Positions 1 through 64,000 of a stretch of 64,000 nt of DNA are shown in pieces. The notes under the pieces were generated by a model. The model was not told the origin of the DNA and made no database searches. It saw only the letters and a list, made by a program, of their open reading frames with translations. Origin of the DNA: Prochlorococcus sp. AG-347-E23 (GTDB lineage Bacteria > Cyanobacteriota > Cyanobacteriia > PCC-6307 > Cyanobiaceae); assembly GCA_003281685.1 (NCBI GenBank), contig QCBH01000002.1, positions 94,373-158,372 of the forward strand, written 5' to 3'. The translations under genes were made by a program, and so were the position numbers. Positions within the stretch are counted from its first letter, which is position 1, and each line of letters begins with the position of its first letter.

Positions 1-508
1 TAGGAATGTCATCTCCAGGAAAGTCATAACTATCTAGCAGTTCCCTAATTTCCATTTCGACAAGTTCAATAATTTCTTCATCATCGACCATATCGCACTT
101 ATTCAGAGCAACTACAAGAGCAGGAACTCCAACCTGTTTAGCTAAAAGAATATGCTCTTTTGTTTGAGCCATAGGACCATCTGTAGCTGCACAAACTAAA
201 ATAGCTCCATCCATCTGGGCGGCCCCTGTGATCATGTTCTTAACGTAATCAGCATGTCCTGGGCAATCGACATGAGCATAATGTCTGCCTTCAGTTTCAT
301 ATTCAACATGAGCAGTATTAATGGTAATACCACGCTCTCTTTCTTCAGGAGCACCATCAATGTCTCCATAGTCTTGAGCTTGAGCTTGACCTTTTTTAGC
401 TAATACATTTGTAATAGCAGCTGTTAGTGTTGTTTTTCCATGATCAACATGGCCAATAGTACCTATGTTGACATGTGGTTTGTTTCTTTCGAACTTCTCG
501 CGAGCCAT
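1..508 (-). CDS. tufA: Elongation factor Tu, N-terminal part (cut by window edge)
   Basis: EF-Tu delivers aminoacyl-tRNA to the ribosome as a GTPase. The reading frame on the minus strand opens with [20 protein letters not shown] and shows the G1 loop GHVDHGKTT, the switch region with RERGITI, the G3 motif DCPGHADY and the G4 motif NKCD. All are canonical. About 169 residues of the GTPase domain are present and the rest lies beyond base 1. It is the last gene visible of the str operon (rpsL-rpsG-fusA-tufA), 44 nt downstream of the fusA stop. The ORF track omitted it, probably because the frame has no stop inside the window. Confidence 0.97.
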
Positions 509-552
509 TGTGAATAAAGAATCGAGGGGTTAAGAGTGTTTTAGTTTAGAGA

Positions 553-2628
553 TCAGGAGTTGCCCTGATTCTTGGAAATGATAGCTTCAGCAACATTACG
601 AGGAACTTCCTCATAATTTGCGAACTCCATTGAAAATATACCCCGACCTTGAGTCATTGATCGGAGTTGAGTGGCATAACCGAACATTTCGGCTAAGGGC
701 ACTTTGGCCTGTACCTTAGACAATCCATCATCAATAGATTGTCCTTCTACTTGACCTCTTCTGGAAGAGAGATCACCAATTACAGATCCAAGAAAGTCGT
801 CAGGACTTTCGACCTCAACTTTCATCATAGGCTCTAAAAGGACAGGATTGCATTTTTTAACCCCATCTTTAAAAGCCATGGAACCTGCAATTTTGAAGGC
901 CATTTCTGATGAGTCTACATCGTGGAATGAACCATCGACTAGTGTTACTTTTACATCAATGAGTGGATAACCGGCAAGAACGCCAGATTCACAGGTCTCT
1001 TTCATTCCATTAGATGCAGGACCGATATACTCTTTTGGTATAGCTCCACCAACAATTTTGTTAACAAATTCAAAACCTTTACCAACTTCAGCAGGTTCCA
1101 TTTCAATAATTACATGACCATATTGACCTTTACCTCCTGTCTGTCTTGCATATTTACCTTCACCTTTAGAACTAGACCTAATAGTTTCTCTATATGAAAC
1201 CTGCGGAGCTCCTATATTTGCTTCAACTTTAAATTCCCTTAACATTCTGTCTACAAGTATTTCTAAGTGCAACTCACCCATACCTGCAATAACAGTTTGA
1301 TTTGTCTCAGGATCTGTACTAACTCTAAAGGTTGGATCCTCTTCAGACAAAGCAGTTAAAGCTTTTGATAATTTTTCCATATCGCCTTTAGTTTTTGGCT
1401 CAACAGCTACCGAGATAACTGGTTCAGGGATAAACAATGTCTCCAAAACTATGGGATCTTCTGAGTTACACAAAGTGTCTCCAGTTGTTGTGTTCTTAAG
1501 ACCTAATACAGCTCCTAAATCCCCAGCCCTCAATTCATCAACCTCCTCTCTTTCATCAGCCTTAAGAATCACTAATCTAGAAATTCTCTCTTTAGCATCC
1601 TTAGTAGAATTCATTACATAACTTCCCTTTGAAAGAACACCTGAATACATTCTTACAAAAGTTAATTTTCCATAGGGATCTGACATAACTTTGAATGCTA
1701 ATGCACTAAAAGGAGCATTATCATCAGAAGGTCTAACATCTTCTTTGCCACTTGGCAAAACACCTTGTATTGGCTTCACATCAACTGGAGCTGGCAAGTA
1801 ATCAACTACAGCGTCTAATACAAGTTGGACACCTTTATTCTTAAAAGCTGAACCGCATAATACTGGAACCAGTCCATGATTTAAAACTCCTTCCCTTATA
1901 CCTTTTTTAAGTTGTTCTTCAGATAATTCTCCTGTTTCGAGAAATATTTCTATTAATTCTTCATCGTTTTCTGCAACACTTTCCATTAATTTAAATCTCC
2001 ACTCAGCAGCTTCCTCCTCCATTTCAGATGGAATTGATGCTTCTTCAATATCAGTACCTAAATCGTTTTTGTAAAGATATGCTTTGTTAGCTACTAAATC
2101 AATAATGCCTGTGAGATCACCTTCAGCACCAATAGGTAACTGGATTGGAAGTGCATTTGCCTTGAGTCGATCTTTAATTTGCTTGTTAACCTTTAAAAAA
2201 TCCGCACCAGTTCTGTCCATTTTGTTAACAAAAACCATTCTTGGAACTGAGTATCTATCTGCTTGACGCCAAACTGTTTCGGATTGAGGCTGAACTCCAC
2301 CAACTGCGCAAAATACAGCAATAACTCCATCCAACACACGCATTGATCTTTCAACTTCAATAGTAAAGTCAACGTGTCCAGGAGTATCAATAATATTAAT
2401 CCTATGATCTTGCCAACTAGTAGATATTGCAGCAGCGGTAATAGTTATTCCTCTTTCTCTTTCTTGAGCCATCCAATCTGTTACGGCAGCACCATCATGA
2501 ACCTCACCTATCTTATGAACTACACCTGAATAAAACAAAATTCTTTCAGTTGTAGTTGTCTTACCTGCATCAATATGAGCGGCTATACCTATATTCCTTA
2601 CTCGTTCTAGGGGAAAGTCGCGTGCCAA
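553..2628 (-). CDS. fusA: Elongation factor G
   Basis: EF-G is the GTPase that drives ribosomal translocation. The 691 residues are the normal length. The N-terminal G domain has the P-loop [14 protein letters not shown] near residue 17, [15 protein letters not shown] and NKMD. Domains II to V follow, including the domain IV part with GGKGQYGHV and the C-terminal [15 protein letters not shown]. The start [20 protein letters not shown] fits the family. It sits between rpsG (96 nt upstream) and tufA in a cyanobacterial str operon and should be co-transcribed with them. Nothing is unusual. Confidence 0.98.
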
Positions 2629-2724
2629 TTTTAAAGCTCCAAATAAAATAATTTTTGATAAGTGTAGTTCACCCCAAAAGCAAACTTTAATAATAATAAA
2701 CTACTTAAGTACCTTTTGATGAAA

Positions 2725-3195
2725 TTAATATCTGTAATGTGCAAAAGCTTTATTAGCTTCTGCCATTTTATGTGTATCTTCTCTTTTTTTAACGGCACTT
2801 CCAGTTTCATTTGCTGCATCCATCAACTCGCCGGCAAGTTTTTGTGACATGCTTTTGCCATTTCTTGCACGTGAGAATGTAACAAGCCATCTTAATGCCA
2901 TAGCCGTACCCCTCTCTTGACGAACTTCCATAGGTACTTGATATGTTGCACCACCAACTCTTCTAGCTCTTACCTCGACAAGAGGAGTAGCATTTTTTAC
3001 AGCTGTTTCAAATAATTCCACTGCATTCCCACCTGTTCTCTCGCTTATTAAAGAAAATGCATCAGACAATATTCTTTGAGCTGTAGATTTTTTACCATGT
3101 TTCATCAATCGAGAAATCATCATTGAAGCAAGACGACTATTAAATTGAGGATCTGGAAGAACTGGTCTTTTTACTGCTGCATTACGACGTGACAT
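2725..3195 (-). CDS. rpsG: 30S ribosomal protein S7
   Basis: S7 is a primary 16S rRNA-binding protein that nucleates assembly of the small-subunit head and lines the E site. The 156 residues begin [20 protein letters not shown], match the bacterial length and carry the expected [11 protein letters not shown] segment and the basic C-terminal helix with RKRE-like charge. It lies 26 nt after rpsL and before fusA in the str operon. In other bacteria S7 represses its own operon. I cannot see a defined regulatory structure here. Confidence 0.98.
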
Positions 3196-3221
3196 TTTTT
3201 TAAAAAAGTAATGTTTACAAA

Positions 3222-3596
3222 TTAATCTTTTGGAGCTTTTGCTCCATACTTAGATCTGGATTGACGTCTATCTTTGACTCCAGCCGTATCTAAAGTTCCC
3301 CTTATTATATGATATCTAACTCCTGGTAAATCCTTGACTCTTCCTCCCCTAAGAAGTACTACAGAATGTTCTTGCAAATTATGTCCAATCCCAGGAATAT
3401 AAGCCGTTACTTCGAAACCAGAAGTTAATCTAACCCTAGCAACTTTTCTCAAAGCTGAATTAGGCTTTTTTGGTGTTGATGTATAGACTCTTGTGCATAC
3501 TCCTCTTCTCTCAGGGCAAGCTTTTAATGCAGGAGATTTTGTTTTCTTTGTCAGACGTTTTCTTTCTGAACCTATTAATTGTGAGATGGTGGGCAT
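3222..3596 (-). CDS. rpsL: 30S ribosomal protein S12
   Basis: S12 sits at the decoding centre of the small subunit and helps set translational accuracy. The 124 residues start [20 protein letters not shown]. They hold the conserved loops [13 protein letters not shown] and the [10 protein letters not shown] region where streptomycin-resistance changes map in other species. The wild-type KKPNSA lysine is present. It is the first gene of the minus-strand str operon, so the operon promoter should lie in the 196-nt gap before glsF, which is transcribed away from it. Confidence 0.98.
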
Positions 3597-3792
3597 CTAT
3601 TTATATTTAGATAAAAATAAACTTCCACCTATCATAACCTTTTGCGAGCACCAACTAAAAGTTTTTAATTATATTTTTTTTAATATTTATCAATTTAATG
3701 TTCTTTGGTAAATATTCATTATCTTTATATTTATTTTCGTATTTATTTTTATAATAGAAATACATAAATAACTAAATAGAATTAAATAATCT
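3597..3792. promoter_or_regulatory. Divergent promoter region rpsL / glsF
   Basis: A 196-nt AT-rich gap separates the divergently read rpsL and glsF. On the plus strand a TATAAT hexamer occurs at 3750-3755, about 38 nt before the glsF ATG, and could be its -10 box. I see no good -35 hexamer at the matching distance. A weak GTA-N8-TTA sequence at 3708 is only a partial NtcA-like match and is not claimed. The str-operon promoter on the minus strand must also be here but I cannot pick it out. Confidence 0.4.
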
Positions 3793-6700
3793 ATGGGAGA
3801 GAGCTTCAAAAGAATCGTTGAACCATATCAAGATAGTTATTCCCCAAATGGAATAATTGGGGAGAAAGATGCCTGTGGAGTTGGTTTCATAGCAAATGTC
3901 AAAGGGATTGAAAGCAACTGGATCCTGAAACAATCACTAAGGGGTCTTAGCTGCATGGAGCACAGAGGAGGTTGTGGAGGAGATAGTGACTCAGGAGATG
4001 GAGCAGGTATTTTATGTTCGATTCCGTGGGAATACCTTGAAGAGGAAATGAATCTAAAAAATACAAAAGAGTTAAATAGAGGTTTAGGCATGGTTTTTAT
4101 GCCTAATAAAAAAGAGAAAATTGGAGAATGTAAATCAATATGCGATCAGGAAGCAGAAAAACTAAAAGTTAACAAAACATTTTGGAGAACAGTACCTGTT
4201 AATAATGAAATCTTAGGTCCTTTAGCTAAATCAAATGCTCCCTTCATATGTCAGTGGATTTTATGTTTAGAAAAAAAAGATCAACAGGATATTGAGAGGC
4301 TTTTATTCCAATTAAGAAAAAGAATTGAAAAAAAAATCAGAGAAACTTTTAAAAACCATGTTGGAGATTGTGAATTTTATTTTGCATCATTAAGCACTCA
4401 AACAGTTGTATATAAAGGAATGGTGCGTTCTGAAATATTATCTGAGTTTTATCAAGATCTCAAGGAAGAGAGTTTTAAGGTCTCATTTTCTGTTTATCAT
4501 CGTAGATTTAGTACAAATACACTTCCTAAATGGCCATTAGCTCAGCCCATGAGATTTTTGGGTCATAATGGCGAAATAAATACACTTTTGGGTAATATCA
4601 ACTGGGCTAAAGCTTCAGAAACACATATAGATGATTTTTGGGGGGACTTATCTAATGAAATCAAACCAATTGTAGATGTTAACAAAAGTGATTCATCAAA
4701 TCTTGATGCAACCCTTGAAATTAATATTCGCTCAGGCCAACCAATAACTGACTCATTATTAAAACTTGTCCCTGAAGCATTTAGAGATCAACCAGAACTT
4801 GCACAAAGGGAAGATATTAAATCATTTTATGAATATTCTGCGAGCCTACAAGAAGCTTGGGATGGTCCCGCTCTCCTTGTATTTGCAGATGGAAATTTTG
4901 TAGGTGCAACACTTGATAGAAATGGTCTAAGACCAGCAAGATATTCAATCACAAATGATGGTTTTGTAATAATGGGTTCCGAAACAGGAGTAGTAGATCT
5001 TGATGAGGGAACAGTAATTGAAAAAGGTCGATTAGGGCCAGGACAGATGTTGGCAGTTGATTTTCATAGTAATAGAATCCTAAGAAATTGGGAGGTAAAA
5101 TCTGAAGCGGCTAAAAGATATGATTATAAAAAACTGCTCAGTAATAGAACTATAAAAATTGATAATAGTGAATGGGTTAAACACTGTAAATTAAAAGACC
5201 TTGAGCTTTTGCAACAACAAACTGCATACGGTTTTTCAGCGGAAGATAATGATCTTATCCTAGACTCAATGGCTTTACTAGCTAAAGAGCCTACTTATTG
5301 CATGGGTGATGATATCCCATTAGCAGTGCTTTCATCTAAGCCACACATTTTATATGACTATTTCAAGCAAAGATTTGCACAAGTTACAAATCCCCCTATT
5401 GATCCTTTAAGAGAAAAACTGGTAATGAGTCTAGAGATGCATCTTGGAGAAAGATGTACACCATTTGAGATTAAAGATCCTAAACCTTTCGTTCATTTAC
5501 AAAGTCCAATTCTCAATGAGGAAGAACTCATTTCCATAAAAAAATCAAAAATTAAATCTCAAACAATTTCAAGTTTGTTTGATATTGAGGAAGGTGTTCA
5601 AGGCTTAGAGAACCAATTAAAAGAAATTTGTAAACAGAGTGAGCTCTCTATAAAAGAAGGTTGCTCTATAATTATTATTTCTGATAAGGGTATTAATCCT
5701 ACAAAGACTTTAATTCCTCCTTTACTTGCTGTTGGAGCAATTCATCACTATCTTCTAAAAAAAGAAATCAGGCTAAAAGCTTCTCTAATTATTGAAACAG
5801 GTCAATGTTGGAGCACACATCACATTGCTTGCTTGATTGGTTATGGTGCAAGTGCCGTTTGCCCTTGGTTGACCTTCGAAGCAGGTAGACACTGGTTAAA
5901 ACATCCAAAAACACAAAAACTCATTGATAGCAAAAAAATAAATCCATTATCAATAATTGATGTTCAAGAAAATATTAAAAAAGCTCTAGAAGACGGTCTA
6001 AGAAAAATTCTTTCGAAAATAGGCATCTCACTTTTATCTAGTTACCATGGTGCACAAATTTTTGAAGCTGTGGGCCTTGGATCCGACTTAATAAAAATTG
6101 CTTTTGATGGTACAACAAGCCGTATCGCAGGTATAACATTAAAAGAATTAACTAATGAAACACTTTCAATACATACGAAAGCCTATCCAGAGATCGATTT
6201 AAAGAAATTAGAATTTTTAGGATTTGTACAATTTAGAAATAATGGAGAATATCATTCTAATAACCCAGAGATGTCCAAAGTTTTACATTCAGCGGTAAAA
6301 CAAGGACCAGGATACGATCATTTTGAAACTTACAAAAAACTTATTAGTAATAGACCGACAACATCCCTAAGAGATTTACTAACAATTAATTCACAAAGAA
6401 AAAGTATTCCATTAGAGGAAGTTGAAAGTGTTGAATCAATTTGCAAAAGGTTCTGTACTGGAGGAATGAGTTTAGGCGCTTTATCTAGAGAAGCACATGA
6501 AGTTTTAGCAGTTGCAATGAATAGAATTGGCGGAAAAAGTAATAGCGGAGAAGGGGGAGAAGATCCAGCTCGTTTTAATGTTTTAAATGATATCGATGAA
6601 AATACTCAATCAGCGACGTTGCCATTCATTAAAGGTCTAGAGAATGGAGACACCGCATGCTCCGCTATTAAACAAATAGCATCAGGAAGGTTTGGAGTTA

Positions 6701-8355
6701 CACCTGAATATCTGAGAAGTGGTAAACAACTCGAAATCAAAATGGCTCAAGGTGCAAAACCCGGAGAAGGGGGGCAATTGCCTGGTCCAAAAGTTGATTC
6801 TTACATCGCAAAACTAAGAAATAGTAAACCTGGAGTAGCTTTAATATCTCCTCCCCCGCATCATGATATTTATTCAATTGAAGATTTAGCTCAACTTATC
6901 CATGACTTACACCAAGTTCATCCAAAAGCGAAAGTAAGCGTTAAACTTGTTTCTGAAATTGGTATAGGCACTATTGCTGCTGGAGTAAGCAAAGCTAATG
7001 CAGATGTAATTCAAATTTCAGGCCATGACGGAGGTACAGGTGCTTCACCCCTAAGTTCTATTAAACATGCAGGTTTACCATGGGAACTAGGTGTTGCTGA
7101 AGTTCATAAATCTCTCTTAGAGAATAACTTACGTGAAAGAGTAATTTTGAGAACTGACGGAGGTCTTAAAACAGGCTGGGATGTAATTATTGCAGCTTTA
7201 CTAGGTGCTGAAGAATACGGTTTTGGTTCTGTAGCGATGATTGCTGAAGGATGCATAATGGCTCGTGTTTGTCATACAAACAAGTGTCCTGTTGGAGTTG
7301 CCACTCAAAAAGAAGAATTAAGAAAAAGATTTAAAGGTATTCCAGAAAATGTTGTCAACTTTTTCTTGTATATTGCTGAAGAAGTAAGACAGATAATGAG
7401 CAGTATCGGTGTTTCTCATATGGAAGAACTGATTGGGAATCAAGAATTTCTTTTAGCAAGAAATATCGATCTTCCAAAGACTACTAATATTGATCTTTCT
7501 TCTTTAGTAAATAAACATTCAAACACTGATAGATCATGGTTAAAACATTCAAAGACTGCCCATAGTAATGGTTCTGTATTAGAAGACGAGTTTTTGTCTG
7601 ATACTGAATTTATAAATTCAATTAAAAATCACGAAATATTAACTAAACAAATTGAGATAAAAAATACGGATAGAAGTGTTTGTGCGAAAATATCAGGAGA
7701 AATCGCAGAACTTCATGGCAACACTGGCTTTAATGGCGAACTCAACTTAAATTTCAAAGGATATGCAGGACAAAGCTTTGGTGCCTTTTTATTGAAGGGA
7801 ATGAATGTTCAATTAATCGGAGAAGCTAATGATTATGTTTGTAAAGGAATGAATGGAGGAATACTTACAATAATTCCACCAAAAATAGATAAAACTTCCT
7901 CCGAACAGGTTATTTTAGGGAACACCTGTCTTTATGGAGCAACTGGTGGAAAATTATTTGCATTAGGAAAATCGGGCGAAAGATTTGCAGTAAGAAATAG
8001 TGGTGCTACGGCAGTAACAGAAGGAGCAGGTGATCATTGTTGTGAATACATGACTGGTGGGAAAGTAGTTATTCTAGGTTCCACAGGAAGGAATATTGGT
8101 GCAGGCATGACTGGTGGGATAGCTTTTATAATCGATGAGAATAATGATTTAAGTAATAAAGTTAATAAAGAAATAGTTAGCATTCATAAAATAACTACAT
8201 CAAAGCAGGAAAATATCTTATTCGAAATTATTAGAGAATATCGGACAAAAACAAATAGCTTAAAGGCCGCCAAAATAATTAAAAATTGGTCTTATTATAA
8301 GAGTACTTTCAAATTAATAGTTCCCCCAAGCGAAGAAGAAATGCTTGGCCTATAG
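3793..8355 (+). CDS. glsF: Glutamate synthase large subunit, probably ferredoxin-dependent
   Basis: It makes two glutamates from glutamine and 2-oxoglutarate, the second step of the GS-GOGAT route of ammonium assimilation. The 1520-residue protein has an N-terminal class II glutaminase domain whose nucleophile is Cys28 in the segment DACGVGFIANVKG, exposed after propeptide removal. The central and FMN-binding synthase domains follow, with GEGGEDPARFN and KPGEGGQLPGPKV. A 3Fe-4S cysteine cluster lies at about residues 1154-1165 (CIMARVCHTNKC), and a C-terminal glycine-rich beta-helix domain closes the protein. No small NADPH subunit (gltD) is adjacent and the organism is photosynthetic, so ferredoxin is the likely donor. 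That choice is inference. A YciI-like gene follows after 9 nt. Confidence 0.95.
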   Translation: MGESFKRIVEPYQDSYSPNGIIGEKDACGVGFIANVKGIESNWILKQSLRGLSCMEHRGGCGGDSDSGDGAGILCSIPWEYLEEEMNLKNTKELNRGLGMVFMPNKKEKIGECKSICDQEAEKLKVNKTFWRTVPVNNEILGPLAKSNAPFICQWILCLEKKDQQDIERLLFQLRKRIEKKIRETFKNHVGDCEFYFASLSTQTVVYKGMVRSEILSEFYQDLKEESFKVSFSVYHRRFSTNTLPKWPLAQPMRFLGHNGEINTLLGNINWAKASETHIDDFWGDLSNEIKPIVDVNKSDSSNLDATLEINIRSGQPITDSLLKLVPEAFRDQPELAQREDIKSFYEYSASLQEAWDGPALLVFADGNFVGATLDRNGLRPARYSITNDGFVIMGSETGVVDLDEGTVIEKGRLGPGQMLAVDFHSNRILRNWEVKSEAAKRYDYKKLLSNRTIKIDNSEWVKHCKLKDLELLQQQTAYGFSAEDNDLILDSMALLAKEPTYCMGDDIPLAVLSSKPHILYDYFKQRFAQVTNPPIDPLREKLVMSLEMHLGERCTPFEIKDPKPFVHLQSPILNEEELISIKKSKIKSQTISSLFDIEEGVQGLENQLKEICKQSELSIKEGCSIIIISDKGINPTKTLIPPLLAVGAIHHYLLKKEIRLKASLIIETGQCWSTHHIACLIGYGASAVCPWLTFEAGRHWLKHPKTQKLIDSKKINPLSIIDVQENIKKALEDGLRKILSKIGISLLSSYHGAQIFEAVGLGSDLIKIAFDGTTSRIAGITLKELTNETLSIHTKAYPEIDLKKLEFLGFVQFRNNGEYHSNNPEMSKVLHSAVKQGPGYDHFETYKKLISNRPTTSLRDLLTINSQRKSIPLEEVESVESICKRFCTGGMSLGALSREAHEVLAVAMNRIGGKSNSGEGGEDPARFNVLNDIDENTQSATLPFIKGLENGDTACSAIKQIASGRFGVTPEYLRSGKQLEIKMAQGAKPGEGGQLPGPKVDSYIAKLRNSKPGVALISPPPHHDIYSIEDLAQLIHDLHQVHPKAKVSVKLVSEIGIGTIAAGVSKANADVIQISGHDGGTGASPLSSIKHAGLPWELGVAEVHKSLLENNLRERVILRTDGGLKTGWDVIIAALLGAEEYGFGSVAMIAEGCIMARVCHTNKCPVGVATQKEELRKRFKGIPENVVNFFLYIAEEVRQIMSSIGVSHMEELIGNQEFLLARNIDLPKTTNIDLSSLVNKHSNTDRSWLKHSKTAHSNGSVLEDEFLSDTEFINSIKNHEILTKQIEIKNTDRSVCAKISGEIAELHGNTGFNGELNLNFKGYAGQSFGAFLLKGMNVQLIGEANDYVCKGMNGGILTIIPPKIDKTSSEQVILGNTCLYGATGGKLFALGKSGERFAVRNSGATAVTEGAGDHCCEYMTGGKVVILGSTGRNIGAGMTGGIAFIIDENNDLSNKVNKEIVSIHKITTSKQENILFEIIREYRTKTNSLKAAKIIKNWSYYKSTFKLIVPPSEEEMLGL

Positions 8356-8364
8356 AAAATGTAA

Positions 8365-8658
8365 ATGCCTTTCTTTGTAAAAACTGAATTTATAAAAAAA
8401 AAATACTTAATTAATCGTGATTTAAAACAAAAAATAATTAACGAACATATTGATTGGATAAAAAAATTAAAAAAAGAGGGAATTAATATAAAAAGTGGTT
8501 TTTTAGTAGATGAGTTAAAGAGGCCAGGTGACGGCGGATTACTCATTCTTGAGATTAATAATTATAAAAATGCACTAAAAATTATTAAAAATGATCCAAT
8601 GATTAAAAATGATCTAGTTGAATGGAAATTAAATGAGTGGCTAGATACAAATAAATGA
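8365..8658 (+). CDS. YciI-family small protein
   Basis: This 97-residue protein resembles the YCII-related ferredoxin-like alpha/beta fold: a MPFFVKTEF first strand, an EHIDWIKKLKKEG helix carrying the conserved His, then GGLLILEINN and a NDPMIKNDLVEWKLNEW tail. The biochemical role of the family is poorly known. Some members are weak hydrolases or act with larger enzymes. It begins 9 nt after the glsF stop, so it is probably translated from the same mRNA, but a role in nitrogen metabolism is only a guess from context. Confidence 0.8.
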   Translation: MPFFVKTEFIKKKYLINRDLKQKIINEHIDWIKKLKKEGINIKSGFLVDELKRPGDGGLLILEINNYKNALKIIKNDPMIKNDLVEWKLNEWLDTNK

Positions 8659-8664
8659 AAATGA

Positions 8665-9558
8665 CTATCTCGGGTACTTTTTCATTAGTTTTTGAATTTC
8701 TTCAGCATGGTAACTGCTACGAGTTAAAGGAGAACTAACTACTTGCATAAAGTCCAAATCTTTTTCCCCGAAAACTTTATAATAATTAAATTTTGAGGGA
8801 CTCACAAATCTTTGAACAGGTAAATGATTAGGGCCAGGAGATAAGTATTGGCCAATAGTAACAATATCAACGAAATTACTTTTTAAATCCTTAAGAAGAC
8901 TTAAGATCTCATCATCTTTTTCACCTAAACCAAGCATAAAGCCTGACTTTGTATAAACTTTGGGAGAATATTCTCTGGTCCTTTTAAGCAACTCAAGAGT
9001 TCTCTCATATTTACCCTGAGGTCTTACTTTTTTATATAGAGAAGACACAGTCTCAATATTATGATTTAAAACGTTTGGATTTGAATCAAGAACTTTTTCA
9101 AGCGCTTTCCAATTGCCACAAAGATCAGGTATTAAAAGTTCAATAGTAGTTTCAGGAGATTTTTTTCTTACTTGATAAACACATTCAAAAAATTGAGATG
9201 CGCCACCATCGTCAAGATCATCTCTATTAACTGATGTTATTACAACATGTTTAAGTTGCATTCTATAAACTGCTTCGGCCAAGCGATATGGTTCTGTTGG
9301 ATCTAATTCTCTTTTAGATCTATCAAAATCAATATCGCAATATGGACATGCCCTAGTACAGCCAGGGCCCATTATGAGGAAAGTGGCGGTTCCACTTGCA
9401 AAACATTCACCAATGTTTGGACAACTTGCCTCTTGACATACAGTATTGAGGTTTAAATCATTTAACAAATTTGCAGTATTTCCAATTCTCTCGACTTGCG
9501 GAGCTTTTACTCTTAACCAATCAGGTTTTGAAATTAAACTATTGGAATTATTAGTCAA
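8665..9558 (-). CDS. lipA: Lipoyl synthase
   Basis: A radical-SAM enzyme that inserts two sulfur atoms into protein-bound octanoyl groups to make the lipoyl cofactor of 2-oxoacid dehydrogenases and the glycine cleavage H protein. The 297 residues contain both clusters: the auxiliary CX4CX5C motif [12 protein letters not shown] near residue 40 and the radical-SAM CX3CX2C motif CTRACPYC near residue 68. The C-terminal RSSYHAEE serine ligand motif is present. It is convergent with the YciI-like gene (6 nt apart). Cyanobacteria often have two lipA genes and I cannot say which paralog this is. Confidence 0.95.
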
Positions 9559-9900
9559 ATTAATTTTTTCTAGCCTACATTCTTATTTTAATAAAAACAT
9601 TTTGAATTAACTATTAATAATTTCAAAAATGAAGACTAATCAATAGAAGTCAAAAAATAAATGAATTTAATTAATCCATCGACAATTTGAAAGATCATTA
9701 TTCAAAAAAATAATAAACCATGTTTTTGTTTCATAAACTATTACTAGAACAGATTATAGAACGTTATTTTTAATACAGTAATCAGAATAGTTTATACTAT
9801 AAACTAAATTTATTTTTATTTATATAGTTATATTTTGTTGTACTAAAAAGTGTTTTTTTATTAATTTATTGATACAGTAAAAAATATATGTAATAAAACA
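9559..9900. other. 342-nt AT-rich gap before the recombinase-like gene, with short repeats
   Basis: No gene is visible in this gap. It holds an inverted repeat AGTTTAT-ACT-ATAAACT at 9789-9805, a further ATAAACT at 9733-9739, and a direct repeat ATACAGTAA at 9773-9781 and 9872-9880. These sit upstream of the divergently placed, DNA-binding-type gene at 9901. They could be operators for that protein or for lipA, but in sequence this AT-rich short repeats also arise by chance. Confidence 0.45.
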
Positions 9901-10524
9901 TTGACTTTTAAATTTAAAAGAAAACGTATTTTACTATCTGAAAAAAATAAAAGCTCTAAAGCAATAGGTTATGCTAGAGCTATTCACAATGAATTTGAAA
10001 ATTTAGAAGAGCAAATAAAAAAGTTAAAGGAAGAAGGTTGCAGTTTAGTTTTCTCTGAATTTATAAGTTTTGATGCAGAAATCAAACCTCAACTCAATAA
10101 AGCTATAAATTACTTAACTAAAGGTGATCAATTAATAATAACTCAACTTGATCGAGCATTTAAAAATAAAAAAGAATGTTTGATGACAATAAATAAACTT
10201 ATTAATAAGGATGTTAAATTGCGAACTTTAACTGGTTTTCTTGCGGCTAATGAATCCCCTAAAGAGAATTCTTCAATTTTTAAAATTTTATATGAATTAG
10301 ATAATCTAGAAGACAAAAGTTTAGGTGAAAGAAAAAGAGAACAACTTTTACGCAGAAAATTATCTGGAAATAATCTGGGAGGAAGGCCTAAAATCAGTCC
10401 TTTAAAAGAATCTTTAGTAATCAGATTGCGTAATGAGGGATATTCATATAGATCAATCAGATCTCAAACAGGAATTGCATTATCAACAATAAGAAGAGTA
10501 ATTTTGGAAGGAGAACTAACATAA
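9901..10524 (+). CDS. Serine recombinase (resolvase/invertase)-like protein, catalytic serine missing
   Basis: The fold of a small serine recombinase can be followed along its 207 residues: a first strand AIGYARA, the LEEQIKKLKEEGC helix, GDQLIITQLDRAFKN, an E-helix-like ERKREQLLRRK, and a C-terminal Hin-type helix-turn-helix (ISPLKESLVIRLRNEGYSY... ending ALSTIRRVILEG). In active enzymes the first strand reads YxRVS with the nucleophilic Ser. Here it is YARAI, so position 28 is Ile. The Arg of the D-R-x-x-R motif is also Lys (LDRAFK). DNA cutting is therefore unlikely and a DNA-binding or regulatory role is more plausible. It starts at TTG 9901. A 70-aa gene follows 1 nt after its stop. Confidence 0.8.
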   Translation: MTFKFKRKRILLSEKNKSSKAIGYARAIHNEFENLEEQIKKLKEEGCSLVFSEFISFDAEIKPQLNKAINYLTKGDQLIITQLDRAFKNKKECLMTINKLINKDVKLRTLTGFLAANESPKENSSIFKILYELDNLEDKSLGERKREQLLRRKLSGNNLGGRPKISPLKESLVIRLRNEGYSYRSIRSQTGIALSTIRRVILEGELT

Positions 10525-10525
10525 A

Positions 10526-10738
10526 ATGAGGAGGACAGAAATTGAAAATTTAATTAAAGAAAATATTAAAGATACTGCATTGCGTATTTATGAATTAGAT
10601 AATGAAGATAGAAAAAGTTTGTTAGCAGAATATAGAGAATGGATTATGAATGATTTAGATTGTATAGAAGTAATGATGCTACCTTATGAAGCCTATACCG
10701 ACAAATTAGACTCTAATTTCATAGACGATACACTTTAG
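10526..10738 (+). CDS. Small acidic protein of unknown function
   Basis: I do not recognise this 70-residue protein. It is rich in Glu and Asp (MRRTEIENLIKENIKDTALR start, CIEVMMLPYEAYTDKL near the end), mostly helical in character, with no membrane segment. Its ATG is 1 nt past the stop of the recombinase-like gene, which suggests translational coupling, so it may be a partner of that protein. Its stop overlaps the end of the convergent beta-lactamase-like gene by 4 bp. Confidence 0.7.
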   Translation: MRRTEIENLIKENIKDTALRIYELDNEDRKSLLAEYREWIMNDLDCIEVMMLPYEAYTDKLDSNFIDDTL

Positions 10739-11643
10739 TAGTCAATAATATATGTCTTATTAAATTCATATACTTCCTTTGCTATTAGTGGTAAAAAGGA
10801 AGTATCTTTGGAATATTCTTCCCCATTACAGAAAACGACTAATAAAGTTTGAAGAGATTGACTATTAACCCACCAAGCAGAATCATGTCTAACTTCAGAC
10901 ATTAAGCCTGCTTTACTCCAAATATTAATGCTTTCTGGTAATCCTGCACCCAAAAAACCATCTATTTGATTAAGAGAATCGTTTTTAAGAACAAATTTAT
11001 TTAAATTTCTTTTTAAAAGACTTCGCAAATTTAAATCATTTTCTTGATAATCAATATGAATCATAATTTCCTCCAAAACCCTTGCAGCTGAATCAGAATT
11101 CATAGCGTTTCTATTTTTATTATCATGTCCATAAAATTCTTTCTCACGACCAAATGGTCCATCATCCCAGGTCTTCTGACAGCAATTTATACCAACCAAT
11201 TCTTCCCAATTTAAATCATGTATCCAATCATTTATTATACTTCTTTGATATTTCCAATTTTCCCATAGTTCGCCTTCAATACAAGGTCCACTTGTTGTTC
11301 CAGTAAGTAAATCAATTAAAAAACTTGTTGCATTATTACTGGAGAAAGACAACATTTTCCTTACAGCATCAATAATTTCATCTGATAATATTAAACTTCC
11401 TTTTTTAATCCAATAAAATGCCGCAAGACCATAAACCAACTTGACTATGCTGGCAGGGTAAACCATTTTTTTATTATTAATACCAGTTCCAAAACCTTTA
11501 AATACCCTTTTATTTTCACTTTTATAATTAATCCAAGTTATCGAAATATCTTCTTTGAAAAAATCTTTATTATAAGAGCATGCTCTCCCTAAAATATCAT
11601 TTAAGGCTAGACTCATCTCTTTACTTAAATAGTAAAAGGACAT
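10735..11643 (-). CDS. Serine hydrolase of the class A beta-lactamase / transpeptidase fold
   Basis: The 302 residues carry the three active-site elements of penicillin-recognising serine hydrolases: S65-x-x-K in PASIVKLVYG, an S-x-N-like SSNNATSFLID near residue 100, and a K-x-G-like KAGLMSEVRHD near residue 270. Such proteins are beta-lactamases, DD-peptidases or related hydrolases, normally outside the cytoplasmic membrane. No signal peptide is visible at the predicted N-terminus (MSFYYLSKEMSLALND), so cellular location is unclear. Its start codon is 3 nt from the start of the divergent NlpC/P60 gene. Both could act on peptidoglycan, which is an inference from families and position. Resistance to beta-lactams is not implied. 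Confidence 0.78.
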   Translation of the reverse strand: MSFYYLSKEMSLALNDILGRACSYNKDFFKEDISITWINYKSENKRVFKGFGTGINNKKMVYPASIVKLVYGLAAFYWIKKGSLILSDEIIDAVRKMLSFSSNNATSFLIDLLTGTTSGPCIEGELWENWKYQRSIINDWIHDLNWEELVGINCCQKTWDDGPFGREKEFYGHDNKNRNAMNSDSAARVLEEIMIHIDYQENDLNLRSLLKRNLNKFVLKNDSLNQIDGFLGAGLPESINIWSKAGLMSEVRHDSAWWVNSQSLQTLLVVFCNGEEYSKDTSFLPLIAKEVYEFNKTYIIDY

Positions 11644-11646
11644 TGT

Positions 11647-12405
11647 ATGGAAAGTTATAAAAATCCTATCTCACTATTTAAACAAACTAATTTTTCAAAA
11701 ACTATTTGGTGGAAATTAAAAGTTAACATTTCTGGATATCAAAATGAAACACAAGAGAAATTAGTGACTGAAATATTTAAAAATAGAATTTTTAGGCTTA
11801 TTTATCCAAATATTTATCAAAACAACCATAAATTTTCAAGAATACTAGTTCAACTATATGAAGATGGTTACGTCTGTTGGATAAATTTAGATGGATTAAT
11901 TATTGAGGAATACGAATTAGGAAAAACTGAGAATTCAAAAAAAGATCACTTCTTTATAAAAGATAAAGTAAACTCAATTTTAAAATGGATTAAGGATCAA
12001 TCTGAGTTAAATAATAAATACCTTTGGGGAGGAACATTAGGTCCCAATTTTGATTGTTCTGGATTAATTCAAACTGCTTTTTTAAAGCATCAAATTCATA
12101 TACCTCGAGACTCTTTTCAAATAAAAAGTTTTTGTAAACACCTTTTTTATTACAAAGAATCTTATGCGGCTCTACTACCTGGGGATCTTTTATTTTTTGG
12201 AAATAAACAAAAATGTGATCATATTGGAATCTACAAGGGAGACGGATTTTATTACCATAGCTCTGGAAAGGATTTTGGCAGGAATGGAATAGGATTGGAT
12301 ACCCTAAAAAAGTCTAGTGACAAAATTTCTTTGCATTATAAATCTAAACTAATTTCGGCAGGAAGAGTAGTTAGAAATTATAGATGGGACAGAACTATAC
12401 GTTAA
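11647..12405 (+). CDS. NlpC/P60-family peptidase
   Basis: This 252-residue protein has an N-terminal SH3-like region followed by an NlpC/P60 papain-like domain. The catalytic Cys137 lies in NFDCSGLIQTAF, the His in CDHIGIYKGDG, and a further His in YYHSSGKDFG. The family cleaves gamma-D-Glu-diamino-acid bonds in peptidoglycan peptides. Other conserved pieces are YLWGG before the Cys and LLPGDLLFFG before the His. No signal peptide is obvious. An AAAGGA sequence 6 nt before the ATG could be its ribosome site and lies inside the first codons of the divergent beta-lactamase-like gene. It is convergent with psaL. Confidence 0.9.
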   Translation: MESYKNPISLFKQTNFSKTIWWKLKVNISGYQNETQEKLVTEIFKNRIFRLIYPNIYQNNHKFSRILVQLYEDGYVCWINLDGLIIEEYELGKTENSKKDHFFIKDKVNSILKWIKDQSELNNKYLWGGTLGPNFDCSGLIQTAFLKHQIHIPRDSFQIKSFCKHLFYYKESYAALLPGDLLFFGNKQKCDHIGIYKGDGFYYHSSGKDFGRNGIGLDTLKKSSDKISLHYKSKLISAGRVVRNYRWDRTIR

Positions 12406-12420
12406 TTAATAGAGCTCAAC

Positions 12421-12444
12421 TTTTAATTTTAAATTAAATTAAAA
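12421..12444. repeat. AT-only inverted repeat between convergent genes
   Basis: TTTTAATTT and AAATTAAAA form 9-bp arms around a 6-nt loop in the gap between the NlpC/P60 gene and psaL, which converge. It might act as a weak two-way transcription end, but without G-C pairs the hairpin would be unstable. Confidence 0.25.
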
Positions 12445-12468
12445 TATTACTTATTCTTTATTTAGGAA

Positions 12469-13068
12469 TTAACCAGCAGTCCAAATATTTTTAATGAATG
12501 GCATTATGGTATCTAAGTGTAATGTCCCAACAAGTAACCAAGCAAAAACAGCTCCTCCACAGCCTCCTAACCAAAATCCACTTGTAAAATCAGCCCAACC
12601 AGCTCTTGTAAATAAGTCCTTTGGCGGATTATAAACAGTCGTATCTGGAGGTTGAACATTAGGTGCTTTACCAGGTGCGTTGTATAGAACAAAGAGTGCT
12701 GTCAAAATATGAACAGCTCCAATAGTAGCGAGAAGTCCAGCTGTTAGAGCAAATTCAGAATTTCTTAATGGGCCAGTCATTGTGAAAGGTCCGTATAAAA
12801 GATATCCAAAAGCTGCTCCAGTTTCTAAACCTCTAAAATTAGGGGAAATACCTTCTCTGTAAAAAGGTAAATTATTTATGAAAGCTTTTGTAAAATAACC
12901 ACTATTAACTGGAGTAGCTAAATTACCAACACAAGGATCAGCAACTGTTTTTACTGCCCATTGTTCTGCTACACCAATATCATTTGGTTGTACAGAAGTA
13001 TCTATGTATTTCTCATCAAACTTAATGGAACTTGTTGATTCTGAGAATGATTTTTGAAAGTCGCTCAT
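12469..13068 (-). CDS. psaL: Photosystem I reaction centre subunit XI
   Basis: PsaL is the membrane subunit at the centre of the cyanobacterial PSI trimer. The 199 residues show the typical N-terminal cytosolic stretch with [21 protein letters not shown]-like sequence, the [17 protein letters not shown] segment, and three hydrophobic helices, the last near the [17 protein letters not shown] region. It is preceded 27 nt upstream by psaI on the same strand, the usual cyanobacterial pairing, so they are probably co-transcribed. The N-terminus is somewhat longer than in freshwater forms. Confidence 0.96.
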
Positions 13069-13095
13069 TTTTTTAATAGTTTAGTTTTTGATAAT

Positions 13096-13209
13096 TTATT
13101 CAGTTGCTGTAATTAATCTTCCAATCAATACGATAAAAACAGCAGGCATTGCTATACCAATTAATGGAACAAAAATTGAGGGTAAAAGACTTGGTAAATC
13201 AGATGGCAT
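13096..13209 (-). CDS. psaI: Photosystem I subunit VIII (PsaI), missed by the ORF track
   Basis: A 37-codon frame on the minus strand reads MPSDLPSLLPSIFVPLIGIA and continues MPAVFIVLIGRLITATE before TAA. It has one membrane helix with the conserved SIFVPLxGxxxPA pattern of PsaI, the single-span subunit that contacts PsaL and helps trimer stability. It lies directly upstream of psaL on the same strand. The frame is below the length cut-off of the supplied track. Confidence 0.93.
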   Translation of the reverse strand: MPSDLPSLLPSIFVPLIGIAMPAVFIVLIGRLITATE

Positions 13210-13255
13210 AGTTCATTAAACATCTTTAAACACTTTAGTATTTATCTGCGAAATA

Positions 13256-13284
13256 TTGTTAATTTTATTACTGGATGATATAAA
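13256..13284 (+). promoter_or_regulatory. Probable sigma-70-type promoter for the 13302 gene
   Basis: TTGTTA at 13256-13261, a 17-nt spacer and TATAAA at 13279-13284 preceded by TG one base upstream make an extended -10 promoter. The expected start would be near 13291, about 11 nt before the ATG at 13302. Confidence 0.5.
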
Positions 13285-13301
13285 AATTATTAACTTTTTA
13301 C

Positions 13302-13679
13302 ATGATAAATTTTTTCGCAATTTTGCTTATAATTTTTATAGGAATTTTACTTTTAGTTTTTAAAAAAAGAAGCTCTAAAAAGTTAATAAATAAAAAAAAT
13401 TTTCATTCTATTAAATTAAACAAAAAAAATAAATTTTCATCTAATAAAAATAGTTATTTTTACAATCACCAAGAAAAAAATTACTCAGTATTTTATAAAA
13501 ATTCTCAAAGAAATAAAATGTTTATTCTTTTTAAGGGTAATACAGAAAATAAATTAAAGGCATTAAAAATTGCGGAAGAATTGGCTGATAAATCAACATT
13601 ACCAATTTTACGAAAAGGCTTAAGAGATACTTCTCCTAAAGTCGTTGAAATTTCAGCTTTATTAATAAGAAACTTCTAG
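13302..13679 (+). CDS. Small membrane-anchored protein with a HEAT-like C-terminus
   Basis: I cannot name this 125-residue protein. An N-terminal hydrophobic helix (INFFAILLIIFIGILLLVF) is followed by a long Lys/Asn-rich linker. A C-terminal section has two short helices, NKLKALKIAEELADKSTLPI and LRDTSPKVVEISALLIR, that resemble HEAT-type repeats. It is therefore probably anchored in a membrane with a small protein-binding tail. A good promoter precedes it and it converges with the glycosyltransferase gene. Confidence 0.65.
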   Translation: MINFFAILLIIFIGILLLVFKKRSSKKLINKKNFHSIKLNKKNKFSSNKNSYFYNHQEKNYSVFYKNSQRNKMFILFKGNTENKLKALKIAEELADKSTLPILRKGLRDTSPKVVEISALLIRNF

Positions 13680-13686
13680 AAAACAA

Positions 13687-14649
13687 TCAATTTTGATTAG
13701 TACTGCTTATTGATCTAATTCTGTAAATTGGACGACTTTGACTTTCATGATATGTCCTAATTAAAAGTTCGCTCAATAATCCAAAGCTAAATAATTGAAC
13801 ACCAGCAATTCCTAATATTAAAGCAAACATTAGCAACGGACGATTTCCAATATCCTCACCAATTATTTTTAAAACTATCAAATAAGAACTCATCACAAGG
13901 CTAATGAAAATACTTATAATTCCAACAAAACCAAATCCATACATTGGTCTTGTTAAAAATTTAGTCATAAACCAAACAGTTAGTAAATCCATTAAAACTC
14001 TAAAAGTTCTATCAATTCCATATTTACTAGATCCATATTGCCTGCTTCTATGATTTACTCTAATTTCCTTGATTCTTGCACCTTCAATATTTGCTAAAAG
14101 GGGCAGAAACCTGTGAAGTTCGCCATATAGCTTAATATCATCTATTATTTCTTTCTTAAAAGCTTTTAATGAGCATCCATAGTCATGCAACTTCAAACCT
14201 GTTACCTGAGCTATTAATTTATTCGCGATTTTTGATGGTATCTTTCTATTAATTAATTTATCTTTTCTATCAAACCTCCACCCACAAATCAAATCATAGC
14301 CATTATTAATTTCTGAAATTAATTTAGGAATATCATTTGGATCATTCTGTAAATCACCATCTAAAGTAATGACAATATCGCCTTTAGAATTATCAAAGCC
14401 AGCTGATATTGCTGCAGTTTGCCCATAATTTTTGCGAAGGGAAATTACTGACAATTCTTGAATTCTGAGAGTTAGTCGTTTTAATACTTGCTGAGTATTG
14501 TCTTTAGAGCCATCATTTACGACAATCAATTCAAAATTGAATTTATAAAATGACATTACACTTACAACTTCATCCAATAAAAAAACAATACTCTCACTTT
14601 CATTAAAGACAGGGATGACAATAGAAATTAATTGTTTTATATCTGACAT
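13687..14649 (-). CDS. GT2 glycosyltransferase of the polyprenyl-phosphate sugar synthase type
   Basis: The 320 residues begin with a GT-A domain typical of dolichyl/undecaprenyl-phosphate mannose or glucose synthases (DPM1/GtrB type): SIVIPVFNESESI, VNDGSKDNT, the metal-binding ITLDGDLQNDP, and a GYDLICGWRFDR segment. Two C-terminal membrane helices follow (about residues 230-255 and 270-295). Such enzymes load a sugar onto a lipid carrier for envelope glycans. The sugar and acceptor cannot be told from sequence. The gene stands alone, 100 nt from the psaB terminator region. Confidence 0.88.
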   Translation of the reverse strand: MSDIKQLISIVIPVFNESESIVFLLDEVVSVMSFYKFNFELIVVNDGSKDNTQQVLKRLTLRIQELSVISLRKNYGQTAAISAGFDNSKGDIVITLDGDLQNDPNDIPKLISEINNGYDLICGWRFDRKDKLINRKIPSKIANKLIAQVTGLKLHDYGCSLKAFKKEIIDDIKLYGELHRFLPLLANIEGARIKEIRVNHRSRQYGSSKYGIDRTFRVLMDLLTVWFMTKFLTRPMYGFGFVGIISIFISLVMSSYLIVLKIIGEDIGNRPLLMFALILGIAGVQLFSFGLLSELLIRTYHESQSRPIYRIRSISSTNQN

Positions 14650-14710
14650 TTATGTTTAATACTAATTATATAATTTTAACTTAATTTAGAGCACTAAAAT
14701 TAAACAAAAA

Positions 14711-14734
14711 AAATCACCACAAATGTGGTGATTT
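14711..14734 (-). terminator. Intrinsic terminator of psaAB
   Basis: Downstream of psaB on the minus strand, AAATCACCACA and TGTGGTGATTT form a perfect 11-bp inverted repeat (10-bp stem with 4-nt loop) directly followed on the transcript by a run of U. This is a textbook rho-independent terminator 19 nt past the psaB stop. Confidence 0.9.
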
Positions 14735-14752
14735 AAATTATTTAGAGGAAAT

Positions 14753-16981
14753 TTATCCAAACTTACCTGAAGTTGATGCAATAACAAATGCACCGAATGT
14801 AAGAATATTTCCAATAGTGAAATGTGCTAAACCAACTAATCTAGCTTGAACAATTGAAAGTGCAACTGGCTTATCTCTCCAGCCTACAAGGTTAGCTATT
14901 GGAGTACGCTGATGCGCCCAAACTAATGTTTCAATTAATTCTTGCCAGTAACCACGCCATGATATTAAGAACATGAAACCAGTAGCCCAAACTAAGTGAC
15001 CGAACAGGAACATCCAAGCCCAAGGGGATAACGAATTAACTCCAAATGGATTATATCCATTAATAAGTTGAGCAGAGTTTAACCATAGATAGTCTCTGAA
15101 CCAACCCATTAGATAAGTTCCTGATTCATTAAATTGTGCTACATTGCCCTGCCAAATCGCTAGATGTTTCCAATGCCAGTAAAAAGTAACCCATGCTATT
15201 AAATTTAATGCCCAGAACATTGCTAGGTACATAGCGTCCCAAGATGAACTATCACAAGTACCTCCACGTCCAGGTCCATCGCAAGGAAATGCGTAACCAA
15301 GATCTTTCTTATCAGGAATTAATTTTGTTCCTCTGGCGTCAAGTGCACCTTTGATGAGGATTAAGGCAGTTGTATGAAGACCTAAGGCGATAGCATGGTG
15401 AACTAAGAAATCTGCAGGACCGATAGGTAAGAAAGCACTTAATGCATCTTGCCTATTGATAAGATCCATCCAATAATGATTACCTGGTAATGAATTAGCA
15501 GCGAGAGTTGCTGAGCTTGTAGGATCAGATAATAGAGCATTAAAGCCGTACATCATCTTACCTTGGGCAGCTTGAACAAATTGAGCAAATACTGGCTCAA
15601 TTAAAATTTGCTTTTCAGGATTACCAAAAGCTACAACAACATCGTTATGTACATAGATTCCAAGAGTATGGAATCCAAGCAACATTGTTACCCAACTAAG
15701 GTGGCTTATAAGAGCTTCCTTTGTTCCAAGAACTCTTGCTAATACATTGTCTTTATTTAACTCTGGATCATAATCTCTTACAAAGAAAATGGCTCCATGT
15801 GCAAATGCACCAACCATCAAAAACATTGCTATGTACTGATGATGACTATATAAAGCAGATTGTGTAGTGTAGTCCCTGGCAATAAAAGCGTAAGAGGGAA
15901 GTGCACCCATATGTTGGGCTACAAGAGAAGTTGCCACACCAAGTGATGCTAATGCTAGCCCAAGTTGGAAATGTAATGAATTATTTACAGTTTCATATAT
16001 CCCATCATGGTTAATTCCAAAACTGCCTTTGTGCGGATCATTGGGGTGTCTTGTATTATGAGCTTCTGTAATTTCTTTGAGGCTATGGCCAATACCAAAA
16101 GTATTTCTATACATATGACCAGCAATTACAAAAACTGTTCCAATCGCAATATGATGATGTGCAATATCTGTAAGCCATAATGCTTCACTTTGAGGATGAA
16201 GACCACCTAAGAAAGTAAAGATTGCTGTTCCAGCTCCTTCAGCTGTTCCAAATACTTGATCTAAGGAATCAGGATTTTGGGCATAAGCTCCCCAATTTAA
16301 ACTAAAGAAAGGAGCTAATCCTGCGGGGTGTGGAAGCACTGTTAGCCAGTTATCCCAACCTACGTGCTGTCCTCTTGATTCAGGTATAGCAACATGAACC
16401 AAATGACCTGTCCAAGCAATACTACTAAAACCAAATAAGACAGCTAAATGATGATTTAATCTTGACTCTGCATTTTTAAACCAAGCTAGAGAAGGTCTGA
16501 ATTTTGGCTGCAAGTGTAACCAACCTGCAAATAGAGTCCAACAAGCCAAAATACTCATAAATATTGAAGCTTGGAAGAGTTGCTCATTAGTTCTCATTCC
16601 AATTGTGTACCACCAATGGTAGAGACCTGAGTAAGCTATGTTTACTGGACCACTAGCTCCAGCTTGTGTCATTGCTTCTGTGATGCCAGATCCAAAATGA
16701 GGATCCCAAATAGCATGAGCAATAGGACGAACGTGAGTTGGATCAAGTACAAATTGCTCGAAGTTACCTTGCCAAGCAATATGAAATAAGTTTCCAGCTA
16801 CCCAGAGGGCGATAATTGCTAGATGACCAAAATGTGTAGAGAAAAGCTTTTGATAAAGCTTTTCTTCGGTCATACCATCATGACTTTCAAAGTCGTGAGC
16901 GGTAGCTATTCCGTACCATATTCGTCTAGTTGTAGGGTCCTGAGCTAGACCCTGGTTAAATGATGGAAATTTTGTTGCCAT
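14753..16981 (-). CDS. psaB: Photosystem I P700 apoprotein A2
   Basis: PsaB is one half of the PSI reaction-centre heterodimer and binds the P700 special pair, antenna chlorophylls and, with PsaA, the Fx 4Fe-4S cluster. The 742 residues start [20 protein letters not shown] and have eleven hydrophobic helices with many His ligands. The Fx-binding loop [15 protein letters not shown] supplies two cysteines. It follows psaA by 27 nt and is closed by the terminator at 14711-14734, so psaA and psaB form an operon. Confidence 0.99.
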
Positions 16982-17008
16982 TGAATTAAAAAGGTGAAGT
17001 TCAGGTAA

Positions 17009-19312
17009 TTAGCCCAGGCCAAAAAGGCGAGCATGGAAGAAAGCCCATGTGGTAGCAATACCACCAACAAGGAAGTGTGTTACACCTACTGCTCTACCCT
17101 GAGTTATGGATAAAGCTCTTGGTTGAATGGTTGGAGCAACTTTAAGTTTGTTATGAGCCCAAACAATTGATTCGAATAATTCTTGCCAATATCCTCGTCC
17201 ACTGAAGAGGAACATTAAACTAAATGCCCATATAAAGTGAGCTCCTAAGAACATCAAACCGTACATGCTTATGGATTGACCATAACTTGTTAATACTTGA
17301 GAAGCTTGCGCCCAAAGGAAATCTCTTAACCAACCATTTATAGTGATGGAACTTTGTGCGAAATTACCACCAGTAAGTCCCCAAACATCACTCTGCATTT
17401 TCCAAGAGAAGTGGAAAATAACTATTGATAAACAGTTATACATCCAGAAAAGAGCTAAGAAAACGTGGTCCCATGAAGAAACTTGACATGTACCACCTCT
17501 TCCTGGTCCATCACAAGGGAATCTAAATCCTAGAGAAGCTTTGTCAGGGATTAACCTTGAACTTCTAGCATAAAGAACTCCTTTAAGAAGTATCAAAACA
17601 GTTACGTGGATTTGAAAAGCATGAATGTGATGAATCATTAGATCAGCTGTTCCTAATGGAATTGGAGCTATAGCAACCTTCCCACCTACTTCTACTAAAC
17701 TTCCATTAAATACTTCACTTAATGCTTTGTGAGGTAAAGCTTCTGCAGTTCCTGCTAATAGAGAAGTTCCAACAGCAGATGCTTGAATACTTTGTACCCA
17801 TTGAGCAAAAATTGGCTGAAGTTGAATTGCAGAATCACTAAACATATCTTGGGGTCTACCCAAGGCTCTCATAGTATCGTTGTGAATATAGAGTCCAAAA
17901 CTATGAAATCCTAACCACATACAAACCCAGTTCAAGTGACTGATTAAAGCGTCTCGAGCTTTTAGAATTCTGTCTAAAACATTATCAATATGTTTTGCTG
18001 GATCATAATCTCTAACCATTGCAATTCCAGCATGTGCTCCAGCTCCAACTATGAATAATCCACCTATCCACATGTGATGAGTGAATAATCCAAGAACCGT
18101 CATGTAGTCAGTAGCTATGTATGGATATGGAGGCATCGCATACATATGATGAGATACAAGTATACTAATTGATCCAAGCATTGCTAGGTTTACTGCTAGC
18201 TGAGCATGTCTACTTTCTGCCATGAATTCAAAAAGACCTTGGTGACCTTTAGGAGCAGGGAATAATATTGGATCTCCTTGCTGTGAATCTAATATTTCTT
18301 TCATGCTATGACCAATACCATAATTGGTTCTATACATATGACCACCTATTATTGCTATTACACCAAAAGCTAAATGATGATGTGAAACGTCAGTCATCCA
18401 TAAACTTCCTGTCACAGGGTTAAGTCCACCTTTGAATGTAAGAAAATCAGAGAAAGCTAACCAATTTAAACTAAAGAAATTTCCCGTGCCGCTGGCTAAT
18501 CCTGGAAATATCTGACCGATAATTTGTGGATCGCATAGTTGATGCGGCATTGGCATATCTGCAATAGTTGCAATTTCTTTCCCATTGATTACTAGAGGAG
18601 AGCCTGCATCAATTGCATCTAAGATAGCTGCAGTTGGAGCTCCTATATGAATACAATGGCCAGCCCAAGCTAAAGATCCTAGCCCTACTAAACCAGCAAT
18701 ATGATGGTTAAGCATAGATTCAATATCTTGAAACCACTCCATTTTTGGAGCTGCTTTGTGATAATGAAAAATTCCTGCATGAAGCATAAGTGCAGCCATA
18801 ACTACAGCACCTATTGCCAAAGCCATAAGTTCACTTTCATTAGTTATTCCCCATGCTCGCCACATGTGAAATATGCCTGAACTAATTTGAATTCCATTGT
18901 AGTTAGCCCCAAGATCAGCATTAAGCATTTCTTGACCTACTATTGCCCAAACTTGCTGAGCACCAGGTTTAACATGAGTTGGATCAGCTAACCAACCTGA
19001 GTAATTAGAAAATCTAGCTCCATGGAAAAAAGCAGCACTCATCCAAATAAAAATGACTGCAAGATGTCCAAAATGAGCTGAAAAGATTTTCCTTGTTGCT
19101 TCTTCAGCATCGCCAGTATGCACATCGAAATCATGTGCATCTGCATGCAAATTCCAAATCCAAGTTGTAGTTTTTGGACCCTTAGATAATTTACTTGACC
19201 AGAAACCTGGTTTATCTAATTTGGCAAAATCAATAGGTCTTGGATCAACCTTTACGGGATCTTCCAAAACTTTCTTGTTTTTTTCTCCACTTTCTGGTGG
19301 GCTGATGGTCAT
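17009..19312 (-). CDS. psaA: Photosystem I P700 apoprotein A1
   Basis: PsaA pairs with PsaB to hold P700, the A0/A1 acceptors and the Fx cluster in the thylakoid membrane. The 767 residues start [20 protein letters not shown] and show the [16 protein letters not shown] region, eleven membrane helices and the Fx loop [15 protein letters not shown]. Relative to PsaB it has the usual N-terminal extension. It is the first gene of psaAB, and the 335-nt gap upstream should contain the promoter. Confidence 0.99.
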
Positions 19313-19647
19313 CTAGCACCTCGAAAATAATTGACATTAAAGCCGATTGATCGAATCTTGGACTTATTTTTAATAATAATGTTCAAGAAAACAAATCCCT
19401 CAGGACTTTATATACTCGTTTCAAAAATAATAAGGCAAAGATTCTTTCGTTATGCATTAACGTAACAAATGTTCTAATGATTGTTACTATATGAATATTT
19501 TGTTAAATTCTTGTCTATGACTAATCTATGAGTATTTTTACTTAAATTTTATATAAATTTCTTAAATTTTTTTTTATATTTCAATGAAATTTTTTTAAAT
19601 ACAGCGACAGTATATAATTTTCAACATAACAAACAATAGTTTCTAAT
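19313..19647. promoter_or_regulatory. Divergent regulatory region psaA / cbiGH
   Basis: This 335-nt AT-rich gap has no gene. On the plus strand TATAAT at 19613-19618 lies 29 nt before the TTG start of the cbiG-cbiH gene and is a reasonable -10 box. On the minus strand TATAAA at 19412-19407 could be the psaA -10, giving an untranslated leader near 90 nt. No strong -35 is visible for either. Light-responsive elements are expected here from what is known of psaA but I cannot mark one. Confidence 0.4.
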
Positions 19648-21468
19648 TTGAAAGGAATCGCAATAGGCCTATCTCATAAATCACAAGAAATTTTAAAAAG
19701 GCTTAAAAAAACAGAGTTTGTTAATGAAATTTATATTGCAGGCTCTTCAAAAGATGATGGAGCGGAAAATGAAGAGTTACAAGTAAAAAAGCCTAGAGAA
19801 ATCTTAATTCAAAAATGGCCTGAAGTAGATTTAATAATTTTCATAGGTTCAATAGGTGCATCAATACGCATAATAAATTCTTTTTTAACCTCTAAAAATC
19901 AAGACCCAGGGGTTATTGTCATAGATAATAAATGTTCCAAGATAGTACCTCTAGTTGGTTTACATCAGTCAAACACTAAAAATATCGCATTTCAAATTTC
20001 TAATTTATTTGGGTGCCAAATAATAGAAACTAGTAATTCAAATGATCAAAGCTTCTTAAATCTTGATTCATTTGGGGAAGCATGGGGGTGGAAAAGATCT
20101 GGTGAAATAAAGAACTGGTCAAATATAGTAATAAAACAAGCTAAGAATGAAAAAATATTTTGCAAACAATTATCTGGCATTAGTTTATGGAAAAATTCAA
20201 AATCAGGAGAGATTATTAATCAAATTGATGCAAAAGAAACAGAAAAACCAGATTCAACTTTTCATGTGAGTATATTCGAAAATCATGTCACAACTTGGCA
20301 CCCGCGAGTATTATGGATTGGCATAGGATGTGAGAGAAATACCTGCAAAGAATTAATAGCAAATTCTCTAAATAATTTTTTGAAGTCAAGAAATTTATCA
20401 CGACATTCAATAGCAGGATTTGCAACTGTTGATATTAAAAAAGATGAGGAAGGAATTTTAGAACTTGCTGAGGAAAATAACTTACCTATCAAATTTTTTA
20501 CTAAAGAAGATCTTTCAAAAATAATTGTTCCAAATCCTTCAATTGTTGTGCAAAAGCAAATTGGCACACCTTCTGTAGCAGAAGCATCTTGCTTACTGGC
20601 AGCAGGAGAAGAATCAAAATTACTAGAAGCAAAAAGAATCTTTAAAGGTAAAGATTTTCAAACAAGTAATTCTGGCGCGGTAACTATCGCTATAGCAGAA
20701 TCAAAAAATCAATATTATCCAACAAATGGGGAGATTCATATTATTGGAAGTGGTCCTGGAGATATCTCCTTCATAACCAATAATGCAAGAAAAGCACTTT
20801 CAAGATGCACTGTTTGGATTGGATATAAGATGTATTTAGATTTGATTAAACCCTTAAAAAGGAGTGACCAAGTTTTAGTTGAAAGTAAACTTACTGAGGA
20901 AAAGGAAAGATGCATTAAAGCAATTAAACTGGCTGAGGAAGGAATAAAAGTAGCTTTAATTTCTTCAGGTGAATCTGGATTTTATGGAATGGCTGGTTTA
21001 CTTTTGGAATTACTTCAAAAAATCAAAAAAGAATATAGACCTTACTTTGAAGTACATCCTGGTATAAGTAGTGTTCAATTAGCGGCTGCGTTGAGTGGAG
21101 CACCACTAACAAATGACTTTTGTTCAATTAGCTTGAGTGATAAGTTAACTCCATGGTCTTTAATAGAAAAAAGAATTCAAGGAGCTCTCCTAGGTGACTT
21201 TGTTATAGCTTTATTTAATCCTCAATCAATTGAAAGAAATTGGCAGTTAAAAAGTGTAATAGATCAATGCTTGAAATCTAGACCAAGTAATACTCCTGTT
21301 TTAATAGCTAGACAAGTAGGTAGAGAAAATCAATCAAAAAAATTTTTTACTTTAAACACTATTCCTATTAAAGAAATAGATATGTTGTCAATTATAATTA
21401 TTGGCAATTCTCAAACCACTTTAATAGATGATATTTTTATTACTCCAAGAGGATATTTACAACATTAA
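19648..21468 (+). CDS. cbiGH: Fused CbiG / precorrin-3B C17-methyltransferase (CbiH/CobJ)
   Basis: This bifunctional corrin enzyme works in the ring-contraction part of cobalamin synthesis. Residues about 1-345 are CbiG-like: the N-terminal GLSHKSQEILKRL region, IGSIGASIRIINSF, and the C-terminal IGIGCERNTCKELI and KQIGTPSVAEASCLLAAG motifs, which open the delta-lactone of cobalt-factor V. Residues about 365-606 are a SAM-dependent methyltransferase with the IIGSGPGDISFIT loop, SSGESGFYGMAG and HPGISSVQLAAAL of CbiH/CobJ. The fusion is common in marine cyanobacteria. It starts with TTG at 19648. A tandem CobO-like gene for the same pathway is at 53672. Confidence 0.93.
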   Translation: MKGIAIGLSHKSQEILKRLKKTEFVNEIYIAGSSKDDGAENEELQVKKPREILIQKWPEVDLIIFIGSIGASIRIINSFLTSKNQDPGVIVIDNKCSKIVPLVGLHQSNTKNIAFQISNLFGCQIIETSNSNDQSFLNLDSFGEAWGWKRSGEIKNWSNIVIKQAKNEKIFCKQLSGISLWKNSKSGEIINQIDAKETEKPDSTFHVSIFENHVTTWHPRVLWIGIGCERNTCKELIANSLNNFLKSRNLSRHSIAGFATVDIKKDEEGILELAEENNLPIKFFTKEDLSKIIVPNPSIVVQKQIGTPSVAEASCLLAAGEESKLLEAKRIFKGKDFQTSNSGAVTIAIAESKNQYYPTNGEIHIIGSGPGDISFITNNARKALSRCTVWIGYKMYLDLIKPLKRSDQVLVESKLTEEKERCIKAIKLAEEGIKVALISSGESGFYGMAGLLLELLQKIKKEYRPYFEVHPGISSVQLAAALSGAPLTNDFCSISLSDKLTPWSLIEKRIQGALLGDFVIALFNPQSIERNWQLKSVIDQCLKSRPSNTPVLIARQVGRENQSKKFFTLNTIPIKEIDMLSIIIIGNSQTTLIDDIFITPRGYLQH

Positions 21469-21560
21469 GTTTTAATAATAAAAAAATTATCCATAAATTT
21501 TTTTTCTTTGCTTTTTTTTAATAAGAATACTAGTCTTTTGTAAGGGATTAAGAAAATTCA

Positions 21561-22349
21561 TTGAAAACAGTTGGTTTAATTTTATTTGACATAGATGGTG
21601 TAATACGCAGCGTAGAAAATAGCTACAGACTTTCATTAAAAAAAACAGTCTACAAATTTTCAGGATGGGAACCAAGTTATATTGATATTGATAATGCCAA
21701 AAATGAAGGGATCTGGAATAATGACTGGGATTTAAGTTTAGAATTTATAAAAAGATTTAAAAAAAAAGGGAACTTAAACTTTAAATTACCTCAAAGAGAG
21801 AAAGTAGTTAAATGTTTTGAAGAATTTTACTTTGGAGGAGATCCAAATGAAGATAGTAAATATTGGTCTGGATTCATAACAAATGAGGAGTTATTAGTTG
21901 ATAAAAAGTTTTTTGACTTATTAGAAAAAAATGGAATAATTTGGGGTTTTGTGAGTGGTGCAGAGTCTGCCTCTGCAAAATTTGTTTTAGAAAAAAGACT
22001 TGGACTAAAATCACCTCCACTAATATCTATGGGAGATGCTCCAGACAAACCTGATCCTAAAGGTTTTATTAACTTATCCAAAAAACTTCTTGGAGATAAA
22101 CTTGGGTCATCAAATATTCCTATCGCATACGTAGGAGATACAATTGCAGATATAAATACAGTTAAGAACGCTAAAAAGGAAATACCATCTCAAAAATTTA
22201 TAAGTATTGGAATAGCTCCTCCTCATTTACATTCAAAGTCTCGATTAATTGAACGTCGTTCGTACGAAACAAATCTTAGAAATGGAGGTGCTGAATTGAT
22301 TATAAATTCTATTTATGACATTAAAAATATTAATCTTAACTTGTTTTAA
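21561..22349 (+). CDS. HAD-superfamily hydrolase (TIGR01548-like)
   Basis: This 262-residue member of the haloacid dehalogenase superfamily, subfamily IA type, has the nucleophile motif LILFDIDGVIRSVENSYR (DxD), a long helical cap, FVSGAESASAKFVL as motif II, and the PDKPDPKGF Lys and YVGDTIADIN Asp motifs III and IV. These proteins are usually phosphatases and this group is typical of cyanobacteria and plants. The substrate is unknown. It begins with TTG and lies 92 nt after the corrin gene on the same strand. The frame stays open for 34 further codons after the stop (see findings). Confidence 0.88.
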   Translation: MKTVGLILFDIDGVIRSVENSYRLSLKKTVYKFSGWEPSYIDIDNAKNEGIWNNDWDLSLEFIKRFKKKGNLNFKLPQREKVVKCFEEFYFGGDPNEDSKYWSGFITNEELLVDKKFFDLLEKNGIIWGFVSGAESASAKFVLEKRLGLKSPPLISMGDAPDKPDPKGFINLSKKLLGDKLGSSNIPIAYVGDTIADINTVKNAKKEIPSQKFISIGIAPPHLHSKSRLIERRSYETNLRNGGAELIINSIYDIKNINLNLF

Positions 22350-22545
22350 AAAAATTTTACAAACAAATATATTTTAATTAATTACGAAAAAGTAGGCTCA
22401 CGAAAAACAACTCTAAAGAAAATAGATGAACTAATTAAGAAATTATATGACAAGGAATAAAGAAATTTAAAAACCAAATTACCGACTAGAATCGCTTGGA
22501 AGAACTCTGAAATTGTTATTTAAATAAGTCTTATTTTATTTTTTT
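22350..22545. other. Gap with in-frame ORF remnant between HAD gene and sulfation cassette
   Basis: In this 196-nt gap the HAD frame, read past its TAA, stays open for 34 more codons and ends with LKKIDELIKKLYDKE. It has no ATG, GTG or TTG start of its own. At 22481-22501 lies ACCGACTAGAATCGCTTGGA, which resembles a sequence at the other side of the cassette (25614). No promoter is clear. Confidence 0.3.
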
Positions 22546-23520
22546 TTACTCAAGGTTTAAATCATTTAAATCAAAATACAAAGCCATTGCCTTTTCTTTC
22601 AACCCTTTATCAATTTTGCATGAAATATCTTTTTTTGATTCTCTAAATTCAAAATCATAAGGTTTCTCTAAATTCACTAATTTTTGAATTTGAAACCAAT
22701 AATCCTTATTTAAACAAAGTTTTTCATAAGATATAAAGTAAAGATTTTTCTTATTTCTCAAAGATTGTAAAGCTTCATTATAGGTAAGGTACCATTGTTC
22801 TATCCAATGGTTGATTTCTAAATAATTACGAAAGTTTAAATTTTGATTTTTTATTGGTGTGTAATGAGGACCAAATTCTGTATGCCCAATCCATTTCATA
22901 TACTTTGCTATGAACTTGTCGTTTTTGGATTCCTCAATAAATTTCATATGTTGAGTTAGCAAAGAATATGAATGCTGTATTGGTTCTCTAAAAGGAATAA
23001 GTATCTTTGATCGAGTAAAAATTGAGGAAATTACTTCGAACCTTTTTATATTTTGATTATTTTTACTAAGGTATCTTCTCTTCTTATACTTATGACAAAT
23101 ATTCCCTACATAAAACCTAAACTTTTCTTTTAATTCTTCATACTCTTCTTCAGCAAAAGTTTTCCAAAATACCTCCTCAAATGCTTCTGGTGAATCTGTA
23201 GAAACATTAATTCCATCTCCATGCGCTCTTTCTTTTAATTCAGGGTCCCCTCTTTTAGAAGAAATTTTAGACCAAAGATTAGGCGCGAGGACAAATGGCA
23301 TGTCAGCATAAGAAAGAGATGCAAAAACATTCGATTTATACATTGCATTTAGTAATATAGTTGTCCCTGCACGTGCAAGTCCAGTAATAAAAATATGGTC
23401 TCCAGTTTCATTTGATAAAGAGATATTATTATTTTCGAAATCGAAAGTTACTTCGCGCATAAATTGCGATGAAAGAGCAAATTTATGCAGCTTTTGTTCC
23501 AACCAAGAGTAATTATTCAT
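22546..23520 (-). CDS. Sulfotransferase-family protein (P-loop, PAPS type)
   Basis: The 324 residues have the two nucleotide-contact motifs of PAPS-dependent sulfotransferases: the 5'-phosphosulfate loop HIFITGLARAGTTILLNAMY near residue 42 and the 3'-phosphate loop RSKILIPFREPIQHSYSLL near residue 175, a position where RxP-type sequence is expected. It should transfer sulfate from PAPS in the cytoplasm to a sugar or other hydroxyl. The acceptor is unknown. It is the last gene of a four-gene minus-strand operon and overlaps the upstream gene by 4 bp (ATGA), so translation is coupled. Sulfation of an envelope glycan is the most natural guess. Confidence 0.85.
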   Translation of the reverse strand: MNNYSWLEQKLHKFALSSQFMREVTFDFENNNISLSNETGDHIFITGLARAGTTILLNAMYKSNVFASLSYADMPFVLAPNLWSKISSKRGDPELKERAHGDGINVSTDSPEAFEEVFWKTFAEEEYEELKEKFRFYVGNICHKYKKRRYLSKNNQNIKRFEVISSIFTRSKILIPFREPIQHSYSLLTQHMKFIEESKNDKFIAKYMKWIGHTEFGPHYTPIKNQNLNFRNYLEINHWIEQWYLTYNEALQSLRNKKNLYFISYEKLCLNKDYWFQIQKLVNLEKPYDFEFRESKKDISCKIDKGLKEKAMALYFDLNDLNLE

Positions 23521-23873
23521 TTAAAAATTAGTTTTCTAATATAGGCACAACTAAAAGCAATAAATATAGATTCGATTATTCCATTCCAAGACAAAGTGAA
23601 ATCAAGAAAGCCACTAAAGAAGTTATCTGCCATAACAAAAATAAAAATAATCAAGCATAGGATTAAAAGCATTTGCAGTGAATATTTCATCATCTGCAAT
23701 GAATATTTGGGAATAATATTTTCTTTCCACTGATCGCTAATATTTTTATTGAATATGATATGTATTGCTTTCTTGCTTAATTTAATTATCGCATTAATTA
23801 AACCAATATAATTTGACCGAATAAAAACTTCAATTGACAAGAAGCAAAGAACAAAAAGAATAAGATGATTCAA
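23517..23873 (-). CDS. Small integral membrane protein, sulfation cassette
   Basis: This 118-residue protein matches no family I recognise. Three hydrophobic segments are visible, at about residues 2-20, 65-85 and 93-115 (MLLILCLIIFIFVMADNFFS is the middle one), separated by a basic loop with NKNISDQWKENIIPKY. It overlaps its upstream neighbour by 4 bp and its downstream sulfotransferase by 4 bp, so all three are translated together. It may be a membrane partner or anchor for the sulfotransferase. Confidence 0.7.
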   Translation of the reverse strand: MNHLILFVLCFLSIEVFIRSNYIGLINAIIKLSKKAIHIIFNKNISDQWKENIIPKYSLQMMKYSLQMLLILCLIIFIFVMADNFFSGFLDFTLSWNGIIESIFIAFSCAYIRKLIFK

Positions 23874-24085
23874 GATCTTCTATCATTATTTTTTTTTGAT
23901 AACATTTTTTTCTTCATTTTTTTATTTTTAAAAGCACGTTTGATTGGATAATATAAAATGCCCCATAAACCTAAAAAGAATGCTGCAACGATTCCAAAAA
24001 TTGCAGCAATTACGCCGCCTCCCATCCCTGGACCTATATATGCAAATAATGGAGATAAAATAGAAAACATTATAAAAGTAAGCAT
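23870..24085 (-). CDS. Small membrane protein with YIGPGMGGG motif, sulfation cassette
   Basis: The protein is 71 residues with a first hydrophobic stretch, the motif FAYIGPGMGGGVIAAIFGIV, a second membrane helix, and a strongly basic tail (KRAFKNKKMKKKM). A YxGPGxG motif next to a membrane helix occurs in small proteins and in N-termini of some alkaline-phosphatase-like or sulfatase-like membrane proteins. I use that only as a resemblance. Its start is 4 nt after the arylsulfotransferase-like stop and its end overlaps the next gene by 4 bp. Confidence 0.7.
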   Translation of the reverse strand: MLTFIMFSILSPLFAYIGPGMGGGVIAAIFGIVAAFFLGLWGILYYPIKRAFKNKKMKKKMLSKKNNDRRS

Positions 24086-24089
24086 AGAG

Positions 24090-25484
24090 TCAATTATTGC
24101 ATTTACTTCTTGATTTTAGGAAGTCTTTTACAATCTTAATATCTTGATCAAGGTATAGTATTCTTGACCAATTAACATCATAAACATTACCATTATCAGC
24201 ACGATTAACATGTCCCCATCTTAAAGAACCATCTGAGTTAAAATAAAGTGTTCTCCCAAAATCAGTCTCTTCTGTAAAAAGATCCCCATTCGGAAGAATT
24301 TGACTTCTACCTCCTGTTATTGTCCTTACATCATTTTTAATTAAATGATCTTTTAGGTAAGAAGAGTATTGATTCTTCTTGAAATCGTAAACTATCACTT
24401 CGTTATGTCCATCCACAACACCACCACTTACAAAATCCTTTGCATTATTGTTAAAAATTGATATTTTATGTTCATTTAAAATATCTACATCATGTTGATG
24501 AAAAAATGGACCTGTTCCTTTCCATATAATTTTATTTGTTGAGGGTCTATACAATAAGACCATTGATAAATGTCTCATAGACAAAAAGACATCTCCTTTC
24601 TTCCAATAATCTCCATCAAAGTCTACTGGTTGAATATCATTTAAGTGTATTGGATCTTGAGTAAATCTAATATCTCCTCTAGCAAACAAAAGATATTCGA
24701 GACCATTATCAATTAAGATTTGAGAAACAGACTTTTCAAAAAGGATTTCTCCATCAGGAGATAATTTAACAATTCCATCATCAAAATATGCTAAAGGTTC
24801 TACTGGATTATTTCTACCCACTTTTACAACAGGAAGAGATTGTGGGTACATTTTTGAAGGAACCCAAATGTTCCCATCAATATCTGTTTCTAAAGAGTGA
24901 TGAAAGAAGTCATGTTGATTTTGAAAAATCAAATTAGAGCAAGAATCAATTTTTCTTAAAGGACTGGAAATAAAAAGTAATCCTCCATCTTTAGTAAGTT
25001 TTGGATGCGTTAACAATGTCCTAAAATTATTAAAATCTCTTGTGATGAATTTAAATTCATCAACCTTTTCTATCAATTTGTTTAATCCATCGATATCAGG
25101 ATTCCAAGTATGCAAAACTTGGAAGTTAGTTAAATCGACAAGTTCTACTATTCCTTCTTCTAAGTCTCCGTCATATCTTGATAGAAGCAGATAAGATTCA
25201 TTTAAATTAGGTTTACCATTAAATCCATCCTGTTTATAAAAATATCTATCCTCTTGCCAAGGATAATCAATTCTTAAGGGATTTGTTTTTAGGAGCGAAA
25301 TTAGAAATTGCTCGGGAATTCTTGCGAGTGATAAAGCTGGTTTAGTGATGAAAGATATATCTACTATGCCTGATTTAGTTTTTCCCTCTAATTCTTGCCT
25401 TACTAAAACACCAAAAGAAAGAGCAAATGGAGCTCCTAAAAAGATTACTAAATAAAGAATCCATATTTCAACTTTTTTGAACAT
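24090..25484 (-). CDS. Arylsulfotransferase (ASST)-like protein, membrane-anchored
   Basis: A 464-residue protein with an N-terminal membrane helix (about residues 8-28) and a beta-propeller-like body resembling ASST-type enzymes: HHSLETDIDGNIWVPS, LNDIQPVDFDGDYWKKGD, VFLSMRHLSMVLLY, and WKGTGPFFHQHDVDILNEH with the His-rich motif and following NNNAKDF. ASSTs move sulfate between phenolic esters without PAPS, through a sulfohistidine, outside the cytoplasmic membrane. Activity here is inferred from resemblance and the histidines, and a non-enzymatic role is possible. It is the first gene of the cassette, about 264 nt from tRNA-Ser. Confidence 0.75.
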   Translation of the reverse strand: MFKKVEIWILYLVIFLGAPFALSFGVLVRQELEGKTKSGIVDISFITKPALSLARIPEQFLISLLKTNPLRIDYPWQEDRYFYKQDGFNGKPNLNESYLLLSRYDGDLEEGIVELVDLTNFQVLHTWNPDIDGLNKLIEKVDEFKFITRDFNNFRTLLTHPKLTKDGGLLFISSPLRKIDSCSNLIFQNQHDFFHHSLETDIDGNIWVPSKMYPQSLPVVKVGRNNPVEPLAYFDDGIVKLSPDGEILFEKSVSQILIDNGLEYLLFARGDIRFTQDPIHLNDIQPVDFDGDYWKKGDVFLSMRHLSMVLLYRPSTNKIIWKGTGPFFHQHDVDILNEHKISIFNNNAKDFVSGGVVDGHNEVIVYDFKKNQYSSYLKDHLIKNDVRTITGGRSQILPNGDLFTEETDFGRTLYFNSDGSLRWGHVNRADNGNVYDVNWSRILYLDQDIKIVKDFLKSRSKCNN

Positions 25485-25748
25485 TTGAACTTCTCAAATT
25501 TTTTTCTTAAATTCTACCAATTATCCCTAATCTATACCTCTACTAATGAAGAATTACGTTTATTATTAATGCTAAAGAGTTCATTTACACTAATTGAGAG
25601 CTTAATAATATTCACCGCCAAAATCGCTTAGAACGATTTATCTGACAAAGTTATCCCTATCCAACTTTTTTGCTCTAAATATACAATTTACCAACCATTG
25701 GTTAATTTACTTTTGAATTCTTTTAAACATCCACTAACTGAATAATAA
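25485..25748. promoter_or_regulatory. Leader region of the sulfation cassette
   Basis: This 264-nt gap between the cassette and tRNA-Ser should hold the cassette promoter. A 6-bp hairpin AAATCG-CTTAGAA-CGATTT lies at 25621-25639 and overlaps the sequence that resembles 22481-22501. No clear -35/-10 pair could be chosen. Confidence 0.35.
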
Positions 25749-25837
25749 CGGAGAGGGAGGGATTCGAACCCTCGACAAAAGTTACCTCCTGTAACTCCTT
25801 AGCAGGGAGCCGCTTTCAACCACTCAGCCACCTCTCC
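25749..25837 (-). tRNA. trnS-GCU: tRNA-Ser (anticodon GCU)
   Basis: On the minus strand GGAGAGGTGGCTGAGTGG opens a class II tRNA with acceptor arms GGAGAGG/CCTCTCC and discriminator G. The anticodon loop CTGCTAA gives GCU, a long variable arm follows, and the T arm is GAGGGTTCGAATCCCTC. The 3' CCA is not encoded. Length is 89 nt. It lies between alr and the sulfation cassette, and tRNA genes are common landing sites for acquired DNA. Confidence 0.96.
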
Positions 25838-25898
25838 AGTTCTTATACATTATCAATTTTTTTGCAAACATTCAAAATTTTTTATTTAATCGAAATGT

Positions 25899-27098
25899 CT
25901 AATCAACTTGAACTCTCGGTAATCTATTTTTAAAAGAACAAAGAATTTCCCACGGGATAGTATTAGATTTTCTTGCCCATTCAAGTGGAGAAATTGTTTT
26001 GTCCCCGTCAGATCCTAGTAATACCATCGTACTCCCAATTCTTATTTCATTTGAACCTGTTATGTCCAGCATCATTTGATCCATAGTTATGGATCCAACT
26101 TGGGGATAAAGTTTATTATTGTGTATAGCATTTATCTTGCCTGAAAGATTTCTTGGAACTCCATCAGCGTAACCAATACTTAATACAGCTATTTTGGTTT
26201 TTCTGCTACTTACAAACTTTCCTCCATAACTTACACTTACACCAGAATCAATAACTCTAATAAAAGCTACCTTAACTTTCAAAAATAAAGCTGGTTTCAG
26301 TGATAAATTTTTACCCATTTTGGCTAAAGGACTATATCCATACATAGAAAGCCCAATACGAACCATGTGAAAATGAAAATCTTTATTAAGAAGCATTCCC
26401 GCAGAATTAGCCAAATGAATTTTAATTTCATTATTTGTATCAAGATTAATTTGCTTTAATAATTCATTAAACTTCTGTCTTTGTATTTGTGTAATACTTT
26501 TGGGATCTAATGCGTTATTTTCATCTGCAGAAGATAAATGACTATATATTCCTTCTATTGAAATGTTCTCAAAAGATTTTATTTTCTCAAATTGCTCAAC
26601 AAATTTATTAGATTCAAATCCCAATCTTGACATTCCCGTATCAACCTTAAGGTGTAAAGAAAATTTTAATCCAAAGTGCTTCCCAATATTATTGCAAATT
26701 AAACATTCTCTTATACTACTGATAGTTGGCATAAGATCATGTTTAAAAGAACTAATAAGATCCCTTTTCGTATAAAGATTTCCAAGAATAAGAATTGGTT
26801 TTTTAACTCCAGAAGAACGAAGCTTAATTCCTTCATTTAATGTCGCAACTCCTAATTGAGAAGCCCCACCTTTGATAGCATACTCTGATACTAATTTTGC
26901 ATCATGTCCATATCCATCAGCTTTAACGACTGCCATAAATTGACAATTTTTACTTATTTTTGATCTTAACTTTCTCACGTTTGTTTCTATTGCTTCACTT
27001 TTTACTTCAATCCATGCTCTTTGTTTTAGATCTATATCTTTTTCAAAAGTTGGATATTCATCAAAATTAAATGCCTGATTTGTTTGCTCAATTTGCAT
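25899..27098 (-). CDS. alr: Alanine racemase
   Basis: This PLP enzyme interconverts L- and D-alanine for peptidoglycan. The 399 residues contain the PLP lysine K59 in MAVVKADGYGHDA, the catalytic tyrosine region VSYGGKFVSSRKT near residue 270, and the C-terminal QVGSITMDQMMLDI segment. About 27 extra residues precede the usual start of the barrel domain (RAWIEVKSEAIETN), so a slightly shorter start cannot be excluded. It is divergent from the HNH nuclease, with 68 nt between its start and the corrected HNH start. Confidence 0.95.
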   Translation of the reverse strand: MQIEQTNQAFNFDEYPTFEKDIDLKQRAWIEVKSEAIETNVRKLRSKISKNCQFMAVVKADGYGHDAKLVSEYAIKGGASQLGVATLNEGIKLRSSGVKKPILILGNLYTKRDLISSFKHDLMPTISSIRECLICNNIGKHFGLKFSLHLKVDTGMSRLGFESNKFVEQFEKIKSFENISIEGIYSHLSSADENNALDPKSITQIQRQKFNELLKQINLDTNNEIKIHLANSAGMLLNKDFHFHMVRIGLSMYGYSPLAKMGKNLSLKPALFLKVKVAFIRVIDSGVSVSYGGKFVSSRKTKIAVLSIGYADGVPRNLSGKINAIHNNKLYPQVGSITMDQMMLDITGSNEIRIGSTMVLLGSDGDKTISPLEWARKSNTIPWEILCSFKNRLPRVQVD

Positions 27099-27166
27099 TA
27101 ACTTTGCACAATTATATGCGCTTATTGAAATATACAGTTAGCATGACATGTAAATTGTATTTTGGC

Positions 27167-27673
27167 ATGGGCCAGACTCTCGTTTTAAATGCATCTTATG
27201 AACCTTTAAACATCACTTCTTGGCGAAGAGCTGTAATTTTAATGATCAAAGGTAAAGCAGAGAGCTTAGAGGAAGATAAATCATATTCAATACATTGCGG
27301 TAGAAAATTACCGACAGTTATAAGATTGCGTTACTACGTAAAGGTCCCTTTTAGAGAGGTTTCTTTAACGAGAAAAAATATCCTTCTAAGAGATAATAAT
27401 TCCTGCCAGTACTGCAACTATAGAGGTAGTGATTTATCAATTGATCATGTTCTACCGAGAAGCAGAGGTGGAACCGACAATTGGGAAAATGTTACTACAG
27501 CATGTCTCAGATGTAATGTTCAAAAAGGCAACCGAACCCCAGAAGAAGCAAATATGCCTTTAAAACGCAAACCTTATCGTCCACTAAGTAATCTCAATTT
27601 CGAGGCAACAAGACAAATTGATTCTGGCAGACATAAAGAATGGAGTAAATACGTAATAGGGATTGCAATCTAA
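27167..27673 (+). CDS. HNH endonuclease family protein
   Basis: The protein has 168 residues from the ATG at 27167, which begins MGQTLVLNASYEPLNITSWR, the conserved start of this cyanobacterial HNH family. The track start at 27071 would overlap alr and add 32 non-conserved residues. The nuclease core is CQYCNYRGSDLSIDHVLPRS, then GGTDNWENVTTACLRC, giving a zinc pair of CxxC motifs around the HNH. The cellular substrate is unknown, though close relatives are widespread single-copy cyanobacterial genes rather than restriction systems. It converges with prfA. Confidence 0.9.
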   Translation: MGQTLVLNASYEPLNITSWRRAVILMIKGKAESLEEDKSYSIHCGRKLPTVIRLRYYVKVPFREVSLTRKNILLRDNNSCQYCNYRGSDLSIDHVLPRSRGGTDNWENVTTACLRCNVQKGNRTPEEANMPLKRKPYRPLSNLNFEATRQIDSGRHKEWSKYVIGIAI

Positions 27674-27681
27674 TAAAAATC

Positions 27682-28776
27682 TTAATTTACTTCGTTATTA
27701 AAGTCTTCCATCATTCTTTTTTGTTCTTGCGCTATGCATGCGTTTATCACTTCATCCAATTGACCAGCAAGAATTGGCTCAAGTGAAAAATTGGAACTTA
27801 ATCTATGATCAGTTGTCCTGTTATCTTTAAAATTATAAGTTCTAATTTTTTCACTTCTATCCCCTGTTCCAACTTGAGAAAGCCTTTGTGATCTCTCTTT
27901 TGCATTAGCTTCTTTTAATTGAATTTCATATAATTTAGCTCTTAAAATTTCCATTGCTCGTTCGCGATTTTGCAATTGTGATCTCTCTTGAGTACAAAAA
28001 ACTCTTATTCCTGTAGGCTTGTGAAGAAGATCAATAGCTGTCTCTACCTTATTAACATTTTGTCCCCCTGCTCCTCCAGATCTTGCTGTACCAACTTCTA
28101 GATCGGTTGGATCAATCTTTACCTCAACAGGATCAGCCTCAGGCATGACAGCCACTGTGGCAGTTGAGGTGTGAACCCTACCTTGAGATTCAGTTGCTGG
28201 AACTCTTTGGACTCTATGTACACCAGCCTCAAATTTAAGTTGACTATATACAGAATCTCCCTTAACGGAGATAACTAACTCCTTAAATCCTCCCATATCC
28301 GACTCGGAAGCACTAACAGGTTTTACAGACCATCCAATCTTTTGTCCATATCTTTCGTACATTCTTGCTAAATCACCCGCCCAAATACAAGCCTCATTAC
28401 CACCAGCACCGGCTCTTATTTCTAACATTACACTTCTCTCATCTCTTGGATCTTTTGGCAATAAAGCGATTGTGGTTTTTTGAATCAGTTCATTCTTACA
28501 TTTCTCTAAAGTTATTAACTCCTCATTAATCAAGGATTCCATTTCTTTATCATTTCTATTTTCTTTTAGTAGATTTTTTGAATCTTCGATTTCTTTATCT
28601 GTATCAAGCAACTTATTAAAATCAACAACCAAAGGTTCCAATTTTGACCTTTCTCTTGCTATTGCTTCCAATTTTTTTGGGTCATTAGCTATATCAGGGT
28701 CTGCAAGCTGTACTTCCAAATTTTCAAAACTTTCTGCAGCAGTTTTCAACCTTGCAATTAATGTTGAGTATTCCAA
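27682..28776 (-). CDS. prfA: Peptide chain release factor 1
   Basis: RF1 recognises UAA and UAG stop codons and triggers peptide release. The 364 residues have the PAT tripeptide region in [16 protein letters not shown] and the GGQ catalytic loop in [15 protein letters not shown], both intact. There is no programmed frameshift, which is a feature of prfB instead. It is the last gene of the long minus-strand ribosomal run, 28 nt after rpmE. Confidence 0.97.
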
Positions 28777-28804
28777 TTGAAATTATGCTTAATTTTTGAA
28801 AATT

Positions 28805-29065
28805 CTATTTTTTAGAATCTTTTTCTTCTTTTTGCTCTTTTGATGTAGCTGAATTAGCTGAACCCATTCCATATTTTTTCATAAACCTATCAACCCTACC
28901 TTCTGTATCAAGAATCTTCTGAGTTCCAGTGAAGAAGGGATGATTACCACTCCATACATCAACATGTAATTCAGGCTGCGTTGAGCCAGTTTTCATGACG
29001 ACTTCTCCATTACAGATGACTTTTGCATCTGGATACCATTTTGGGTGTATTTCTGATTTTGGCAT
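28805..29065 (-). CDS. rpmE: 50S ribosomal protein L31, zinc-free type
   Basis: L31 bridges the two ribosomal subunits. The 86 residues begin MPKSEIHPKWYPDAKVICNG and include WSGNHPFFTGTQKI. Only one Cys is present, so the CxxC zinc ribbon of the classical zinc-binding form is absent, which puts it in the zinc-independent class. The C-terminal tail is Lys/Glu-rich and longer than in Escherichia coli. It lies 13 nt from rpsI and before prfA. Confidence 0.95.
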   Translation of the reverse strand: MPKSEIHPKWYPDAKVICNGEVVMKTGSTQPELHVDVWSGNHPFFTGTQKILDTEGRVDRFMKKYGMGSANSATSKEQKEEKDSKK

Positions 29066-29078
29066 GATTTAAATTCCT

Positions 29079-29489
29079 TTAACGTTTAGAGAATTGGGGT
29101 GCTTTTCTAGCTTTTTTAAGACCATATTTTCTTCTTTCCTTAGCTCTAGGATCTCTACTGAGATGGCCTTCAGTTTTTAAAGGTTTCCTATTGTCAGGCG
29201 ATAATTCGCAAAGTGCTCTTGCTGCTCCTTGCTTGATAGCATCAGCTTGACCTGTCAATCCACCACCGAAAACATTTACAAGAATATCATAAGAATTTTC
29301 AAGGCCTAATGTTTGCAAAGGTGCTTTTATTGAATTTAAGTGCAGAGGATTAAAGTTTAAATAATCATCTCCAGAACGACCATTAATTTTTATTAGTCCA
29401 TTCCCCGGAATTAAGCGAACTCTAGCTACTGAAGTTTTTCGTCTTCCAGTTCCCCAATACACAGCTTTGTTTTTTATTTGACTATTCAT
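29079..29489 (-). CDS. rpsI: 30S ribosomal protein S9
   Basis: S9 contacts tRNA in the P site through its C-terminal tail. The 136 residues show [29 protein letters not shown] and the signature [12 protein letters not shown] ending, with the terminal SKR intact. It follows rplM by 9 nt. rplM-rpsI is the usual pair, here linked to the alpha operon through truA. Confidence 0.97.
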
Positions 29490-29498
29490 TTTTATAAA

Positions 29499-29930
29499 TT
29501 AACTATTCAATAATACAGGATTCTGAGCAGCATGAGGATGATCAGCACCTTTATATACTTTTAGTTTTTTAAATTGCTGTCTTCCTAAAGAGTTATGAGG
29601 CAACATACCCTTAACAGCTTGCTCGATGATTCTTTCAGGAATTCTTTCCTGTAAAGACTCAAATTTTTCAATTTTCATTCCTCCTGGCCTGCCAGAATGT
29701 CTTCTATACAACTTTTGTGATGCTTTTTTACCTGTTACCTCAACTTTCTCCGCATTTACTACAATGACAAAATCTCCAGTATCTAAATGAGGTGTAAATG
29801 TTGGTTTATTCTTACCTCTTAATACAGTTGCAATTTCTGTAGCAAGTCTCCCAAGTGTCTTATCTTTTGCGTCTACTAAAAACCAATTTCTTTTAATGGT
29901 TTCTAAAGATGGAGTAATTGTTTTATTCAT
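29499..29930 (-). CDS. rplM: 50S ribosomal protein L13
   Basis: L13 is an early-assembly 23S rRNA binder. The 143 residues have the family motifs [33 protein letters not shown] and [19 protein letters not shown]. It stands upstream of rpsI on the minus strand and 115 nt downstream of truA, so a separate promoter in that gap is possible. Confidence 0.97.
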
Positions 29931-30045
29931 TTACCAAATTTATGCAAATAAATTTAAAGTTAGTTTTAAATTCTACCTTATTGGAGGAATATAAAACAAC
30001 AGTTTTGAATGATTTAAACAAAAAATTTGCTTAATTAATCTTTAC

Positions 30046-30855
30046 TTAAGAAAAACCCTTAATTAAAAATATAGGGAAAAAATCATTGTTATTAATCTTT
30101 TTAAAAACATTTTCTTCATAAACAGCATTTACAAAACATAATCCCTTGGCTGGAGCAGATTCTTTAACATCATTTTTCTTTTTGTTTACCCATCTCTCTG
30201 TAAAAATTTCTTGAGATATTTTTTTTTCTCCAACTAAAACTAATTGACCAACAATTAAACGGACCATTCCATATAGAAAACCAGTAGCTTTAATGTCAAC
30301 TAGAATTAAATCCTCTACTCTTTTAATATCTATATTTTTTATGCTTGTAATAGAGTTTGTTCTGTTACTTCCACTTTTCTGAAAAGCAAAAAAATCATGT
30401 TCTCCTTCCATTGTCTTTGATGCATTTAACATTAAAACTTCATCTAATACTTTTTGATATCTATGCCATGACCAATTATTGATAAACAAGTTCGAAAATT
30501 TACTATTATTAATCACATATCGATAATGTCTATATATTGCTGAATAGCATGCATGCCAACTATCTTTAACCTCAACTGATTCCAAGATCCTAATTGTTGA
30601 GGGTAAAAGACTATTTAGGACATCAGAATAACTATTCCCTGGGATAACACAATCAATATCAAAGTGCACTACTTGACCTGAAGCATGAACCCCAGCATCA
30701 GTCCTACCTGCTGCAAAAGTCTTTACAGACCTATTATTTGTAATCTTAAAGAGAGCTCTGTCTAGAGTTTCTTGAACTGTAGTTGCATTTTTTTGTTTTT
30801 GCCAACCTGAATAATGAGATCCATCATATTGGACTAGTAAAGCTACCCTTTTCAA
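30046..30855 (-). CDS. truA: tRNA pseudouridine synthase A
   Basis: TruA forms pseudouridine at positions 38-40 of the tRNA anticodon stem. The 269 residues include the catalytic Asp53 in AAGRTDAGVHASGQVVHFD, the FAFQKSGSN segment and GMVRLIVGQLVLVG. It lies between rplQ (37 nt upstream) and rplM, a common location in cyanobacteria. Confidence 0.96.
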   Translation of the reverse strand: MKRVALLVQYDGSHYSGWQKQKNATTVQETLDRALFKITNNRSVKTFAAGRTDAGVHASGQVVHFDIDCVIPGNSYSDVLNSLLPSTIRILESVEVKDSWHACYSAIYRHYRYVINNSKFSNLFINNWSWHRYQKVLDEVLMLNASKTMEGEHDFFAFQKSGSNRTNSITSIKNIDIKRVEDLILVDIKATGFLYGMVRLIVGQLVLVGEKKISQEIFTERWVNKKKNDVKESAPAKGLCFVNAVYEENVFKKINNNDFFPIFLIKGFS

Positions 30856-30892
30856 AAGTTATTTTTTAGTAAAAGTTTCTTTATTAGCTAAT

Positions 30893-31243
30893 TTAAACAA
30901 GCTCAATTATGGCCATTTGAGCGTTATCACCTTTTCTAGATACGGTTCTGACTATGCGTGTATAACCACCTTTTCTATCTCCATATCTTTCCTTTGCTTT
31001 TTCAAATAATGAATGAACTAATTTCTTATCATAAATATATCCAATAGCCCTTCTTCTGGAGGCCAAACTTCCGTCTTTGGCGAGTGAAATCATTCTTTCA
31101 GCTTCGTTTCTTAAAGCTTTTGCCCTAGCTTTTGTTGTAGTTACTCTACCTTCCCTAATTAATTGAGTAGTTAAACCTCTTAGGAGAGCTTTCCTCTGGT
31201 CAGCGGGTTTACTTAATAATGGAATTCTAAGTTGGTGTCTCAT
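30893..31243 (-). CDS. rplQ: 50S ribosomal protein L17
   Basis: L17 binds domain III of 23S rRNA near the exit tunnel. The 116 residues start [20 protein letters not shown] and contain [17 protein letters not shown] and GGYTRIVR. It follows rpoA by 14 nt as in the standard alpha operon. Confidence 0.97.
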
Positions 31244-31257
31244 GATCTTAAAAATTG

Positions 31258-32196
31258 TTAAACAGATGTTCTGCTTTGTGGAATAGAGATACCGATACGC
31301 TCAAGAGCCTCAATAACCTCATCTGCAGATTTAGAGCCAAAGTTCTTGATTTCAAGGAGATCTTCATAACTGAAGCCCATTAAATCTGAAACTGAGTTAA
31401 CTTGCGCTCTTTTCAAACAATTATATGCTCTAACGGACAAGTTTAGTTCCTCAAGAGGAATTTGAGCTTCAGGAGATGGTTCAGGTTCTTCAGGAATTTC
31501 CTCAACCATAGTGACAGTAGCAAGAGGTTGAAAAAGTTCTATTAACTGATTTGCAGCTTCAGCAATAGCATCGTCAGGACTTGTTGAGCCATCTGTTACT
31601 ACTTCCATTTTTAATCTTTCTCTCCCTGTTCCACCTTCTGCTACAGCAGTTTCATCAATCGTAAAATTCACTCTTTTAACTGGCATGAATACAGCATCTA
31701 TTTGGAGTAAATCAATAGCAGTTGTCTCTTCACTCTTACGGTCGACGGGTCTATATCCAACACCTCTTTCTACATGGATTTCCAACTCTAAGTTATGACC
31801 CTCTTGAATAGTTGCAATCGGTTTTTCGCCATCAACAACTTCGACTTGGGAGGAGAATTGAATATCATTCGCCTTCACCTCCATTGGACCGCTAGCTACT
31901 AACCTGCCGATTTCGAGCTCTGGATTAGAACTATTTATTGATAATTGCTTGCAATTCAGAAGAATATCTAAAACGTCTTCTCTAACTCCAGGTATAGTGG
32001 CATATTCATGATTAATTCCTGCTATTCTTACTGCAGTAACTGCACTCCCTTCAAGTCCTCCCATAAGGACTCTTCTAAGAGAATTACCCAAAGTTGTAGC
32101 TTGTCCCCTTTCTAGAGGGCCAATTAAAAAAGTTCCTGTTTGGGAGCGATCATCTGCTATTTGATGGTCGATTCTGTCAATCTGGTATTGCAACAC
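31258..32196 (-). CDS. rpoA: RNA polymerase alpha subunit
   Basis: RpoA dimerises to scaffold RNA polymerase. Its C-terminal domain contacts DNA and regulators. The 312 residues begin [20 protein letters not shown] from a GTG at 32196, the same start as in other cyanobacteria. The N-terminal dimerisation domain has [10 protein letters not shown] and the alpha-CTD has [27 protein letters not shown]. It lies 57 nt after rpsK, and the gap has a G9/C9 run and a hairpin (see findings). Confidence 0.97.
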
Positions 32197-32226
32197 GGAA
32201 AATAATAAGGTTAAGAGTTTTTTTGA

Positions 32227-32277
32227 GGGGGGGGGTTTGAGAATGGTTAAGACCTAAACGCGTCTCCGTTTAGGTCT
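32227..32277 (-). promoter_or_regulatory. rpsK-rpoA hairpin and C9 tract
   Basis: A perfect 11-bp stem AGACCTAAACG/CGTTTAGGTCT with a 6-nt loop lies at 32250-32277 and straddles the rpsK stop codon. On the transcript it is followed within about 14 nt by nine consecutive C (32235-32227) and then an A run. It lacks the U tract of a terminator, so it may be an RNA-processing or pausing element. Confidence 0.5.
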
Positions 32278-32646
32278 TCTACATCCATTATGAGGTAATG
32301 GAGTTACATCTCTTATTAGAGTTATTTCTAATCCGGCCACTTGTAAAGCTCTTATGGCCGTTTCCCTACCTGCGCCAGGTCCTCTAACTAGTACTTCTAT
32401 TTGTCTCATACCATGATCGAGTGCTCTTCTGGCTGCAGCTTCAGCAGCTGTTTGAGCAGCAAATGGTGTACCTTTTCTAGCGCCTTTAAAACCACTTGCG
32501 CCTGCAGAAGACCAAGAAATTACATGACCAGAAGTGTCAGTAATTGAGACGATAGTATTATTAAATGTGCTTTGAATATGTACCACACCATTAGGTACAT
32601 TACGTTTGGATTTCTTTGAACCTGTTTTTTTGACTGTAGCTGCCAT
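32254..32646 (-). CDS. rpsK: 30S ribosomal protein S11
   Basis: S11 lies on the platform of the small subunit near the mRNA exit. The 130 residues have [33 protein letters not shown] and end with [12 protein letters not shown], the standard basic tail. It follows rpsM by 44 nt and the last codons are part of the 11-bp hairpin. Confidence 0.97.
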
Positions 32647-32690
32647 GATGTTTTGAATTAATACTTCGATTTGTAAATAGATTTAGTAAA

Positions 32691-33056
32691 TTATTTTTTT
32701 CTTCCAGCAACTGTTTTCCTCGAACCCCGTCTTGTTCTAGCATTGGTTCTAGTTCTTTGACCTCTTACTGGAAGACTCATTCTATGTCTTCTTCCTCTTA
32801 CACATCCAATATCTTGTAGACGTTTTAAAGCCATTCCCTCTTTTCTTCTCAAATCACCTTCTAATGTGAATTCATCTGTAGCACCTCTAAGCTTTTGCAC
32901 ATCAGAATCTGAAAGGTCTTTGACACGAGTATCTGGGTTAACACTCGTATTAGCAAGAATTAGCTTGGATCTCGTTAAACCAATTCCATAGACGTATGTA
33001 AGTGCAACTTCAACTCGCTTTTCGCGAGGTATGTCAATTCCTGCAATCCTGGCCAC
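32691..33056 (-). CDS. rpsM: 30S ribosomal protein S13
   Basis: S13 binds the head of the small subunit and contacts L5 and tRNA. The 121 residues start [20 protein letters not shown] and contain [12 protein letters not shown] and the end segment [16 protein letters not shown]. It follows rpmJ by 41 nt in the alpha operon. Confidence 0.97.
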
Positions 33057-33097
33057 GTGTTTTGAATAAGTAAAAGTTTGAATTTAAGGGTTAAAAT

Positions 33098-33214
33098 TTA
33101 ACCCTGACGCTGTTTATTGCGAGGTCTTTTCTTGTTAATAACATAGATTTTACCTCTTCTCCTAACAATCTGATCGTCAGGACTAATTTTTTTGACTGAA
33201 GATCTAACCTTCAT
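33098..33214 (-). CDS. rpmJ: 50S ribosomal protein L36, zinc-free type, missed by the ORF track
   Basis: A 38-codon minus-strand frame reads [20 protein letters not shown], then [18 protein letters not shown] and TAA. The MKVRxSVKK start and KQRQG end identify L36. The zinc-ribbon form has three Cys and one His, but here every cysteine is gone, so it is the zinc-independent type. It lies between adk and rpsM, its normal place, and is too short for the supplied track. Confidence 0.95.
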
Positions 33215-33260
33215 AGGGGGTTTAACAAATAAAACGTTAATATTATATTCTACAACATCA

Positions 33261-33809
33261 TCAAGCCATTTTTTGTTTGATATCAGAGGAAATGGTTTTT
33301 AAATCTCTATCAGCATCAATATACTCTAACAATGAGAGGTCTTTAAAGTATTGAATCAATGGTTCTGTAGTTTTTTTATAAATGTCAACTCTTGTTCTAA
33401 TTGTCTCTTCCGTATCATCTTTTCTCCCTCTTAAAAGCAAACGATTAATTAGTACTTCTTCCGGAATATCTAAATAAATAACTAATTCCAAAGGTTGATT
33501 TATTTCATTTAAGACTTCACCCAATGAATTTGCTTGAGATAAATTTCTCGGGTAACCATCCAGAATCCAGCCTTTATTATCCTTAACTAAATTTTGTTTT
33601 ACTATATCTAACACAAGTTCATCACTAACAAGTTCCCCTCGATTCATAATATCTTTTACCTGGATACCAAGAGCAGTATTCATTTCGATTTCTTTTCTTA
33701 ATAATTCACCAGTAGAAAGGTGTAAGTAAGAATTATTTTGACTTAGCAATTCCGCTTGAGTTCCTTTCCCTGCTCCAGGAGCTCCTAAAAAAAGTAAGTG
33801 TTTCTTCAT
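33261..33809 (-). CDS. adk: Adenylate kinase (short type)
   Basis: It interconverts AMP, ADP and ATP. The 182 residues contain the P-loop [16 protein letters not shown] near residue 8, the AMP-site [10 protein letters not shown] and the [12 protein letters not shown] motif. The LID is short and has no zinc cysteines (RGRKDDTEE). Its first base overlaps the last base of secY by 1 nt, so translation is coupled in the spc operon. Confidence 0.97.
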
Positions 33810-35128
33810 TAATTATTAATTAGTCCCTCATACCTTTGAGAAATAACATAGGTTTGAATTTGCTTAGCAGTATCTATAGCAACACCCACAAGTATAAGTA
33901 ATGAAGTTGCTCCTAAACCTTGAAAGGTCTGAACATTGGTGGCTCTTTCTACTGCAGCTGGGATTATAGCTACTGAACCAAGAAATAATCCTCCCAATAA
34001 TGTCAACCTATTTTGTATACCTGAAAGGTAGTTTGCTGTATTAGTTCCCGGTCTAACTCCTGGTATCGCTACTCCTCCTTTCTTTAAATTTGAAGCTACA
34101 TCAACTGGATTGATAGTAAGAGATGCATAAAAATAGGAGAACCCCAAAATCAAGGAGAAGAATGTGAAAGCATATGGCCATGGATTAGACGATCCGGGAT
34201 TTAAACTACTGGCTAACTTTATTAAGACTGGATTACCCGTAACATTTGCAATAGTTATAGGTAAAAAGATTAAAGCTGATGCAAATATGATAGGCATGAC
34301 TCCTCCTGCATTTAATTTCAAAGGTAAATAACTTTGCCTTGTAGGAAGTAGTGTTGAATTACCTATCTGCCTTTTTGCACTAACAATAGGAATACGTCTT
34401 GCTCCCTCTTGAACAAAAATTATCCCAACAATTGTAAGTAAAAATACTCCAAGTAAAACGGCAATACCTAAAACATCTCCTCTATCGCCAGTTTGAGCTT
34501 TTTCAATGGTTGAACTTAGAGCTTTAGGTAAAGTCGAAACAATATTCAAAAAAATTACAAGTGAAGCACCTTGACCTATACCTTTCTCAGTAATAATTTC
34601 ACTAAACCACATAACTAACATTGACCCAGTAACTAAGGCAATGGAAGTCTGTAAGACAAATGTAGTTTCACTTATCCCTTGGATAGCATATTGTCTGAGA
34701 ATTAAAGAAAAAATTATACTTTGCAAAAAACCCCACCCTAATGAAACATATCTCGTTATTTGAGCAATTTTTCTTCTGCCAGCTTCTCCTTCATTTTTTT
34801 GTAAATCTTCAAGCACAGGCAATGAAGCAGTGAGAAGCTGAATAATGATTGATGCGTTGATAAAAGGGAGTATGCCTAATGCGAATATTCCCAGGGTTGA
34901 AATTCCTCCTCCAGTAAAAATATCTAAAAAACCGATTAATTGTCCCCCTTGATCTATAAAACTTTTAAAAGCAACCCTATCAATGCCTGGCATGGGAATA
35001 TAAATACCAAGTCTTACTAAAAGGAGAAGACCTAAAGTTGTTAAAACTCTACTTCTTAACTCTTTATTTAGAAATAATTGAGAAAGTATTTCAGAAGCGC
35101 TGGGATTTCTACTTTTGTTAACAAACAT
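33809..35128 (-). CDS. secY: Preprotein translocase subunit SecY
   Basis: SecY is the pore of the Sec translocon in the plasma or thylakoid membrane. The 439 residues have ten hydrophobic helices, the plug region after [11 protein letters not shown]-type sequence ([14 protein letters not shown]), [20 protein letters not shown], and the [12 protein letters not shown] cytosolic loop. It is downstream of rplO (29 nt) and overlaps adk by 1 nt. Confidence 0.97.
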
Positions 35129-35157
35129 TTTGAAGCTTACCTAAATATTTAGTAGAT

Positions 35158-35616
35158 TTATTTATTAGTAATAAGCTCACAGGTTCCACCTGCTTCCTCA
35201 ATTTTTTGTTTTGCAACTTTTGTGAATGCATTTGCTTGGACGTTTAACTTTACATTAAGTTTTCCGTTACCAAGGATTTTTAAAGGAAATTTTGGCTTGA
35301 AGATTAAACCTTTCTTAACTAGTGTGTCTAGGTTAACAGTATCATTATCTTTAAAATCATTTAATTTATCTAAATTTATTATAGAAAAGTTCTTTTGATT
35401 AATTATTTCAAAGTGCTTTAATTTTGGAACTCTTCTGTATAAGGGCATTTGGCCACCTTCAAAACCTGGACGTGTAGGTCTTCCAGAACGTGACTTTTGT
35501 CCTCTCATTCCAAAACCACATGATGCACCCTGACCGGCTGCAATTCCTCTACCCTTTCTTAGTTTTTTATTTCTCGAGCCAGAGTTTGATTTAAGTGTAT
35601 TTAATGTTGAAGTCAT
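35158..35616 (-). CDS. rplO: 50S ribosomal protein L15
   Basis: L15 binds 23S rRNA late in 50S assembly. The family motif is [20 protein letters not shown] and [15 protein letters not shown] take the ATG at 35616 ([18 protein letters not shown]), giving 152 residues. The track start at 35640 would overlap rpsE by 20 nt and adds a non-conserved NSSILKI. No rpmD (L30) lies between rpsE and rplO, as usual for cyanobacteria. Confidence 0.93.
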
Positions 35617-35620
35617 AATT

Positions 35621-36241
35621 TTAAGAATAGAGCTGTTCAAGTGAGATGCCTCTCTCCCTTGAGGCAGATTTGTGTGTTCTTAATTGAGAAAGAGCTACCA
35701 TAGCAGCTCTTGCATTATTCAAAGGTGTTTTACTACCCAATCTTTTTGCTAAGACATTTTTTATGCCGGCTAATTCTAAAACAGTTCTTATTGAACCACC
35801 AGCAATTACACCTGTACCTGGGGCAGCTGGTCTAATTAGTACATTAGCAGCACCATCTCGACCTTTAGATAAAGTCGGTATTGAATTATTTGGGGTTAAA
35901 GGAACCCTAACAAGATTCTTTTTACCATCTGAAACTCCCTTTCTCACAGCACCAATGACATCCCCTGCTTTACCAACTCCAACTCCAACTTGCCCTTTCT
36001 CATTACCTACAACAACAATTGCTCTAAAACTCATTTTTTTTCCACCCTTAACAGTCTTAGAAACACGTCGAATTTGAACAACTCTTTCTTGCCAATCAGA
36101 ATCTCTCTCAAGATTTTTTGAATCACCTCTTCTATTTCTTTTTCGATCATTACGATTATTCTTTTTTTGTTCTACGGGCATAGCTCCAGGAACGTTATTG
36201 TTCTTGGATTGAATTTCTTTTTTTGTTGGAGTGTCAGTCAT
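35621..36241 (-). CDS. rpsE: 30S ribosomal protein S5
   Basis: S5 is at the mRNA entry channel and influences accuracy. The 206 residues have a charged N-terminal extension rich in Asn, Arg and Lys (about residues 1-45), then [37 protein letters not shown] and [18 protein letters not shown]. It follows rplR by 16 nt. Confidence 0.97.
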
Positions 36242-36257
36242 AGTAAAAAATTAAGAG

Positions 36258-36626
36258 TTAGAATTCTAGGCCAGCTTCACGAGCAGCGTCTGCAAGTGCC
36301 TTTACTCTGCCGTGATATAAGTTACCTCCACGGTCAAAAATTACTTGCTTAATACCTTTTTTTATTGCTCTCTTTGCTAATAATTTTCCAACAATGGAAG
36401 AAGAATTACAATCAGCAGATAATTTCTCAGATTTTTCTCTCAGTTCCTTATCAACAGTTGAAGCTGAGCAAATAGTTGTTTGAGCGCTATCGTCTATGAC
36501 TTGGGCATAAATATGGTTATTAGAGCGAAAAACAGATAATCTTGGACGCGTTGCATCTCCAATTAAGAATCTCCTTAATCTTCTGTGTCTTTTTTGGGTT
36601 TGTAATTTCCTGGAAAGTTTGGTCAT
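36258..36626 (-). CDS. rplR: 50S ribosomal protein L18
   Basis: L18 binds 5S rRNA in the central protuberance. The 122 residues include [28 protein letters not shown] and [20 protein letters not shown]. It sits between rplF (14 nt upstream) and rpsE in the spc segment. Confidence 0.97.
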
Positions 36627-36640
36627 TTTTTTAATTCGAA

Positions 36641-37180
36641 TTATTTTTTGCCAGATTTACCAGCTTTTCTGAGAATTCTCTCATCATGGTATTTAATTCC
36701 TTTTCCTTTATATGGCTCTGGAGGTCTAATTGATCTGATTTTTGCTGCTTCATTGCCAACAATTTCCTTATCAATTCCAGATACGGTAACGTTTGTATTA
36801 CTATCAACTTTGTATGTTATACCATCAGGGGGGATCATTTCTACAGGATGACTATATCCTGCACTTACAACTAGATTTTTACCTTTTACTTGTGCTCTTG
36901 ATCCAACGCCAACAATTTCTAGTTTCTTTGAAAAACCTTGAGTAACCCCTTCAACCATATTTGCAATTAAGGCTCTACATAAACCATGTCTCTGCCTTGA
37001 ATATATTTTGGTTGTAGTAGGACTTACGACAACAGTATTATCTTTCTTATCAAAACTAACTCCCTCAGGCATGAGACGTTTTAACTCACCTTTTGGTCCT
37101 TTCACTGTAACTGTTAATCCCTCAAAATCAACTGTTACTTTCTCTGGAATAAGTACTGGTGTTTTTCCTATTCTTGACAT
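36641..37180 (-). CDS. rplF: 50S ribosomal protein L6
   Basis: L6 lies near the factor-binding site. The 179 residues begin [20 protein letters not shown] with the usual VKGPKGEL and the C-terminal signature [17 protein letters not shown]. It lies 12 nt after rpsH. Confidence 0.97.
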
Positions 37181-37192
37181 AATTAATTCTCC

Positions 37193-37594
37193 TTAATAAA
37201 CATAGCAGAGGACTTCGCCGCCAATTCCTTGCTTTCTAGCATCGCGATCACTCATAACGCCTTTAGAAGTCGAAATTATGGCAACTCCAAGACCTCCAAG
37301 AACTTTTGGTAAACCTCTAGTATTTTTATATATTCTCAAACCAGGTTTACTAACTCTTTGCATAGATCGGATAGTAGGGAATTGATTCTTCCCACTATAT
37401 TTAAGACCAAGTATTATTTGTGATTTATAACCTTCACCTTCCTCATTAATATCAGAAATGAATCCCTCTTTTTGAAGGACTTTGGCGATACTTAAGGACA
37501 TTTTTGAACCTGGGATTGTTGTGGTTGTATGCTTTTTTTGACTCGCATTTCTAATTCGAGTAAGCATATCTGAAATAGGATCGTGATTTGACAT
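37193..37594 (-). CDS. rpsH: 30S ribosomal protein S8
   Basis: S8 binds the central domain of 16S rRNA and often represses the spc operon. The 133 residues start [20 protein letters not shown] and end with [20 protein letters not shown]. It follows rplE by 9 nt and no rpsN (S14) is between them, as is usual in cyanobacteria. Confidence 0.97.
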
Positions 37595-37603
37595 AGTTTT
37601 AAT

Positions 37604-38143
37604 TTAATTCTTACTAAAAGGCATTCCTAACTCCTGCAAAAGAGCTTTACCTTCTTGATCTGATTTTGCACTAGTGACAATAGTGATATCCATACCTCTT
37701 ATTGAATCAATTTTATCAAAAGAGATTTCAGGAAAAATCAATTGCTCTTTCACTCCAACGGTATAATTTCCTCTCCCATCGAAACTTTTTGGATTAACTC
37801 CTCTGAAGTCTCTTATTCTTGGTAAAGCTAGATTTATAAATCTCTCCAAAAAGGAATACATCCTGTCTCCTCTCAAAGTAACAGTACAACCAATCGGCAT
37901 GCCTTCACGAATTTTAAAACCCGCGATTGCTTTTTTAGCCCTAGTTACAAGGGCCTTTTGTCCGGTAATTGTTGCCATTTCGTTTAAAGAGGCTTCTAGA
38001 GCTTTCGAATTTGAAGCTGCCTCGCCAAGACCTCTGTTAACGTTGACTTTAACAACTTTTGGTACTTGATGAATATTTTTAAGACCAAGGTCCTTTAAAA
38101 GTTTTGGTCTTATTGATTCTTTGTAGCGATTTTTTAGAGTCAT
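37604..38143 (-). CDS. rplE: 50S ribosomal protein L5
   Basis: L5 binds 5S rRNA and contacts P-site tRNA. The 179 residues have [39 protein letters not shown] and [21 protein letters not shown] 74-nt gap lies between rplX and this gene, longer than most in the operon. Confidence 0.97.
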
Positions 38144-38217
38144 AATTTTTTGTTAATTCTGGTCTTTGTCAGAATTGATAAATTAGAAAAAGTTGAAATC
38201 TGGTTTCTGATGAAAAA

Positions 38218-38574
38218 TTAATCAATTACTTCACCAGTTTTCTTCAATCTTCTTTTCTTAACCCCCTCTTTATCAATAAAGTATTCAATCTTACTTGTAA
38301 GATTTTTATCCTTTGAAAAGAACATTACATTTGATGCATGTAAAGATGCTTCTTCTGTAAGTATTCTTCCAGTTTCTCCTTCCTGAGTTGGTTTTAAATG
38401 TTTAGTCCTAAGGTTAATTCCCTTTACAATTACTCTATTTTCAAGAGGGATAGTTTGTAAAACCTCACCAGTTTTCCCTTTGTCCTTGCCATTAATTACT
38501 TTTACCAAATCTCCGGTTTTGATTCTCATTTTTATTCTCTGGAAATTTTTCTTTTGCTTTAATGAATCCAACAT
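38218..38574 (-). CDS. rplX: 50S ribosomal protein L24
   Basis: L24 starts 50S assembly at the 5' end of 23S rRNA. The 118 residues hold a KOW motif in [20 protein letters not shown] and the [13 protein letters not shown] and [10 protein letters not shown] segments. It begins immediately after the rplN stop. Picocyanobacterial L24 has a similar N-terminal extension before MRIKTGD, supporting this start over the internal ATG. Confidence 0.95.
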
Positions 38575-38940
38575 TTAAATCACCTCCGGAGCAAGAGAAA
38601 CAATCTTTGTATAATTTTTATCCCGCAGTTCTCTAGCTACAGGACCAAAGACTCTCGTACCTTTTGGATTCTTATCTTCATTAATCAATACTGCCGCATT
38701 GTCATCGAATCTGATTGAATTACCAGTATTTCTTCTTAATGTTGCTTTAGTTCTGACGATAACAGCTTTAACAACTTCAGATTTCTTAACTCCCATGTTT
38801 GGAAGAGCATCTTTTACAGTTGCTACGATTACATCTCCCACATGGGCATACCTTCTATTAGAACCTAAAACCCTAATACATTGGATTCTTTTTGCACCGC
38901 TATTATCGGCAACTGTTAAATAAGTTTCTTGTTGAATCAT
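38575..38940 (-). CDS. rplN: 50S ribosomal protein L14
   Basis: L14 is a conserved subunit-interface protein. The 121 residues show the [20 protein letters not shown] start, [19 protein letters not shown] and [13 protein letters not shown]. It overlaps rpsQ by 4 bp and abuts rplX. Confidence 0.97.
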
Positions 38941-39203
38941 TTTTTAACCTCCTTAGCCTGACTTGTTTTATTGAGAATCTCTTCTATTGCCCATCTTTTA
39001 TGAGCACTTAGCGGTCTAGTTTCTCTAATTTTAACTCGATCACCTAAAACACATGTATTTTCTGGATCATGCGCCTTATATCGTGTAGTTCTACTTACAA
39101 TTTTTTTATAAGTGGGATGTGGGTATCTGTTAATAACAGCAACAACAACTGTTTTATCCATTTTGTCGCTGACAACAGTACCAATTCTTTCTTTAAGTGC
39201 CAT
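38937..39203 (-). CDS. rpsQ: 30S ribosomal protein S17
   Basis: S17 binds the 5' domain of 16S rRNA. The 88 residues show [19 protein letters not shown] and [18 protein letters not shown]. It follows rpmC by 9 nt and overlaps rplN by 4 bp. Confidence 0.97.
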
Positions 39204-39212
39204 AACTAATAA

Positions 39213-39431
39213 TTAATCAGAAGTTGTTTTAGAAGCAGATTGACTCTTACTGAGAGTAAGTAATTGCGCAACTTGTTTCTTGATAATTTTAAACTTATGA
39301 GTTTCATTGAGCTGTCTTGTAGCTTGCTTGAATCTCAAGTCAAAAAGATCTTTTCGTAATTGGTCAATCTTTTCAGTAATTTGATCAGAATTTAATTTTT
39401 TAAATTCCTTAAGTGACTCTGAGTTTTTCAT
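39213..39431 (-). CDS. rpmC: 50S ribosomal protein L29
   Basis: L29 lies at the nascent-chain exit. The 72 residues have the two-helix form with [20 protein letters not shown] and [15 protein letters not shown]. It overlaps rplP by 4 bp and precedes rpsQ. Confidence 0.95.
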
Positions 39432-39910
39432 TGTTTAACCTCCTCTTGAGATTTTTTTCTATTTTTTGTATTTTCTTGGGAGGAATTTTCTAGATTTTTA
39501 TCAATGGAGATAAACTTAGTTTTTACAGGAAGTTTATATTGAGCCAGACGCATAGCTTCCTTTGCAATTTCCTCAGTGATATCCTCACCACCCATTTCAA
39601 AAAGTATTCTTCCAGGTTTTACAACAGCAACCCAAAACTCTGGATTACCTTTACCAGAACCCATTCTTGTTTCCGCAGGTCTCATGGTTACAGGTTTATC
39701 AGGAAATATTCTTATCCAGATTTGACCACCACGCTTGATATATCTGGTCATAGCTCTTCTGCTTGCTTCAATCTGACGTGCAGTTACCCAGCCACAGTCT
39801 TGAGCTTGGAGAGCAAATTGACCAAATGCAATAGTATTACCTTTTGAGGCTACACCTCTCATTCTGCCTCTATGTTGTTTACGGAATTTAGTACGTTTTG
39901 GACTAAGCAT
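39428..39910 (-). CDS. rplP: 50S ribosomal protein L16
   Basis: L16 helps position A-site tRNA. The 160 residues begin [20 protein letters not shown] and contain [20 protein letters not shown] and [16 protein letters not shown]. The C-terminus (after about residue 137) is a polar tail, [15 protein letters not shown], longer than usual. It overlaps rpmC by 4 bp. Confidence 0.97.
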
Positions 39911-39921
39911 TTTTATACCTC

Positions 39922-40653
39922 CTATGAATTCTCATTTGAACGATCCTCAAATTGCTGAGGTCTTCTACTAGCTTTCCTCTTAGGGTTCCCACCCACAGGG
40001 ATAGTTTGTTCTTCTTTAGGGAGAACTTCACCTTTGAAAACCCAAACTTTAATGCCTAGAACACCGTAAGTTGTATTAGCTTCACGTGTCGCATAGTCAA
40101 TTTCAGCTCTCAATGTATGTAATGGAACTCTACCTTCTCTAGTCCATTCAGTTCTAGCTATTTCAGCACCATTCAACCTTCCCCCTACTTGAATTTTAAG
40201 ACCTAAGACTCCAGCCCTTTGAGCTCTTTGTAAGGCCATCCTTATAGTTCTTCTAAAGGCGACTCTTTTTTCAAGTTGTTGCGCAATATATTCAGCTAGT
40301 AAAAAGGCATCAGCGTCTACGCGTTCAACTTCTACAACGTTTATTCTGACTTGCCTTGTTCTATCCCCTATGGTTTTTTGAATGCCAGATCTTAATTCTT
40401 CAATCCCACTTCCTTGTCTTCCAACTATAACTCCAGGTCTTGCTGTTTTTAATTCAAGTTCAAGTTGGTCAGCTTTTCTAGCTATTAAAACATCGCTAAT
40501 TCCTGCTGCTCCATATTTTTTTTGTATGAAGGTACGAATTTTAAAATCTTCTTGGAGAAGAATTGGGTATGTTTTAGAAGTGGCAAACCACTTAGAGCGA
40601 TGCTCTTGTGTAATTCCTAATCTTAGTCCAGAAGGATGTATTTTATGTCCCAT
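39922..40653 (-). CDS. rpsC: 30S ribosomal protein S3
   Basis: S3 forms part of the mRNA entry tunnel with helicase function. The 243 residues start [20 protein letters not shown], contain the KH-domain [15 protein letters not shown] and end in [19 protein letters not shown]. It overlaps the rplV end by 1 nt. Confidence 0.97.
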
Positions 40654-41039
40654 TAGTTTTGTACCTCCGCATTAGTTTGAGTAGGAGCAGATTCAACAGA
40701 AATACTGATGTGGCAAGTCTGTTTTTTAATTGAAAAAGCTCGACCTTGAGCTCTGGGCCTATACCTTTTCATCACTGGACCACTATTAGCCCATGCAGAG
40801 GAAATAACTAAGGTGGATGGATCCATTCCAAAGTTATGTTCTGCATTGGCAACCGCAGATCTTAGAACTTTGGTGATGGGGTCTGTAGATCTGTAAGGCA
40901 TAAATTCCAACATAATCAATGCATCTCTATAAGACCTACCCCTTATCTGATCCAAAACTCTTCTCACTTTAGAGGCTGATCCGCGAACGTAATTCCCATG
41001 AGCAATTGCTGTTTTTGTTGTTTCAGGTGTTTTTGTCAT
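40653..41039 (-). CDS. rplV: 50S ribosomal protein L22
   Basis: L22 lines the exit tunnel with a long beta hairpin. The 128 residues include [20 protein letters not shown] and the hairpin sequence [20 protein letters not shown]. It overlaps rpsS by 4 bp. Confidence 0.97.
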
Positions 41040-41314
41040 GATTTTGCTCCTTTCTTATCTCTTATATGACCTCGGTAAGTGCGTGTAGGAGCAAATTCAC
41101 CAAGTTTATGACCAATCATTTGTTCAGTAATAAATACTGGAATATGAGTCTTGCCATTATGTACCGCAATTGTGTGACCAATCATTAAAGGTAAAATCGT
41201 AGAGGATCTCGACCAGGTTTTAATAACAGACTTGTCATTATCAGTATTTTGTTTTTCTACCTTCTTGAGCAGGCTATCTGCTATAAAAGGTCCTTTTTTT
41301 AGTGAACGTCCCAT
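41036..41314 (-). CDS. rpsS: 30S ribosomal protein S19
   Basis: S19 lies in the head of the small subunit near S13. The 92 residues start [20 protein letters not shown] and include [20 protein letters not shown] and [16 protein letters not shown]. It follows rplB by 38 nt and overlaps rplV by 4 bp. Confidence 0.97.
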
Positions 41315-41352
41315 GATTTATGTAATAGAAATTGAAATAATAAATGAAGTAA

Positions 41353-42216
41353 TCAAGAGTCTCTTCCTCCTCTACTCCTCTTAGAAACGCGACGGCGTCT
41401 TCGAACAACTAATTTATTACTTGGTTTGTTCTTTTTACGTGTCTTTAATCCAAGAGCTGGTTTACCCCATGGAGTAACTGGTCCTGCTCTACCAATTGGT
41501 GCTTTTCCCTCTCCTCCTCCATGTGGATGATCACAAGGGTTCATTACACTACCTCTTACTTGAGGCCTTCTACCAAGCCATCTTCTTCTTCCAGCTTTAC
41601 CTAAGCTAGTATTTCTTATTTCAGAATTACCAACTTCACCAAGAGTTGCATAGCATTCTTTTCTTACAAGTCTTACTTCGGTAGATGGAAGCTTTAAAGC
41701 AACATAATCTCCCTCTTTTGCCATAACTTGAGCACTAGCTCCTGCGGATCTAACCATCTGAGCACCTCTACCTGCATATAACTCAACACAATGAACATTA
41801 GATCCTAATGGCATAACAGAAAGTGGCATTGCATTTCCATCTTCAATTGGAACGCTATCTCCAGAAATGACATTTTGTCCGACTTTTACTCCTGCTGGAG
41901 CGATAATATATCTTTTTTCCCCATCTTCGTAGAATAAAAGTGCCAGCCTTGCATTTCTATGAGGATCGTAGTGTATAGCTGCAACTTTAGCGTTGATGTT
42001 TCTTTTATCTCTTCTAAAGTCAACTAATCTATATTGCCTTTTGTGACCACCTCCACGATGACGACAAGTGATAACTCCACGATTATTCCTGCCTTTAACT
42101 CTATGTTTTGAAACTATTAGTGATCTTTCGGGTTTTGCACTTGTTATTTCACTAAAGTCAGTAACAACTCTCTGCCTAGTACCAGGTGTATAAGGTTTAA
42201 ATTTACGGATTGCCAT
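41353..42216 (-). CDS. rplB: 50S ribosomal protein L2
   Basis: L2 is needed for subunit association and peptidyl-transferase activity. The 287 residues show [19 protein letters not shown] and the C-terminal [19 protein letters not shown], with the conserved His of GGG-H region in place. It follows rplW by 12 nt. Confidence 0.97.
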
Positions 42217-42228
42217 GATTAAAACTCC

Positions 42229-42531
42229 TTAAGATTCTGGAAATAGTTGGATTTTGTCTCCTTCAGCAAGACGCACAATTGCCTTCTTGACCTGAGAACG
42301 TTTACCGGAAAATTTCCCGACTCTTCTTGTTCTCCTTGGAGGATTCATAGTGTTGACTCCTATGACTTTAACACTGAATAAGGCTTCAACAGCTGCCTTT
42401 ATTTGTGGTTTTGCCGCTCTATGATCTACTTCAAAAGTATATTGGTTAAGATCTAGCGCATTTGTAGCTTTCTCAGTAATAACTGGCTTCCTTATTACAT
42501 CTGCTAAACGAGAATCGAATAATTTAATCAT
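42229..42531 (-). CDS. rplW: 50S ribosomal protein L23
   Basis: L23 is the docking site at the tunnel exit for signal recognition particle and trigger factor. The 100 residues have [39 protein letters not shown] and [14 protein letters not shown]. It overlaps rplD by 4 bp. Confidence 0.97.
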
Positions 42532-43160
42532 GATGCATAAACCTCCTGAATTTTATCTATCGCTGATTGCCCTATTACCAATTTATTAGCATTGAGAATA
42601 TCAAATACATTTAATTGATCGGCGGCAATTAATTTTACTTTTTCAATATTATTGATGGATTTTTTTATAACATCGGACGGACTATCAAGAATAACCAATA
42701 CTTTTTCAGTTTTTTGTATACCTAATCGAGTAAGGCCATTGATTATATCACTTGTTTTAGGTTGCTTTAAAGTAGACCCAAAATCTTCAACGGCCTTCAT
42801 ATCAGATACTCTGGACATAAGTGCAGTTCTAAGAGCTAACCTACGTTCCTTACGATTCATATCAAGATTGTAAGAACGTGGCTTCGGTCCAAAAATAATT
42901 CCGCCACCAGGTCTTAAGGGTGTCCTTATTGATCCTTGACGGGCTCTTCCTGTACCTTTCTGTTTATATGGTTTTCTACCGCCACCACGCACTTCAGATC
43001 TTGTCAAAGTTGATGCTGTTCCCTGTCTTTTATTTGCTAGCTGCCTAAGGACTGCTCTATGAATTAAGTCTGCCGAAGAAGTTTCTTTAGCAACTGCTAA
43101 ATCAAGAGAAAGTTTGCCAGATTTTTTACCATCCCACTTAAGAGTTTCAATTGTTGTCAT
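42528..43160 (-). CDS. rplD: 50S ribosomal protein L4
   Basis: L4 lines the exit tunnel and in some bacteria represses the S10 operon. The 210 residues have the arginine-glycine loop [19 protein letters not shown] and [20 protein letters not shown]. It overlaps both rplC and rplW by 4 bp. Confidence 0.97.
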
Positions 43161-43810
43161 GATTTTTCACCTCCTTTTTTGCCTACAACATTATTTGGCT
43201 TAATGTTTATTATTGAGCCTGGCTTACCTGGGACAGAACCCTTTACCACAAGCAAATTTTTCTGATCATCAATTTTTAAAACTAACAAACCTTTAGTAGT
43301 GATCTGTTTTCCTCCGTATCTTCCTGCCATTCTTTTTCCAGGATAAATTCTGCCTGGAGTTGTTCCTGCACCTGTAGATCCAGGTGCTCTATGATTTTTT
43401 GAACCATGACTCATAGGACCTCTGCTAAAACCATGTCTTTTCTGGTAACCAGCAAAACCTCTACCCATAGATTTGCCGCTGATATCAACTTTTTGACCAA
43501 CCTCAAAATTATTTACAGTTATTTGATTTCCGATTTCATAAGATGAGGTTTCTTCAACCCTATATTCTTTCAAATGCTTTAAAAGTTCTTCACCTGATTT
43601 CAACAAATGTCCCTTTTCAGGCTTACTTATGTGTTTATCTTTTGACAAGCCATAACCTATTTGAACGGCAGTATAACCATCCAAAGCGGTTGTTTTCAAT
43701 TGAGTGATACGGCAAGGACCAGCTTCAATAATAGTAACTGGTACCGAATTGCCTTTCTCGTCGAAAAGTTGGGACATGCCCAATTTCTTTCCTAAAATTC
43801 CTATAGACAT
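43157..43810 (-). CDS. rplC: 50S ribosomal protein L3
   Basis: L3 is an early 50S assembly protein reaching the peptidyl-transferase centre. The 217 residues begin [20 protein letters not shown] and contain [20 protein letters not shown] and the [14 protein letters not shown] loop. It is the first gene of the ribosomal superoperon here. rpsJ (S10) is not at its head, consistent with cyanobacteria where it sits with tufA. The promoter should be in the 43811-44087 gap. Confidence 0.97.
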
Positions 43811-43855
43811 AAGACTAGATTAGGCTAGCTCGTAATGATTTTTAAATTATCTAAG

Positions 43856-43873
43856 ACCTTCATCTATGAAGGT
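43856..43873 (-). promoter_or_regulatory. Leader hairpin of the ribosomal superoperon
   Basis: ACCTTCAT-CT-ATGAAGGT is a perfect 8-bp inverted repeat (realistically a 7-bp stem with 4-nt loop) about 46 nt upstream of rplC. It would be in the untranslated leader and could be a regulatory hairpin. There is no U run to make a terminator. Confidence 0.45.
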
Positions 43874-43975
43874 GAAGTAAAAAAAACAATTAAATAAGGT
43901 TGAGACTTATCAGAAAATCTAGATAGTTTCTCTTGGGATAAACCCACCTGTGTTTTTTAACGAAACGCTAAAAAA

Positions 43976-44011
43976 TGTGAAATTTCACAGAGGCTCGGCT
44001 AGCTTGCGAGC
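43976..44011. promoter_or_regulatory. TGTGAAATTTCACA palindrome and GCTCG/CGAGC repeat, rplC/ndhN gap
   Basis: In the divergent rplC/ndhN gap, TGTGAAATTTCACA at 43976-43989 is a perfect 14-bp palindrome whose half sites match those of CRP-family sites, but with a 4-nt rather than 6-nt centre. Next to it GCTCG at 43993 and CGAGC at 44007 form a second inverted repeat around GCTAGC. A dimeric regulator could bind here. Its identity is unknown. Confidence 0.4.
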
Positions 44012-44087
44012 TTAAAAATTCACTGAGTAACAATTGTACATCATCAAGTACCATAAAATAAAATAAAATAGAAAAAAAGAAAATTTT

Positions 44088-44561
44088 ATGCCATTACTTC
44101 TCACAGGGAAAAAGTTTCATAACGATTTAAAAACTAACAAATGTCTTGCAATCTTTGCTCCTCTAGAAGGTGGTTTTGAAACTCGTCTATTGAGGAGAAT
44201 CAGGGCCAAAGGGTTTAAAACTTTCATAACCTCAGCAAGAGGGCTTGGAGATCCAGAAGTATTCTTGCTCAAATTGCATGGCGTTAGACCACCTCATCTT
44301 GGTCATCAAAGCGTAGGAAGAAACGGAGCGCTCGGGGAAGTTCAACAAGTAATCCCACAAGCTTCTGAATTATTTAATGAAAATGATAAAAATAAATTAC
44401 TCTGGTTGTTAGAAGGTCAAGTATTGTCTCAATCAGAATTAGAGAGCTTAATAGAGATTTGCACTAAAGATAACAAGCTAACAATTGTTGTTGAAATGGG
44501 GGGTTCAAGAAAACTTGAATGGAAGCCATTAAGTGAGTATATTTTGAATGAATTCAGCTAG
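44088..44561 (+). CDS. ndhN: NAD(P)H-quinone oxidoreductase subunit N
   Basis: NdhN is a cyanobacterial and plastid-specific peripheral subunit of the NDH-1 complex, which serves respiration and cyclic electron flow at the thylakoid membrane. The 157 residues start [20 protein letters not shown], and [39 protein letters not shown] and [17 protein letters not shown] match the family. It stands alone, divergent from rplC. Confidence 0.95.
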
Positions 44562-44729
44562 AGCTATTGGCTTAAAACTAAAATAAATTTATATAAATTG
44601 TCTTATAAAATCTTCTCTTAAAGATCTAATAAATTAATATTTAATTTGTTTAAGGCTGTTTCACGTTTATAAAAATTTTGTTTTTTTTTGATAGAAAAAA
44701 ACTTTTTGTGTACTAATATAGAAAATCAA

Positions 44730-44801
44730 TGGGCCGTCGCCAAGTGGTAAGGCATCGGGTTTTGGTCTCGACATTCCTAGGTTCGAATCCTAGCGGCCCA
44801 G
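44730..44801 (+). tRNA. trnQ-UUG: tRNA-Gln (anticodon UUG)
   Basis: TGGGCCG pairs with CGGCCCA, with discriminator G. The D arm has CAAGTGGTAAGGC, the anticodon stem TCGGG/CTCGA encloses TTTTGGT giving UUG, and the T arm is CTAGGTTCGAATCCTAG. The length is 72 nt and CCA is not encoded. A HAD gene starts only 13-16 nt downstream. Confidence 0.96.
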
Positions 44802-44814
44802 TTCTTATATTCAA

Positions 44815-45594
44815 TTGGTGTCTTCTCAAAAAATATTTCTATTTGATTTCGATGGAGTAATAGTCGATGGAATGCAAGAATATTGGTACAGTTCCTTGCT
44901 GGCCTGTGAAAGATATTTAAATTCACCCTACATCTATGTAGATCAAGAACTTTACAAAAGAGTACCAAATTCTTTCAAAGAAATTAGGCCTTGGGTTAAA
45001 TATGGTTGGGAAATGATTCTAATTGTTCACGAAATTATAAAAACAGAAAAACCATTAAAAAATGATAATACAGATGATTTCATCAATAATTATCATCATA
45101 ATTGCCAGAGGATATTAAATGAAAATTCCTGGTTTGCCGAAGATTTACAAAAAATGTTAGATAAGTCTCGCAAGTACCAAATTGATAAAGATTTTAAATC
45201 ATGGGTAAATTTACATAATCCTTTTTTTGAAATTATAAATTTCATGAAGGAATTAAGGGAAAGAAAAATAAAAACTGGTGTCATAACAACTAAAGGTAAA
45301 ATATTTGCAGAAAAAATTCTTAAACAATTAAATATTTTTCCAGAGTTTATTTTTGGTTATGAATCCGGAACAAAAATCAAAATAGCTGAAAAGCTTACAC
45401 AAAATCATGAAGTATTAGGCTTCATAGAAGATAGGAAAAAAACTCTAATAGATATTAAACAAAATTCAGAAACTTCTCACATTCCATGCTTCCTCGCTGA
45501 TTGGGGATATTTGAAAGAATCGGATAGAAATACTTTAAGTAATGAAATCAAATTATTAAAATTAGACAATCTTGAGGAATTAGTTGCAATTTAA
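44815..45594 (+). CDS. HAD-superfamily hydrolase
   Basis: The 259-residue haloacid dehalogenase-like protein has motif I LFDFDGVIVDGMQEYW (DFD), a long cap, motif II GVITTKGKIF and motif IV-like GFIEDRKKTLIDI. It is likely a phosphatase of unknown substrate. No ATG is available. Adjacent TTG (44815) and GTG (44818) codons are candidates and the GTG would give MSSQKIFLFDFDG. The start is 13-16 nt after tRNA-Gln with no ribosome site, so it is probably made from a tRNA-containing transcript after 3' processing. Confidence 0.85.
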   Translation: MVSSQKIFLFDFDGVIVDGMQEYWYSSLLACERYLNSPYIYVDQELYKRVPNSFKEIRPWVKYGWEMILIVHEIIKTEKPLKNDNTDDFINNYHHNCQRILNENSWFAEDLQKMLDKSRKYQIDKDFKSWVNLHNPFFEIINFMKELRERKIKTGVITTKGKIFAEKILKQLNIFPEFIFGYESGTKIKIAEKLTQNHEVLGFIEDRKKTLIDIKQNSETSHIPCFLADWGYLKESDRNTLSNEIKLLKLDNLEELVAI

Positions 45595-45608
45595 AGATAA
45601 TCAGCTAG

Positions 45609-45622
45609 AGTACAGATGTACT
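45609..45622 (+). promoter_or_regulatory. LexA (SOS) box overlapping the recA -10
   Basis: AGTACAGATGTACT fits the cyanobacterial SOS-box consensus RGTACNNNDGTWCB that I recall (A-GTAC-AGA-T-GTAC-T), with perfect AGTACA/TGTACT half-sites. TACTAT at 45619-45624, a plausible -10, overlaps it. LexA binding would block transcription. It is 84 nt before the recA ATG. Confidence 0.85.
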
Positions 45623-45706
45623 ATAGTTTGTATTTATGAAGTTTGGTTTAAATTAAAATTTCCAAATTTAGAATAATTACAAGAACTTTAACCGATAAAT
45701 CAAACA

Positions 45707-46804
45707 ATGAGCCTTGAAGAAAAGAAAAAAACTGAATCAAAAGAAAAAGACAAGGCATTAAGTCTTGTCTTAGGTCAAATAGAAAGAAATTTTGGACGAG
45801 GATCAATAATGAGACTTGGTGACGCTTCAAGAATGAAAGTAGAAACAATATCTACTGGAGCACTCACCTTAGATTTAGCATTAGGAGGAGGCTATCCAAA
45901 AGGAAGAGTAGTAGAAGTTTACGGACCAGAAAGTTCAGGAAAAACTACATTAACGCTTCACGCGATTGCAGAAGTCCAAAAAAATGGAGGAGTAGCTGCA
46001 TTTGTAGATGCTGAGCATGCACTCGACCCAGTTTATGCAGCCTCTTTAGGAGTTGATGTTGAAAATTTGTTAGTTTCGCAACCAGATACTGGTGAAATGG
46101 CTCTAGAAATAGTTGACCAACTTATAAGATCGAGTGCAGTAGATCTTGTAGTTGTTGACTCGGTAGCAGCATTAACCCCAAGAGCCGAGATAGAAGGAGA
46201 GATGGGAGATCACGTAATTGGAAGCCAAGCGAGGCTAATGAGTCAAGCAATGAGGAAAATAACAGGAAATATTGGTAAATCTGGATGTACGGTAATATTT
46301 CTAAATCAATTACGCCTAAAAATTGGTGTTACATACGGCAATCCAGAAACAACCACAGGAGGTAATGCATTAAAATTTTACGCATCAGTGAGACTTGATA
46401 TCAGAAGAATTCAAACTCTTAAAAGAGGTACTGAAGAATATGGTATAAGAGCAAAAGTGAAAGTAGCAAAAAACAAAGTTGCACCACCATTTAGAATTGC
46501 AGAGTTTGATATTCTCTTCGGAAAAGGTATTAGTACAACAGGATGTTTATTAGATTTAGCAGAAGAGACCAATATTATAATAAGGAGAGGTGCTTGGTAT
46601 AGTTATGAAGGAGAAAATATTGGACAAGGAAGAGATAATACAATTATTTGGCTTGATCAAAATTTAGAAATCAAGAATAAAGTAGAACTCTTGGTTAAAG
46701 AGAAATTAACAGAAGGGACTGAAGTCAGTTCTAATTCAATGAAAGCATTAAATAGCAATCCTGCTCATACAATCGCTGTTAATGATATAAAAACAGTAGC
46801 TTAG
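45707..46804 (+). CDS. recA: Recombinase A
   Basis: RecA drives homologous recombination and SOS induction. The 365 residues contain the Walker [10 protein letters not shown] near residue 75, the [10 protein letters not shown] Walker B area, [17 protein letters not shown], and the L2 loop [15 protein letters not shown]. The C-terminus is polar. An SOS box is at 45609. It is divergent from nothing nearby and is followed, on the other strand, by a DUF2839 gene. Confidence 0.98.
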
Positions 46805-46806
46805 AT

Positions 46807-47052
46807 TTATAAAGAATCAGCTAAAGTCCACCACCCAGCAGCAGGGCCTATAAATCTCACTACAATCCATAAGATTACTAATCCTCCGATTCCAAACCAA
46901 CTGGCCTTAATACTTAATTTAATTAAGTTATCTCTTTGATTGATTGTAAAAGGTAGCCATTCAAATAATCTTGGAGACTCATCAATTTTAGTTTTAGTAT
47001 TATTTTTTTTTGGAAGTAAACCGAGTGTTTTACGTCTTTTTGCTTCTCCCAT
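46807..47052 (-). CDS. DUF2839-family small membrane protein
   Basis: This 81-residue protein starts MGEAKRRKTLGLLPKKNNTK, the signature N-terminus of the cyanobacterial DUF2839 family, and has one C-terminal membrane helix (FGIGGLVILWIVVRFIGPAAGWW). Function is not known. It ends 2 nt after the convergent recA stop. Confidence 0.85.
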   Translation of the reverse strand: MGEAKRRKTLGLLPKKNNTKTKIDESPRLFEWLPFTINQRDNLIKLSIKASWFGIGGLVILWIVVRFIGPAAGWWTLADSL

Positions 47053-47081
47053 ATTTCTTTAGTTATTTACAAAATCATAAC

Positions 47082-48530
47082 CTAATCAAAAGGTAGCATA
47101 TAGTTAATTTGTTTTGAGGGTTGAATGTTTTGCAAAAGTGATCTACCCCAGTTTCTTTTATTTACTCTCCCATCTAAGATTATTAACTTACCTGAATTTC
47201 TTCTTAAAGGAGAAATAGATCTTTCAAGTTTTATTCCAGCCTGAGGAAGCAAGAAGTCTCTAAACCAATCTTGAGAAAGCTTCTTTTTATGAGAGACTGT
47301 GATTGCATTAATTGGTTCCGACATATTCGGAATCGGAAGTAAAGGAATGATAATTTGTTCTGGAATTTGAATTAAATAAGAATTCATAATCCACCAGTCA
47401 AAACTAGAGCAAAGAATTTCTTTTTTACCTAAGGGGATTGTCTCTAGCAATACCCTCTTCCCGTACTTAGAAGCTAATTCTGTAGCAAGGTTAGTTTTTA
47501 AATCAATATCATCAGACAAAACTAAAGTTAATCCCTTTCTAAAAAGTATTAACTTTTTACATTTATCCAAGATTGAATTGGTAAAAAGAGGATTATTAGG
47601 AAGCAACTGTTTAGAGGGTATATATATAGAAATCTTTTTCTCTTCAAAATTACTTTTAAAATTAATAACCAAGTCAATATCTAAACTGTGCTTTTTAAAA
47701 TACATTTGGAAAAAATTATCTTTTCTCAATGCTGATAAAAAAACAAATTTATTATTAGAAAAGAATTCCTTAATTTGAGAAAGTTCATCTATTGGCTGCA
47801 AATACAAATCCCAATCTAAATTTGTATCGTTTAACTTTACCCAGCATGCCCAACCTTGAGATAATGCTTTGTTAACGCTTAAAAATTTATCAGTAAAAAA
47901 GGAATTTTCATGAAAAAAGTTTGAAAAGAAACTAATTTCTTTTTCGTCTAAATTGATATAATTATTTCCTAAGACCTTTCTCATAAAAAACTTTTTCTTC
48001 AACGAATCATATACTTTTATAAATTTTTGATTGATTAATTCAAATTCTTTAGAATTTTTTGTCCAATCCTTTTTGAGTAAAGAAATCCTAAAATGATTTT
48101 TTAAATCCTGCTTTACATCCTCAATGCCAGAATAAACTATTCGATGATTTCTAAGATTATGAGAATTGGGATCATTAAGAAAATTTTGGATTGTTATCAA
48201 GCGAACATGATGATTTTCAAAAATAAGTTGATCATTTTTCAAAATGAAATTAAAACCTATATTTTTCAATAAATCAATTTGAAATTGGCTAATAAATTGA
48301 ATTTTTTCTTTAGATAAAATAAACGTTGAATCCTCTTCCTTTAAAAATAAAGAAATCAAAATTGGAGTTAACCAATCATAGCTAGAGAAAATTTCTGAAT
48401 TAATTAGATATGTAGAATCATTTTCAATACACTTGGAAATTATCCTCCCAAAAGAATATATGTGTTCCCAACTAATACTTTGATCTCTCAAAAAGTTTTT
48501 CAAATATTGATGACTTAAAATTTCAAGCAT
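47082..48530 (-). CDS. DinG/XPD-like helicase relic (no Walker A)
   Basis: The C-terminal half of this 482-residue protein keeps the layout of the DinG-type helicase C-domain: LTLVLSDDIDLKTNLATEL, DWFRDFLLPQAGIKLERS, and SGKLIILDGRVNKRNWGRSLL. The N-terminal half has no GxGKT/S Walker A and no DEAH box, and the QGxGRxIR motif near the C-terminus reads ERSISPLRRN. Members of this cyanobacterial group may share this. ATP-dependent unwinding is therefore unlikely. It may bind nucleic acid or protein, or be decaying. Length and intact frame argue for selection. Confidence 0.65.
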   Translation of the reverse strand: MLEILSHQYLKNFLRDQSISWEHIYSFGRIISKCIENDSTYLINSEIFSSYDWLTPILISLFLKEEDSTFILSKEKIQFISQFQIDLLKNIGFNFILKNDQLIFENHHVRLITIQNFLNDPNSHNLRNHRIVYSGIEDVKQDLKNHFRISLLKKDWTKNSKEFELINQKFIKVYDSLKKKFFMRKVLGNNYINLDEKEISFFSNFFHENSFFTDKFLSVNKALSQGWACWVKLNDTNLDWDLYLQPIDELSQIKEFFSNNKFVFLSALRKDNFFQMYFKKHSLDIDLVINFKSNFEEKKISIYIPSKQLLPNNPLFTNSILDKCKKLILFRKGLTLVLSDDIDLKTNLATELASKYGKRVLLETIPLGKKEILCSSFDWWIMNSYLIQIPEQIIIPLLPIPNMSEPINAITVSHKKKLSQDWFRDFLLPQAGIKLERSISPLRRNSGKLIILDGRVNKRNWGRSLLQNIQPSKQINYMLPFD

Positions 48531-48625
48531 TTATAATTAATATAATTTCAAATATATACAAAATTTATGAACCTAATATACAAAAAATTGGTATCAATAT
48601 AGGAGGGTCTTGTATTAATCAATCT

Positions 48626-49465
48626 ATGAAAATAGGAATAGTAGGATTAGGTTTAATTGGCGGTTCTTTAGGATTAAAACTACAAAGTCTTAATCATACA
48701 ATTTATGGAATAGCAAATAATGAATTTAATGAAAAAAAAGCTAAGGATAAAAAACTTGCAAATTTTGTTAGCTGTGATCTGAACTTATTAAAAAAATGTG
48801 ATCTAATAATTTTGGCACTGCCTATCAAAGATTTGATCAATCCGTCTCAAGAACTAGTTGCATCAATACCTCAACAAACAATTTTAACTGATGTGGGCTC
48901 CGTTAAAGAACCAATTGTAAATACATGGGAAATTTTACATCCACTATTTATTGGATCTCATCCAATGGCAGGAACAGAAAAAAAAGGAGTTGATTCAGGT
49001 TTTGAAGCTCTTTTTAAAAATGCAAAATGGATTATTACCCCAACACAAAATAGTAATTTAAATGCAATAAGAGCTATTTCCGAGCTCATAAAATCAATGG
49101 ATTGTGAAATTTGCCAAGCTTCGCCAAAAGAGCATGATGAAGCAGTATCTCTAATTTCTCATTTGCCTATATTTTTAGCTTCTGCCCTAATTGAAACTGC
49201 ATATACAAAAAATAATCAATCTTTATTAGATCTTACGCAAAAATTGGCCGCTACAGGATTTGCTGACACTTCGAGAGTTGGCGGCGGTAATGAACAACTA
49301 GGCTTAGATTTAGCTATTAATAATCAGATTAATGTTTTAAGTTCCATAAATAACTTTAAAAATAAGCTGAACATACTGGAATCTCTTATTAAAGACAAAA
49401 ATTGGGAGTTACTTTCTAAAAAACTTGCTCAAGCAAAAGAAATCAGACAAAATTTTATAAACTAA
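48626..49465 (+). CDS. tyrA: Prephenate/arogenate dehydrogenase
   Basis: TyrA makes the tyrosine precursor by NAD(P)-dependent oxidative decarboxylation. The 279 residues start MKIGIVGLGLIGGSLGLKLQ with the dinucleotide-binding GxGxxG, and contain the SHPMAGTEKKGVDSG active-site His and the helical C-terminal domain. The substrate (prephenate or arogenate) cannot be told from sequence. The AGGAGGG at 48601-48607 is 18 nt from the ATG (see findings). It overlaps the convergent CrtD-like gene by 11 bp. Confidence 0.92.
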   Translation: MKIGIVGLGLIGGSLGLKLQSLNHTIYGIANNEFNEKKAKDKKLANFVSCDLNLLKKCDLIILALPIKDLINPSQELVASIPQQTILTDVGSVKEPIVNTWEILHPLFIGSHPMAGTEKKGVDSGFEALFKNAKWIITPTQNSNLNAIRAISELIKSMDCEICQASPKEHDEAVSLISHLPIFLASALIETAYTKNNQSLLDLTQKLAATGFADTSRVGGGNEQLGLDLAINNQINVLSSINNFKNKLNILESLIKDKNWELLSKKLAQAKEIRQNFIN

Positions 49466-50960
49466 AATTTTCTATACCTTTTGAAGCTAGAATTTGCCTT
49501 GAAACCATTAATGCAGACTGACTAACACCTGCAGTCCCCTCTCCTGGATAAATAGAATCTCCACATAGCCATAAACCTTCAAAAGGTGTCCTACTTGATA
49601 ATCCAAACAAACCAAAAATATTTGGATTTTGTCCAAGACCGCCAACTATTCCATTAGGTCTTTTTGTCCATTTTTCAAAGCCCAATGGAGTTGCTAATTC
49701 CCTATGTAGCCAATTTTCAGGGTCAATATCAAATTTACTTTCCAATTCAAGCGATATTTTTTTCATGAAACTATTTTTCTTCTTTAAATAAGTTTGTTTA
49801 TCTAGATCAAACCAATCTTTTGTCTTGGTAAAGATACTCGCTATTAAAGTGACCTCACCTTTTGGTGCTCTTCCATCACCATCATCACTAATTGATACAA
49901 ATAACGAACAAAATTCTTTCGAAACAAATTGATAATGATTGGAGAATGTTTTTTTAATATGTTCTTTTTTTAATGCTGAATAAAAAACTAAAGCTCCACT
50001 TGGATCAGACAAATTAATAAGTCGATTTTTATAATTTTTTTTTCTTTTTAAAAGATCTTTCAAATGCTTGAGCAAAGATTGTGGAGGAGGGGTATAAATT
50101 ACATCTTTTGCTAGGTAAGTAAAAGATTTTTTTTTCGAATTAGCAGATACTTTCCAACACATATTTACGTCGTCAAAATTTATAGAATTAACTTCTTGTC
50201 CAAAAATTAAATTAACTCCAGTTTTAATCAATGAACTTTCTAATGATTCACTTAAAGACTGCATAGATTTTTTAAGATGCCACAGACCATGTGGTTGTTG
50301 ACACATCTGAAGAACAGTAGATCCATATAATGCTGCAGTATTATAGACGTCCTCTTGAGAATAAAGTTTTAGTTGAAGATTTAAGAATTTAATCAAACGC
50401 TCATTATTGGATAATCCACATATCCGCAGTAAATCAAAAATAGTAGATTTAAGTAAAATACCTGTGACTAGGTTTGAAGGTACTAGTGCTTTAAGAAGTT
50501 GAGAAAAATCCCAAAAATTTCTTATTGGCAATACAGGATTATTATTAGCAAAAATCCAATTACTTTCATGTATGAGGGAACAAAGTTTCCAAAATCTTTG
50601 ACTCCCAGGAAACTGCATTTCTCGTTCAGCAATCCATTTACTTTTTTCATACCAAATAGGTATAGGATTACTACCATCATTTAAATCAACAATGCAAGCA
50701 GGGTCTAAAATTGTGGCTTCTGGGGAGGGAATATCTAAAAAATCAAAAATTCTAGAATGTATACCTCCCTTCTCTAAACCAGCAACCTGAGTTGCTCCAA
50801 CATCAAAAATATAATTTTTTCTTTTAAAAGTACCAGCACATCCTCCGGCTTGAGTATGAGATTCAATTAAAGTCACTGATAAGCCTTGTTTTGATAAAAT
50901 CGCTGCAGAAGTTAGTCCTGCTATCCCGGCTCCTACAACAATAACTTCAGACTTTCTCAT
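49455..50960 (-). CDS. FAD-dependent carotenoid desaturase/isomerase (CrtD/CrtISO type)
   Basis: The 501-residue flavoprotein starts with the FAD dinucleotide fold VIVVGAGIAGLTSAAILSKQ. It has RKNYIFDVGATQVAGLEKGG, the FPGSQRFW segment and the C-terminal FAD loop FEGLWLCGDSIYPGEGTAGV. These match the CrtISO/CrtD branch of the phytoene-desaturase superfamily. Both carotene isomerisation and 3',4'-desaturation are known in the group, so I give no symbol. The N-terminus fits the CrtD-like (slr1293-type) proteins. The start is 4 nt from the divergent fructosamine-kinase gene. Confidence 0.8.
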   Translation of the reverse strand: MRKSEVIVVGAGIAGLTSAAILSKQGLSVTLIESHTQAGGCAGTFKRKNYIFDVGATQVAGLEKGGIHSRIFDFLDIPSPEATILDPACIVDLNDGSNPIPIWYEKSKWIAEREMQFPGSQRFWKLCSLIHESNWIFANNNPVLPIRNFWDFSQLLKALVPSNLVTGILLKSTIFDLLRICGLSNNERLIKFLNLQLKLYSQEDVYNTAALYGSTVLQMCQQPHGLWHLKKSMQSLSESLESSLIKTGVNLIFGQEVNSINFDDVNMCWKVSANSKKKSFTYLAKDVIYTPPPQSLLKHLKDLLKRKKNYKNRLINLSDPSGALVFYSALKKEHIKKTFSNHYQFVSKEFCSLFVSISDDGDGRAPKGEVTLIASIFTKTKDWFDLDKQTYLKKKNSFMKKISLELESKFDIDPENWLHRELATPLGFEKWTKRPNGIVGGLGQNPNIFGLFGLSSRTPFEGLWLCGDSIYPGEGTAGVSQSALMVSRQILASKGIENFSL

Positions 50961-50964
50961 TAAA

Positions 50965-51843
50965 ATGCAAAAAATATCCCATATTGAAATTAACGAAATT
51001 TGTGAGGAATTAGGTGAAACCTATCCAAAAAGTATTGAACAAGTAAATGGTGGTGATATTCATAGTGCCTGGCGAATAGAATTCTCAAACAAAAAGTTAT
51101 TCCTTAAAAGAAACATTAGAAACAAAAAATTTCTTGAATTTGAGAAATATTGCCTTCAAAATTTGAGAAAATTTATTAATCAAGAAAACTTAGTTATTCC
51201 TGAAGTTATTGCATATAAAAATATAAAAAACGTAGAGATTCTTTTAATTGAATGGATAGATATGCATATTTTTGACCAAAAAAAGCTTGGGAAAGGTTTA
51301 GGTGAATTGCACTTAAAATCAGCTGATTCTAATCCCAAAATGTTTGGGTTTCCAGTTGAGGGTTTTATCGGAACAACAGATCAGAAGAAAGGCTTGGTAG
51401 ATAATTGGACAGATTGTTTTTTAAACTTAAGGATAATACCTCAATTATTAATACTTAATTCGAAGATTTTAGATAAAGAAACTAAAAATAAAGTTCAAGA
51501 AAAAATTAAATCAGAGTTGCTGAATCACAAACCAGTAAATTCTCTAGTTCATGGTGATTTGTGGTCAGGCAATGCAGGAATGGACAAAAGTGGAAAGGGG
51601 GTTATATTTGACCCGGCATCATGGTGGGCAGACAATGAAGTTGATATAGCTATGTCAAAATTATTTGGAGGTTTTAGAAAAGAATTTTATGAAGAATACC
51701 ATAGAATTTTTCCAATAAAAAACGGCTTTGAAAAAAGAATTATTATTTATAATTTTTACCACATATTGAATCATGCCAATATGTTTGGCGGAGGTTACTC
51801 AAAACAAGTTAAAGATTACGTAAGAGCAATACTAAATATGTGA
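50965..51843 (+). CDS. Fructosamine/ketosamine-3-kinase family protein
   Basis: The 292-residue protein has the aminoglycoside-phosphotransferase-like kinase fold: KKLFLKRNIRNKKFLEFEKY (ATP-lysine region), LGELHLKSADSNPKMFGFP, and the catalytic SLVHGDLWSGNAGM with Asp, followed by IFDPASWWADNEVDIAM with the metal Asp. Family members phosphorylate sugar adducts on protein lysines as part of deglycation. The start is 4 nt from the start of the divergent CrtD-like gene. It converges with the CAAD gene. Confidence 0.85.
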   Translation: MQKISHIEINEICEELGETYPKSIEQVNGGDIHSAWRIEFSNKKLFLKRNIRNKKFLEFEKYCLQNLRKFINQENLVIPEVIAYKNIKNVEILLIEWIDMHIFDQKKLGKGLGELHLKSADSNPKMFGFPVEGFIGTTDQKKGLVDNWTDCFLNLRIIPQLLILNSKILDKETKNKVQEKIKSELLNHKPVNSLVHGDLWSGNAGMDKSGKGVIFDPASWWADNEVDIAMSKLFGGFRKEFYEEYHRIFPIKNGFEKRIIIYNFYHILNHANMFGGGYSKQVKDYVRAILNM

Positions 51844-51849
51844 TCTTTA

Positions 51850-52215
51850 CTAACCTAAATATGTCTTCTTGAGATTTTGTACCTTATCTAAAACAGCATC
51901 ACGATTTTCACTGGTACGAAGATTTTGCCAGCTCCATTGACCCACAACGATTACGCCTAAAAGTTCTAGTAAACCAGGAAGGATTGGGAAAAAGTTTATC
52001 GTGTCAATGACAACTTTAATTATTATCTGAGCTATTACGACAACAGCAATTATGCCTGCCGCCTTGCCGTACTTACCCATTTGCGTCCAATCAACATTAC
52101 CAAGCGTTTCGTTGACTTTTCCCATAACATCAGAGTATTTCTCTGAAAAACTTTTGGTTTCTGAGCTTGTATCGGAGCCGGAGTCTTGATTTGACTCTGG
52201 AGTGTTTTCACTCAT
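51850..52215 (-). CDS. CAAD-domain protein (CURT1/thylakoid curvature type)
   Basis: The 121 residues have an acidic Ser/Asp-rich N-terminus (about residues 1-30), two hydrophobic helices (AAGIIAVVVIAQIIIKVVI and LPGLLELLGVIVVGQWSW) and a C-terminal amphipathic segment ending LKKTYLG. This is the layout of the cyanobacterial CAAD / plant CURT1 family, which shapes thylakoid membranes. Oligomer formation and membrane bending are known for plant relatives and inferred here. Confidence 0.82.
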   Translation of the reverse strand: MSENTPESNQDSGSDTSSETKSFSEKYSDVMGKVNETLGNVDWTQMGKYGKAAGIIAVVVIAQIIIKVVIDTINFFPILPGLLELLGVIVVGQWSWQNLRTSENRDAVLDKVQNLKKTYLG

Positions 52216-52509
52216 GAATTCAGTAAACTTAATATATGAACCAGACAGTATCGGAAAAAACGTCTGTTGACTACCTTTTTGTTGTGCAAAATTCCGAACC
52301 GAAACATTTTGTATTTTTTTAGAAGCATTGGTAGATATAGTTTCTGAAGATATTTAAACTTAAAATTGATTTATAAAAACTTCACATTATCGTCTAGTTC
52401 TAACAAAAACATTAAAAAATCACAATAATAAAAAAAATTTAAAAGGCTAAAATTTTTATTTTAATTATTATGTTTTCATAGTTTAGCTCGCAAAAATTAA
52501 AGGATCGAA
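52216..52509. other. 294-nt divergent gap CAAD / moeB-like
   Basis: No gene or RNA could be recognised. The sequence is very AT-rich with A and T runs. TTTTAATTATTATG-type tracts lie shortly before the moeB-like start and AAAGGA at 52499 is a fair ribosome site. Promoters for both divergent genes must be here but I cannot pick them. Confidence 0.35.
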
Positions 52510-53655
52510 ATGTACAAAGATATCAAATTTAATTTCTTAAACTCTGATGAAGAAGAAAGATATCAAAAACATTTCTCTCTCAAAGAGATAGGTTATGAGG
52601 GTCAACTAAATCTTAAAAATAGCTCAGTATTATGCATTGGAGCAGGTGGACTAGGGTCTTCCGTTTTGCTTTATTTAGCAGCAGCAGGAATTGGGAGAAT
52701 TGGAATAGCTGATAATGATCAAGTTGAAAAGTCTAATCTCCAGAGACAGATAATTCATGAAACAAACACTATTGGCAATTTAAAAATTGATTCTGCCAGG
52801 GAAAGAATTAAAAAATTTAATCCTAATTGTAAAATATTAACCTTTTCAGAGAGAATTAATCCTAAAAATGTCCTTAAATTGATACAGGAGTTTGATGTTA
52901 TTTGTGATTGCTCGGATAATTTTGGCACAAGGTATTTAATAAATGATTCATGCCTCATATTAAATAAACCCCTAGTGTTTGGCAGTGTCCAAGGATTTGA
53001 AGGGCAAGTGAGTGTATTCAATTTATATAAAAGTAGTCCTAATTTAAGAGACTTACTTCCAGAATCACCTTCAAAAAATGCTGTGCCTAGTTGTGCAGAA
53101 TACGGCATTATAGGTGTTTCAACAGGTTTAATAGGAATTCTTCAGGTAAATGAAATTATCAAAATCATTTTGAAAAAAGGTGAAATTTTAGATGGGCAGA
53201 TTTTAATTTTTGATTTATTGAATATGAACATGAAAAAATTACATCTCAAAGGTGATCATTTAAATAAACGAATAAAAAATCTATCTCAGTTTGAAAGTTT
53301 TTATGATAGCGATGAAAATTGTGAGAGAAATAATGAAATCAAAAGCATCAATGCTTATGACTTTAATAGCTTATACAAAACAAAACCGAACAAAATTCTT
53401 TTAATTGATGTTAGAGAAAATGAAGAATTTTCTACTTTTTCCATAGAGGGATCCATATCAATTCCCTTAAGTCATTTGAACCAAGAATCTGACTTAAGAT
53501 TTATTCAAAAAGAAAGTTTAATTAAAGAGGTTTTTACTATATGTAAATCGGGGAAACGTTCTGAAAAAGCATCAAGAATCTTGTCTAAATTCAAAATAGA
53601 GTCAAAATCTATTGAGGGCGGCATTGAAAAGGTAAAAAAAATATTGTGCAATTAA
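52510..53655 (+). CDS. moeB: MoeB/ThiF-type adenylyltransferase with rhodanese domain
   Basis: The 381-residue E1-like enzyme adenylates the C-terminal glycine of a ubiquitin-like sulfur carrier and transfers sulfur. Residues about 25-245 are the ThiF/MoeB domain with VLCIGAGGLGSSVLLYLAAA and NLQRQIIHETNTIGNLKI. Residues about 290-380 are a rhodanese domain with LLIDVRENEEF and active-site Cys in CKSGKRSEKAS. The CxxC pairs that bind zinc in MoeB are absent (SSPNLRDLLPESP occupies the usual place of the first). Prochlorococcus high-light strains generally lack molybdopterin use, so the true partner may be ThiS or another carrier. Confidence 0.88.
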   Translation: MYKDIKFNFLNSDEEERYQKHFSLKEIGYEGQLNLKNSSVLCIGAGGLGSSVLLYLAAAGIGRIGIADNDQVEKSNLQRQIIHETNTIGNLKIDSARERIKKFNPNCKILTFSERINPKNVLKLIQEFDVICDCSDNFGTRYLINDSCLILNKPLVFGSVQGFEGQVSVFNLYKSSPNLRDLLPESPSKNAVPSCAEYGIIGVSTGLIGILQVNEIIKIILKKGEILDGQILIFDLLNMNMKKLHLKGDHLNKRIKNLSQFESFYDSDENCERNNEIKSINAYDFNSLYKTKPNKILLIDVRENEEFSTFSIEGSISIPLSHLNQESDLRFIQKESLIKEVFTICKSGKRSEKASRILSKFKIESKSIEGGIEKVKKILCN

Positions 53656-53671
53656 TAATTTTTAAGAAAAT

Positions 53672-54832
53672 TTAGTAGTCTACACCTCTTTTTAAGTCAA
53701 CTCCAACATTTGCATAATGCTTATGACAAACCATTTCAGAGTAAACATCAGCGAGCTTAAAGTATGAAGGTTCATTTTTACACCTGCCAGTAATGACAAC
53801 TTCTGTCTCTGCTGGTTTTTTTAAGAGCGTTTGATGTATTGATTCCACAGGTAGCAGCTCTAAATCAACAGTTGGATTCAATTCATCTAAAATAATTGTT
53901 TTATACAAACCTGACAAAATAGCAGCTTTAGCAATTTCCCATGCTCTTTCAGCCTCAACATAATCAATTGGTTGTTGCTGACCTCTCCATACGATGGCAT
54001 CTCTGCCTGAACGCAGATGATCTACTAAATGGGGGTAACTCTCTCTTAAAGCTTCTATGGCAGCATCTTCGGTATAACCATTCCCACCCTTTAACCACTG
54101 TAATATTAAAACTCTATGACTTTTATCTTGAGATATTCCTTTACCAATAGCTTGAAGAGCTTTACCAAGTGCACTTGTTGATTTACCCTTTCCTTCGCCT
54201 GTATAAATCTCAATTCCACCACTAGAAGTACTTTGTCTGTTTAGTTTTGCTAAGTCTCCTTTCAAACGTGGTCTCATTTCTGAATGGAGTTGAGATATTC
54301 TTACCAAAGAGGGAGGAGCTGCCCTACCTGTGATAATTATTTCTAATCCATCTGGACGATTTTGAAGAGAGTCAACCACTTCGTTGATATCAAGCATTCC
54401 TAAATCAAGAACTGGGTTCAACTCATCTAGTACAACTACAGAATAAAGAGAACTAGCAATTGCTCCTTTAGCAATATTCCAACCTCTCTCTGCCTCACCG
54501 ATATCAAATTTTGAGACTTGTTCAGCAGTAAAAAATTCAGATCTTCCTGTCCTTACATGGTCAATTAAATGTGGAAAGCCTCTTTGTAAAGCCTCTATCG
54601 CCGAATCCTCGTCATATGGCCTCTCAGGACCTTTTAAAAATCTTAGAAGTAAAACTCTTGACTGTCTTTTTTCGCATATTCCTAATCCTATTGTCCTAAG
54701 AACTACTCCTAAAGCAGCCTGGCTTTTACCCTTACCCTCTCCATCATAAATATGTAATTGACCTTTTGATCTTTCTTGACTGTCACTTGCTGTGACAATT
54801 CCAATTCCTCTATTTTTACTCGTATTCGTCAA
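53672..54832 (-). CDS. cobO: Tandem corrinoid adenosyltransferase (CobO/BtuR-like, duplicated)
   Basis: The 386-residue protein is made of two CobO/BtuR-type domains. Domain 1 (about 20-200) has IYDGEGKGKSQAALGVVLRT and VVVLDELNPVLDLGML. Domain 2 (about 205-370) has IYTGEGKGKSTSALGKALQA and IILDELNPTVDLELL. Both P-loops (GEGKGKS) and both DELNP motifs are intact. CobO adds the 5'-deoxyadenosyl group to cob(I)yrinic acid a,c-diamide. One domain might act structurally. It belongs with the cbiG-cbiH gene in cobalamin synthesis. Confidence 0.88.
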   Translation of the reverse strand: MTNTSKNRGIGIVTASDSQERSKGQLHIYDGEGKGKSQAALGVVLRTIGLGICEKRQSRVLLLRFLKGPERPYDEDSAIEALQRGFPHLIDHVRTGRSEFFTAEQVSKFDIGEAERGWNIAKGAIASSLYSVVVLDELNPVLDLGMLDINEVVDSLQNRPDGLEIIITGRAAPPSLVRISQLHSEMRPRLKGDLAKLNRQSTSSGGIEIYTGEGKGKSTSALGKALQAIGKGISQDKSHRVLILQWLKGGNGYTEDAAIEALRESYPHLVDHLRSGRDAIVWRGQQQPIDYVEAERAWEIAKAAILSGLYKTIILDELNPTVDLELLPVESIHQTLLKKPAETEVVITGRCKNEPSYFKLADVYSEMVCHKHYANVGVDLKRGVDY

Positions 54833-54875
54833 TTGAACAAAATTAATATGTTTTAATCTAAGATATAGATAATAT

Positions 54876-54917
54876 TATTATTAAAGATTTAATAATAAAT
54901 TCAACCTATTCATAGGT
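54876..54917. promoter_or_regulatory. Two palindromes in the cobO/larE gap
   Basis: TTATTATTAAA-GA-TTTAATAATAA is a perfect 11-bp inverted repeat at 54876-54899 and ACCTAT-TC-ATAGGT is a perfect 6-bp one at 54904-54917. The second lies 24 nt before the larE ATG. Both could be operators in the divergent promoter region. Confidence 0.4.
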
Positions 54918-54941
54918 AATTTGAATTTTAAAGTAATTAGT

Positions 54942-55766
54942 ATGTTCAATCAACTAGAAATTCTTTCTGATGAACAAAGTAAAAAGCTTTATACAATTAG
55001 AAGTTACATTAAGAATCTTGGTAGTGCTTGTATTGCTTATTCAGGAGGAGTTGACAGTACATTAGTAGCATCATTAGCATTTGAGCAATTAGGTTACAAA
55101 GCAATAGCAATAACTGGAGTTTCTCCTGCATTAGCCAATACCCTTCGGGATGAAGCAAGAAGTCAAGCAAAATGGATTGGAGTAAAGCATTTAGAAATTA
55201 AAACATCAGAATTAGACCAATCAAGTTATAGTCAAAATCCTAAGGATAGGTGCTTTGCATGCAAAAAAGAGCTTCACAAACATACAACCTACCTCTCTAC
55301 AAAACTTAATTGCGAGATTGTTCTTGATGGGGTCAATCTAGATGATCTTAAAGATTACAGACCAGGTATACAAGCCTCAAAACAAGCAGGAGTTGTCTCT
55401 CCCCTTGCAAAATTTAAATTCTCAAAACAAGACATTAGAGATATATCAAGAGCACTAGGTTTTCCATGGTGGGACAAACCTGCTCAACCTTGCTTATCAT
55501 CAAGATTTCCTTATGGCTTTGAAATAACTAGTGAGAGACTAAAAATGGTTGAGAAGGCAGAAGAATACCTTAAAAAAGGTGGATTATCGGAGGTTAGAGT
55601 TAGGTGCCAAGGATCAACTGCAAGAATAGAAATTCCTCAAGATGAATTAAAGCATTTTTTTAACAAATATAACTTAAGTGAGCTAGTGAAATATTTTTCT
55701 AATTTAGGATTTAATTGCACAAGCCTAGATCTTGAAGGACTAATAAGCGGCAAATTAAATAGGTAA
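54942..55766 (+). CDS. larE: LarE-like ATP-dependent sulfur transferase (PP-loop)
   Basis: This 274-residue PP-loop ATPase starts at the ATG 54942 (MFNQLEILSDEQSKKLYTIR). The upstream TTG at 54921 would add seven residues and is less likely. The PP-loop motif is AYSGGVDSTLVASLAFEQLG, and CFACKKELHK has the Cys that donates sulfur in LarE. LarE builds the nickel-pincer cofactor of lactate racemase, but no larA, larB or larC is in this window, so the acceptor is uncertain. It converges with speD (8 nt). Confidence 0.8.
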   Translation: MFNQLEILSDEQSKKLYTIRSYIKNLGSACIAYSGGVDSTLVASLAFEQLGYKAIAITGVSPALANTLRDEARSQAKWIGVKHLEIKTSELDQSSYSQNPKDRCFACKKELHKHTTYLSTKLNCEIVLDGVNLDDLKDYRPGIQASKQAGVVSPLAKFKFSKQDIRDISRALGFPWWDKPAQPCLSSRFPYGFEITSERLKMVEKAEEYLKKGGLSEVRVRCQGSTARIEIPQDELKHFFNKYNLSELVKYFSNLGFNCTSLDLEGLISGKLNR

Positions 55767-55774
55767 AATTGTAT

Positions 55775-56209
55775 TTAAACAAATGTTCTGATCTGTTTAG
55801 AGACCGACGAAGGTGGATTTCGCTCAATGACACGCAAAGTATGTTCTTTAGCCATTAAAGATTCAATCAAATATTGACTAGCTAGTTCAGGCATCATATT
55901 TTGACCACATGTAAAAATATCGACTGCAGAATAATTAGATTCAGGCCAACTATGTATTGAAATATGAGATTCAGCCAGTAATGCAATTGCCGTAACCCCA
56001 TGAGGGTCGAATTTATTACTTATCAAATTCAAAACAGTTGCATTTGCCAATTTAGCGGCTCTATTTAAAGTACATCGCAAAAAGGATTCATCATTTATTT
56101 TTTCGAAATCGCATCTATAAAGTTCCAACAAAAGGTGTTTACTTTGATAACTTAAATTTTGATCATTAGAAAACGAACTTAAAATTTGATTTTTTTTGTG
56201 GATTTCCAT
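55775..56209 (-). CDS. speD: S-adenosylmethionine decarboxylase proenzyme
   Basis: This pyruvoyl enzyme makes decarboxylated AdoMet, the aminopropyl donor for spermidine. The self-cleavage Ser lies in IALLAESHISIHSWPESNYS (Glu-Ser bond), giving beta and alpha chains, and AVDIFTCGQ holds the conserved Cys. The 144 residues include a slightly extended N-terminus. It is 52 nt from the recF stop on the same strand. Confidence 0.95.
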   Translation of the reverse strand: MEIHKKNQILSSFSNDQNLSYQSKHLLLELYRCDFEKINDESFLRCTLNRAAKLANATVLNLISNKFDPHGVTAIALLAESHISIHSWPESNYSAVDIFTCGQNMMPELASQYLIESLMAKEHTLRVIERNPPSSVSKQIRTFV

Positions 56210-56261
56210 TTAAGAATTTATATGAATTCAAGATTAGCTAAAAATCATGATTTATTTTTAA

Positions 56262-57353
56262 TTATAAGTGAATCATTTGTGAAGAGCCTAAGAATGACTG
56301 ATTAAATTTATCTAAATGTGTCGCACTTATAAAACATTGACTATTTTTGCCAACAGAATTTAATAACAAATTTTGCCTGGTTAAATCTAACTCCGCTAAG
56401 ACATCATCCAAGATAAGTATTGGAGGGACATTTAGTGTTTTAGTTAATAGATCTAGTTCAGCCATCTTTAAAGCCAAGATAAAAGTCCTTTGCTGTCCTG
56501 ATGAACCATATTTTCTTACTGAAACGTCATTAATTAGAAACTCAAAATCATCACGATGAGGGCCGAAATTACATTTACCAGTTAATGCTTCTGTTGAACG
56601 CTGATTAAATAGTTGTTCTGCTATTTTTTTACTAATAACTTCTTCTTCTTCTTCTTCTGGACTTATATTTTGTATCCCAGAAAGATAATTTATGCTTATT
56701 TGCTCTGTAGATTTACTTAAACGATTATGCCAATATTCAACATATGGTTGTATTTTTAATAAAGCTCTTCTTCTTCGCCTAAAAATTCTTGTACTTATTA
56801 TTGACATTTGAATATCAAAGCTTTCAACAATATCTGAGGATTGTGTTTTCAAGAAAGTTTCCGAACGCCAAAAATGACTTCTTTGCTTTAAGAGCCTGTT
56901 AAACCTACTTATAAGATCTAAGTATACTGGTTCAAGCTGAGATACAACTTTATCAATCCATGTTCTTCGATAACTGGGTTCACTCCTAACAATATCTATA
57001 TCATTAGAGCAGAAACATACACTCCGAATATAATTCTTTATTTCACTCTGTTTTTTTAAGATTGATTCATTGACGTAGATTCTTTTAGAGCCTTTTCGGA
57101 ATAAATTTAACTTTAAATCGTCTTTAAAATTTATTTGTCCTATGACTACTGCCATATCGCTGTCATTCTCTATTAAATCTTTATCGCTTAATGCTCTATT
57201 AGATTTTAATTGACTTAAAAATTCAACCGATTCAAGTAAATTTGACTTGCCAATACCATTACAACCAAGAACAATTGCTCTTTGCTCTTTTAGATCAATT
57301 TCAAAACTTTTATGGTTTCGAAAATTTTTAATTTTTAATTTATTTAAAAAAAT
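56262..57353 (-). CDS. recF: DNA replication and repair protein RecF (start corrected)
   Basis: RecF is an SMC/ABC-type ATPase that loads RecA at gaps. The track frame starts at M57155 and lacks the P-loop, but the minus frame is open upstream and encodes IFLNKLKIKNFRNHKSFEID and Walker A GCNGIGKSN. From the ATT at 57353 the protein would be 363 residues, the normal RecF length. Further motifs are SGQQRTFILALKMAEL (ABC signature) and ILDDVLAELD (Walker B). There is no ATG, GTG or TTG between the upstream stop and the P-loop. An ATG at 57370 is 1 base out of frame at an A8T7 tract (see findings). Confidence 0.85.
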   Translation of the reverse strand: MFLNKLKIKNFRNHKSFEIDLKEQRAIVLGCNGIGKSNLLESVEFLSQLKSNRALSDKDLIENDSDMAVVIGQINFKDDLKLNLFRKGSKRIYVNESILKKQSEIKNYIRSVCFCSNDIDIVRSEPSYRRTWIDKVVSQLEPVYLDLISRFNRLLKQRSHFWRSETFLKTQSSDIVESFDIQMSIISTRIFRRRRRALLKIQPYVEYWHNRLSKSTEQISINYLSGIQNISPEEEEEEVISKKIAEQLFNQRSTEALTGKCNFGPHRDDFEFLINDVSVRKYGSSGQQRTFILALKMAELDLLTKTLNVPPILILDDVLAELDLTRQNLLLNSVGKNSQCFISATHLDKFNQSFLGSSQMIHL

Positions 57354-57430
57354 TTTTTTTGTGCATTCATTAATTAAATTAGCTAAGTTTAAAATATTTA
57401 GATTTTCTTTAAAGAAATTGAAAAATTAAA

Positions 57431-57504
57431 GGGCATGTAGCTCAGTTGGATAGAGCATCAGATTCCGATTCTGAGAGTCGGGGGTTCGAATCCCTCCATG
57501 CTCG
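57431..57504 (+). tRNA. trnR-CCG: tRNA-Arg (anticodon CCG)
   Basis: GGGCATG pairs with CATGCTC (one G-U), discriminator G. The D arm is GCTCAGTTGGATAGAGC, the anticodon stem TCAGA/TCTGA encloses TTCCGAT, giving CCG, and the T arm is GGGGGTTCGAATCCCTC. Length is 74 nt. CCA is not encoded. It is between recF and the GNAT gene. Confidence 0.96.
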
Positions 57505-57515
57505 TTACATTATTT

Positions 57516-57962
57516 TTATAGTTTATATCCCATTACTCTTATTCCGTTTGGATCTAGAATAAATCCATTTTCCTCTAAACTTATAAACGAAGATACTGGG
57601 GCCTGCACAGAAATACTGCATCCAGGCATTTCTCTATTTATCTTCTCAAGAGTTACTTGAAGCAATATTGAATAATAAAGTTGCTGATTATTACCTGGCA
57701 ATGCACTTAAATTCCACAAGTTAGCGTTCAACCCCCTGTCGGACGTAACCCTTACAAACCCATATAATTTATTTTTTAATTTACTCTGTATGGTAAAAAA
57801 GAAATTACTTTTCTCAATAGCCTCAGAAAGAGGTTTTATTGGAAATGTCTCACAACCACAATTCGCTAAAAGTTTGTTAACTTCTTTGGCTAATGGGATT
57901 TGAGAAGAGTTAACAAAAAAACCTTCTGGAAGAACAAGTTTTTTTTTAGAAAAATATTGCAA
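57516..57962 (-). CDS. GNAT-like N-acetyltransferase
   Basis: The 148 residues look like a compact GNAT acyltransferase: an EVNKLLANCGCETFPIKPL start helix, KNKLYGFVRVTSDRGLNANL as the beta4 region, and VQAPVSSFISLEENGFILDP as the C-terminal half. The QxxGxG/A acetyl-CoA loop is not clear, so activity is unproven. The start is 3 nt after the ppc stop, so it is in one transcript with ppc. Confidence 0.7.
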   Translation of the reverse strand: MQYFSKKKLVLPEGFFVNSSQIPLAKEVNKLLANCGCETFPIKPLSEAIEKSNFFFTIQSKLKNKLYGFVRVTSDRGLNANLWNLSALPGNNQQLYYSILLQVTLEKINREMPGCSISVQAPVSSFISLEENGFILDPNGIRVMGYKL

Positions 57963-57965
57963 TTA

Positions 57966-60935
57966 TTAACCTGTATTTCTCATACCAGCTGCTATCCCAT
58001 TAATAGTTAAAAGTGCCCCCCTCAATAGTTCACTTCTGCTGTAGGCCCTTCTGGATTCATCTTTATCAATAATAAATTCGCTTATTGGGGGTTGTCTCGT
58101 CTGGTCTCTTAATCTTCTTAAAAGTGAAACCTGCAAAAACCCCAATGGGATGATTGTCTTATTTCTCAAGCTTACTGATGATTTCAAGTCTCTATCAGAT
58201 TCAAGAAGCTTATTTTTACCAGTAATTTCTAGTATTAAAGATTTTGTAAGATTATACTCTTTAGAAATTACTTCAAAAATATCATCAAAAGAATCTTTAT
58301 TTTCTTTACTGCCAAGAGTATCAACATAATATCTAGCAACTTCCAAATCCACCTTAGATAATGTCATTTCGACCTTAGATATAAGCATCCTAAAAAATGG
58401 CCATCTTTGATGCAGAACTCTTAATAATTCAATTTGATGAGGATCTGAATTTAATTCAGACGACAATGCAGTACCTACTCCAAACCAACTTGGCAAAAGA
58501 AATCTACTTTGTGTCCACCCAAATACCCATGGAATAGCTCTTAAACTTGACAAATCTTTTGCCCCTTTTTTCCTTCTAGCAGGCCTACTAGATATTTGTA
58601 ATTTACTGATTTCTTCTATTGGAGTAACTTCTTGAAAGAAATTCAACAAATCAGGATTCTCATGCACTAATTTTCTGTAGTGAGACCTTGATGTTTCTGC
58701 CAACCTAGACATTAATTCATTCCATTCTGGAGTGGCGTCAAGTCTATTATTTACCAAACTATTTTGAATTACCGCTGTGGTGACAGTCTCAAGATTATAC
58801 AAAGCAAGTTCAGGAAGACTATATTTAGAAGCTAAAACTTCACCTTGTTCTGTTATTTTTATTCGCCCTTTTAAAGTACCGCTTGGTTGAGCCAAGATTG
58901 CCTGATAGGCTGGACCTCCTCCTCTTCCTACAGAACCACCTCTTCCATGAAAAAGTCTTAGCAATATGTTATTTCTACTTGAAAGATTTTGAAGAGCTAT
59001 TTGGGCTCTATGAATTTCCCAATTGCTAGAAACAAACCCAGAATCTTTATTGCTATCAGAATATCCAAGCATTAATTCTTGGAGAGGTTTAAAAGATTCT
59101 CCCACTTTTGGCAATAATGACCTATAAAAATCTAATTTAAACAACTTTTCCATTACTTCTGGCGCTCTTTTAAGGTCTTCAACAGTTTCAAAAAGAGGAA
59201 CAACTAATAATTTTGACTTTTGTGAATTTTGATCAAGAAGTCCCATTTCTTTTGCCAGCAATAGAACTTCAAGCAAATCAGATGCACTATGACTCATAGA
59301 AATTACATAAGAATGGCAAATTCGACTTCCAAATTCTTGCTGTAGTCTCTTAACCATTTTAAAAACTGAGAAGGTTTCTTCTGTAGTTTTTGTCCAGTTA
59401 ACGTCAGATGGAATTAAAGGCCTTTTTGTATTTAATTCGTCTATAAGCCATTTTATTTTGTTTTCCTCAGACATTTGGTCATATTTCACTGATAAGTCAA
59501 GGTAATTTGTAAGTTCTTGTATAGCGTCACTATGCCTTGTACTCTCTTGACGAATATCTAAACTTGCTAAAGAAAACCCAAAAATATGAACCTGAGTAAG
59601 CAAGGTGTTCACAGACTCGCAAGTTAAATCTGTACTAATAAGGCTATTTTTAATTAATTCGAGATCATAAGTAAATTCATTGACTGACTTGTAATATAAA
59701 TTTTCAGCTTTATCTAAATTTTTGTTATCAATTTCTCCCTCTAAGTCAAATTTCCACCCACTTTCAGCTAATAAATTATTTCTCTCTTGAGTTAATTTTA
59801 ATTTTTCTAAAATATAACTTAATTTCAATCTGTAAGGTTCAGATCTATACCTTGTAGCACGAGCTTCATAGATTTCTGGGAACTTAACCCTATCCGTTTC
59901 GAGCGATTCTAATAGAGAAGAACTTACTTGGCTCCATTGCATCGAGACACTTAATTGATCTCTAAGATTAGAAGTCGCAACAATATATCTTTCCAACATC
60001 AACTGCCTTTGGTAGCAAGCAGTTCTCCATGTTATCTCAGGAGTGACCGATGGGTTACCGTCCCTATCGGATCCTACCCAAGAACCGAAGTTACAAAAAG
60101 ATTCAGAGGGCATCTGAACATCTGGATAATTTTCAATGAGTGCTTCAGTAATCCTGCCCCTCAATTGAGGCATCGCATTAAATAAAACTTGCTGAAAATA
60201 ATGTAAGGCATAATCTACTTCGTCTAAAACTGAAGGTTTAAATTGATGCAATTCATCTGTTCTCCACCAAAGTCTTACTTCTTCTTTTAATTGGGTTTTT
60301 AGAGAATTTTTTTCTTCTTTTGTTAGAAATTGCTCAATCTGTATTTTTTTTAACAAATTTGCCACTCTTGTCTGCTTATGTCTAATCGTATGTCTTACTA
60401 TCTCAGTCGGATGTGCAGTAAAAACTAAACGGATATCCATTTCCTGCAATAACTCTTCTAATTTTCCAGGTGGTACATTTAATTTCCTCAGCCTGTAAAA
60501 TAATTCTCTAAAGGTTACTGGAGCATTTTGCCTAGCCAATGCTGGAGCAAAAGGATCAAGATTGTCAGGCGATTTTTTAACATCCTTATTGGTAAAGCTT
60601 TGTATGTATCTATCTTCCTCAACTCTTTGTTCCAAAATATTCACGAGTTGAAAATACAATGAAAACGCCCTTGCTGCAGCAATTGATTCTGCCAAATCCA
60701 TAGAATTTACAATATCAACTATTTCATTTTTAAAAGTATTTGAAGAATCACCATCAATTTGTTTTGAATAACTTAATTCTTTGAGCTGTATCAATCTCTC
60801 TGCTTGATCATCTGGGCATTCTTCTCTAAGCACAGATTCCCATAGATCTTCTATCAAAAGACGATTTTTATCGAGTGGATCATTGTTACTTATCAGATCC
60901 ACATTATTATTTTTTATCTGTCGAAAAGATTCCAT
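57966..60935 (-). CDS. ppc: Phosphoenolpyruvate carboxylase
   Basis: It fixes bicarbonate onto PEP to give oxaloacetate, feeding the TCA intermediates and amino acids. The 989 residues have [18 protein letters not shown] with the catalytic His near residue 156, [20 protein letters not shown] with the glycine-rich catalytic loop, and the essential C-terminal [10 protein letters not shown]. The plant N-terminal regulatory Ser motif is absent, as in bacteria. It is followed by a GNAT gene after 3 nt and preceded by gshA. Confidence 0.97.
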
Positions 60936-60988
60936 ATAATCATTATGTCACAATTGAAAATGTTCAGATCAAATATTTATTTAAATAA

Positions 60989-62107
60989 TCAAACATTCTC
61001 GCCTTCACTCCTAATCATATCTTCGATAGAAATTTTCATTATTTGCTCAATAGAAAGACCTTTTTCATATTGATTTATCCATTTCATAGACTGATTACCT
61101 TCTTCAAGGACTTTATAGATAGGATTCAAAAGATATTTCATACCAAAATTTTCTGCTGTAGATGACAAATCTGATAATAAGTTTTGAATCCACTCTCTAC
61201 AAATAACTTTTTTACCATCTTGCCAGTGAATTAATTCTGAATTCAGACTATCTTTAGCAGCATTAGTCTCATTTTGATCACATATTTCTGATAATCTATC
61301 AATAGAAAAAGAACTTGCATTCAAGGGATCTAAAGTATTCATATTTTCAAAAAGATTTAAAATCCTTAGTTCTATCATGGCCGTTATCCCTAAAAGCAAG
61401 TTAATATCATAAACAAAATCACAAATTCTTAATTCCAAACGATCAAGAATTAAAGGTCTTTGGGGACCATTTGGTCGAATTGAAGACCAAAAATGCCTGA
61501 TGTTTTGCATATTTTTATTAGCTATATTTTCCTCGATCCAATCGATATAACAATTATGATTTACAAAAAAAGGAACCTTGATTGGTGTTTTAGGAAACTG
61601 AATCCATCTCTGAGAGTGATTCCCTGTAATTTTATTATTTAAAAAAGGTGAACTAGCACTTAGAGATAGATATAAAGCAGCCTCAGATCTTATTAGTCTA
61701 ATAGCTGCAAAAAGCTTATCTAAATCATCTATTCCTAAATTTATATGTACACTTGAGGTTGCTATTGAGGTTCCATAATTATCTTGTATAAATTGATGAT
61801 AAACATTGTCAATATCGGATCTTTGAAATTGAATATCGTGTCTAAAACAAAGAGTTGATGAAGGAATGATTGTTAACTCTTTTTTATTTAGCCATCTTCT
61901 TAACTTTTTTCTTGGAGTTATTAATTTCTCATATAAAAAATTGTAGTCTTTTTCAGGTATTGTTATGTATTCAACGTTTCTATTATCTGGCTCTTTGACA
62001 AAATCAGGAAATTTTTTCTCAATTTCAGCCGAAACACCGATATGTGAATTTAAAGAACCTGTGAAAAGTTCTACCTCAAAACCCTTATAAAGATTATTCT
62101 TACCCAT
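60989..62107 (-). CDS. gshA: Glutamate-cysteine ligase, cyanobacterial type
   Basis: It makes gamma-glutamylcysteine, the first step to glutathione. The 372 residues match the cyanobacterial/proteobacterial ATP-grasp-like group: KGFEVELFTGSLNSHIGVSA, TSSVHINLGIDDLDKLFAAI, and RRWLNKKELTIIPSSTLCFR. It begins directly after the trpE stop (0 nt apart), so the two are translationally linked. Confidence 0.92.
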   Translation of the reverse strand: MGKNNLYKGFEVELFTGSLNSHIGVSAEIEKKFPDFVKEPDNRNVEYITIPEKDYNFLYEKLITPRKKLRRWLNKKELTIIPSSTLCFRHDIQFQRSDIDNVYHQFIQDNYGTSIATSSVHINLGIDDLDKLFAAIRLIRSEAALYLSLSASSPFLNNKITGNHSQRWIQFPKTPIKVPFFVNHNCYIDWIEENIANKNMQNIRHFWSSIRPNGPQRPLILDRLELRICDFVYDINLLLGITAMIELRILNLFENMNTLDPLNASSFSIDRLSEICDQNETNAAKDSLNSELIHWQDGKKVICREWIQNLLSDLSSTAENFGMKYLLNPIYKVLEEGNQSMKWINQYEKGLSIEQIMKISIEDMIRSEGENV

Positions 62108-63529
62108 TTATTTATCCAAACAGGCTAATGCTTTTAGTATCCCTTTTGCTTTATTTATCGTCTCTTGATATTCATTTTCAGGAAAAGAATCAGCAACTAT
62201 TCCAGCTCCTGCTTGCACCGAAACATCATATTTCCCATCTATTGAAGGTTTAACTATCATGGTTCTTATTGTAATTGCCGTATTTAATGAACCATTAATA
62301 TCAATAGATCCGTAAACACCAGCATAAGGTCCTCTAGCATCTTTTTCAAAGTGCTTAATCAATTGCATAGCTCTTATTTTTGGCGCACCTGTTACTGTAC
62401 CTGCGGGAAAAGATGCTTTTAGTAAATCCCATACATCAGCATTATTTTTTAAGATTCCCTCAACTTCACTAACTATATGCATAACATGCTCAGCTATCTC
62501 TTTTGGATCTTTCAACAAATCCTTTTCTAATTCAAAGTCTTGTTTATTATCAATACCTCTAGGTCTTGTGCCAGCTATTGGTCTTAAGCTCGCTACAATC
62601 TGATTATTTTTATTTTTTTCAGCTTTAACCATTACTTCAGGACTTGAGCCTATCAGATACCATGAACCAAAATCAAAAAATGACATGTATGGAGATGGAT
62701 TAACCATCCTCAGACTTCTATATAGATTAAAGGGATCATTATTAACTTGAGTTTGGAATTTTTGACTTATAACTATTTGGAAGATATCTCCCTTTCTTAT
62801 ATATTCTTTTGCAGAGAGAACTGCATCCTCAAAATCTTTTTTCTTCCAATTACTTTCTAGATCTAATTTCAAATTATCATTTTCATTCCAATCTAAAAAC
62901 TCATTTTCTTTTAGAGGAACTCTCATTAAATTTCTAGTATTCTGAATTTTAGAAATTGAGTTTAGATATAATTCTTCAATCGAGGACTCTTTTAAAGAAC
63001 TTGTATCTGCATAAACCACTGCAGTAATACATCTTTTTATTTGATCAAATACAACTAACTGATCAAAAAACATCCAAGAACCATAAGGGAGGTCGTTTTC
63101 AGGTATTTCGTTTATTGGAACGCTAGGTTCTATTCGATTTATTAATTCATAACCCCAAGATCCATATAACTGTCCAATTGATGGTAAGTCATCAAGCATG
63201 GTTGACTTATATTCCTTGGTCCAACTTTTTAAAATATCAAATGGATCACCTTTATGAGTTTCAGTTTTACCATTATTCCAAGTTTTAACTATTTTTTCTC
63301 CATAACAAACGGCTTCCCAGAGAGGTTTAGTAGCAACAATACTCCACCTACCCAAACTTTCCCCACCTTCAACTGATTCAAGAAAAACACCTCGTGAATC
63401 TTTTGAGGATAATTTTAACCAAGTCGATAATGGAGTCTCTAAATCTGCTGGCCAAGTTTGAATAATAGGTATAAAATTTTTACCTTTATCGTAAGCCTTT
63501 AAAAAATTATCTTTCTGTGAGCTGATCAT
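62108..63529 (-). CDS. trpE: Anthranilate synthase component I
   Basis: TrpE converts chorismate to anthranilate with ammonia from TrpG. The 473 residues have the N-terminal LESVEGGESLGRWS with the tryptophan-binding segment LESVEGG, GDIFQIVISQKFQTQV, the chorismate-binding IAGTRPRGIDNKQD and EHVMHIVSEVEGIL, and SFPAGTVTGAPKIRAMQLI. It is 59 nt after psaD and directly before gshA. Confidence 0.95.
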   Translation of the reverse strand: MISSQKDNFLKAYDKGKNFIPIIQTWPADLETPLSTWLKLSSKDSRGVFLESVEGGESLGRWSIVATKPLWEAVCYGEKIVKTWNNGKTETHKGDPFDILKSWTKEYKSTMLDDLPSIGQLYGSWGYELINRIEPSVPINEIPENDLPYGSWMFFDQLVVFDQIKRCITAVVYADTSSLKESSIEELYLNSISKIQNTRNLMRVPLKENEFLDWNENDNLKLDLESNWKKKDFEDAVLSAKEYIRKGDIFQIVISQKFQTQVNNDPFNLYRSLRMVNPSPYMSFFDFGSWYLIGSSPEVMVKAEKNKNNQIVASLRPIAGTRPRGIDNKQDFELEKDLLKDPKEIAEHVMHIVSEVEGILKNNADVWDLLKASFPAGTVTGAPKIRAMQLIKHFEKDARGPYAGVYGSIDINGSLNTAITIRTMIVKPSIDGKYDVSVQAGAGIVADSFPENEYQETINKAKGILKALACLDK

Positions 63530-63588
63530 GCTAATAATATCAACCCAAATTATAATTATTTTCTTCTTTTATATCAACTTTAAAGAAG

Positions 63589-64000
63589 TTAATCAAAAGT
63601 ATTCTTATTTGTAAATTTCAAGCCAGCTGGATTAGGATTCTCTCCAATGCGCCTTGGGTTATGGCCAACTTTCTCTCTACCCTCATTAACTTTTTCAGAG
63701 AAAACTCCATCTTTTGGATGTAAAAATTCAATATCGCCACCTGGGAAAATTCGGTAGATTTTAAAATCTTCAATTCTTGGTTTGAAGGCTCTTAATTGTG
63801 TTCCTAATGCGAGGCATTGTTCTTTTCTTGCGAAGTACATTAAATTATCACCTTCATGCATAATTGCCGCTCCACCGGTGGGCAATTCAAATGCTTGTTC
63901 CTTTGAACTTTTCCATACAATTGCATATTTTTCTTCAGTTTCTGCTGAGTTTAATAAACCCCCAGTACTTCCTATATGCTTTGGAAATTGACCAACTAAA
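63589..64000 (-). CDS. psaD: Photosystem I subunit II (PsaD), cut by window edge
   Basis: PsaD docks ferredoxin on the stromal side of PSI. The frame runs off the window: it reads [20 protein letters not shown] at the edge, then the track segment [20 protein letters not shown], ending [18 protein letters not shown]. The track start at 63885 is an internal TTG. The true start lies beyond base 64000. Total length should be about 140 residues. Confidence 0.96.

Follow-up and report, generated by a model that had tools for sequence, protein, structure and literature searches.

The window analyzed here, a stretch of 64,000 nucleotides from Prochlorococcus sp. AG-347-E23 (contig QCBH01000002.1), harbors a recF gene on its minus strand and, divergent from it, a tRNA-Arg(CCG) gene (Table 1). 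Reading of the window revealed that the recF frame extends from a TAA at 57428-57426 to a stop codon ending at position 56262 and that its first ATG, GTG, or TTG is an ATG at 57155-57153, well downstream of the Walker A motif (57266-57243). This confirms the claim of an earlier note on this DNA that no canonical start codon lies between the upstream TAA and the P-loop. The earlier note had also placed the start typical of the RecF family on the ATT at 57353, and the assignment holds. In a profile search, the translation from this codon gave a full-length match to TIGR00611 (residues 3 to 345 counted from the ATT, E = 5e-83) with 279 bits, above the curated cutoff of 172 and with Walker A included, which identifies the product as RecF. 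Numbered from the ATT, Walker A (GCNGIGKS) comprises residues 30 to 37; an SSGQQRT signature and a Walker B motif (LILDDVLAELD) are also present in the translation, and Pfam SMC_N matches with E = 5e-18. The ATG at 57155 was rejected as recF start. As had been predicted for a protein without the start region, the P-loop is lost, and the SMC_N match drops to 26.3 bits, below the 40-bit cutoff.

The ATT (57353-57351) lies within a tract of eight A (57360-57353) followed by seven T (57352-57346), and an ATG at 57370-57368 would enter the recF frame upon insertion of one base; both observations agree with the previous description of the locus. Homopolymers as such are frequent in this DNA, and the window contains 30 runs of at least eight A or T and two junctions of at least six A with at least six T.

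Table 1. Features of the recF start region in the window.
Feature	Position	Strand	Remarks
recF coding sequence from ATT	56262..57353	-	363 codons plus stop; TIGR00611 match; Walker A, signature, and Walker B present
First canonical in-frame start (ATG) of recF	57153..57155	-	Would give 297 amino acids without Walker A
A8T7 homopolymer junction at recF start	57346..57360	-	Tract not kept across relatives
Inferred recF start codon ATT (AUU)	57351..57353	-	Conserved in genus and family; canonical outside the family
Out-of-frame ATG near recF	57368..57370	-	Noted earlier; not conserved among relatives
TAGCTAA element (family form TA(C/G)CTTA)	57379..57385	-	Spacing to start codon fixed; spacing to tRNA variable
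In-frame TAA stop upstream of recF ATT	57426..57428	-	From frame reading
Divergent tRNA-Arg(CCG)	57431..57504	+	77 bp from recF start; arrangement kept in family

Start codon of recF in cyanobacteria

A recF match was present in 255 of 266 genomes of the same genus, whose named relatives are Prochlorococcus, and the start region was read in a subset of these as loci (80 named). ATT occupied the start codon in all 110 loci of a first set and in all 122 distinct loci after removal of duplicates; in 88 same-genus loci, there was no canonical start from the upstream stop to Walker A. Among 62 loci from other genera of the family, which comprises marine and related picocyanobacteria, 58 carried ATT (35 loci) or ATC (23 loci), while 4 carried ATG and none ATA. 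Thirty additional family genomes were inspected, and ATT or ATC was found in 19. In two genera, labeled g9 and g49, an ATG was located one to six codons farther upstream. Other cyanobacterial RecF proteins share the family, the N terminus, and the position of the start, but this codon is canonical in each of 55 cyanobacteria belonging to other families (ATG in 35, GTG in 18, and TTG in 2). The ATT/ATC is thus aligned with the canonical start of the homologs, and no canonical start that would yield the whole protein is conserved. GC-richer relatives do contain an in-frame TTG or GTG downstream of the ATT/ATC and upstream of Walker A; its place varies, and initiation there would cost conserved residues of strand 1. 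Comparison among relatives establishes the position of the putative start, its conservation, its range in the family, and the lack of a conserved alternative. The ATT start that the earlier note had considered is therefore strongly supported.

In the single-contig same-genus genome G026, the recF match (C1:1138167-1139255) is split across frames and contains two internal stops, which suggests either frameshift errors or a decaying recF.

In 101 same-genus recF genes without gaps, 20 isoleucine columns are conserved, codon 1 among them. Codon 1 was the only one of these columns with a single codon (ATT in 101 of 101), and the others mixed ATT, ATC, and ATA; overall isoleucine codon usage was 55% ATT, 34% ATA, and 11% ATC. 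As a control for the start gap, long frames (1,094 in total) were analyzed across 1.2 Mb of the close relative G044. Between the upstream stop and the earliest canonical start, these frames had a median of 4 codons and a 99th percentile of 40 codons, and recF ranked first with 90 codons. Because this is the longest start-free 5' stretch of all these frames, the lack of an early canonical start in recF is more than chance.

In a tree of RecF, no fewer than four switches between a canonical and an ATT/ATC start are required, and ATT and ATC were interchanged at least six times; this tree has incomplete outgroup rows and several unsettled basal forks, and the state in g9 and g49 could be ancestral or reverted. 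The ATG starts of loci L194, L214, and L228 are nested within ATT/ATC clades. They reflect independent changes from ATT/ATC to ATG (in genomes G322, G315, and G312, respectively) and provide natural material for dosage tests. As the best reading of these sequences, AUU/AUC appears to have replaced a canonical recF start at an early stage of the marine picocyanobacterial family and to have persisted since.

Leader region and divergent tRNA gene

In 202 of 203 loci of the family, recF and tRNA-Arg(CCG) are divergently oriented. Between the two genes lies a TA(C/G)CTTA-like element at a fixed distance from the recF start codon, namely 25 nt here, 24 to 27 nt in the genus, and 21 to 22 nt in other genera, whereas its distance to the tRNA gene varies among family loci between 8 and 187 nt. 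Since only the spacing to recF is constant, a role as tRNA-Arg promoter was rejected. No match to the element was detected in the 55 outgroup recF loci. Judging from this pattern, the element is probably the -10 region of recF or an operator; a -10 region at this position would leave a recF leader of about 15 nt.

A Shine-Dalgarno sequence was not evident at recF, with a corresponding 4-mer in only 10 of 122 same-genus loci and 13 of 91 family loci, and an extended Shine-Dalgarno pairing of the Staphylococcus aureus type was likewise not found. Single-sequence folds of the recF leader yielded nothing useful.

Proposed weak initiation and alternative explanations

Taken as a whole, we consider it likely, with a probability of roughly 85%, that recF is intact and starts with AUU at position 57353, that this start arose by an early switch in the family and was kept, and that it is a weak start limiting RecF. 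The mRNA would carry a short leader without a Shine-Dalgarno sequence, downstream of the TA(C/G)CTTA element, and the initiator tRNA would presumably place formylmethionine at the AUU or AUC. Initiation factor 3 (IF3) destabilizes initiation complexes on such non-canonical codons (PMC5472188 and references therein). By analogy to infC and pcnB of Escherichia coli, initiation at recF may be inefficient because IF3 discriminates against AUU/AUC, and this discrimination would likely be the means by which RecF is lowered; the AUU/AUC start probably keeps RecF synthesis low. A counterpoint to this reading is that the non-canonical starts of S. aureus rely on an extended Shine-Dalgarno sequence, which is absent at recF. 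The infC gene of the source genome itself (L287) appears to start with an ATG directly after a stop codon. The IF3 loop would therefore differ from that of E. coli, and the classic autoregulation of IF3 via AUU seems to be absent in the source genome.

A serious rival is that the AUU/AUC start is real but near-neutral, that is, a frozen accident and not a control device. RecF may be required in very small amounts, and the repeated swaps between ATT and ATC would fit such a scenario. However, ATG is one substitution away and was regained in three nested reversions, yet ATT/ATC was kept in most genera. The AT-rich genus also shows no ATA at the recF start, although ATA accounts for about a third of its isoleucine codons. 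The persistence of ATT/ATC with ATG so close argues for selection, and conservation over dozens of genera supports selection for weak initiation in particular. A frozen accident is a real possibility that we nevertheless regard as the less favored one.

Much less probable is that the polymerase slips at A8T7, as proposed earlier, or that ribosomes shift frame by -1 there; either event would join the MNAQKK peptide to recF and could serve as a switch, either on/off or of rate. The tract could plausibly be slippery: downstream of the ATG at 57370 it offers the heptamer A AAA AAA in frame, 81 of the 122 loci from the genus retain A8T7, and the AT-rich endosymbionts Buchnera and Blochmannia are known to show poly(A) slippage (cited in PMC5009743). 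In the remaining third of the same-genus loci (41 of 122), however, the tract is interrupted or of different length, with A runs of 1 to 5, 7, or 9, and it is absent at the recF start in the 62 loci of other family genera, including GC-richer genera that retain ATT/ATC. The ATG equivalent to 57370 is often lost (as in L057, L062, L078, L083, and L104), and tract bases vary among relatives while the ATT stays invariant. A conserved slippery tract with a joined frame was thus not observed, and since both the tract and the ATG vary among relatives, a mechanism based on the tract cannot be general.

Translation from an unrecognized upstream in-frame site, or read-through from farther upstream, is slightly less credible still. 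A minority of recF loci do contain an upstream in-frame ATG, at 4, 7, 27, 28, or 35 codons, but 146 of the 180 ATT/ATC loci have none back to the upstream stop, and in 23 loci in-frame stops occur 2 to 5 codons upstream of the start codon. The distant ATGs lie in the region of the divergent tRNA, and codon-position conservation begins at the recF ATT, with no protein-like conservation upstream of it. These upstream starts were rejected as sporadic and unconserved.

Homopolymers are prone to sequencing error, and the start tract consists of 15 bases of two homopolymers, but an error in sequencing or assembly that dropped a base or altered the start can practically be dismissed because orthologs repeat the same sequence in more than 100 independently sequenced genomes, single-contig ones included. 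Of the three explanations offered in the earlier note, ortholog comparison therefore retains the ATT start and leads to rejection of sequencing error and, as a general mechanism, of slippage.

Known non-canonical starts and further candidate genes

Few bacterial genes with non-canonical starts have been characterized. In E. coli, infC (encoding IF3) and pcnB start with AUU, which lowers their synthesis (as cited in PMC1780047, PMC4245954, and PMC5472188). Like these, recF is a chromosomal gene with an AUU start; unlike E. coli infC, which autoregulates IF3, it has no link to translation and no Shine-Dalgarno sequence. The Streptomyces gene sigR starts with GTC and is repressed by IF3, and the codon is kept in 32 of 34 species, with GTT in the other two (PMC5472188). 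Both starts are conserved and non-canonical, and sigR is a stress-response gene; sigR has a strong ribosome-binding site (AGGAGGTG), whereas recF has none. The start of sigR is conserved within one genus and that of recF in nearly a family, and the IF3 effect was tested for sigR only. In S. aureus, cvfC1 (AUU) and ccpN (AUA) have conserved starts that cut yield and need extended Shine-Dalgarno pairing, and infC is also among the known non-canonical starts of this species (PMC13009471). The recF start resembles those of cvfC1 and ccpN in being a conserved AUU-type codon but lacks their Shine-Dalgarno context.

A search of the available literature found no report of a non-canonical start for recF or in picocyanobacteria; a review treats recF as core in these organisms and, in its accessible part, does not comment on the start (PMC5101192). 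Non-canonical starts are already known as a kind, and recF is a new member that is unusual in the breadth of its conservation, its context without a Shine-Dalgarno sequence, and its role in DNA repair. The most abundant phototrophs carry this gene as part of their core repair equipment, with AUU/AUC kept over dozens of genera, and a natural series of ATG, GTG, TTG, ATT, and ATC exists at one and the same codon. AUU initiation without a Shine-Dalgarno sequence would help to test start choice by cyanobacterial ribosomes. Gene callers restricted to ATG, GTG, and TTG would miss recF or return it without the ATP-binding P-loop.

The control in G044 revealed further same-genus frames without a usable canonical start; their gene names were assigned by reading the translations. 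For mpg (3-methyladenine DNA glycosylase; C1:601428-602012, plus strand), there is no canonical start for 60 codons. The putative start is ATA in 30 of 30 same-genus loci (L348 to L377; L440 in the source genome), with a stop two codons upstream in most, and mpg is likely a second repair gene with a non-canonical start. A yfiH-like gene for a multicopper oxidase/laccase-domain protein (C1:352448-353257, plus strand; L378 to L407, with L402 in the source genome) apparently starts with ATT (ATT in 28, ATC in 1, and ATA in 1 of 30 loci), preceded by a conserved AGGAG. Likewise, comB, encoding a 2-phosphosulfolactate phosphatase-like protein (C1:267271-268035, minus strand; L408 to L437), apparently starts with ATT (ATT in 29 and ATC in 1 of 30 loci) and is preceded by an AAAGGA-like sequence. 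Going by their sequences, at least these three genes look similar to recF in their start. It is conceivable, though rather doubtful, that recF with its AUU/AUC start and no Shine-Dalgarno sequence represents a conserved IF3-dependent brake on the capacity for recombination repair in marine picocyanobacteria and belongs to a small set of genes, together with mpg (AUA), comB, and yfiH (both AUU), whose expression level would be governed by start-codon discrimination and which would be truncated in standard annotation. Weaker, possible candidates for non-canonical starts are a crtR-like gene (C1:599927-600958, plus strand) and a trmH-like gene (C1:1229160-1230032, plus strand) of G044, with 76 and 55 codons without a canonical start, respectively.
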